Positions 1 to 32,705 of a stretch of DNA of 32,705 bases are shown here, piece after piece. Source of the stretch: Nanohaloarchaea archaeon B1-Br10_U2g19. Its GTDB lineage: Archaea; Nanohalarchaeota; Nanosalinia; Nanosalinales; Nanosalinaceae. The stretch's first letter is position 1; each line of letters starts with the position of its first letter. The DNA is taken from the NCBI GenBank assembly GCA_001563905.1, contig LKMO01000007.1:1-32705 (forward strand), in the 5' to 3' direction. The notes beneath the pieces were generated by a model. The model was given only the letters and a program-made list of their open reading frames with translations. It was not told where the DNA came from and did not search any database. A program made the position numbers and the translations under genes.

Positions 1-240
1 AAGAACGAGATCTTTGCAACAATCGGTAAGAGCCGAGGATACGTGAAGACTCGGTGGTGTGGAGATGAAAGCTGTGAGGAAGAGATTAAAGATCAGGTCA
101 GCGCCGAAATAGTAGTCTTACCGTTCAATGAAGATTCTAAGCCGGGACAAGTAAGATCTGAAGACGACGAGATCGGAGGAGAATGCAGTATCTGTGGAGA
201 AGATGCGGTGACTTGGGCTTACTTCGCTAAAAACTACTGA
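1..240 (+). CDS. proS: Prolyl-tRNA synthetase, C-terminal end (partial)
   Basis: This is the last part of a class II prolyl-tRNA synthetase of the archaeal/eukaryotic type, which charges tRNA-Pro. The reading frame is open from base 1, so the gene begins outside the window; the GTG at 43 is an internal valine codon. What is visible is the C-terminal zinc-binding domain: a WCG..(x)C pair near the start, a CSICG pair near the end, and the family's terminal YFAK-x-Y with tyrosine as the last residue. That ending is typical of archaeal ProRS. The gene converges on the HxlR-type regulator, with only 14 bases between stops. The family call is firm; nothing can be said about the missing catalytic domain. 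Confidence 0.88.
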   Translation, partial: KNEIFATIGKSRGYVKTRWCGDESCEEEIKDQVSAEIVVLPFNEDSKPGQVRSEDDEIGGECSICGEDAVTWAYFAKNY

Positions 241-254
241 AAAAAGCCTAGAAA

Positions 255-587
255 TCATATATTTTCTTTATTTTCCTTTCCCCATTTTAGCATCTCCATT
301 ATTACAGGTCTTAGTGACTGTCCTTTCTCGGTCAACCGGTACTCAACATTCTTAGTATCGTCTTTCTTCACTTCTTTTTCAACTATATCTTTTTCTTGTA
401 GATCTTCCAGGCTTTCGGACAGTACTTTAGAAGAGATGCCGTTTGCCTGTCTCTGAAGTTCGTTGAAACCTTTACCGTTCTCTAGTAGTCGGTGTATGAT
501 TACAGGATTCCATTTACGTCCTAAAAGCTCTGAAGTAACGGTTATAGGACACCATTCTTCTGCTTCACACCAGTCAGGTAGGCTCAT
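255..587 (-). CDS. HxlR/MarR-like winged-helix transcription regulator
   Basis: A 110-residue protein of the HxlR family, small DNA-binding winged-helix proteins that often respond to redox or aromatic signals. The family pattern is clear: an N-terminal CP motif (residues 13-14, plus a second Cys at 7), the LLGRKWNPVIIHRLL helix, the recognition segment around GISSKVLSESLEDLQEKDIV, and a wing ending in YRLTEKGQSL. The start ATG at 587 lies about 26 bases after an AT-rich TATA-like stretch (611-621 read on minus), so the message is probably leaderless. Its target is unknown; the adjacent membrane protein gene is a candidate only by position. Confidence 0.85.
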   Translation of the reverse strand: MSLPDWCEAEEWCPITVTSELLGRKWNPVIIHRLLENGKGFNELQRQANGISSKVLSESLEDLQEKDIVEKEVKKDDTKNVEYRLTEKGQSLRPVIMEMLKWGKENKENI

Positions 588-661
588 AGTATCGAAGGTT
601 TAGTAAGATATTATTTTAATAGGTAAGAAGAGTTGAAGAAAAAGATGGTTGGAAAGTATAT

Positions 662-1081
662 CTATCTTAGCTCTTCAACTTTCTCCAAGACCTTTTTTCT
701 CTCTTTTATTCCTGCAGTAGCTAGAGCTAAAGCAACCAGTAGTCCTGCATAAACCTCTGTTGGCAGATTAGGAAGGCTGTGGAACACTCTGGTGAACAAC
801 GCCATCGCTACTACGAAACCTGAGCCGATTAAAGTATACTGCAGGTAGTCTTCAGCATTATTTAAGGCTGAGTCAGAGTATCTTCTACTTAGATACAGCT
901 GCATTAACTCGTTTAAGAATAATGTGAAGATGATTAAAGGCGCTAAAATAAAGATTATGGTCTCATAAGAGCTTTCATAAGAAGGTAGAGTAGCTCCTCC
1001 CGCAGTCTGGTTTTGATGTGATGCTAAAACAGTTGAGGATTTGATTAAGATCAACGATACCAAGGCTATTAGACGTTTCAT
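662..1081 (-). CDS. Membrane protein with signal peptide, function unknown
   Basis: A 139-residue protein with a classic N-terminal signal sequence (basic MKR, then a hydrophobic run, with possible cleavage near the ALASH-like site around residue 20-21). A short polar Gln/Ser/Gly-rich segment follows, then about three hydrophobic membrane-spanning stretches (roughly residues 41-63, 83-105, 113-125) and a charged Lys/Glu tail that should face the cytoplasm. A TATA-like sequence sits near 1100-1112 on minus, which suggests its own promoter and a short leader. No family is recognised. It could belong with the HxlR-type gene downstream, 74 bases away. Confidence 0.6.
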   Translation of the reverse strand: MKRLIALVSLILIKSSTVLASHQNQTAGGATLPSYESSYETIIFILAPLIIFTLFLNELMQLYLSRRYSDSALNNAEDYLQYTLIGSGFVVAMALFTRVFHSLPNLPTEVYAGLLVALALATAGIKERKKVLEKVEELR

Positions 1082-1184
1082 AAAAAATTGTTCGTATCTT
1101 ACATATATTAAAAATACGAGTTACTACAACGTTACCTCTTCTAGATCAGGTTGTAAACTATTCTCGAACCTGCACTTACTTTTG

Positions 1185-1210
1185 ATAAAAGATAGGAGGA
1201 AAAAAGCTTT
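1185..1210 (-). terminator. U-rich 3' end of the DEAD-box helicase gene
   Basis: Just past the helicase stop, the minus-strand RNA would contain a run of six U and further U/C-rich stretches. This is the pattern at which archaeal RNA polymerase and aCPSF1 end transcripts. No strong hairpin precedes it. Confidence 0.4.
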
Positions 1211-1219
1211 GCCCAGACT

Positions 1220-2332
1220 TTACATCTGGATTCTTTTCAGCTTAGGTTTGTCCATCCGTTTGATCTTTCCTTTATGCTTTCTTTTGATCTGTCTAAACTG
1301 TGAGTGCTGTTTGTTTTCAAGAAGGGTTACTGCTTCACCTTCTTTACCTTGTCTTCCAGCACGACCTATTCTGTGGGTGTAGGTGTCCGGTGTATCAGGC
1401 ACATCGTAGTTGAATACGTGTGTCACATCGTCGACGTGTATGCCTCTGGCAGCCACATCTGTAGCGACAATTACATTGACTTCTCCATTTTCAAACTTCT
1501 CCATCATCTCTTCTCTTTTATGCTGGCTCATATCACCGTTGAGTGCTTGGGCTTTGATACTGTTTTTACGAAGCTTTTTGGCAACCCAGCGTGTAGTGTT
1601 CTTGGTTCTACAGAAGACGATAGAAAGGTCTCTATCTCTGTCTTCTAGAAGTGTGTAGAGCGCGGAAAGCTTCTTGTCTCCATCTATATCCAGGTATTTT
1701 TCGTCAAGGTTACGTGTATGTTTCTTTCTTTTGATACGGATTATCTCTGGATCGATACTGTACTTGTCACAGAGCCTCTTCAAGTCTCTTGGAATCGTTG
1801 CTCCGTACAGAAGGTTTTGACGGTTGTCCGGACAGTAGCTTAGTATTCCTTCAAGCTCGTCCTGGAATCCCATATCCATCATTCTGTCGGCTTCGTCCAG
1901 TACGAAATATTCTAGGTTGTCTGTCTCAATCTTTCCTTGTTTCAAGAGGTCTAGTACCCTTCCCGGGGTTCCTACTACTATGTTTGCTTTTTTAGCTCCT
2001 CTGACCTGTGGTTCGTATGAGACACCTCCATAGATTGTTACTGTCTCTGTACTGTCTCCGGCTATCTTCTCTATCTCTTCGTTTATCTGTTTAGCTAGCT
2101 CTCTTGTAGGGGATAGTATTAAAGCCTGTGTCTCGGAGCCTTCTACATCTTCTACTATAGGGATGGAGAATGCGTATGTTTTACCTGAACCTGTCTCAGA
2201 TTCTACTAAAACATCTTTTCCTTCGAAAATAAGAGGTATAGATTTTTCTTGTACTTCTGTAGGCGTTGTAATACCTTGCGCCTCGAGTTTTTCTACAATA
2301 GGTCTTGATATCTTTAGTTCTTTAAAATTCAT
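1220..2332 (-). CDS. DEAD-box RNA helicase
   Basis: A 370-residue ATP-dependent RNA helicase with both RecA-like domains complete. Motifs in order: Q motif at the N-terminus (F3 to Q28), Walker A SETGSGKT (45-52), PTRELA (75-80), TPGR (122-125), DEAD (146-149), motif III as GAT instead of the usual SAT (177-179), motif V ATDVAARG (290-297), and HRIGRAGR (320-327). A short Lys/Arg-rich tail (about 350-370) stands out in a protein set that is otherwise acidic and probably helps RNA binding. The length is minimal for the family, with no added domain. Likely roles are ribosome assembly, RNA unwinding or RNA decay. It is transcribed alone and divergently from psmB. Confidence 0.95.
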   Translation of the reverse strand: MNFKELKISRPIVEKLEAQGITTPTEVQEKSIPLIFEGKDVLVESETGSGKTYAFSIPIVEDVEGSETQALILSPTRELAKQINEEIEKIAGDSTETVTIYGGVSYEPQVRGAKKANIVVGTPGRVLDLLKQGKIETDNLEYFVLDEADRMMDMGFQDELEGILSYCPDNRQNLLYGATIPRDLKRLCDKYSIDPEIIRIKRKKHTRNLDEKYLDIDGDKKLSALYTLLEDRDRDLSIVFCRTKNTTRWVAKKLRKNSIKAQALNGDMSQHKREEMMEKFENGEVNVIVATDVAARGIHVDDVTHVFNYDVPDTPDTYTHRIGRAGRQGKEGEAVTLLENKQHSQFRQIKRKHKGKIKRMDKPKLKRIQM

Positions 2333-2415
2333 CTGTAAAATACTGCCTTTATACTAATTAAATGAGACAGTTAGCTTTTAGTATTAACCAATTCTGACGG
2401 TGGAACTGGAACACC

Positions 2416-2423
2416 TATATAAA
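2416..2423 (+). promoter_or_regulatory. TATA box of the proteasome beta gene
   Basis: TATATAAA preceded by a GGAACACC stretch that could act as BRE. Transcription would start near 2445, giving a leader of about 60 bases. That is long for this window, where many genes look leaderless, and it leaves room for the hairpin at 2460-2476. Confidence 0.6.
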
Positions 2424-2459
2424 TCTCAGTTCAGAACTTTTATCTGTAAAAAGCCATTT

Positions 2460-2476
2460 CAGGTTTTTGAAACCTG
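2460..2476 (+). promoter_or_regulatory. Perfect 7-bp hairpin in the psmB leader
   Basis: CAGGTTT and AAACCTG form a perfect inverted repeat around a 3-base loop, followed by TAAAAAAT. It lies between the inferred transcription start and the ribosome binding site of psmB (AGGTGA at 2492-2497). It could affect transcript stability, early termination or ribosome access. Confidence 0.4.
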
Positions 2477-2505
2477 TAAAAAATTTCTCTTAGGTGAATA
2501 TTTTA

Positions 2506-3150
2506 ATGCAGAATCAACAGATAGAAAAAAACGACGTTGAAGGATTTAAAACAGGTACAACAACAGTAGGACTAACAACAGACGAAGGTGTAATATTAGC
2601 GGCAGACAGAAGAGCTTCAATGGGAAGACTCACTGCATCAAAATACGCTAAAAAAGTATACCAGTTAGATGACAAGATAGGTCTTACAATCGCAGGAAGC
2701 GTAGGAGACGCACAGAAGATCGTTAGAATCATGAGATCTCAGCTAAACCTGCACAAACTAGATACTAAAGAACTAAGCGTTAAAGGCGCAGGAACACTAC
2801 TAGCAAACATTCTGCACAACCATAAGATGATGCCTTTCTTCAACCAGTTCGTTCTAGGAGGAATAGACGACAACGGAGGAGTACTATACGACCTAGATCC
2901 TGCAGGAGGACTAATGAAACACGAAAAATTCACTGCAACAGGATCAGGAAGCCAGATGGCGTACGGTGTATTCGAAGACGGATACGAGGAAAACATGAGC
3001 CATAAAGACGGTAAAGAGCTCGCAGTAAGAGCAGTACAGTCCGCAATGGAAAGAGACACCGCATCCGGAAACGGTATCATGGTAGCAGAGATCACAGAAG
3101 ACGGATTCAACATTATCGAGGAGAAAGAAGTTAAGTCACACCTAGAGTAA
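2506..3150 (+). CDS. psmB: 20S proteasome beta subunit (catalytic)
   Basis: The N-terminal-nucleophile protease subunit of the archaeal 20S proteasome. From the ATG at 2506 it is 214 residues with a 17-residue propeptide. Self-cleavage before Thr18 (in KTG/TTTVG) would expose the active threonine. Asp17 and Lys33 of the mature enzyme fall in the expected AADRRAS and YAKKVY contexts. I place the start at 2506 because AGGTGA lies 8 bases upstream. A GTG in frame at 2494 lies inside that ribosome binding site and is unlikely. The matching alpha subunit is at 11062-11769. The gene has its own promoter and is followed 53 bases later by aCPSF1. Confidence 0.95.
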   Translation: MQNQQIEKNDVEGFKTGTTTVGLTTDEGVILAADRRASMGRLTASKYAKKVYQLDDKIGLTIAGSVGDAQKIVRIMRSQLNLHKLDTKELSVKGAGTLLANILHNHKMMPFFNQFVLGGIDDNGGVLYDLDPAGGLMKHEKFTATGSGSQMAYGVFEDGYEENMSHKDGKELAVRAVQSAMERDTASGNGIMVAEITEDGFNIIEEKEVKSHLE

Positions 3151-3203
3151 GGCTAACTGCCTTCTCTACGGTTTTCAAAATATTAATTGTAGGTTAAAGT
3201 ATT

Positions 3204-5081
3204 ATGGAAGAACTAAAAGACGTAGAAAAGTTTCTACCTTCAGATGCTGATATAGCAGACATAAGGTTTGAAGCTTCGGACATTGTAATTTACACAGATA
3301 GTAAAGACTTTTTCTTAGACAGCTCTGATACTGTAAAGAAAATAGTTTCAAAAGTAAAGAAAAGAGTAGAAGTAAGACCTTCTTCAAAACTTTTCAAAAA
3401 ACCAGAACTAGCTGAAGAAAAAATATATGATGTAGTAAGTGACAAAGCAGGAGTAGACGATCTTATATTCCAGCCAAGTCTCGGAAAAGTAATAATAAGA
3501 GCTGAAAAACCGGGAGAAGTAGTAGGGAACCGCGGAAAAGGACTTCAAAAAATAAAAGAAGCCTCACTCTGGGACCCACAAGTCGAAAGAGTTCCATCTA
3601 TAGAGTCTAAAGTAGTTAATAGAGCACGTGAACTAACCGTAGAAGATCCAGAGTTCCGGAAAGATTTTCTACACGACGTAGGAAAGAAGATTAGACTGGA
3701 CAAATCAGTAGGTGACGAATGGATAAGAATCGGAGGCTTAGGAGGCTGCCGACAGGTAGGAAGAAGCTGTTTCCTAGTACAGACAGAAGAGTCCAACGTA
3801 CTTATGGATGCAGGCATTGATCCCTCAGCCAAGTCCGGATCACAGGAAAACTATCCATATCTGAATGCTCCAGAGCTTGACCTACAGACCTTAGACGCTG
3901 TAATACTTAGCCACGCACATATGGACCACGCAGGAATGATACCTTACCTGTACAAGATGGGGTATGATGGACCGCTTTACTGTACAAAGCCTACAAGAGA
4001 CCTGATGATTATGCAGACCCTTGATTACATCGGTATTGCGCATTCTGAGTCTGCAAGAGCACCTTACGACTCATCAGATATTAAAAAAGCTGTAAAAAGA
4101 ACGATTACTCCAGATCTAGGAGATGTAACCGATATCACGCCGGATATGCGTTTAACATTGAAGAACGCAGGACATATAATCGGAAGCTCCTTGGTACATC
4201 TGCATATAGGAGAAGGACTTCACAACATTCTATACACAGGAGACTACAACTATGATAGCTCCGAGATGTTGAGACCGGCAGATACAAACTTCCAGAGAGT
4301 TGAGACAATGATTACGGAGTCAACCTACGGAGGAAACGACGATAAACAGCAGCCTAGAGAGAACGCACAGAAAAAGTTCCTATCAAAGATGAAACAGACC
4401 TTGAACAAAGGAGGAAAAGTGATAGTGCCTGTATTCGCTGTAGGACGTAGCCAGGAAATCCTGGGAATGCTTGCGGATGAACTTGATAGAAGCTACTTCG
4501 ACTACCCGGTCTATATGGACGGTATGATCAACGATGCTAACGCATTACATACCGCTTATCCGGAGTTCTTATCTGAAAAGGTTCAGAAGAAAATCATGAA
4601 AGAAGGTGACTCACCTTTCCTTAAAGACCAGCTCCATCCTATAGGAAGCCATTCGGAAAGAGAGAAAGTCTATGAAGGAGAGCCTTCCGTAATCCTAACT
4701 ACTTCAGGAATGGTTACAGGAGGACCAGTAATGAGTTATCTAAAACATTTAGCTTCTGATGAGAAGAACTCTATGATCTTTGTAGGTTACCAGGCTCAAG
4801 GAACGCTTGGACGTGAGATACAGAACGGTGCCGATACTATAGAGGTTAACGGCGAGAAAGTAGATGTGAACATGGATGTGGCAACTGTTTCAGGTTTCTC
4901 AGCACACTCTGACAGACAGCAGATTATCAACTTCTGCAGAAATCTGAGGTCGTCTCCTAACAAGGTTTTAACTAACCACGGCGAGGAGAAGAAATGTTTT
5001 CAGCTAGCCTCAACTCTTCATAAAGCGTTGAGAATTGATACTTCGGCGCCTCAGAACCTGGATGTTGTCAGGCTAAACTAG
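3204..5081 (+). CDS. aCPSF1, KH and beta-CASP ribonuclease (transcription termination factor)
   Basis: A 625-residue archaeal CPSF73-like nuclease, the factor that cleaves nascent RNA at U-rich 3' ends and ends transcription. N-terminal KH domains lie at about residues 1-140; the second has a GNRG loop (108-111) and the usual W-x-P-x-x-R-x-P-S-I ending. The metallo-beta-lactamase core shows SHAHMDH (236-242) and further His/Asp ligands (AGHIIGSS, TGDYN), followed by the beta-CASP part (TESTYGG) and late SAHSDRQQ and NHGEE motifs. The length is normal for the family. It probably forms a dimer. The psmB-aCPSF1 neighbourhood may be lineage-specific. A T-rich stretch directly after the stop could be its own termination site. 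Confidence 0.95.
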   Translation: MEELKDVEKFLPSDADIADIRFEASDIVIYTDSKDFFLDSSDTVKKIVSKVKKRVEVRPSSKLFKKPELAEEKIYDVVSDKAGVDDLIFQPSLGKVIIRAEKPGEVVGNRGKGLQKIKEASLWDPQVERVPSIESKVVNRARELTVEDPEFRKDFLHDVGKKIRLDKSVGDEWIRIGGLGGCRQVGRSCFLVQTEESNVLMDAGIDPSAKSGSQENYPYLNAPELDLQTLDAVILSHAHMDHAGMIPYLYKMGYDGPLYCTKPTRDLMIMQTLDYIGIAHSESARAPYDSSDIKKAVKRTITPDLGDVTDITPDMRLTLKNAGHIIGSSLVHLHIGEGLHNILYTGDYNYDSSEMLRPADTNFQRVETMITESTYGGNDDKQQPRENAQKKFLSKMKQTLNKGGKVIVPVFAVGRSQEILGMLADELDRSYFDYPVYMDGMINDANALHTAYPEFLSEKVQKKIMKEGDSPFLKDQLHPIGSHSEREKVYEGEPSVILTTSGMVTGGPVMSYLKHLASDEKNSMIFVGYQAQGTLGREIQNGADTIEVNGEKVDVNMDVATVSGFSAHSDRQQIINFCRNLRSSPNKVLTNHGEEKKCFQLASTLHKALRIDTSAPQNLDVVRLN

Positions 5082-5093
5082 AGTTATCTTACT

Positions 5094-5118
5094 CTCTTCT
5101 TTTCTATCTTATATTTTC
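5094..5118 (+). terminator. T-rich 3' end after aCPSF1
   Basis: A pyrimidine stretch rich in T right after the aCPSF1 stop, with no hairpin before it. This is the U-rich type of archaeal terminator that aCPSF1 itself is known to act on. Confidence 0.35.
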
Positions 5119-5121
5119 GAA

Positions 5122-5139
5122 ACCCTCTTTAATCAGGGT
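5122..5139 (+). promoter_or_regulatory. Inverted repeat flanking a TATA-like box
   Basis: ACCCT and AGGGT form a 5-bp inverted repeat with TTTAAT in the 8-base centre. The centre is about 26 bases before the ATG of the next gene, where its TATA box is expected. A repressor bound here would block TBP. Confidence 0.3.
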
Positions 5140-5155
5140 ATTAAACTTTGTTAGT

Positions 5156-5383
5156 ATGGTATACGAGAAGAAATGTTCTGAGTGCGGTAAAATACTTGAC
5201 TTTGGAGGTAAAGAACCTAGAACTCTTCCTGATAACGCTATAGAGTTTGATGATAAGATTTACTGTAAGGAATGTGTTAAAGAGTTTGTTGAGTTTGGTA
5301 CGGGAGATATAATGGAGGTTGTTTCAGATATGGAGGATGATCTGGACAGAATTAAGAGTGAGCTAGGGCTGGAGAAACATTGA
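5156..5383 (+). CDS. Small zinc-finger protein with acidic helical tail
   Basis: A 75-residue protein. Two CxxC knuckles (CSEC at residues 7-10 and CKEC at 38-41) about 27 residues apart form a single zinc-binding module with a treble-clef or LIM-like look. The rest (about 44-75) is a strongly acidic amphipathic helix, probably for dimerisation or partner binding. The start ATG at 5156 is about 26 bases from a TTTAAT box, so the message is probably leaderless. No named family is recognised. Such small zinc proteins can act as adaptors or transcription co-factors, but nothing here proves that. Confidence 0.65.
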   Translation: MVYEKKCSECGKILDFGGKEPRTLPDNAIEFDDKIYCKECVKEFVEFGTGDIMEVVSDMEDDLDRIKSELGLEKH

Positions 5384-5477
5384 CATGAAAAACAACCTAT
5401 AATACACGTGTTATATGTGGTTTATAGAATTTTTAGGAGTACATAATTAAATTTAAGGTTTTTTATTCACTTTGTAG

Positions 5478-6104
5478 TTGAGTGAAGAACTAATGAAGGA
5501 ATCTGAGTACATAAAAAGCCTTGAAGAACCTATAAACCAGTACTTAGAAGACCATGAGGATCCGAAAATAGTTCTAATGCCTTACTATGGGCCTGAAGAC
5601 GAGTTTAAACACCTCAAAACAGAGCTGAAATGCTCTCAAACCGGTTTCAAATCCGAACACTGGTTTAAGAACCTACAGTCTCAAGAAGATACAAGTTACA
5701 GTGAATGGGTTGAAAACTTCCGGTCTAACTTCTCTGAAGTAGATATCGATTACTTTGAGCATGTAGAAAGAGACGACGTGGTAGGATCGCTTTGGAGAGA
5801 TATAATAGGGATGATGAACGGGCTTAAACTTGAGAAGGAAGAACTATCTATTCAGATAGAGGTTGAAGATGCAGGAGAAAACCTTTGGAGTATAGAAAAC
5901 TATTTAGAAACACAGAAAGATCTAGGTCCTACAGCATCGATAATAGGTTCGAGTTCAGAGTTCAGCTATTACTTTGAAGGCACGGATAAAGAGTTTTTAG
6001 AGGATACCTATCCGGAGATGGTTGGTAGTCTTAGAAACAGTTTTGATGAAGACCAGTTAACTTACGTGTGTGCTGAAGATATAAGAAGAATATATGGAAG
6101 GTAA
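5478..6104 (+). CDS. Acidic protein of unknown function
   Basis: About 208 residues, very rich in Glu and Asp, with no signal peptide or membrane segment. It probably folds as a soluble alpha/beta protein. I recognise no domain. Two starts are possible. The TTG at 5478 lies exactly about 26 bases past an ATTTAAG TATA-like box (leaderless). The ATG at 5493, which shortens the product by five residues, lies 8 bases after GAGTGA. It stands alone, with an unrelated upstream gene and convergent sepF only 16 bases beyond its stop. The open frame, composition and promoter make it a real gene. Confidence 0.65.
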   Translation: MSEELMKESEYIKSLEEPINQYLEDHEDPKIVLMPYYGPEDEFKHLKTELKCSQTGFKSEHWFKNLQSQEDTSYSEWVENFRSNFSEVDIDYFEHVERDDVVGSLWRDIIGMMNGLKLEKEELSIQIEVEDAGENLWSIENYLETQKDLGPTASIIGSSSEFSYYFEGTDKEFLEDTYPEMVGSLRNSFDEDQLTYVCAEDIRRIYGR

Positions 6105-6120
6105 GAATGTTTAAGAACTT

Positions 6121-6483
6121 TTACTGTTCGACTTTGTCGCTACTTCTTTCTATTGTTGCGTAGCTTGGGCATGTAACGATCCAGTCTTCGTCGACTCCAG
6201 CCATATCGCCGTCAATCGCTTTAACTGTCTTCTTCAAGCGTTTTACAGCTCTTTTGAGATCGGTCATATCTTTGTTTTTAAGAGGCTTGATATTGACCCA
6301 TACAACATGGTTGTTTCTTAAGTGTTCTTGTACTTTTTCAACATCTTTAAACTCTTTAAGTGTTTCTGCTCTTATAACGACTTTTTCACTGCTTTGGCTT
6401 ATCTCTGCATCTAGTTCTACAAAATCGTCGTCTATTACTTCTTCTGTTTCGTTGTCTTTGGATTTAAGAAATCCTAGGTCCAT
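6121..6483 (-). CDS. sepF: SepF-like cell division protein
   Basis: A 120-residue archaeal SepF. In archaea SepF anchors FtsZ filaments to the membrane during division. The N-terminal stretch (MDLGFLK) may be the short amphipathic membrane-binding helix, followed by an acidic linker. The SepF core occupies about residues 34-112: VVIRAETLKEFKDVEKVQEHL, then VVWVNIKPLK, a helix ending KRLKKTVKAIDGDMA, and the final strand DEDWIVTCPSYATIE. An AGGT sequence lies before the ATG at 6483, and a TATA-like AGTATAAAA is near 6520-6534 on minus. It therefore looks independently transcribed, although it sits right behind the superoperon. No ftsZ is in the window. Confidence 0.85.
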   Translation of the reverse strand: MDLGFLKSKDNETEEVIDDDFVELDAEISQSSEKVVIRAETLKEFKDVEKVQEHLRNNHVVWVNIKPLKNKDMTDLKRAVKRLKKTVKAIDGDMAGVDEDWIVTCPSYATIERSSDKVEQ

Positions 6484-6556
6484 GTTTTTAGTTACCTCTC
6501 AGTTAAAAGTCGTTTACCGAGTTTTTTATACTTTTGTATTAGGTTGGAAAAAGGAA

Positions 6557-6799
6557 CTACTCCAGATTCTCTACTTCTGAAGCAAGGTTCCAGATCTCTG
6601 TTCTAGTGTGTTGTTTGATGTTAGGGTCGTTGCTTATCCTGTCCAGGATAGATCCTGCAGTATTTACTCTTACGGACAGTTCTTCCTCTTCGTCTTCAAG
6701 CTTGTCTGCTGCTTCTTCAAGCATTTCTCCTACGTTTGAAGGTACTGATCCCTCAGCTAGATCTCTCATTCTAGCTGTTAATGTTGATACTTTCTGCAT
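6557..6799 (-). CDS. UPF0147 family protein
   Basis: An 80-residue helical protein of the UPF0147 family, widely conserved in archaea but without a known function. The family signature SILDRISNDPNIKQHTRTEI leads into WNLASEVENLE at the C-terminus, and the N-terminal half has the matching helix VGEMLEEAADKL. The start ATG at 6799 follows GGTGG by 7 bases. It lies 11 bases after pfdB and closes the long minus-strand operon. Its fixed place beside the prefoldin and exosome genes hints at a role in proteostasis or RNA metabolism, by position only. A T-rich run past the stop could end the transcript. Confidence 0.88.
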   Translation of the reverse strand: MQKVSTLTARMRDLAEGSVPSNVGEMLEEAADKLEDEEEELSVRVNTAGSILDRISNDPNIKQHTRTEIWNLASEVENLE

Positions 6800-6810
6800 G
6801 ATGAGGCCAC

Positions 6811-7143
6811 CTAACCCATCATGCTTCCTTGAAGTTTTTCCTGGGATTTCTGCATCTTCTCTTGTAGCTGTTTCTCTTTCTTCTCTAAAGTCTTTTTCCT
6901 TAGCTCTAAGTCTTCTATCTGTTCTTCAAGCTCGTCTTTCAAGTTGTCTCTATCTTTAGCTACCAGAATGTTCCCTACTTGTCTGTAAACGTTTCCTTCG
7001 CTTTCTTTTTCTAATTCTTCAACTGCTTTCTTTGATTCGCGAAGTTCTGACTCTGTTTCTTCTTTTTGCTGCATTACTTGTTGAATCTGCTGCTGATTTT
7101 GCTGTAACTCCATCATAACTTTTTGTGCATCGTTTTCTTCCAT
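6811..7143 (-). CDS. pfdB: Prefoldin beta subunit
   Basis: A 110-residue prefoldin beta chaperone subunit. Prefoldin is a hexamer of two alpha and four beta subunits that holds unfolded proteins between coiled-coil tentacles. The sequence fits: a long N-terminal heptad helix (Gln/Glu-rich), a central hairpin around GNVYRQVGNILVAK, and a C-terminal coiled coil. I place the start at the ATG at 7143 because GGTGA lies 8 bases upstream. An in-frame GTG at 7155 is part of that binding site. It follows pcc1 in the superoperon. The last residues are Gly/Met-rich (GSMMG). No prefoldin alpha gene is in this window. Confidence 0.92.
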   Translation of the reverse strand: MEENDAQKVMMELQQNQQQIQQVMQQKEETESELRESKKAVEELEKESEGNVYRQVGNILVAKDRDNLKDELEEQIEDLELRKKTLEKKEKQLQEKMQKSQEKLQGSMMG

Positions 7144-7151
7144 TCTTTTAT

Positions 7152-7373
7152 TCACCTTTTAGTATAAATTTTTTCTGCAAGTGTTGTAAGTCTAAATACT
7201 GTGTCTGTACAACCTCGTAAAACTCCGAGTCCATCCGTCTTTGTCTCTACTTCTATACTGTTTTCCTCAGCTTTTATACTGTACTCAACGTTTTTATCGG
7301 ACTCTAAACTGTATCTTACTACTTCTTTAATCTCTTCCGGTTTCTCTGTATCTATCTCTACTACAGATCTCAC
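7152..7373 (-). CDS. pcc1: KEOPS complex subunit Pcc1
   Basis: A 73-residue Pcc1, the dimerising subunit of the KEOPS complex that makes t6A37 on ANN-decoding tRNAs. The family layout is visible: a first strand (RSVVEIDTEKPEEI), a helix, paired strands (VEYSIKAEENSIEVETK), and a final helix in which a Cys-Thr-Asp-Thr-Val-Phe-Arg-Leu run matches the usual R-x-x-x-N-S-x-L-R region in a divergent form. The GTG start overlaps the rpoP stop as GTGA, which indicates translational coupling. This spot between rpoP and prefoldin beta is the classic archaeal location. t6A is needed on tRNA-Ile, which links it to the tRNA-Ile gene at 12334. Confidence 0.85.
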   Translation of the reverse strand: MRSVVEIDTEKPEEIKEVVRYSLESDKNVEYSIKAEENSIEVETKTDGLGVLRGCTDTVFRLTTLAEKIYTKR

Positions 7374-7510
7374 TTTGCTTCTACAGTGTTAGGCTCTTCA
7401 GGTCTTTTCTTTAACAAGACTCTGTGACTGCATTTAGGACAGATAATCTTCTCTGATACAGGATCGATCTCTACGTCTTCCTCACAGTTCACACATTTGT
7501 ATCCTGTCAT
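7370..7510 (-). CDS. rpoP: DNA-directed RNA polymerase subunit P (Rpo12)
   Basis: A 46-residue zinc-ribbon subunit of archaeal RNA polymerase, equivalent to eukaryotic Rpb12/Rpc10. The zinc site is intact: CVNC (residues 6-9) and CPKC (23-26), then SHRVLLKKRPE, the usual basic end. The ATG at 7510 is chosen because GGAG lies 7 bases before it and MTGYKC matches family starts. An upstream in-frame extension would overlap the L37Ae gene. The gap from the L37Ae stop is only four bases, and the stop overlaps pcc1. A short acidic C-terminal tail (EEPNTVEAK) is added. Confidence 0.93.
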   Translation of the reverse strand: MTGYKCVNCEEDVEIDPVSEKIICPKCSHRVLLKKRPEEPNTVEAK

Positions 7511-7514
7511 AAAC

Positions 7515-7772
7515 TTACTCCTCAATTGCCTCTTTAGCTGCTTCAAGTTCTTCTGTCTCAACCTGTAAAGCTTTTTTCAGCATGTTTTCTGCTCCTGTGT
7601 CTGGCTTGTATGCTCCTCCTGCAAACTTTTTACCAGTCTCTTTGTCTTTCCATACTCCTGGGGCTACTCTTTCGTATCTCTTATCTCTTGACTCTGCTTC
7701 GTCAACGTTTTCTCTAATTTTTCTACCGTATCTTGATCCGAAACGTTTGGAGGACTTGTTTTTTCTGCTCAT
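7515..7772 (-). CDS. rpl37ae: Large ribosomal subunit protein L37Ae (eL43), cysteine-free form
   Basis: An 85-residue eL43/L37Ae, a protein of the large ribosomal subunit. The family is clear from the basic start (SSKRFGSRYGRKIRENV) and from GVWKDKETGKKFAGGAYKPDT. The zinc ribbon is lost. Where the family normally has CPxCG and a second CxxC, this protein has KRYERVAPGVW with a deletion of several residues and then KDKETG. There is not one cysteine in the whole protein. The C-terminal tail is acidic and helical. The start ATG at 7772 follows GGTGA by 9 bases. It stands between rrp42 and rpoP, the normal place. It is probably functional, since the surrounding frame and core are well kept. Confidence 0.88.
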   Translation of the reverse strand: MSRKNKSSKRFGSRYGRKIRENVDEAESRDKRYERVAPGVWKDKETGKKFAGGAYKPDTGAENMLKKALQVETEELEAAKEAIEE

Positions 7773-7816
7773 TGAATTGGTTCACCTAATAAAGTAAAAG
7801 ATAGAAGGTAAGTTTT

Positions 7817-8608
7817 TTATTCTCCAGCCGCTTCCTGGAGAATAGTTCTTAACTTCTGGGTTTTCTCTTCGGACTCGTGGACGATATCCATTACTTCTTC
7901 GTGTGTTAATGGTTCTGTCTCTCCTTTCTGCATTGCTACCACGTTTCCGTGTTCGTTGAGTGAGACTGTTAGTCTTGCGTCACGTGCGTCTTCTTCCTCG
8001 CTTGTCAGATCCCATACTGTTTCACCATTGATCTTGCTGGCTGTTACTGTTACAGGGTTTTCCTGTAATGGGATATCACGGTCTTTCTCTCCTCTCTGAA
8101 GTGTTCCTGTCTCTTCATCGTATACAGGTAGGTATCCTGTCTTGATTGCTGCCATTGCTCCTAATGAGGATGCATCGATCAGGTTTCCATCGTCGTTTAA
8201 GACGTGTACGTCAAGGAAAAGTGTTAACACTTTTTCTCCTGGTTCGATACATAGTTCTTCAAGATCTACTGCTTCACTTTCTCTGATTCCTCTGTCTACT
8301 ACTCTTGCAAGCTCTACACCGTCTTCTTGTGGCGGTCCTGACTCGTATTCTCTGGATGCCATAGGTGCTAGCTCTGCGTTTGTAACGATTGTTCCTTCGT
8401 TAGGACGGTCTGGGAACGGTTCTTCTGCTCCAACTTTTAGACCGACTACTACTTGTGTGTCTCCGATTGTTACTTTTGCTGAGCCTTCTGCTGTCTCGTT
8501 GATGTAGTCTGCTTCGACTTCTATATCTCTGAACTCGTCGAGATCTCTATCGTCTAAACGGTCTTGGTCTTTGACCATTTTCCGGATTGTTTCTTGGTTT
8601 AGTTTCAT
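7817..8608 (-). CDS. rrp42: Exosome complex subunit Rrp42
   Basis: A 263-residue RNase PH-fold subunit, the non-catalytic partner of Rrp41 in the archaeal exosome ring. Features include the N-terminal helix (QETIRKMV), DIEVEADYINETAEGSAKVTIGDTQVVVGLKV, the RGIRESEAVDLEELCIEPG region, and DVHVLNDDGNLIDASSLGAMAA. It ends with an acidic C-terminal helix. Rrp42 has no phosphorolytic site of its own but contributes RNA-binding residues at the interface with Rrp41. GGTGA stands 9 bases before the ATG, and two bases separate it from the rrp41 stop, so the two are co-translated. Confidence 0.95.
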   Translation of the reverse strand: MKLNQETIRKMVKDQDRLDDRDLDEFRDIEVEADYINETAEGSAKVTIGDTQVVVGLKVGAEEPFPDRPNEGTIVTNAELAPMASREYESGPPQEDGVELARVVDRGIRESEAVDLEELCIEPGEKVLTLFLDVHVLNDDGNLIDASSLGAMAAIKTGYLPVYDEETGTLQRGEKDRDIPLQENPVTVTASKINGETVWDLTSEEEDARDARLTVSLNEHGNVVAMQKGETEPLTHEEVMDIVHESEEKTQKLRTILQEAAGE

Positions 8609-8610
8609 TT

Positions 8611-9339
8611 TTAGTATTCACCTCTGATTTCTTCGTATTTTTGTACAAGTGCTTTTCTCTGTTGTTCGAATAGCTGGTTGCAGCCGTCTCTTGCGAGCTC
8701 TAGGCTTTCATCAAGCATTTCTGGAGTAATGTCTCCGTCCATCTGTAGAAGTGTGATTTCGTCGCCTCCGTTGATTGTTGCGATCGGGATGTCTGCGTTT
8801 CCTTCTTTGTCTTCTACTCCGTTGACATCTAGTACTACTTTGTCTTCTACGACTCCTGCTGCTGTTGCACTTACCATTCCTTTCATTGGGATTCCTGCGT
8901 CTGCTAGTGCTAGTGCTGCTGCGTTGATTCCTGTTACTCTTGTTCCTCCGTCGGATTCAACTATCTCCATTGAGATATCGATTCCGGCTTTTGGAAAGTT
9001 TTCAAGCTCTACTACAGGTTCTAGTGCTTTTCTTGCTACTAAACCGATTTCTTTTGCTCTCCGGTTTGGTCCTGGCCTCATTCTGTCGTCGACTGAGAAC
9101 GGCGCCATGTTGTAACGCATCTTGATTACTGCACGGTCTGGTTCTTGTAGATGTCTTGGGTGTAGTTTCTGTGGTCCGAATACGGATGCTACTACTCTTG
9201 TATTTCCTGTTTCTACCATTGCTGATCCGTCGGCTTCTTCCAGTACTCCTACTTCCATTTTGGTTTCTCTTAGTTCGTTTGGTTTTCTTCCGTCTACTCT
9301 TTTTCCGTCTTCGTCGAAAAATTCTACGTCTTCTGGCAT
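8611..9339 (-). CDS. rrp41: Exosome complex catalytic subunit Rrp41
   Basis: A 242-residue RNase PH-type 3'-5' phosphorolytic exoribonuclease, the active subunit of the exosome hexamer. It has the typical start GKRVDGRKPNELR, the phosphate-binding region (RRAKEIGLVARKALEPVV), ESDGGTRVTGINAAALALADAGIPM, and the catalytic acidic segment NADIPIATINGGDEITLLQMDG. All family landmarks are present and the length is normal. An AGTGA-type binding site lies ahead of the ATG. It sits three bases after rrp4 in the operon. Confidence 0.96.
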   Translation of the reverse strand: MPEDVEFFDEDGKRVDGRKPNELRETKMEVGVLEEADGSAMVETGNTRVVASVFGPQKLHPRHLQEPDRAVIKMRYNMAPFSVDDRMRPGPNRRAKEIGLVARKALEPVVELENFPKAGIDISMEIVESDGGTRVTGINAAALALADAGIPMKGMVSATAAGVVEDKVVLDVNGVEDKEGNADIPIATINGGDEITLLQMDGDITPEMLDESLELARDGCNQLFEQQRKALVQKYEEIRGEY

Positions 9340-9342
9340 TTT

Positions 9343-10032
9343 TTATTCACTCCTCTCTAGCTGTTCATCCAGCCATTCTCCGATTTTGTCGGTTAGTCCG
9401 TCTACGTGAGCTTCTCTTTCTACTTTCTTGACTGCTTTTGCAGCTAGGTTTGCTTTGTCTCCGTGGATCCAGACTCTTCCGTTCTGTCCTACAATTACTT
9501 TGCTGCCGGTTTTCTTTTTGATCTGTTTAACCATTGTTCCTTTTTTACCGATTACTCTTGGTACTTTGCTTGGAGAGATCTCTATTACTCTTCCTCCTTT
9601 CAGTTTTCTGCATCTTCTGTCTTCCATTGATAGGTTGACGTCCATTCCTTCGGTTACGCTTGATACTTCTACTACGATTGCGTCCCCGACATCGAAGTAG
9701 TCTGTTAGATCGTCTTCCTCTAGGTCAATATATTCGTCTACAGCGGTATCGATCTTCATCATACCTTCGTAAGCAGAGTTAAGGTCTGCTCTCCAGTTCG
9801 AATATCCTACGCTTGAGATCTCTGCGATTATTATATCGCCTTCACTCGGTACGTATCTTCCGGACATTGGAACAACTCTTACTGAGTTACGGCCGTATTC
9901 AACTACGCCTACGTATTTAGAAATGATTTTATCGTTTTCTTCGTATACACCGGAGTTAGGATACAGTTCGTCTCCTTCAAAAACGGTTTCTCCGGGTGTA
10001 ACTAAGTCTTTTTCTTCTTTAACTCTTGACAT
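9343..10032 (-). CDS. rrp4: Exosome RNA-binding cap subunit Rrp4
   Basis: A 229-residue cap protein of the archaeal exosome that guides RNA into the Rrp41/Rrp42 ring. It contains the N-terminal domain (DLVTPGETVFEG), an S1 domain (GDIIIAEISSVGYSNWRADLNS) and a C-terminal KH domain with PRVIGKKGTMVKQIKKKTG and VGQNGRVWIHG. The GKKG loop is intact. Helices after the KH domain end in an acidic tail. GGTG precedes the ATG, and a TATA sequence at 10091-10102 indicates that this is the first gene of a transcript running to UPF0147. Confidence 0.95.
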   Translation of the reverse strand: MSRVKEEKDLVTPGETVFEGDELYPNSGVYEENDKIISKYVGVVEYGRNSVRVVPMSGRYVPSEGDIIIAEISSVGYSNWRADLNSAYEGMMKIDTAVDEYIDLEEDDLTDYFDVGDAIVVEVSSVTEGMDVNLSMEDRRCRKLKGGRVIEISPSKVPRVIGKKGTMVKQIKKKTGSKVIVGQNGRVWIHGDKANLAAKAVKKVEREAHVDGLTDKIGEWLDEQLERSE

Positions 10033-10090
10033 ATAATTTTACACCTTATAATTCAGTTCTTTCTTTTCTTCACAAAAAGTGAAATCTGTT

Positions 10091-10102
10091 TTATAATTTA
10101 TA
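10091..10102 (-). promoter_or_regulatory. TATA box of the rrp4-UPF0147 operon
   Basis: TATAAATTATAA on the minus strand, about 60 bases before the rrp4 ATG. The expected transcription start is near 10070, leaving a leader of roughly 38 bases with an AGGTG binding site. It splits the superoperon into at least two transcripts. Confidence 0.55.
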
Positions 10103-10172
10103 CGGCGTGACGAACTCTTTTATACTATTTGAAACTTACGGTGGAAGAAAGCGCAAAAACCGGTCTCCGGCC

Positions 10173-10208
10173 AATAAAAAATTCCAAGAAGAAAAAAAGA
10201 AGTCTTCT
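10173..10208 (-). terminator. Poly-U terminator after SBDS
   Basis: Downstream of the SBDS stop the minus-strand RNA has a small AGAAG/CTTCT inverted repeat, then TTTTTTT, then another run of six T. Nothing else is coded in the 215-base gap between SBDS and rrp4 apart from the rrp4 promoter. Confidence 0.45.
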
Positions 10209-10247
10209 GAGAATAAGAGGAGAGTAATCTATAGAATCTAGGTAAGG

Positions 10248-10934
10248 TTAGACTTCCTTCATCTCTGTCTTCCCAGAAGTCATATCCTGTAGCTCGTCCA
10301 TCAGCTCGGATAGAACTCCTGCAGGAAGTGTTACACGCGCCATGAAGTACTCGTTACCCCACTGCTCATCCTTAATATCTGCTACCTGTTGAAGCTTGTC
10401 GTATGCTTTTCCAGCCTGGTCAACAGGAATCTTTATCGCAACAGTTTTTTCATCCAGAGAGATTGGTATTATCGGCCTTAGAACATCGATAGCATCGTCA
10501 AACTCTTCCTCTAGGTCGGCCATTGCATCTATATGGAAACCTGCTTCCTCCAATGCGTTCTCCACTCTCTGAGGCGGGTGAGGATTACCGGTTTTAGGGT
10601 CCTGTGCTCTACGAGCAATCATACTTACTAGCTGTTTCCATTTGTCTTTACGCATCTCAGCCTTCTGATCGGTAGTTAGCTGCATATCTCCTTTGTCAAA
10701 GATCTCTTCGGCAGCCTCCATAACTTGTTTGGTTCCGAACTCTTCCTCTAGTTCGTCTACCGAAGCTCTTTCACCTTCTCCGGCGTCAACAAAAACTTCC
10801 TGTACGAACAGAAGCCTCTGTATATCATGGTCTTTGCCTTCAAGCTTAGCCTCTTTCGCTAGATCTGGTTCGACCAAGATTTCAAAGGTTTTATCTCCTT
10901 TATAACGTACAGTTATTGCATCGGAAGTATCCAT
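10248..10934 (-). CDS. sdo1: Ribosome maturation protein SBDS (Sdo1)
   Basis: A 228-residue SBDS homologue, the factor that releases the anti-association factor aIF6/eIF6 from the 60S-like subunit during ribosome maturation. The three domains follow in order: the FYSH domain (about 1-87, including EILVEPDLAKEAKLEGKDHD and LLFVQEVFVDAGEGERAS), the helical middle domain with ARRAQDPKTGNPHPPQRVENAL (about 110-140), and the ferredoxin-like C-terminal domain (IIPISLDEKTVAIKIPVDQAG). A Met-rich acidic tail follows. A TTTAACTAT box 26 bases before the ATG suggests a leaderless message. It lies between psmA and rrp4, the usual archaeal position. Confidence 0.95.
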   Translation of the reverse strand: MDTSDAITVRYKGDKTFEILVEPDLAKEAKLEGKDHDIQRLLFVQEVFVDAGEGERASVDELEEEFGTKQVMEAAEEIFDKGDMQLTTDQKAEMRKDKWKQLVSMIARRAQDPKTGNPHPPQRVENALEEAGFHIDAMADLEEEFDDAIDVLRPIIPISLDEKTVAIKIPVDQAGKAYDKLQQVADIKDEQWGNEYFMARVTLPAGVLSELMDELQDMTSGKTEMKEV

Positions 10935-11061
10935 ATACTCTTTCTACGTTACGAATAGTTAAACAAGTTTTTCTTCTATCTACAGTAGACTACAATCTTC
11001 CAACAAATTATATCTGATTTAGTTAGAGAAAAAAGTGAGAGATATGTAGGAACGGAGTAAG

Positions 11062-11769
11062 TTATACTCCTAGTCCTCTATCTTCAAGCTCTTCAGGCTC
11101 AACTCTCTGGTAGTTGTCCTCAAGATCTACTACGGCAAGCTCAACGTTCTCGGTCTCTAAATCATCGTTACCTTCTTTCAGTGCGTTGATAGCCATTTCG
11201 ATAGCTTCTTCTTCAGTCAAGTCTTCTTCCCAGTTCTCTTCAAGATACTCTGTAGCATCGTCGCCTTCTCTTCCGATGGCTACTGCTTCCCACTGGTTGA
11301 GTGTTCCTGAAGGATCTGTCTGGTAAACCTTAGGATTACCGTCTTTAACTCCTCCGGAGATTGTGGATACTCCGTAAGGACGTACTCCTCCGTACTGAGT
11401 GAACTGCTGACACCGGTCAGCAAGGAAAGTCGCTAATACAGGGGTAGGGATCTCTTCATCATAGGTCATCAAGTATCTCTGTGCCTCCTGTCTTGTCTCA
11501 TCCACTAGTGTTCGTCCATCCGCTACTAAACCGGATGTAACGATTCCGATATGGTCGTCGACTTTGAAAACTTTCTCAGGGTTTCTGACCTTTAACTCTT
11601 GGTTGCTTCGTGTTGCGGCAAGAACAGCGCCTTCTTCGTATACAAGGCCTAGAGCTGTAGCTCCTTTTTTAACTGCTTCTTTTGCGTATTCGACCTGGAA
11701 AAGTCTTCCGTCAGGAGAGAAAATAGTTTTTCCACGGTCGTACTGTGCCTTTTGGTTCGTCATCTGCAT
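11062..11769 (-). CDS. psmA: 20S proteasome alpha subunit
   Basis: A 235-residue alpha subunit that forms the outer, gating rings of the 20S proteasome. The N-terminal gate and signature are clear: QYDRGKTIFSPDGRLFQVEY, then AKEAVKKGATALG. The body has VTSGLVADGRTLVDETRQEAQ and FLADRCQQFTQYGGVRPYGVS. The Arg-Pro-Tyr-Gly-Val core and the DPSGT turn are conserved. The C-terminal third is extremely acidic, in line with a salt-in cytoplasm. GGTGAT is upstream of the ATG and a TTAATAAAT TATA-like stretch is near 11818-11831. The catalytic partner psmB is about 8 kb away rather than adjacent. Confidence 0.95.
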   Translation of the reverse strand: MQMTNQKAQYDRGKTIFSPDGRLFQVEYAKEAVKKGATALGLVYEEGAVLAATRSNQELKVRNPEKVFKVDDHIGIVTSGLVADGRTLVDETRQEAQRYLMTYDEEIPTPVLATFLADRCQQFTQYGGVRPYGVSTISGGVKDGNPKVYQTDPSGTLNQWEAVAIGREGDDATEYLEENWEEDLTEEEAIEMAINALKEGNDDLETENVELAVVDLEDNYQRVEPEELEDRGLGV

Positions 11770-11892
11770 AATTTAAATATCACCTAGAAACTTGTTATAA
11801 GACTGTATTTCTGTAGAAGATTTATTAACCTAGTTGTTAAAGCTTGGTAAGACAGGAAAAATCTTTAACTCAGGCTGTAAAAACCTTATACA

Positions 11893-12231
11893 ATGGTTTT
11901 AGGCCGTTGGAGAGAACTAGTTTTGGAACAGAAGATCTTCACACTTCTTACTGTAACGTTTTTACTGATTACTACTGCTTTCTCGGCCTACCACTACTTT
12001 CCTGTAGGAGTAGATGAATGTGGAAGCGACTGCCAGACCTGGTTAACACCGGTGAATCCTTCACCAGACGCATGTACAACGGTATGCGTTGAAAAACCGG
12101 AGCCGCATCCATTATATCTTCCATCACTCTATTTAAGTGTTTTAACCGGTTTAACAACGGTCTTCTATACTGTTTTACTTGTTAAGACAAAAGTTCTGGA
12201 CAGGAAACTGGAAGGTTCAAACCGTCTTTAA
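11893..12231 (+). CDS. Two-TM membrane protein with a four-cysteine outer loop
   Basis: A 112-residue protein with two hydrophobic helices (about 18-33 and 83-98) and a roughly 45-residue loop between them. The loop carries four cysteines as DECGSDC and DACTTVC (two C-x-x-x-C pairs) among Pro residues. The basic C-terminal tail suggests that both ends face the cytoplasm and the loop faces outside, where the cysteines could form two disulfides or bind a metal. A TTTAA box about 26 bases before the ATG makes it probably leaderless. No family is recognised. It is not obviously linked to psmA, which is divergent. Confidence 0.6.
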   Translation: MVLGRWRELVLEQKIFTLLTVTFLLITTAFSAYHYFPVGVDECGSDCQTWLTPVNPSPDACTTVCVEKPEPHPLYLPSLYLSVLTGLTTVFYTVLLVKTKVLDRKLEGSNRL

Positions 12232-12333
12232 ACCGTGGGAAGAGAAAGCCTTTTTTAGATTACACCCTTAAAACAGATATTACAGTAGGATGAAAACCGG
12301 AAACCGGTCGACTACGTAAAAAATATTTCCCTT

Positions 12334-12463
12334 GGTCCACTAGCTCAGGGGTTAGAGCACCGTCCTTATACGGACCTCACACAGAAAAAACTGGCCTCAT
12401 TAGGAGGATTGTGTGTTGCCTTAAGTTAGGCGGCGGTCCCGGGTTCGAATCCCGGGTGGACCA
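12334..12463 (+). tRNA. tRNA-Ile(UAU) with a 57-base intron
   Basis: The mature halves fold into a full cloverleaf: acceptor GGTCCAC with GTGGACC, D-stem GCTC/GAGC, anticodon stem CCGTC/GGCGG, T-stem CCGGG/CCCGG with loop TTCGAAT, and discriminator A. The anticodon loop reads C-T-TAT-A before the intron (12371-12427), which is at the canonical 37/38 position. The junction gives a bulge-helix-bulge: bases 32-35 (CTTA) pair exactly with TAAG near the intron's end, leaving 3-base bulges that hold both cut sites. The intron also has a CACACA/TGTGTG stem. The anticodon UAU reads AUA, whereas most archaea use tRNA-Ile(CAU) with agmatidine. CCA is not encoded. Confidence 0.9.
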
Positions 12464-12559
12464 TCGCATAAAGCGTTATTTGGTTTTTCTTGATAGGGAG
12501 AAATTCTCGGTTTCAGGTTAAAAATAACTTTTTAACACTACTAAGTTCAAATTCTTTCT

Positions 12560-13003
12560 GTGAGAAAACTTTCGGATTTTTACGGTTCCAAGCCAGTACT
12601 GCTTAATCTTGTTGCTGTATCGGGAGTTCTTGGATTAGGACACCATATAGATCATATCATTAGAGGTAACCATGTTGGATGGCCTGTTATACCGGAAGTT
12701 ACGGCTTTCACGTACTCTCTGTTTATCTATCCGCTTATCTTGGTAGGTCTTTATTTCGAGTACAGGGACCGTGATACTTCGGTTTACTGGCCTCTGGTAC
12801 TGTTCCCTATCTTTGCTCTTGTCGCGGTCACTCATTTTGGTCCTTGGGCACTTGAACCTCCATCCCATGTTATTGAGCCTTACAGTTCATTTTACATAGG
12901 AGTCCTTGCTTTCGTATGGCTGTTAGCGTTAACCGTTTCTCTAGCTTTTACGCTAATCCGGTCTATAACCGTTTTTCTGGAGCGCAAACAGTTTTCGGAA
13001 TGA
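12560..13003 (+). CDS. Four-TM membrane protein, function unknown
   Basis: A 147-residue integral membrane protein with about four transmembrane helices (roughly 14-30, 47-67, 75-93, 108-133). Between the first two is a polar HHIDHIIRGNHVGWP segment with four histidines and an aspartate, which could bind a metal. The GTG start at 12560 lies about 26 bases past a CTTTTTAAC box, so the message is probably leaderless. The C-terminus is charged. Membrane proteins with a GHHIDH-type start occur in halophiles, but I cannot name the family. It follows the tRNA gene and stands alone. Confidence 0.65.
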   Translation: MRKLSDFYGSKPVLLNLVAVSGVLGLGHHIDHIIRGNHVGWPVIPEVTAFTYSLFIYPLILVGLYFEYRDRDTSVYWPLVLFPIFALVAVTHFGPWALEPPSHVIEPYSSFYIGVLAFVWLLALTVSLAFTLIRSITVFLERKQFSE

Positions 13004-13125
13004 AATTATGGTTGTCTTAGAGATTGATACGGGGAACTAGATTTCTGTCTCCTTCAAATTCTCTTTAACATCTTTGGAGGGTATATTGTGGTCGTACATA
13101 GTTTAGGATTAATACTTCCAAATCT

Positions 13126-13512
13126 ATGTTGGAAGGTATGAAAGATAACAGCATTGGACTGTCAAAGCCGGAGCTCCACAGAAATCCAGAAACTGTTTAT
13201 AAAGGCCTTGACCATGGATCATACTTTGATAATGAGATACGTGTCAACGGAGAGTATTTAGAGTCTCGTACGGATTTAGAGGTGGTTACATCTCCTAAAG
13301 GCTTTATATGGGGTTACGGGGGTTCGGGACCTTATGTTACTTCTCTTTCGCTGCTTGCTGATGCCTATGGCAGTGATGAAATAGCACGGGAGTACGCGAT
13401 GGCTTTTAAGAATGAATACGTATGGCCAGAATTGGAGATGGGTGAAAACTTTGAGGTCACGGCCGAATATATCGACAACGTAGTTGAGAGTATCTATGAA
13501 AGCTGGATCTGA
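13126..13512 (+). CDS. DUF6166-like small protein
   Basis: A 128-residue soluble protein. The central motif GFIWGYGGSGPYVTSLSLLA followed by DAYG(x)nEIAREYAMAFKNEYV closely resembles DUF6166 proteins, as I remember them, which carry W-G-Y-G-G-S-G-P plus an alpha-helical ALALL...D...A...Y..FK..V stretch. Those proteins are common on plasmids, phages and in haloarchaea, and their function is unknown. The start could also be the ATG at 13138, four codons later. It is flanked by unrelated genes, so nothing about its role follows from context. It may be an acquired gene, although base use looks like its neighbours. Confidence 0.6.
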   Translation: MLEGMKDNSIGLSKPELHRNPETVYKGLDHGSYFDNEIRVNGEYLESRTDLEVVTSPKGFIWGYGGSGPYVTSLSLLADAYGSDEIAREYAMAFKNEYVWPELEMGENFEVTAEYIDNVVESIYESWI

Positions 13513-13585
13513 AGTAATCTATCTTTCCTTCAATAAACTTCTGTCTGTTTCAATATTGTCTCTATCTAATTCTAGAGAAGATATA

Positions 13586-15274
13586 TCATATATTTTTCTT
13601 TATCTTCTCCGCTAGTTTGGGTCCTATACCTTCAATATCTGTAAGTTCTTCTTTACTTAGTTCTCTGAGCTCTGATAAACTATATTCTTCCATCAGTTCT
13701 TTTCTTTTTTCCTCTCCTATACCTTCGATTTCCTCAAGTACTGACTCTATTTTGTCTCTACGAGAGCTATGGTAGTTTACTGCAAAACGGTGTGATTCAT
13801 CTCTGGCAGCTGATAAAACAGTTTTAACATCTTCAGGTATCTCCGGATTTTTATGTAAACCAAGTATATCATCATCAGGTTTTACTATTGCAAAAACTGG
13901 TTTTGACCAGCCAGTTTCTCTCATCGCTCGGGCTGCAGCATTTAACTGTCCTCTACCACCGTCTATCAAAATCAGATCAGGTTCTTTACGTTTATCACGG
14001 CCTTCTATAGATCTTTTCGCACGCCATTTTAACAGTTCATACATGTTGTCGTAGTCATCGTTTTTCTCAACCAGTTTTTTCCGTCTATAATCTTTTTTCA
14101 GCGGTTTATCGTCTTCAAAGACAATATTTGATCCTACAACTTTTTTCCCGCCTGTATGACTTACATCAAAACATTCAATCCGGTTTATCTCCAGTCCAAG
14201 TATCTCCTCGAGTTTTTCCATCTTTGAGTTCTCTGTTTTCTCAGAGGTTTTTTCTGCAGATTCGAGTAATATACGGTCTCGTCCGTGTTCTGGTTCTCCA
14301 AAACTTACGCCTTCATCTTCCAACCAGCTTCTTATATCCGGGTCTTCGATCTCTACTTGAGTTGTAATCTGTTCGGGAAGATTATCTGTTGCATAAAACT
14401 GTTTTACAAAAGCTTCTAAGGCTTCTAAACGGCTTTCAGCCTGTTCGTTAAGCCTGTAAAATCTTTTATCTTTTATACTGTTTTTCTCAACAACTACAAG
14501 CCCTATTCTATCAAGTTTAGGGTTTACAGCTAGGACATGTTTTACACCTGTATCACGGATTTTCTTGTTGCCTCGAAGGTTCTTAAGATCATCTATATAG
14601 TCTCTGAGTGTTCCTGCACGTTCGAAACGTTTTTCTTCTGAGGCCTTAGACATTTTTTGTTCTATCTCTTCTAGAAGGTTAGAAGAGCTGTCTTGGAAAA
14701 ACTGTTTAGTCTTTTCTACTTTCTCTCTGTACTCTTTTTCACTTATTTTCCCTACACAAGGTGCAGAACAGATACCCATCTGGTAGTCTAGACATGGGCG
14801 GTCTCTTCCTGAAAACTTTCTATCAGAACAGCCACGAACACCGTATATATCACGTACGGCTTTTATAGCGTTTTCAACCCGTCTCATCTCAGTGAACGGC
14901 CCGAATACTGTAGAGTCCTCATTTGGATCTCTTGTAGCATTTATACCGGGAAACTTGTGAGAAGTTATCTCGATTACAGGATAGCTTTTACCATCTTTTA
15001 ACCGTATATTGTATTTTGGCTGGTATTTTTTGATCAAGTTAGCTTCCAACAGCAATGCTTCTTTCTCATCCTGTGTTGTTCGATGGTCAAGTCTGTCTGC
15101 TTTTTCCACCATCTTCTCTATCTGAACAGTCCGTGGATCTGTATAAGAACGAAGCCGATCTCTTATATCAACAGCTTTACCTACATAAAGCGGTACCTCT
15201 TCTTTACGGAAAATATATACTCCGGGTTCCGCAGGTTTCTCTTTTAACTTTGATCTAAGCTCGTTTTTTTCCAT
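13586..15274 (-). CDS. uvrC: Excinuclease ABC subunit C
   Basis: A 562-residue UvrC, the dual-incision nuclease of bacterial-type nucleotide excision repair. The N-terminal GIY-YIG domain (GVYIF at 18-22, LYVGKAVDIRDRLRSY) makes the 3' cut. A cysteine cluster follows (GCSDRKF, PCLDYQMGICSAPC), then a UVR motif (SKASEEKRFERAGTLRDYI) that contacts UvrB. The C-terminal RNase H-like domain (CFDVSHTGGKKVVGS, DLILIDGGRGQLNAA) makes the 5' cut, and helix-hairpin-helix repeats (EGIGEEKRKEL, EGIGPKLAEKI) end the protein. The length is slightly short but no domain is missing. The start ATG is four bases after the uvrA stop, so the two form an operon. Confidence 0.96.
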   Translation of the reverse strand: MEKNELRSKLKEKPAEPGVYIFRKEEVPLYVGKAVDIRDRLRSYTDPRTVQIEKMVEKADRLDHRTTQDEKEALLLEANLIKKYQPKYNIRLKDGKSYPVIEITSHKFPGINATRDPNEDSTVFGPFTEMRRVENAIKAVRDIYGVRGCSDRKFSGRDRPCLDYQMGICSAPCVGKISEKEYREKVEKTKQFFQDSSSNLLEEIEQKMSKASEEKRFERAGTLRDYIDDLKNLRGNKKIRDTGVKHVLAVNPKLDRIGLVVVEKNSIKDKRFYRLNEQAESRLEALEAFVKQFYATDNLPEQITTQVEIEDPDIRSWLEDEGVSFGEPEHGRDRILLESAEKTSEKTENSKMEKLEEILGLEINRIECFDVSHTGGKKVVGSNIVFEDDKPLKKDYRRKKLVEKNDDYDNMYELLKWRAKRSIEGRDKRKEPDLILIDGGRGQLNAAARAMRETGWSKPVFAIVKPDDDILGLHKNPEIPEDVKTVLSAARDESHRFAVNYHSSRRDKIESVLEEIEGIGEEKRKELMEEYSLSELRELSKEELTDIEGIGPKLAEKIKKNI

Positions 15275-15278
15275 TAGT

Positions 15279-18119
15279 TCAGTTAAGCAGTTTGGATAGG
15301 TATTTTCCGGTATAGGAATCAGGGTTTTGTGCTACTTCTTCAGGTGTTCCCTGTGCAACTACGGTTCCTCCGTTTTCTCCTCCTTTAGGTCCTAAATCAA
15401 TTATCTGGTCCGCACATTTTACCAGCTCCAGTTCATGTTCTATTATCAGTACGGAGTTACCGTTTTCAACCAACCGGTGTAGTACCTCTATCAGTTTTCT
15501 TTCATCTTCCCAGTGGAGACCTGTAGTCGGTTCATCAAGCATATACAGTATATCTTTGTTACGGACCTTACCCAGTTCTTCGGCAAGTTTGATTCTTTGT
15601 GCTTCTCCTCCTGAAACTGTTGTAGAGGGCTGACCAAGCTCCATATAGCCTAGACCTACATCTTTCAGTAGTTTCAACCGTCTTTTGATTCTTCTATCAT
15701 GTTCGAAAAACTCGTATGCCTCTTCTATCTCCATATCCAGGATCTGTGCGATCGATTTACCCCGGTATTTTACCTGTAAAGTCTCTTTGTTGTATCTTTT
15801 ACCGTGACATCTTTCACACTCTACGTAAACATCTGATAGAAAGTTCATCTCGATCTGGACAGTTCCCTGGCCTTTACATTCTTCACATCTTCCGCCTTTC
15901 ACATTGAAACTGAAACGTCCTTTATCATAGCCACGTTGTTTTGATAACTTGGTTTCTGCGAAAAGCTCACGGATATAATCAAAGACTCCTGTATATGTTG
16001 CAGGGTTAGAACGCGGTGTACGTCCTATAGGAGACTGATCGATCATACGTACAGACTCTATATCTTCTGTTCCTTCTACTTTCTTGTGTTCTCCTACTCT
16101 GACGGAATGGTTGTTGTTCAACTGTTTTGTCAGCTGGTTGTAAAGGATTTTATGCATTAAAGTAGATTTTCCAGAACCTGAAAGTCCTGTTATAGCCGTC
16201 ATTATGCCTAAAGGAATCTCTACGTCGATATCTTTCAGGTTATGTTCTTTTGCACCTTTAATCGTTATACTTCCTTCAGGCTCTCTACGTTCATCAGGTA
16301 CCGGAATCTTTTTTCTACCGTCTAGAAAGTCGCCTGTAACAGACTCTTTTTTACTCGAAATATCTTTCTGTGAACCGGTTCCTACAATTTCTCCACCTCT
16401 TTTACCGGGTCCTGGACCTATATCGATTATATTGTCTGCTCGCCGGATAGTGTTTTCATCGTGCTCTACAACAAGTAAAGTGTTTCCTAGATCTCTAAGG
16501 TTCTCAAGTGTATCAACCAGTTTGTTGTTATCGTGTCTATGCAATCCGATTGAAGGCTCATCAAGTACGTAAAGTACGCCTGTAAGACCTGAACCTATCT
16601 GGGTTGCAAGCCTGATACGCTGGGTCTCTCCCCCGGATAAAGTAGCTGCCTCTCTGTTGAGAGTTAGATAAGTTAATCCTACCTGTTTTAAGAATCCTAG
16701 ACGTTCTCGGACCTCTCTGATTATCTCTTTTCCTATCTCAAGTTCTCTACCTGAAAGCTCATCTTCCAAGCCTTTGAAGGCTTCATGAGCTGTATCTATA
16801 TTCATTTTATTTATCTCAGGAAGTGTAAGACCTGCTACCTCTACATTTCTTGACTGTTCGGAAAGCCTTGTCCCGTTACATGAAGGACAGGTATCATCAC
16901 GCATATACTCTCTAAGACGCTCTCTTACATTATCGCTGTTGGTCTGATGGAAACGCCGGTTAATATACTCTATTGCGCCTTCAAACTCTTTTTCTGTAAG
17001 ACCTGAACCTCTCATCTTCTCTACAGTATAATAAAGAGGTTCTTCTGTACCGTAAAGTGCTTGTTCTTGTATACTTTCATCAAGCTCTTCGAAAGAAGTA
17101 TTTACACTGATATCAAAGTGGTCTGCAAACGCATTAACTCCGCGTCTGTAATAATCTTTACTGTAATCCCAGAGAGTAACCGCTTGTTTCAAAGGTAAAG
17201 AAGGATCAGGTACAACAAGTTTTCTATCTGCGACCTCGGATTTACCGAGTCCATCACATTCGCTGCAAGCCCCGTAAGGACTGTTAAACGAAAAACTTCT
17301 CTGTTCTAGTTCCCTAAACTCTCTTTGGTTTCCTGGCTCGGAAAAACCTTCTGTAAACCGCATAAGTTTACGGTTCCCAACAGCTTCTACAGCATCTAAA
17401 CTGTTTTCCAGCTTTTTCCCTAGTTCAACATAGACTTTTCCGTTTGACTCTCCTATCGCCGATTCGATCGCTTCTACAAGCCTCGAACGTGAATCCGGAT
17501 CCGCTTTTATCCGGTCTATAACTATCTCAAAACTGTTTTCAGGTTCAGGATCTTCCAAAGTTAAATCATATTCTTTATCTGTAATTACCCGGGTAAAACC
17601 TCTTTCTTCCAGTTCTTCTATATATTCTGTAAAGTTTTCTGTTTTTACAGGTGAAAGTACTTTGATCTTTGTACCCTCAGGAAGCTCTAAGACCTTATCC
17701 GCTATATGGTCGGGAGTATTCTGTTCTACTATTTTCCCTGTCTCTGGAGAATACTGGGTTCCAACACGTGCATAAAGAAGCCGTAGATAATCATGTATCT
17801 CAGTTACAGTACCGACTGTAGATCTAGGAGTCGTACCCGAAGTCTTCTGTTCTATACTTATAGCAGGTGAAAGACCTTCAATTCTTTCAACCTCTGGTTT
17901 ATCCATCTGGTCTAGAAAGTTTCTTGCATAAGAAGAAAGTGATTCCATATAACGGCGTTGACCTTCTGCAAAAATTGTATCGAAAGCAAGTGTAGATTTT
18001 CCCGAACCGGAAAGACCGGTTACAACTGTTAGTTCTCCTCTTGGTATCTCAACATCTATATTTTTTAGATTGTTTTCCTTTGCACCGGTTACCTCTATAC
18101 TTTCTTTCTGTCCGCTCAT
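15279..18119 (-). CDS. uvrA: Excinuclease ABC subunit A
   Basis: A 946-residue UvrA, the damage-sensing ATPase that loads UvrB. There are two ABC ATPase halves, each with Walker A GLSGSGKS (the first at 35-42) and signature/Walker B blocks: [19 protein letters not shown] with [12 protein letters not shown], and [15 protein letters not shown] with [12 protein letters not shown]. Zinc-binding pairs are present ([17 protein letters not shown], and CEECKGQG with CERCHGKRY). The insertion domain with [21 protein letters not shown] is typical. It is full length with normal catalytic residues. It is divergent from uvrB with about 96 bases between them, so all three genes could be co-regulated. Archaeal UvrABC is generally viewed as acquired from bacteria. 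Confidence 0.97.
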
Positions 18120-18215
18120 TTAATCCCCTCTAATAACTCTCTGAAAAGAACTTATTTCCAGGTATGAATATGATGACAGGTTAACCATAAATGATTGGTC
18201 TTCGTTTTACTGGGC

Positions 18216-20189
18216 ATGAAAGAGTCCAAAAAATTCAATGTAAAAGCACCTTTTGAACCTGCAGGAGACCAAAGCCAGGCGATAGACAAGCTTTCAGAAG
18301 GTTTCAACCAAGGTATGGAAAAACAGACCCTTTTAGGGGTTACAGGTTCAGGTAAAACCAATACAGTTTCATGGACTATAGAACAGATACAGAAACCGAC
18401 ACTGGTTATTGCACATAACAAAACTTTAGCAGCCCAGCTCTACGATGAGTTAAAACAGCTTTTCCCCGATGCAGCAGTAGAGTACTTTGTATCCTACTAT
18501 GATTATTATCAGCCTGAAGCATACGTCAAAAACACAGACACCTATATAGGGAAAGATGCTTCGATCAACGAAGAAATAGAAAAACTTAGACACTCAGCTA
18601 CAAACTCTCTTCTTACAAGAGATGATGTAATTGTTGTAGCATCGGTTTCTGCAATATACGGTCTTGGTGACCCTGATTTTTACAGAGATCTAGCACTTGA
18701 AATCAGCAAAGATACAGACAAAACTAGAGACGATGTTATAGCCGAACTGGTTGATATACAGTATGAACGTAGCGATGAAGATTTCAAACAGGGAAAGTTC
18801 CGTCTTAGAGGAGACACACTCGATATATTTCCTATGTACTCACGTACTGCTTACAGAATCAGTTTTTGGGGGGATGAAATTGAGAAGATAACAGAGTTCA
18901 AACCTTTAGAAAACAAGACAGTAGAAAAAAGAGAAAACGTACTGATAAGACCGGCATCCCATTATTCAGCTCCTGATGAGAAACTAGAACAAGCTATAGA
19001 AGAGATAGAAGAACTTATGGAACAACGCATTGAACATTTCAAAGATATAGGCGATGAGGTCGCCGCCCAGAGAATAGAAGAGCGTACCAAGTTCGATATA
19101 GAGATGATAAAAGAAGTTGGATACTGTTCAGGGATTGAAAACTACTCAGTACATCTTTCTGACAGAGACTCTGGAGATCCGCCTTACACTCTTTTAGACT
19201 ATTTTCCGGATGATTTTCTTACGGTTATAGATGAGTCTCATCAAACGGTTCCACAGATCAAAGGACAGCATGCGGGAGACAAAGCGCGTAAAGAATCGCT
19301 TGTGGAAAACGGTTTCCGGCTGCCAACAGCTTATGACAACCGGCCTCTAACCTTCGAAGAGTTCGAAGAAAAAACCGATAAAACACTTTACATATCGGCT
19401 ACGCCCGCGGATTATGAAAAACAAGAGTCTGAACAGATAGTAGAACAGATTGTACGTCCAACATACTTGGTTGATCCTACTATAGAGGTCCGTGAGACCC
19501 AAGCACAGGTAGAAAATGTGATAGAAGAGATAGAAAAACGGGTAGAACGTGATGAGCGTACACTTGTAACAACGTTGTCTAAGAATATGGCCGAAAACCT
19601 CGCAGAGTTTCTACGTGATGCAGGTGTAAACGCAAAGTATATGCACCATGAAACCGATACACTTGAACGCCATGAAATTATCAGAAAACTGCGTCTAGGA
19701 GAGATAGATGTAGTTGTAGGAATCAATCTTTTGAGAGAAGGTTTAGATATTCCAGAAGTATCTTTAGTGGCTATACTTGAAGCTGATCAAGCAGGTTTTC
19801 TACGTTCAGAGACTGCATTAGTACAGACTATGGGCCGTGCAGCAAGAAACAAAGACGGTCATGTAATCATGTACGGCGATGAGAAAACAGATGCGATGGA
19901 AAACGCTGTAAGTGAAACCAAAAGAAGAAGGGAGATACAAGAAAAGTTTAATGAAGAAAACAACAAAGAACCGAAGACTATCGAGAAAAAGATAACAGAA
20001 TCAACTCTTCCAGGAAAAGAAAAAAAGAAAAATGTTACAAAAACAGAGTTCGAAAACTCATCAGCTGCAGAAAAACGTATTATCGAGTTACAGGAAGATA
20101 TGAAACAGGCAGCAGAAAACCTAGAGTTCGAACTGGCAGCAGAATACAGAGATAAAATCAAACAGATAAAAAAAGAAAACAGTCTATAA
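18216..20189 (+). CDS. uvrB: Excinuclease ABC subunit B
   Basis: A 657-residue UvrB, the helicase-like protein that verifies damage. Walker A GVTGSGKT lies at 41-48, the damage-probing beta-hairpin [12 protein letters not shown] at about 93-104, the DESH motif in [12 protein letters not shown], and motifs V/VI in [12 protein letters not shown] and TMGRAARN. The UVR domain ([20 protein letters not shown]) at the C-terminus binds UvrC. I set the start at the ATG at 18216, which begins KESKKFNVK as in the family and lies about 26 bases after an ACCATAAAT box. A TTG in frame at 18195 would overlap that promoter. It is divergent from uvrA-uvrC. Confidence 0.97.
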
Positions 20190-20259
20190 ACAGATAAATA
20201 TTCCTTTTCTGAAAACTAGTTCGGAATAATATTTAAGACTGAACGGTTCATAGTAGTCT

Positions 20260-20778
20260 GTGAGATTTGATTTACTCAGTAAAATCAACAAATTTGGGCC
20301 TTTACTAGGAGTTTTTGGTTTTGTGACGGCTTCTACACTAATTTTATCGATTCTATTCGAAAGTTCTGTTATGCAGACCGGAAAGCTGTTTATGGCTATG
20401 TTCTTTTTGACTTTCGGAGCTTTCAAAGTCTACAATCTAGAAGGTTTTAAGAAAGCATTCGAGATGTATGATCCTCTAGCAGCTAAAAACAGTTTTTATG
20501 CCTCAGTATATCCTTTTGTTGAGATAGCTTTAGGAACACTATATCTTACAATCTTCGTATACTCTTTACCAAGACTGGAATTAATTGTTTACAGCTCTAC
20601 AGTTTTAATTGTGGGTATAAACGCATTAGGAGTTCTGAAAGCCTTGACTGATGGTAGGAAAATCCAGTGTGCCTGTCTTGGGGATGTCTTTAACGTGCCG
20701 ATGACATGGGTCACCTTACTCGAAGATCTCTTAATGGCTTCAATGGCGTTAATAATGCTTCTAACCTTGTTTTACTGA
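20260..20778 (+). CDS. MauE/DoxX-like redox membrane protein
   Basis: A 172-residue membrane protein with about four to five helices. The layout matches the MauE/DoxX-type family: a first pair of helices, then FEMYDPLAAKNSFYASVYPFVE leading into a helix, and near the end a cytoplasm-adjacent CACLGDVFNVPMTWVTLLED motif with a C-x-C pair, followed by the last helix. These proteins often support disulfide exchange or metal handling. The GTG start at 20260 lies about 26 bases past a TAATATTTAAG box, suggesting a leaderless message. There is no thioredoxin or metal-binding partner gene beside it. Family confidence is moderate to good; the exact substrate is unknown. Confidence 0.72.
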   Translation: MRFDLLSKINKFGPLLGVFGFVTASTLILSILFESSVMQTGKLFMAMFFLTFGAFKVYNLEGFKKAFEMYDPLAAKNSFYASVYPFVEIALGTLYLTIFVYSLPRLELIVYSSTVLIVGINALGVLKALTDGRKIQCACLGDVFNVPMTWVTLLEDLLMASMALIMLLTLFY

Positions 20779-20807
20779 AACCGGGCTGATTTTCTTAGGT
20801 ATCGGTG

Positions 20808-20812
20808 TTTAA
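20808..20812 (+). promoter_or_regulatory. Possible TATA box of the structured element
   Basis: TTTAA within GTTTAAGG lies about 26 bases before 20836-20838, where the two-hairpin element begins. The spacing is right for transcription starting at its first stem. Confidence 0.35.
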
Positions 20813-20837
20813 GGCTTCGGGTTTATTAGTTAGTTAT

Positions 20838-20908
20838 CAGACCTCACTGTTGTGAGCAGTCGGGGTCTGGCAGGATTCCAGAGTTTTACTCTGGTTCCTG
20901 TTCATTTT
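20838..20908 (+). ncRNA. Candidate structured small RNA: two hairpins and a U-run
   Basis: Two hairpins lie back to back. The first pairs CAGACC (20838-20843) with GGTCTG (20864-20869) and encloses a smaller TCAC/GTGA stem with a TGTT loop. The second pairs CAGGA (20871-20875) with TCCTG (20896-20900) and CCAGAG (20878-20883) with CTCTGG (20889-20894) around a TTTTA loop, and is followed by TTTTTT at 20903-20908. The second stem and T-run together look like an intrinsic terminator. The argF start has its own TTTAA box downstream, so this could be a separate small RNA, a terminator for the MauE-like gene, or an argF leader. I recognise no known RNA family. Confidence 0.45.
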
Positions 20909-20956
20909 TTCTATATTCGAGTAGATTCTTTAACCAGTTTTTGGAAATTATACTGT

Positions 20957-21865
20957 ATGAATAAAGATAAACTGGATTTTCTTACCCTGGATGATATAAC
21001 TCAAAAAGAGGTTTCCGATATTTTAGAGTCTGCACAAAACTACAAAGACAAAGATGCTGGTGGAAAAGATTTAGAGTCTCAAACTTTAGGAATGATATTC
21101 CAGAAGCCTAGTACACGTACACGGGTATCGTTCGAAACAGGGATGACTCAGCTAGGCGGCCACGCAGTCTACCTAAACGAGGAGGACATCCATCTTGGAC
21201 GCGGAGAACCGTTAAAGGATACGGCTAGAGCAGTCTCAAGCTACGTCGATATCTTGATGGCAAGAACTTACAGACACGGAGATATTGAAACCTTGGCAGA
21301 GTACTCAGAAACCCCTGTTGTAAACGGGCTTTCAGACAAAGCACATCCGTGCCAGGCTTTAGCCGACCTACTTACAATCAAAGAAAAGTTCGGAGGCTTT
21401 GAAGACGTGAAGGCTGCATGGATAGGAGACTGTAACAATGTGGCGCACTCATTTGCTTTAGGCTGCTCACTAACAGGTCTAAAGTTTTCGGTTGCAGCTC
21501 CAGAAAACCAGGGTTTCAACAAACAGTTCTTAGAAAAACTCAGAGAAAACGGTTTAGAACCAGAGATCGCTGAAAAACCTGAAGAAGCAGTTAAGGATTC
21601 AGACGTTGTCTATACGGATGTCTGGAACAGTATGGGCGACCAGAAAACAAGTGAAGAGCTGGAAAAATTTGAGGACTACCAAGTAAACCAGAAGCTGTTG
21701 GAGAAAAGCCCTGGAGCCTTTGTAATGCACTGTTTACCGGCTAAAAGAGGAGAAGAGATAACGGAAGAAGTTCTGGAAGGCAGTAAATCTGTGGTCTGGC
21801 AACAGGCAGAGAACAGGCTTCATGTACAGAAAGCGCTTTTAAACTGGCTCCTTGAGGATAACTGA
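20957..21865 (+). CDS. argF: Ornithine carbamoyltransferase
   Basis: A 302-residue ornithine carbamoyltransferase, which makes citrulline from ornithine and carbamoyl phosphate, or runs the reverse in the arginine deiminase route. The carbamoyl-phosphate site STRTR is at 52-56, HPCQ at 130-133, the ornithine-side DVWNSMG at 221-227 and the catalytic HCLP at 258-261. SMG and HCLP together distinguish it from aspartate or other carbamoyltransferases. I set the start at the ATG at 20957, about 26 bases after TTTAA; a longer frame upstream covers the hairpin region and is not coding. No other arginine gene is in the window, so the direction of use is open. Confidence 0.94.
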   Translation: MNKDKLDFLTLDDITQKEVSDILESAQNYKDKDAGGKDLESQTLGMIFQKPSTRTRVSFETGMTQLGGHAVYLNEEDIHLGRGEPLKDTARAVSSYVDILMARTYRHGDIETLAEYSETPVVNGLSDKAHPCQALADLLTIKEKFGGFEDVKAAWIGDCNNVAHSFALGCSLTGLKFSVAAPENQGFNKQFLEKLRENGLEPEIAEKPEEAVKDSDVVYTDVWNSMGDQKTSEELEKFEDYQVNQKLLEKSPGAFVMHCLPAKRGEEITEEVLEGSKSVVWQQAENRLHVQKALLNWLLEDN

Positions 21866-21871
21866 TACTTT

Positions 21872-22195
21872 ATGGAAGAGTTGGTAGAAGAGTTGCTGGA
21901 TCTTGAAGGTGTTAAAAGCGTTAGAAGGTTTAACGACTCGGTTCTAAGAGTAGAGCTTTACAGCCGTAGTATTCCGGGTTCAGAGCTGTTTGAGATCTCA
22001 GGTGATCTACGAAAGATTTCGCAGAAAATCAGGTCCTGTCTTGAACAGGCTCGGCAGAACAGAGTTTTTTCGAGCTGGGAATGGGTAGTTAAGCCTGAGA
22101 AAAAGTACCAGAAAACAAGTTTAGGACGTAAGAAGGTAAAGGATAGGAAAGGTATAGGTTACAAAAAAGATTATTACGAGATATCGGTCAGCTAA
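21872..22195 (+). CDS. Small protein of unknown function, co-transcribed with argF
   Basis: A 107-residue protein starting six bases after the argF stop, so almost certainly in the same transcript. The first half is acidic and helical. The second half (about 75-100) is unusually basic (KPEKKYQKTSLGRKKVKDRKG) for this acidic proteome and may bind nucleic acid. It has no cysteine pair or membrane segment. I recognise no family. A run of seven T just past its stop (22201-22207) likely ends the transcript. Confidence 0.6.
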   Translation: MEELVEELLDLEGVKSVRRFNDSVLRVELYSRSIPGSELFEISGDLRKISQKIRSCLEQARQNRVFSSWEWVVKPEKKYQKTSLGRKKVKDRKGIGYKKDYYEISVS

Positions 22196-22196
22196 A

Positions 22197-22215
22197 ACAG
22201 TTTTTTTACTTTATC
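22197..22215 (+). terminator. T7 run after the argF transcript
   Basis: CAGTTTTTTTACTTT directly follows the stop of the gene after argF. It is a U-tract terminator without a hairpin. It overlaps the 3' end of the 41-residue membrane protein on minus. Confidence 0.45.
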
Positions 22216-22331
22216 AGTAGGAATACGCCGGCCAGTATAAGAACTAGGCCTATTATGGTTGCTACTGGGGGTATCGGTATGAAAAGAAATACTATGCCTA
22301 AAAGTATTAGAGCTGTAGCTTTCCATTTCAT
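22206..22331 (-). CDS. 41-residue two-helix membrane microprotein
   Basis: Below the usual size cut, but convincing. It has an ATG at 22331 with AGGAAAG just before it, 41 codons and a TAA. The product starts MKWK, then two hydrophobic helices (about 5-18 and 23-39) are separated by a tight IPIPP turn, and it ends in a lone Lys. This is a helical hairpin fully buried in the membrane, with basic ends facing the cytoplasm. The region has no other use: the plus-strand gene ends at 22195 and the alternative minus-strand frame here gives a polar sequence of no family. No function can be assigned. Confidence 0.6.
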   Translation of the reverse strand: MKWKATALILLGIVFLFIPIPPVATIIGLVLILAGVFLLIK

Positions 22332-22443
22332 CTTTCCTGTTAGGCATGTTAGGTTTCGCTGAGTAAAAACAGAACTGCACCAAACAATATTGTAGTAATC
22401 TATAACAGTTAGATATATTACAGCTTCCAGTTAAATACTTAGT

Positions 22444-22719
22444 ATGCCTTTAGAAGATTCTCCGCGTGAATTCACGCTGTATAAACTAGATTCAGGTGAA
22501 GAAGACTATGAAGAGGCTGTAAAACTTCTTGACCAATCAGGACTCAAGTACAGTACTTCCAAAGAGTCATGTAGTTATGTGGTCAGGGATGAAGAACCGG
22601 TTTTGGATATCTATCTTCCGGGTATGGATATGCATATCTGTAGGAAAGGCTCAAGAGAGATAGAACAGGCTCTCAGTAATATTGAGCTTAGAGACAACGA
22701 ACATGTTAAAGATCTCTAA
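22444..22719 (+). CDS. Small acidic protein of unknown function
   Basis: A 91-residue soluble protein. The N-terminal part is acidic with EEDYEEAVKLLDQSG, and the central part has strands (SYVVRDEEPVLDIYLPG) and a DMHICRKGSREIEQALSNI helix, which suggests a compact alpha/beta fold. Two cysteines (about 43 and 66) are isolated. An ATATATTA box lies 26 bases before the ATG, so it has its own leaderless promoter. It ends 51 bases before the MgtE-like gene, which also has a promoter. I recognise no family. Confidence 0.6.
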   Translation: MPLEDSPREFTLYKLDSGEEDYEEAVKLLDQSGLKYSTSKESCSYVVRDEEPVLDIYLPGMDMHICRKGSREIEQALSNIELRDNEHVKDL

Positions 22720-22770
22720 AGCCTGGTCTCTCCAATCCTTTAAATAAAAAGTTAGAATACTTCTTAACTA

Positions 22771-23760
22771 ATGGTTCTAAAGGATAAGATGCTTTTAGCA
22801 GAAGATCTAGTTAGAAAAGACTTTGTAAGTTTAGACGCAGAAACAACTGCTAAAGAGGCTTTAGAACATTTCAGAGACTTTGAGTCAGAGCTTGAAAAAC
22901 CTTCTATATACTATATCTACGTTTTTAAAGACGGAGAACTTGCAGGAGTTATATCAGTAAAAGAACTGCTGAGAGCACGGACTGATCAGACTTTAGAAGA
23001 GCTTATGCGAGAAGATATTGAAACTGTTGACTCGAAGGAGTCTTTGGAGAAAGTTGCTCGTGACATGGCTAAAACAGATTACCAGGCGCTTCCAGTACTT
23101 GAAGAAGAGGAAATGATAGGTATTGTACGCCATGATGAGATGCTTGAAGTACTAGATAATGAAGCTACAGAAGATATATTCAAGAAAGCAGGTATAGTTG
23201 AGGAGATTGATAAAAGCAAGAAAGTTATAGACTCCTCGGTTTTTGGAGCAGTCAGAGTTAGACTTCCCTGGTTATTATTCGCGCTTCTAGGTGGTTTAAT
23301 GGCTGGAGGGGTTATAGAGTTCTTTGAATCATCTCTTAACCAGGTTATGGCTTTAGCATTCTTTATACCAGTAATAATGGATATGGGAGGTAACGTGGGA
23401 ACACAGTCCTCCACTATTTTTGTAAGAGGATTAGTACTAGGTAATATAGAAAGCGATAAAGCCTTCAGATACTTGGCGAAAGAAGCCGTTACAGGACTGA
23501 CTATAGGACTTATTACAGGCGCTTTAGCAGGTTTAGCAGTATTCCTATGGCAAGGCAACCCTATGGTTTCAGTTGTACTCTTCTTATCCATGACTCTAAC
23601 ATGTGGTATCGCCTCACTTCTCGGCTATATTATTCCCTGGGCTGCACATAAGACAGGTAGAGATCCTGCTGCAGTATCTGATCCGATGGTAACGACGATT
23701 AAAGATATTACTGCTCTGATGATTTACTTTGGGTTAGCTACAACTCTTCTAGGTATTTAA
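22771..23760 (+). CDS. mgtE: MgtE-like divalent cation transporter with CBS pair
   Basis: A 329-residue MgtE/SLC41-type magnesium channel. Residues about 1-135 hold two CBS domains (AEDLVRKDFVSLDAETTAKEA and LMREDIETVDSKESLEKVARDM) that sense Mg or nucleotides. The membrane half (about 155-329) has five helices with family landmarks GGNVGTQSST, a variant of the selectivity region, and DPMVTTIKDITALMIYFG near the end. The usual N-terminal helical MgtE_N domain is absent, which is common in archaeal forms. A TTTAAATAA box lies 26 bases before the ATG. A perfect palindrome sits 28 bases after its stop. Confidence 0.9.
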   Translation: MVLKDKMLLAEDLVRKDFVSLDAETTAKEALEHFRDFESELEKPSIYYIYVFKDGELAGVISVKELLRARTDQTLEELMREDIETVDSKESLEKVARDMAKTDYQALPVLEEEEMIGIVRHDEMLEVLDNEATEDIFKKAGIVEEIDKSKKVIDSSVFGAVRVRLPWLLFALLGGLMAGGVIEFFESSLNQVMALAFFIPVIMDMGGNVGTQSSTIFVRGLVLGNIESDKAFRYLAKEAVTGLTIGLITGALAGLAVFLWQGNPMVSVVLFLSMTLTCGIASLLGYIIPWAAHKTGRDPAAVSDPMVTTIKDITALMIYFGLATTLLGI

Positions 23761-23787
23761 GCCAGTATTTAGAACATTTAAACCAGA

Positions 23788-23811
23788 GTTTAGGCCGGCC
23801 TAAACCTTTTT
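23788..23811 (+). terminator. Perfect 18-bp palindrome followed by T5
   Basis: GTTTAGGCCGGCCTAAAC is perfectly self-complementary. As RNA it makes a 7-bp stem with a CCGG loop, followed by CTTTTT. It could be a bacterial-style terminator for the mgtE gene, or an operator, because it lies just before the TATA region of the next small gene. Confidence 0.45.
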
Positions 23812-23841
23812 GAATTAGAATCATCTCATAATAATTCGCGA

Positions 23842-24015
23842 ATGAGCCTTGACGAAGCCAGAGAAATAATAGAAGATATTGAAACAAAGAATGCTGTAAA
23901 AAGAAATCCTGACTTAGAAAACGAGCTTCTAAACTACTCTCAAGATATGGACGTCTATGAAGCAGAAGATTACTGGAGAGAAGTAGAAGAAACAACATAT
24001 ACAGCAGACTACTAG
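23842..24015 (+). CDS. 57-residue acidic protein
   Basis: A short gene starting MSLDEAREIIEDIETKNAVK and ending in TADY, then TAG. It is highly acidic and mostly helical. Codon use and composition fit the neighbours, while the overlapping minus-strand frame gives a Leu/Ser-rich shadow. It sits between the mgtE palindrome and the metallophosphoesterase promoter. No family is recognised. Its size and charge recall small regulatory partners or antitoxin-like proteins, but no toxin gene is next to it. Confidence 0.5.
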   Translation: MSLDEAREIIEDIETKNAVKRNPDLENELLNYSQDMDVYEAEDYWREVEETTYTADY

Positions 24016-24072
24016 ACTTTTAGAAAAACCTAGGACATACTTAAAAGCATTTAACAGTCTAAACAAATTACA

Positions 24073-24711
24073 ATGTCTCTAAAACTTTTAGTTACCAGCG
24101 ACTTCCATGCTAGAGAAGATCTTAAAGAAGCAGCTATAGAAGAAGCTAACAACGGAGAATACGACATATACCTGAATCTTGGAGATTACATGACTGAAGA
24201 GTACGCACAAGACCTGTTCGAAAAGATAGAGATACCTGCAATAGGATGTACAGGAAACAGAGACATGATGTTTGACGCCGAGTTCCTAGACGGAGAAGTA
24301 CCGGTCTACAACTTTCTAGAAGCAGAAGTAGACGACGAATACCTGATAATACTTATCGGAGGAGACTTCCCGGACGACATAAAAGGAAAAGTCTCAGACC
24401 TTATAGAAGAACACGGAGACGCCTCAAAAGTGATTATAGGTTCCCACTACCCGCCGAAAAAAGTAGGGGACAGAATACATTCCGGAAGAAGAATAGGATT
24501 CGACCAGTTCCGAGAACTAATAATAAGACATAAGCCTGCAGTCTGGATGAACGGCCATGTACACGAAGACTTCGGAGAAAGAAAACTTATGAAGACAAAA
24601 GTCTTGAACGCTGCATCAGATGAGACAGGAAAGGCCTACGCCGTAACTATAGGAGATGAAGGCGGAGTCGAAGAAGTAGAGGAAGTAGTACTGGTAGAAC
24701 AAGAAGGCTAA
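24073..24711 (+). CDS. Calcineurin-like metallophosphoesterase
   Basis: A 212-residue phosphoesterase with a two-metal site. The motifs are complete: DFH (D10, H12), LGD (G37-D38), GNRD (61-64), GSHYPP (with the metal His), and GHVHED. This is the small single-domain type related to YfcE/MJ0936 phosphodiesterases, which act on small phosphodiesters; the natural substrate is unknown. A TTAAAA box lies 26 bases before the ATG. It is followed 32 bases later by lysA, so the two might share a transcript. The C-terminal end is a run of Glu and Val. Confidence 0.88.
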   Translation: MSLKLLVTSDFHAREDLKEAAIEEANNGEYDIYLNLGDYMTEEYAQDLFEKIEIPAIGCTGNRDMMFDAEFLDGEVPVYNFLEAEVDDEYLIILIGGDFPDDIKGKVSDLIEEHGDASKVIIGSHYPPKKVGDRIHSGRRIGFDQFRELIIRHKPAVWMNGHVHEDFGERKLMKTKVLNAASDETGKAYAVTIGDEGGVEEVEEVVLVEQEG

Positions 24712-24743
24712 GTTTCTAAACAGCTCTAAAACAAATAATTTCT

Positions 24744-25982
24744 ATGATTGAACGTAAAGAAAAACTGTTTGTAAACAACTTTTCAGCTGAAGAGATAAAA
24801 GAAAAGTACGGAACACCGTTATACGTATACGACAGAGAGACTATAGAAAAACAGTACGAAAAACTTGAAGAAGAGTTCTCAAAAAGATACAACAATTTTT
24901 CAGTCAGCTACGCAGTAAAAGCCAATCCTAACCCAAGTATAGCTGAAGTACTTGTAGAGAAAGGTGCAGGACTAGACTGTGCTAGTATGGCAGAAATAGA
25001 CTTAGCTTTGAAGCTTGATGTAACGTCCGAAAAAATAATTTACACCACGCCTTTCAACACTGAAGAAGAACTGGAATACGCCGTAAGCAAAGATGTTACG
25101 GTTAATCTTGACGCAGTCTACCTCCTAGATAAAATGTCTGAGACGCCTGAAAGAGTATCGTTCAGAATAGATCCGGGTATAGGAAAAGGAGACTTCGGAC
25201 TAGTACTAGGAGGAGGCTCAAAGTTCGGTATATCCGAGGAAGAAGCCATAAAAGGCTACAAGAAAGCTAAAGAACGAGGTGTGGAACGTTTCGGTATACA
25301 TATGATGACCGGTAGCGGAATACTTGACCCTGAATACTTTGGAGAAGCTGCCGCAAAACTTCTTGAGATCGCAGGAAAGATAAAAGAAGAGACAGGTATA
25401 GAGTTCGAGTTCATAGATATAGGAGGCGGCCTAGGAATACCTTACAGACCGGAAGAAAAAGCTTTAGATATTGAGGAGACCGCGGAAAAAACCGTTGAAA
25501 AGTTCAAGCAAGGCTTAGACAAACACGGCTTGGAAAGTCCTGAGCTCCGTATAGAGCCAGGAAGATATCTTGTCGCACAGTCAGGAATACTGCTGAGTAA
25601 GGTAGTAGGTGTTAAACAGAAACAGAAAGAGTTTATAGGTATAGATACAGGTATGAACCATTTTATCAGGCCGATGCTTTACGATGCCTACCATGAAGTC
25701 CTTGTAGCAAACGACTTGGAAAGAGAGACCGGCTCTAAAAAAGATGTTGTCGGCCAGGTATGTGAAAACACTGATGTAGTAGCGGAGGAAAGAGAGCTTC
25801 CGGAACTTGTTGAAGACGACTTAGTTGCTATAATGGATGTAGGTGCTTACGGCTTTGCAATGGCTTCCAACTGGAATACTCGACCAAAACCTCCTGAAGT
25901 ACTGGTTGACGGCTCGGAGCTTAAACTGATTAGAGAAGGTCAGGAACGTAGAGACGTTTTCCACGGAACAGAACTAGAGTAA
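24744..25982 (+). CDS. lysA: Diaminopimelate decarboxylase
   Basis: A 412-residue PLP enzyme of the alanine racemase fold, normally the last step of lysine synthesis from meso-diaminopimelate. The PLP lysine is Lys59 in YAVKAN, the phosphate-binding Gly-rich loop is DIGGGLG (227-229), the substrate site EPGR at 271-274, and the partner-subunit Cys340-Glu-Asn (family C-E-S/N) supplies the catalytic Cys. AYGFAMASNWNTRPKPPEVLV closes the family pattern. The HMMTGSG stretch is a variant of the usual HIGSQ. It is followed by an Lrp/AsnC regulator and a convergent dapA homologue, which suggests a lysine-type unit. No dapB, dapF or aminotransferase is present. Confidence 0.93.
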   Translation: MIERKEKLFVNNFSAEEIKEKYGTPLYVYDRETIEKQYEKLEEEFSKRYNNFSVSYAVKANPNPSIAEVLVEKGAGLDCASMAEIDLALKLDVTSEKIIYTTPFNTEEELEYAVSKDVTVNLDAVYLLDKMSETPERVSFRIDPGIGKGDFGLVLGGGSKFGISEEEAIKGYKKAKERGVERFGIHMMTGSGILDPEYFGEAAAKLLEIAGKIKEETGIEFEFIDIGGGLGIPYRPEEKALDIEETAEKTVEKFKQGLDKHGLESPELRIEPGRYLVAQSGILLSKVVGVKQKQKEFIGIDTGMNHFIRPMLYDAYHEVLVANDLERETGSKKDVVGQVCENTDVVAEERELPELVEDDLVAIMDVGAYGFAMASNWNTRPKPPEVLVDGSELKLIREGQERRDVFHGTELE

Positions 25983-25994
25983 AAAAGTAGGGGC

Positions 25995-26010
25995 GTTCGA
26001 GAATCGTAAC
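25995..26010 (+). promoter_or_regulatory. Possible regulator site before the Lrp-type gene
   Basis: GTTCGAGAATCGTAAC is an imperfect palindrome just upstream of a TTTTAGG TATA-like box for the Lrp/AsnC gene. It resembles the TTCGTAA/TTACGAA palindrome of the dapA promoter and may allow autoregulation. Confidence 0.3.
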
Positions 26011-26042
26011 TGTTTTAGGATTTCTCTACATTAGTCTCTGTT

Positions 26043-26447
26043 ATGGATAGTACTGATAAACAGATTCTAAGTATACTTGAGAAGAACTCTCGAACCCCGT
26101 TCACGGAGATTGCGGACCAGCTCGGAGTATCTGAAGGGACTGTAAGAAACAGAATTAGCCGCCTGGAAGAAGAGAATGTTATAGAGAGATATACTATTGA
26201 TACCGATGTCCGGGGACAGACTGCTATACTAACTGCGGATGTTAAGACGGATACTGATTTCTCAGAACTTTTTTCGAAACTACCTGAAAACATACAGGTT
26301 TTCGAAGTAGCGGGAGACCATGATATTGTTATGAAGTTTTCAAGAGAAAGTACTGAAAAATTAAACCAGGTGGTTGACAGTATAAGGATGCTTGAAGAGG
26401 TCAAAGATACTACAACCTATCCTGTTCTTAAGAAAAGAGAAAAATAG
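26043..26447 (+). CDS. Lrp/AsnC family transcription regulator
   Basis: A 134-residue Lrp/AsnC regulator. The N-terminal helix-turn-helix (about 1-50: DKQILSILEKNSRTPFTEIA, then GVSEGTVRNRISRLEEENVIERY) is followed by the RAM ligand domain (AILTADVKTD, VFEVAGDHDIVMKF, VKDTTTYPVLKK). Such proteins form dimers and larger disks, bind amino acids and regulate amino acid genes; the archaeal relative LysM controls lysine synthesis. Lying between lysA and dapA, it is a plausible lysine sensor. The stop is 10 bases from the convergent dapA stop. A related palindrome occurs at both its own and the dapA promoter. Confidence 0.9.
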   Translation: MDSTDKQILSILEKNSRTPFTEIADQLGVSEGTVRNRISRLEEENVIERYTIDTDVRGQTAILTADVKTDTDFSELFSKLPENIQVFEVAGDHDIVMKFSRESTEKLNQVVDSIRMLEEVKDTTTYPVLKKREK

Positions 26448-26457
26448 AGTAGAAAAG

Positions 26458-27399
26458 CTACTCCGGTAAATCTAGGTCATCTAAAGCCTGTTCAATTTCC
26501 TTTCTGTTGTTATACTGTTGGTCTTGTCTTGGTTCTCGATCTAAAGGAGGTCTTGGTGTTCCATAGTCGAAACCCATAAGGTTCATACCGTACTGTACTC
26601 CGATAGGGTTTTTCTCACCTTCTTGGAACATTGCGCTGTGAAGGTCTTGAAGCTCTCTGTTTCTTTCGTAGCTTTCCTGTCTATCATCTTCTAGGTATCC
26701 TGCTTCCCATACTTCTACGGATTCTTCCGGAGCTAGGTTTGCAGACACGCTTATTGCACCTGTTCCTCCTGCATCGTAGAAGAAATGGTTTAATGAGTCT
26801 ACACCTGAAAGAATATCGAAGTCTTCGTTACCGGTTCTTTCAAGCTCTCTAAGTATCTCATATACTTGGCTTGTATCTTCTGAAGCTTCTTTCAGACCCA
26901 CGATTCCTTCGGTTTCTGCAAGCTCTACAGCGCCGTCTACCCCGATATCTGTTCCTGTACGTCCAGGTACAGTATATGCTACAATAGGTTCTTCTACTTC
27001 TGATGCAACCTTCTTGTAATGGTCTACTAGCTGATCTTGTGGAGGGCAGTTTACGTATCCTGCTATCATCATATGTGCGTCGATGTCTGCGTTTTCTTCT
27101 ACTTTTGTTGCTAGTTCAATTGCTTGTTTGGGAGTGTTCATCCCTGTACCTGCTAGTAGTGGTAGGTCGGTGTACTCTGCTGTTTTTGAGATGAATTCGG
27201 TGTGTTCTTCGTAAAGTCCTTCACCGTGGTCTCCTAGTGCTGCTGCGTGACCTGTACATCCGGCGGGTACGACTCCGTGGACGCCGTTCTGTTCTAGGTA
27301 GTCGAGATGGTTTTCAAGCGCTGGGTAGTTGATGCTGTTGTCATCGTTTATAGGAGTAGTTATTGCGGGGTAGATTCCTTCGAAACTGTTTTCTGACAT
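26458..27399 (-). CDS. dapA: DapA family aldolase (dihydrodipicolinate synthase-like)
   Basis: A 313-residue class I aldolase of the DapA/NAL family. The Schiff-base lysine is Lys170 in IVGLKEAS, and Tyr142 in AYTVPGRTG matches the conserved catalytic Tyr with its Arg (147). Two positions of the usual Thr-Tyr-Tyr triad differ: GTTGE has become GCTGH (Cys48), and PYYN has become GYVN (Val116 in place of Tyr). The call as lysine-pathway DapA therefore rests mainly on the neighbours lysA and Lrp. It could be another keto-acid aldolase. GTGA is 7 bases before the ATG. An ATTATTTAAT TATA box (about 27432-27443) and a palindrome lie upstream. Confidence 0.85.
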   Translation of the reverse strand: MSENSFEGIYPAITTPINDDNSINYPALENHLDYLEQNGVHGVVPAGCTGHAAALGDHGEGLYEEHTEFISKTAEYTDLPLLAGTGMNTPKQAIELATKVEENADIDAHMMIAGYVNCPPQDQLVDHYKKVASEVEEPIVAYTVPGRTGTDIGVDGAVELAETEGIVGLKEASEDTSQVYEILRELERTGNEDFDILSGVDSLNHFFYDAGGTGAISVSANLAPEESVEVWEAGYLEDDRQESYERNRELQDLHSAMFQEGEKNPIGVQYGMNLMGFDYGTPRPPLDREPRQDQQYNNRKEIEQALDDLDLPE

Positions 27400-27452
27400 T
27401 TTTGGTTCACAGTTCAGCAGATTCGTAACAACTATTAAATAATAACTGTTTA

Positions 27453-27472
27453 TTCGTAAAAAAAATTACGAA
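27453..27472 (-). promoter_or_regulatory. Palindromic operator in the dapA promoter
   Basis: TTCGTAA and TTACGAA form perfect 7-bp arms around six A, a shape typical of Lrp/AsnC sites. It lies just upstream of the dapA TATA box. A further TTCGTAA half-site at 27422-27428 lies between that box and the start, and ACGTAA is at 27475-27480. Confidence 0.5.
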
Positions 27473-27565
27473 AAACGTAATCACAGTGTTTGTAAAACCA
27501 AAAACAGGGCACTCAGAACTTCCAACCCTTATTTAGGTTTTACCTACAGAAAGAATAACTAGAGA

Positions 27566-27639
27566 GGGCCGATAGTTCAGCCTGGCGGAACGCTTCCTTG
27601 GCAGGGAAGAGGCCTCGGGTTCAAATCCCGATCGGTCCA
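27566..27639 (+). tRNA. tRNA-Ala(GGC)
   Basis: A standard intron-free cloverleaf: acceptor GGGCCGA with TCGGTCC (including the G3:U70 wobble that marks alanine tRNA), D-stem GTTC/GAAC, anticodon stem CTTCC/GGAAG with loop TT-GGC-AG, T-stem TCGGG/CCCGA with loop TTCAAAT, and discriminator A. CCA is not encoded. A CTTATTTAGG box about 30 bases upstream is a likely TATA element. Confidence 0.95.
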
Positions 27640-27655
27640 TAAAAACTCAGCTTCT

Positions 27656-27838
27656 TCAACTCTTCATAACTCTATAGTTGATAATACTGGGTAGAAGAAG
27701 TAAGACAAGTATTACAGTAAACAATCCTTCTACAACACCTACAAGATAGACTACTAGGAATCCGGATATTACTGCAGCTATATTAACTACTAGGAAAGCT
27801 GTGAAAAGCCGGGTTACCTGTTCATTTGGAAGATCCAT
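27656..27838 (-). CDS. Small two-helix membrane protein
   Basis: A 60-residue protein from the ATG at 27838 (an in-frame TTG at 27847 adds three residues). A short charged N-terminus (MDLPNEQVTRLF) is followed by two hydrophobic helices (about 11-32 and 35-52) and a small basic tail (NYRVMKS). The N-terminus, small loop and tail suggest a membrane hairpin with the ends in the cytoplasm. An AATAATAGATTA stretch upstream on minus could be a promoter. No family is recognised. It ends 17 bases from the tRNA-Ala gene on the other strand. Confidence 0.5.
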   Translation of the reverse strand: MDLPNEQVTRLFTAFLVVNIAAVISGFLVVYLVGVVEGLFTVILVLLLLPSIINYRVMKS

Positions 27839-27880
27839 ATCCTTCAATTCAAGTTTTTAGAGGAGTAATCTATTATTTCT

Positions 27881-28171
27881 TCAGAAATTGGCTTTATGTG
27901 AGAGGAAGTAAAGCCTATCCTCGTTTTCAGAGTTCCTAATTAAGTGTTTCATTGTCTCTTCAGCATCAACACTGTAAGGCTCCCCATCAGTAAAACCGTT
28001 GATTTCATCTCTGTATTCTTCAGCTAAACGATCTACAGGCTTCTCATCCTGAGCTAAACCGATATCATATACGGCAAAAACGTTATTGTCGGTAGTTCTT
28101 GTAGTTAGATACTCTTCTAGCCAGTCCTCACAGCTTCCAGATTTTTTTGAATTACGGAACAAATTCAACAT
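27881..28171 (-). CDS. Small soluble protein of unknown function
   Basis: A 96-residue protein with one cysteine. The start is basic and short (MLNLFRNSKKSGS), followed by acidic helices (EDWLEEYLTTR, KPVDRLAEEYRDEI), a GFTDGEPYSVDAEETMKHLI helix and a final LYFLSHKANF strand. It has the look of a small alpha/beta fold. I recognise no family. It shares orientation with the two-helix protein 42 bases downstream, and they may be co-transcribed. Confidence 0.5.
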   Translation of the reverse strand: MLNLFRNSKKSGSCEDWLEEYLTTRTTDNNVFAVYDIGLAQDEKPVDRLAEEYRDEINGFTDGEPYSVDAEETMKHLIRNSENEDRLYFLSHKANF

Positions 28172-28261
28172 AGTAACAGGTTTCTTCTATCTATCAAAAA
28201 TCGTTTGTTATACTAGGATACCGTTGTTTTTTATCGTTCTCTGAATAGTTGGTTAAGTATT

Positions 28262-28471
28262 ATGTCGACAATCTACTTTATTGCAGGACTTTTAACAGGT
28301 ATTTTGCTGGGTGTAGGTGCCTCAATATTCTACTTACGTTGGAAGGTTAGAAACCAGTTAATGGGTATGCAGAACCAGATGGAGAGTATGATGGAGATGA
28401 CTGAGGATATGGGTCTCGCGGAGATAGAACAGGAAGGTAAAGAACAGGAAGATAAAGAAGAGGACAACTAA
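28262..28471 (+). CDS. Single-pass membrane protein with an acidic tail
   Basis: A 69-residue protein. Residues about 5-25 form one transmembrane helix with GxxxG-type packing (GLLTGILLGVGASIF), and a YLRWKVR basic flank fixes the tail in the cytoplasm. The tail is a Met/Gln-rich helix (NQLMGMQNQMESMMEM) followed by a run of Glu, Asp and Lys. A TTTTTATCG box lies about 26 bases before the ATG. Architecturally it is like small anchor proteins that recruit a soluble partner to the membrane. No family is recognised, and the stop is 6 bases from the convergent H2A-like gene. Confidence 0.55.
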   Translation: MSTIYFIAGLLTGILLGVGASIFYLRWKVRNQLMGMQNQMESMMEMTEDMGLAEIEQEGKEQEDKEEDN

Positions 28472-28477
28472 GTCTCT

Positions 28478-28840
28478 TTAGTTGTTTTCCTCTATTCTGT
28501 CAGCTGTTTTCTCCATCTCTTCTGAAATACTTCGAAGCTGTTCAACAAAGGCTTCTGTACGCGCGTTGTACTGTTCTTCAACTTCAATATTTCTTAGAGC
28601 TACTCTTAGATGAGACTCTTTAACCTTTGCAAGCATCTCTGCTTCGCTCATTGTGCTGTCGATAATCTCGTCCAAAAGCTCTGAAAGCACACAGTTAACA
28701 ACGTGAGGTACGTCTCCGTCTAATGTCTGATCTTCATCCATGTTCTCTCGGAATAGTCTTGCGATCCTTCCTTCTGAAAGCGCTAGATCTGAGTTTTCAA
28801 GCTGTCCATAATTTTTCGGTATAAGTTTCTCTAAGTCCAT
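28478..28840 (-). CDS. Histone-fold-like protein resembling the H2A/NF-YC type
   Basis: A 120-residue acidic protein. Residues 24-31 GRIARLFR, 45 P, 51-61 VLSELLDEIID and 77-84 HLRVALRN line up by eye, in order and with near-equal spacing, with human histone H2A (GRVHRLLR, P48, VLEYLTAEILE, HLQLAIRN). This gives helices alpha1, alpha2 and alpha3 of a histone fold, followed by an alphaC-like EEQYN and a 30-residue coiled coil. The L2 loop is two residues shorter than in H2A and lacks the K-T-R motif, and the surface is acidic, so DNA binding is uncertain. It differs from ordinary archaeal histones. It is the last of three minus-strand genes, 33 bases after the next. The alignment is from memory. 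Confidence 0.5.
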   Translation of the reverse strand: MDLEKLIPKNYGQLENSDLALSEGRIARLFRENMDEDQTLDGDVPHVVNCVLSELLDEIIDSTMSEAEMLAKVKESHLRVALRNIEVEEQYNARTEAFVEQLRSISEEMEKTADRIEENN

Positions 28841-28873
28841 TAAGTAGAGTGATTAGTCTAAATATTCAAAAAA

Positions 28874-29353
28874 CTATAGAAGCTTCATTAGATCTTCAAG
28901 AGATCCTTCGTTGTAGGACTGGTTCTTCAGAGACTTCATTACCTGGGGGTTTGGTAGTGTAGGATCTCTAGCCACTCTTCCGCAGGAGCCCATAGCTTCG
29001 TTAAAGTTAGCTTTGTAATGGTCTAAAGCTGTTTCTGCTTTTCTGCGTAAGGTTTCAACATCTATAGATTCTTCTCCTACCACTTGTTTTGAGGTGTACT
29101 CTGTAAGCTCTTCTCTTGCTTCTTCCAGTCTTCCAAGCATTTCTTCATGTCCTTCAAGTACATTAACGAAATACTGCGTCTCTTCTAAGACTCTTTCTCT
29201 ATCTACGGCGCCAGCATGTTCGAGAGAGCATTCTCCGTCAGTGGTGTGGTAGTAGGCGTCTATAGTTGATTCAAAACGGTAAGCTTCAGATATTAAGTAT
29301 TTTTGTGCACGTTCTGCGTCTTTAACGGTCTCGTATATATCTTCTAACTCCAC
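28874..29353 (-). CDS. Helical protein of unknown function
   Basis: A 159-residue, almost wholly helical acidic protein with three cysteines (about 42, 123 and nearby). Helix 1 is IYETVKDAERAQKYLISEAY, and a middle pair forms a likely coiled coil (VLEETQYFVNVLEGHEEMLGRLEE). A conserved-looking ETALDHYKANFNEAMGSCG segment and a Leu-rich end (GSLEDLMKLL) complete it. No family is recognised. It lies directly upstream of the H2A-like gene and is probably in the same transcript, so it is a candidate partner. The ATG at 29353 is the natural start. Confidence 0.55.
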   Translation of the reverse strand: MELEDIYETVKDAERAQKYLISEAYRFESTIDAYYHTTDGECSLEHAGAVDRERVLEETQYFVNVLEGHEEMLGRLEEAREELTEYTSKQVVGEESIDVETLRRKAETALDHYKANFNEAMGSCGRVARDPTLPNPQVMKSLKNQSYNEGSLEDLMKLL

Positions 29354-29442
29354 TATCCTCTTTTCAACAGATCCAAATAAAAAGTTAACTCATACAGTGC
29401 TGTAGGTATTAGCTAAAGAATAATGAGAGAGTGGAAACTAAA

Positions 29443-30282
29443 TCAGTGTTTCTCTTCCAAGATACTAGCTATCTCTGTAGCAGGTAGATCAAAACGTCCA
29501 ACCATATACTTAGCCTGTTCATACTCCTCTTCATCAAGAAGTCTTTCAAACTCGTCCAAACCGTCTTCTATGTAGGCGTCTCTGGATCTAGGCATCCTTA
29601 TCTTCGACTCATAGGTCTCTGCAACAGTCTCATTCGGGAAAGACTCTTTAGGACGTTCTTCTCCAGGAGCTATATACATCTGGAAAAACGTTTTTGCGGA
29701 GCCATCAAGATCTGAAAGAACATCGCTAGCCACCTGATCTATCACAAAGTCAGGGCCTCTATCATCGAAGTAACCTGTTTCATACTTTTCTTCAAACTCT
29801 TCAACAGTCTTACTGTAATTAAAGGAGTCTAAAAGATGGAAAGCCTCTTTAACAGCTTCCCTATCTTTATCTTGGTTATATGCTGTTTCCAACAAGTCTG
29901 AAAGTCTTCTATCCACTTCTTCAGTTATATCAAGATCTGCTTTATCCGCGTAAAGGCTTGAGACCTGGTACAAACCGTTGTCAAAGAACTGGCCGAAAAA
30001 CCATTCCTGTTTACGGGGATGAGGCTTAACACCTCTTCTACCTCTAAACATAAGGTTTGACCGTTTCAAAAGACCTTCGTTCATGGTTGAGTATACTTCT
30101 TCAGGATCTTCTCTCCACCATCTCCGGTCTGTAAGTATGTTACCTATCAGCTTGTTTACTGACTTGTCCTCTACCTCCTGTTTTTTATCTAGCTTTCTCT
30201 GGAACTGGTAGATTCTAGCTATTTTTTTAGGGTCTTGACGCCAGTTATCTGTATCGAATTGGTAGTTCTTATGGTAAGCCAT
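29443..30282 (-). CDS. Uncharacterised helical protein, first gene of the histone-like cluster
   Basis: A 279-residue soluble protein from the ATG at 30282. I prefer that start because a TTTTAAT box near 30326-30332 puts transcription start at about 30303, after an in-frame TTG at 30312, and leaves GGAGG in the leader. The first third carries two W-rich repeats, NWRQDPKKIARIYQF and RWWREDPEEVYSTM, which suggests an internal duplication. A basic patch (FRGRRGVKPHPRKQEWFFGQFF) could bind nucleic acid. The remainder is acidic and helical (ILEEKH end). No known domain is recognised. It opens the group of three minus-strand genes that ends with the H2A-like protein. Confidence 0.6.
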   Translation of the reverse strand: MAYHKNYQFDTDNWRQDPKKIARIYQFQRKLDKKQEVEDKSVNKLIGNILTDRRWWREDPEEVYSTMNEGLLKRSNLMFRGRRGVKPHPRKQEWFFGQFFDNGLYQVSSLYADKADLDITEEVDRRLSDLLETAYNQDKDREAVKEAFHLLDSFNYSKTVEEFEEKYETGYFDDRGPDFVIDQVASDVLSDLDGSAKTFFQMYIAPGEERPKESFPNETVAETYESKIRMPRSRDAYIEDGLDEFERLLDEEEYEQAKYMVGRFDLPATEIASILEEKH

Positions 30283-30422
30283 TTTTTCAGAAAAGTCCTC
30301 CTTAGCCTTCAACTAGGCGGCAGAGATTAAAACCCTCAATGCACTCCAGAAACAGTGTTTAACAACATGTTACGGATGCAGGTAGTTTGAAAACATTTCC
30401 CTGGAATAATACCAAGTAGTGT

Positions 30423-30764
30423 ATGAAAGGTGTGTATACAGCTTTCTTCAGACTTGAAGAAGCTAAGAAGATAAAGGTAGGAAGTCTGGGAGAGCTAAAA
30501 TTTGAGCCAGGAGTATATGCTTACACAGGTTCAGGAGGATCAAACGTTTTGAAAAGACTTGAGAGACATTTTTCCCGGTCTAAAAACGTTCACTGGCATA
30601 TAGATTATTTCTCTGTTGAGGCTGAACCTTTAGACTTTTTTATACTACCTGAGTCTTCGGAGTATGAATGTGTTCTCGCGGATATAGTAGGGACTATAGG
30701 TGACCCGGTTAAGGATTTTGGATCCAGTGACTGCGGATGCGAGTCCCATTTCTTCAGGCTTTAG
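30423..30764 (+). CDS. DUF123 (GIY-YIG, Uri-type) nuclease-like protein
   Basis: A 113-residue DUF123 protein, a compact relative of the GIY-YIG nuclease fold. GVYAYTGS (30-37) is the GIY half, RLERHF follows, HWHIDYF (57-63) is the family's WHID box, and SSDCGCESHFF (101-111) is the C-terminal signature. All are present and the length is normal. DUF123 is sometimes fused to endonuclease III; here it stands alone. DNA cleavage is plausible but unproven for the family. Its stop overlaps that of the convergent winged-helix gene by four bases. Confidence 0.9.
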   Translation: MKGVYTAFFRLEEAKKIKVGSLGELKFEPGVYAYTGSGGSNVLKRLERHFSRSKNVHWHIDYFSVEAEPLDFFILPESSEYECVLADIVGTIGDPVKDFGSSDCGCESHFFRL

Positions 30765-31042
30765 AGACTTGGTCGTGGCTCAAACTCGTCCATTAGCTCT
30801 GTAAATATTTTTGCAAGCTTTGCGCCTTGTTCTGTAAGTGTTACTATCTTCTTTCTACCTCTTTCCTCAAACTCTACTAGCTCGTACTCTTCAAGTCGTT
30901 GTAGTATCTTCACTGTGTGGGAGTATGTTGCGTCTATCTCTGTGGATAAGGCTGAGGCGTAGTACTCTTGAGGGCTCTGAAGCTTTACCAGGATTTTAAC
31001 CGGTTTCTCGTGTATGAACATATATTTGAGTTCTTCTTCCAT
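30761..31042 (-). CDS. MarR-like winged-helix regulator
   Basis: A 93-residue winged-helix DNA-binding protein. The order of elements is helix 1 (EKPVKILVKLQ), the HTH (YYASALSTEIDATYSHTVKILQRLEEYELV), and the wing (FEERGRKKIVTLTEQGAKLA), and it ends with a short acidic dimer helix. The best match is the small MarR/PadR-type group common in archaea. AGGTAA lies ahead of the ATG at 31042, with a GTTAATTAGG box further up. The target is unknown. It is convergent with the DUF123 gene; upstream is a 274-base stretch with no gene. Confidence 0.85.
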   Translation of the reverse strand: MEEELKYMFIHEKPVKILVKLQSPQEYYASALSTEIDATYSHTVKILQRLEEYELVEFEERGRKKIVTLTEQGAKLAKIFTELMDEFEPRPSL

Positions 31043-31316
31043 GCATATTACCTATCAGAGTCTTTCGACCTCCTAATTAACTAAAACTGTTACACTCGAA
31101 CACAGTAGACCTTGTTTAATGTATGGCCGGATTAGAATAATTTAGAAGGTTACAGATACCAGCTTATATTGTTTCAGACTACAAGGGTGGTTTTAAGATA
31201 GTTATACTCGTCATTAAACGATGAAAAAGAACAACTTATACCTTGTCAGAAGCCCATAGACTCTGTCTAGCTGAAAATTAGAAGAAATAAGCTTTCTGAA
31301 GGACAAGACTTCAAAA
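31043..31316. other. Gene-free stretch
   Basis: 274 bases between the winged-helix gene and the unknown gene at 31317. The left end holds the winged-helix promoter (TTAATTAGG, near 31070). On either strand I find only open frames of 7-12 codons. A GATGA box at 31223-31227 recalls a C box, but no D box with the right spacing follows. No tRNA or strong hairpin is visible. Confidence 0.5.
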
Positions 31317-32147
31317 CTAATCTTCTAGATAGCTCTCAACCCTCTTTACTACATCCTCTAACTCTCTTGCAATAGTTTCTTCTTCTTTACTGTAGTTTGA
31401 AGGACTGACTCGTCCTTGCTGATCTTCAATTCTGTATCCGAAAGTTGACTCTCCTCTGTATCTTTCTCCAAGATAGCCTATAGCAACAGGCTGATCCAGT
31501 CCAACATCTATATGTGCTGCAACCTCTACATCCGTATCAGCGAACTCCTCCCAGGCTCTGTGAGGAGAAGTATGAGGATTTGTCTTGGCGTAGTGTGAAC
31601 AGCCCATGTATCGGGACTTCTGGTTTTCCAGTAGATCGTTGTCAAGTATCTTATTGTCTTCTGCCAGTTCTTCTATAGCATTGAGTCTCTGGATATACCT
31701 GCCTTTGTCTTCTATATGTCCTCTTACAGGCTCTCCTTTTGTACGGTAGTCTCCGTCCCCGCCTTTCCCTCTTACTTCAAAAAGTAGTGCGCCGTTTTCT
31801 ATCTCGTTGAAGGCGTCTGAGGCATCTTTGGCAAGGTATTTATCTGTTTTTGCTCCGCCTCGTCTTAGAAAGCTTCTTATCTTTTCTAGGCGTCCTTTGT
31901 CTCTTTTTCTTTTGGCTACCTCGAAAGGCTCTCCTCGGTGTTCATATGTGTTCAACTGTTCTGGAGGACCTCCGTTTATGCTTAGGGTGAAGTGTTGTCC
32001 TTGGTGGTCGTAGTCTCTAAGGTCTAAAGGCACGTCTATATCTGCTCGAGGGTATCCGTCGAGGTCGAGTGTTACTGAGTGTTTTACTGTTTCTCGTAGA
32101 AGTCCTTCATCTGTACCGTACAAGTCGACTCTTACAGGCTCAACCAT
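31317..32147 (-). CDS. Uncharacterised protein
   Basis: A 276-residue soluble protein from the ATG at 32147, which has GTGA nine bases upstream; an in-frame TTG at 32153 is unlikely. The N-terminal region (about 1-65) is strand-rich (VRVDLYG, HSVTLDLDG, IDVPLDL, FTLSING), followed by a basic patch (EVAKRKRDKGRLEKIRSFLRRGGAKT), then an alpha/beta part with GALLFEVRGKGGDGDY and CSHYAKTNPHTSPHRAW. It ends in an acidic helix. The basic patch and His-rich motif suggest nucleic acid contact. I recognise no family. An inverted repeat can pair with its ribosome binding site (32156-32173). Confidence 0.6.
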   Translation of the reverse strand: MVEPVRVDLYGTDEGLLRETVKHSVTLDLDGYPRADIDVPLDLRDYDHQGQHFTLSINGGPPEQLNTYEHRGEPFEVAKRKRDKGRLEKIRSFLRRGGAKTDKYLAKDASDAFNEIENGALLFEVRGKGGDGDYRTKGEPVRGHIEDKGRYIQRLNAIEELAEDNKILDNDLLENQKSRYMGCSHYAKTNPHTSPHRAWEEFADTDVEVAAHIDVGLDQPVAIGYLGERYRGESTFGYRIEDQQGRVSPSNYSKEEETIARELEDVVKRVESYLED

Positions 32148-32155
32148 TTTCAATT

Positions 32156-32173
32156 ATCACTATAAATGGTGAT
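32156..32173 (-). promoter_or_regulatory. Inverted repeat that covers a ribosome binding site
   Basis: ATCAC and GTGAT around eight bases (TATAAATG). On the minus-strand message the downstream arm is the GTGAT used as binding site for the gene starting at 32147, so folding would hide it. It could equally be a protein operator. Confidence 0.3.
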
Positions 32174-32264
32174 TAAAGAACTAGTTTTTAACTAAAATTA
32201 TGGTATAAATCTATTACTACTCTGTAATATTTTCTGGATTGGAATAAACATTAAAGAAATCTTT

Positions 32265-32537
32265 TTAGATAATCTTTGACTCCATAATATTTACGGTTCT
32301 GTGAGCATGCTGGACTACAGCATTCTTGTTCCGGAGGACACGTGTAAACCCTGACTGTGTCTCATGCACCTTACCATAAGTCATTCTAGTCACTGTTAGA
32401 TGAGGTTCAAACTCTTTATGGAAACGGTATACAAGTTCGTAATAGTAAAACTCGGTGATGACTATCACATAGAATCTCTGGCCGTACTTTGGAGATTTCT
32501 GGGTTTTGATACGTGTTTCTAGGATTTCTGTTACCAT
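32265..32537 (-). CDS. Small, non-acidic protein of unknown function
   Basis: A 90-residue protein with a notable excess of Tyr, Phe, Val, His and Lys/Arg over acids, unlike most proteins in the window. A strand-rich start (VTEILETRIKTQKSPKYGQRF, then YVIVITEFYYYELVYRFHKEF) leads to HLTVTRMTYGKVHETQSGFTR and a HAHRTVNI helix. A TTATAAAC box is about 26 bases before the ATG, so it is leaderless. The basic, compact make-up could fit an RNA- or DNA-binding protein, or one of viral origin; no family is recognised. Confidence 0.5.
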   Translation of the reverse strand: MVTEILETRIKTQKSPKYGQRFYVIVITEFYYYELVYRFHKEFEPHLTVTRMTYGKVHETQSGFTRVLRNKNAVVQHAHRTVNIMESKII

Positions 32538-32639
32538 ATACTTGTTTATGAAATAGACTAGTTTATAAGAGAAATATTGTGTTTAACCGCTTTATAGGGC
32601 TTTAAAGCTGTTATTCCAACGCCTTTAATCAGCATTTAG

Positions 32640-32650
32640 TATTTAAATTT
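32640..32650 (+). promoter_or_regulatory. TATA box of the last gene
   Basis: TATTTAAATTT is centred about 26 bases before the ATG at 32671, the spacing for a leaderless archaeal message. Confidence 0.5.
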
Positions 32651-32670
32651 TTTTGTATAATTCATGGGGT

Positions 32671-32705
32671 ATGAATAATGTAGAAAACGGAACAATAAGT
32701 ATAGG
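32671..32705 (+). CDS. Start of a gene cut by the window end
   Basis: The ATG at 32671 opens a frame that reads MNNVENGTISI and runs off the window. It is supported only by the TATA box at correct spacing. The product cannot be named. Confidence 0.4.
   Translation, partial: MNNVENGTISI

Follow-up and report, generated by a model that had tools for sequence, protein, structure and literature searches.

What kind of protein is encoded by a short, strongly acidic reading frame of a nanohaloarchaeal contig, in which an H2A-like histone fold had been read by eye? The frame lies in the 32,705-nucleotide stretch of DNA analysed here, referred to as the window, and runs on the minus strand from an ATG at 28840 to a stop codon at 28478-28480. 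It specifies 120 amino acids with a net charge of -16 and a pI of 4.36; the protein is acidic, as had been noted, and its acidity goes beyond that of its host's other histones. We refer to this protein and its orthologues as family A. The gene and its parts are the following.

28478 to 28840, minus strand: gene assigned as an acidic paralogue of coiled-coil (CC) histones, 120 aa plus stop (orthologues, dN/dS)
28742 to 28792, minus strand: alpha1, residues 17-33, with invariant R25, R28 and R31 (alignment, AlphaFold)
28703 to 28729, minus strand: L1 and the start of alpha2, residues 38-46, invariant QTLDGDVPH (alignment)
28643 to 28711, minus strand: alpha2, residues 44-66 (alignment, AlphaFold, Foldseek against H2A)
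28574 to 28642, minus strand: L2/alpha3 equivalent, residues 67-89 (PF00808 match of an orthologue; an uninterrupted helix in AlphaFold)
28484 to 28573, minus strand: C-terminal coiled-coil helix, residues 90-119 (CC-histone alignment, heptad permutation)

Family A orthologues (n=17, 65-85% identical) occur in 17 of the 19 genomes of one nanohaloarchaeal family, the carriers including Candidatus Nanosalina J07AB43, Nanosalinarum J07AB56, SG9 and M3_22. Comparison of the window gene with a same-genus orthologue gave a dN/dS of about 0.09, and these alignments demonstrate a real gene with a reading frame evidently under purifying selection. No orthologues were seen in the order's other families or in the other archaea searched. 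Genomes G011 and G018 carry no family A gene; a genus-mate, G016, has one. A viral origin or viral copies were rejected, as two scans of viral contigs found no relatives.

Searched alone against Pfam, NCBIfam and the PDB, the window protein returned nothing significant. The Pfam model for archaeal histones and NF-Y, PF00808, matched 11 of the 17 orthologues at E<=1, and in this HMM search, of the kind suggested in the original prediction, two orthologues exceed the curated cut-off of 21.4 bits, while the window protein scores below it. In an orthologue the match covers model positions 6-65 of 65 and residues 24-82 and runs through alpha3. All four H2A-type landmarks reported for the window protein (GRIARLFR at 24-31, P45, VLSELLDEIID at 51-61 and HLRVALRN at 77-84) are present in the order given, and both the invariant residues and the profile scores relative to shuffled sequences place them beyond chance. 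Residues G24, R25, R28, R31, P45, H77, R79 and L82 are invariant in 17/17 orthologues. As an H2A landmark HLRVALRN stands only in part: H77, R79 and L82 belong to the invariant set, but L78, V80 and N84 vary between orthologues, so that the match to its H2A counterpart, which we take to be HLQLAIRN, is by alignment partly accidental.

As judged from these profile matches, the classification of family A as a histone relative holds. Direct kinship with canonical archaeal histones was undetectable by either approach used: a canonical histone profile gave 4.3 bits on family A and 13.1 bits on a shuffled sequence, and profile-profile comparison with canonical archaeal histones detected no relationship. 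The link to histones therefore runs via Pfam and the CC histones. Since PF00808 recognises family A better than its relative family B, described below, family A may already stand in published histone lists.

CC histones were described in 2024 (Schwab et al.), and one of them, HMfC, was shown to bridge DNA (PMC11390915). Each genome of the nanohaloarchaeal family encodes a second protein, family B, about 30% identical to family A and represented in the window's genome by G000:C19:22967-23305. The family B profile has matches in 88 of 297 genomes, many archaea having a single such gene. When the Methanothermus fervidus genome was searched, in which HMfB was 100% identical, the sole family B match was a third gene of histone type, located at 900 kb; this position fits Mfer_0945, that is HMfC. 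In the product of this gene, CC positions 32, 35, 45 and 49 are occupied precisely by R, R, R and K. Because the only match in M. fervidus thus carries the CC contact residues at their published positions, we identify family B with the CC histones, which makes the window protein a CC-histone paralogue.

The sequence relationship between the two families is detected in both directions. The family B profile matches the window protein at E=7.4e-12 over residues 13-119, and a nanohaloarchaeal CC-histone profile gives 33-45 bits on the 17 family A proteins, compared with at most 11.9 bits on shuffled or reversed copies. In the reverse search, family A recovers CC histones, both from its own genomes and from related ones, at 1e-8 to 1e-11. 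Profile-profile comparison (hhalign) of family A with nanohaloarchaeal CC histones reached 97% (E=1.3e-10, 107 columns), and a direct comparison with distant CC histones 48% (E=1.9e-4). In a phylogenetic tree family A is a single, long-branched clade (100/100) that groups with its own family's CC histones (88/94), although long-branch effects on this placement are possible. All 17 carriers also encode an ordinary CC histone. Together, the profile and tree results demonstrate common ancestry and identify family A as a diverged, lineage-specific paralogue of archaeal CC histones; the simplest reading would be that the gene was duplicated in the ancestor of the family and then changed rapidly.

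The ordinary CC histone is followed by a conserved gene resembling an HTH-type regulator in 10 of 10 loci examined (L110-L119), where gene order is stable and includes a transporter gene upstream as well as phosphoesterase-like genes. One genome, G014, has two ordinary copies on different contigs (G014:C39:5196-5534 and G014:C43:1731-2069), which could reflect contamination or recent duplication.

The original prediction had placed the protein closer to eukaryotic H2A or NF-YC than to the usual archaeal histones. A weak H2A likeness was indeed recovered. A mixed profile of family A and its paralogue family B found eukaryotic H2A as its main PDB matches (best E 0.005). A separate family search gave a weak match to TAF12 (E 0.019). 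A Foldseek search with a model of residues 13-90 placed H2A chains almost throughout its top 50, none of them significant (best E 0.36); the superpositions on H2A cover alpha1-L1-alpha2, often at 0.9-2 A rmsd over 39-40 residues, and likewise lack significance. The nearest relatives, however, are archaeal CC histones by both profile and tree, and descent from H2A or NF-YC, or a special kinship with them, finds no support.

Three helices had been recognised in the sequence, and on this point the evidence is divided. PF00808 and the CC-histone profile both align through alpha3. In contrast, AlphaFold, working from 13 close homologues and with no control, predicts alpha1 (17-33) followed by a single helix that begins at residue 44 and continues unbroken through the rest of the construct, leaving no L2 (residues 13-90, mean pLDDT 87.6). 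A structure without three helices had been named as counting against the fold, and the model goes part of the way there. A full-length AlphaFold model and the fold search made with it were too poor for use and were set aside. The hydrophobic phase shift across L2 is 48 degrees in family A, as against 131-166 degrees in CC and canonical histones. The L2/alpha3 region is also about two residues longer in family A than in CC histones, and such an insertion, with the loop retained, could by itself explain the small shift; since the shift follows partly from the insertion, it is not independent evidence. Helix propensity at L2 did not separate the families.

The coiled-coil tail noted earlier was borne out. 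The C-terminal helix of family A matches the CC coiled coil in register, has a heptad pattern (permutation p=0.02) and is also present in the full-length AlphaFold model, and the alignment demonstrates that family A keeps the heptad helix of the CC type. In the CC class this helix has been proposed to join dimers into a tetramer, and the published criterion for the class is a confident predicted tetramer through it (PMC11390915).

The proposed DNA contacts of CC histones lie on the alpha1 face at R32, K35, R45 and K49 (PMC11390915). Family A keeps two of the four, R32 as R28 and K35 as R31. The other two are replaced, R45 by D41 and K49 by P45, and both replacements are invariant (17/17) and sit inside the invariant loop QTLDGDVPHV. 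The four-contact set is not strict, since the other nanohaloarchaeal CC histones keep three and have Y at position 49. The K-T motif of L2 is missing, as had been observed, although CC histones in general are also without it.

Charge sets family A apart from the histones of the same cells. The histone fold carries -3 to -8 in the family A members listed, compared with -1 to -2 in CC histones of the same family. Over alpha1-L1 the values are -3/-4 in family A against +2/+3 in the accompanying CC histones, and the two canonical histones of the window's genome (G000:C14 and G000:C21) have whole-protein charges of -2 and +1. The acidity of family A goes beyond salt adaptation. Of the earlier suggestion of a salt-adapted histone variant, the kinship with histones stands, but salt adaptation is insufficient, since the same cells contain CC and canonical histones of far lower acidity. 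Overall acidity does not rule out DNA binding in archaeal histones (PMC13260811), and the invariant alpha1 residues R25, R28 and R31 could still bind DNA.

The genes and junction that flank family A in the window are these.

28262 to 28471, plus strand: convergent small membrane-protein gene, a conserved neighbour (neighbourhood comparison)
28472 to 28477, no strand: junction from which the DUF378 gene is missing (neighbourhood comparison of 17 carriers)
28874 to 29353, minus strand: upstream gene, 159 aa, no family (family searches, homologue search)

A gene for a small DUF378 membrane protein lies directly downstream of family A on the same strand in 14 of 17 carriers, usually at a spacing of 39-65 b, and in these 14 it is the genome's only DUF378 copy. 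Neither the window's genome nor SG9 (L053) has it, and the DUF378 model does not recognise the gene at its place in J07AB56. In the window's genome the loss is clean (an example of the copy elsewhere is L043:10420-10653): the family A stop codon lies six bases from the convergent gene, which in other genomes comes after DUF378. From this linkage a shared transcript may be suspected; it does not define function, because DUF378 is dispensable. Genome G011, 92% complete, is also without DUF378. The upstream protein has a single homologue among 28 genomes, 34% identical and from a different genus (L125:1477-1977), which is also directly upstream of family A; a same-genus relative is without the gene. 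The products of 28874 and 29443 had been put forward for heterodimer prediction. Family searches detected no histone signal in either, so that a role for them as histone-fold partners finds no support, and no conserved neighbouring gene for a histone-fold partner was found beside family A. Elsewhere in the window, genes resembling uvrC, uvrA and uvrB are adjacent (13586-20189, by eye from sequence).

Family A could be an ordinary salt-adapted CC histone that bridges DNA like HMfC through its alpha1 arginines in molar KCl, its acidity being a halophilic adaptation. The invariance of those three arginines, the retained coiled-coil helix and the frequent negative charge of CC histones (PMC11390915) all fit this account. 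We nevertheless consider it unlikely, if the most serious of the competing explanations: the CC histone of the same cell keeps R45 and a positive alpha1-L1, salt drift would not explain D41 and P45 in every orthologue, and two CC-type genes have been retained in all 17 carriers. Slightly less probable again is that the protein is an ex-histone with a job outside chromatin, for example as an adaptor for the adjoining small membrane proteins, with alpha2 and alpha3 fused. The downstream DUF378 gene, the continuous helix of the AlphaFold model and the small phase shift point in this direction. The gene is conserved (dN/dS 0.09) even though DUF378 is missing from the window's genome and SG9, however, and the structural arguments are weakened by the L2 insertion, by the shallow alignment and missing control behind the model, and by the PF00808 alignment through alpha3.

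A transcription factor of NF-YC/TAF or H2A type that pairs at promoters, or a protein mimic of DNA, is very improbable. H2A provides the best PDB profile matches and structural neighbours, TAF12 matches weakly, and an acidic surface would suit a mimic, but every H2A and TAF12 match is below significance, the C-terminal helix is a coiled coil of the CC type, and with no conserved partner gene nearby and CC histones as nearest relatives by sequence and tree, the earlier proposal of an NF-YC/TAF-like factor is disfavoured. We also considered dedicated mixed tetramers of family A and the ordinary CC histone, which would form asymmetric bridges in which one arm binds DNA and the other does not, or would switch bridging off. 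Such an archaeal hetero-histone system would be obligate, would have originated in a duplication inside the family and would have alpha2 and alpha3 fused, and we hold it to be doubtful, somewhat more so than the ex-histone.

We favour, with a probability of roughly 0.55, the reading that family A is a variant of the CC histones with weakened DNA contact that serves oligomerisation and regulation, and probably controls or joins other histones instead of packing DNA on its own. In this variant the alpha1-L1-alpha2 part would form histone-type dimers, and the C-terminal helix would link these dimers as a tetramer, the role suggested for it in CC histones. Since the L1 contacts are lost, DNA binding would be weak or absent. 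If it mixes with the cell's ordinary CC histone, the resulting bridges might lack a DNA arm or have a weak one, and chromatin might be tuned in this way; alternatively, a homo-oligomer might bind a protein through the invariant QTLDGDVPH face. Chromatin tuning by one of these two routes appears most likely. Mixing is the least certain step, because archaeal histone paralogues that have diverged far do not always mix, as seen for MJ1647 and A3 of M. jannaschii (PMC10516927).

CC histones, including nanohaloarchaeal ones, are already published. In the papers examined we did not find a description of a lineage-specific acidic paralogue with replaced contacts, of its coexistence with an ordinary CC histone or of the DUF378 linkage, although the published nanohaloarchaeal CC histone may be either the window protein or its paralogue. 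A conserved protein that keeps the oligomerisation helix while DNA-contact residues are replaced amounts to a separation-of-function variant made by nature. With it one can put to the test whether control of DNA bridging in archaea works through the mixing of histone variants, in parallel to the variants of eukaryotes, and it indicates that a histone from a halophile can be acidic for more reasons than adaptation to salt.

Compared with known systems, family A is closest to the CC histones such as HMfC (PMC11390915), with which it can be aligned over its whole length as a histone fold followed by a C-terminal heptad helix, and whose R32 and K35 it retains in equivalent form. It differs from them in D41 and P45, in a strongly acidic histone-fold core, in some two extra residues at L2, and in its restriction to one nanohaloarchaeal family, where it coexists with an ordinary CC histone. 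MJ1647 of the Methanococcales (PMC10516927), compared here by description only, similarly combines a histone fold with a C-terminal oligomerisation extension and occurs alongside canonical histones; unlike in family A, its extension consists of two short helices, and MJ1647 bridges DNA. The canonical histones HMfA and HMfB, and G000:C14 and G000:C21 of the window's genome, belong with family A to the PF00808 superfamily, whereas family A is without the RKT...D motif of L2 and has a longer L1 and a coiled-coil tail. H2A shares with family A the GRxxRLxR motif, a motif resembling HLxxAxRN and the alpha1-L1-alpha2 geometry of the model, but family A is of different ancestry, has no basic tails, ends in a coiled coil and shows no separate alpha3 in its AlphaFold model (13 close homologues). 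Finally, the capstone histones (Stevens et al. 2020, PMC7776873) are likewise conserved paralogues with charge-altering substitutions that may modulate assemblies; capstones are of canonical length and carry their change in the dimer-dimer face, at position 49, whereas in family A it is the L1 DNA contacts of a CC histone that are altered.
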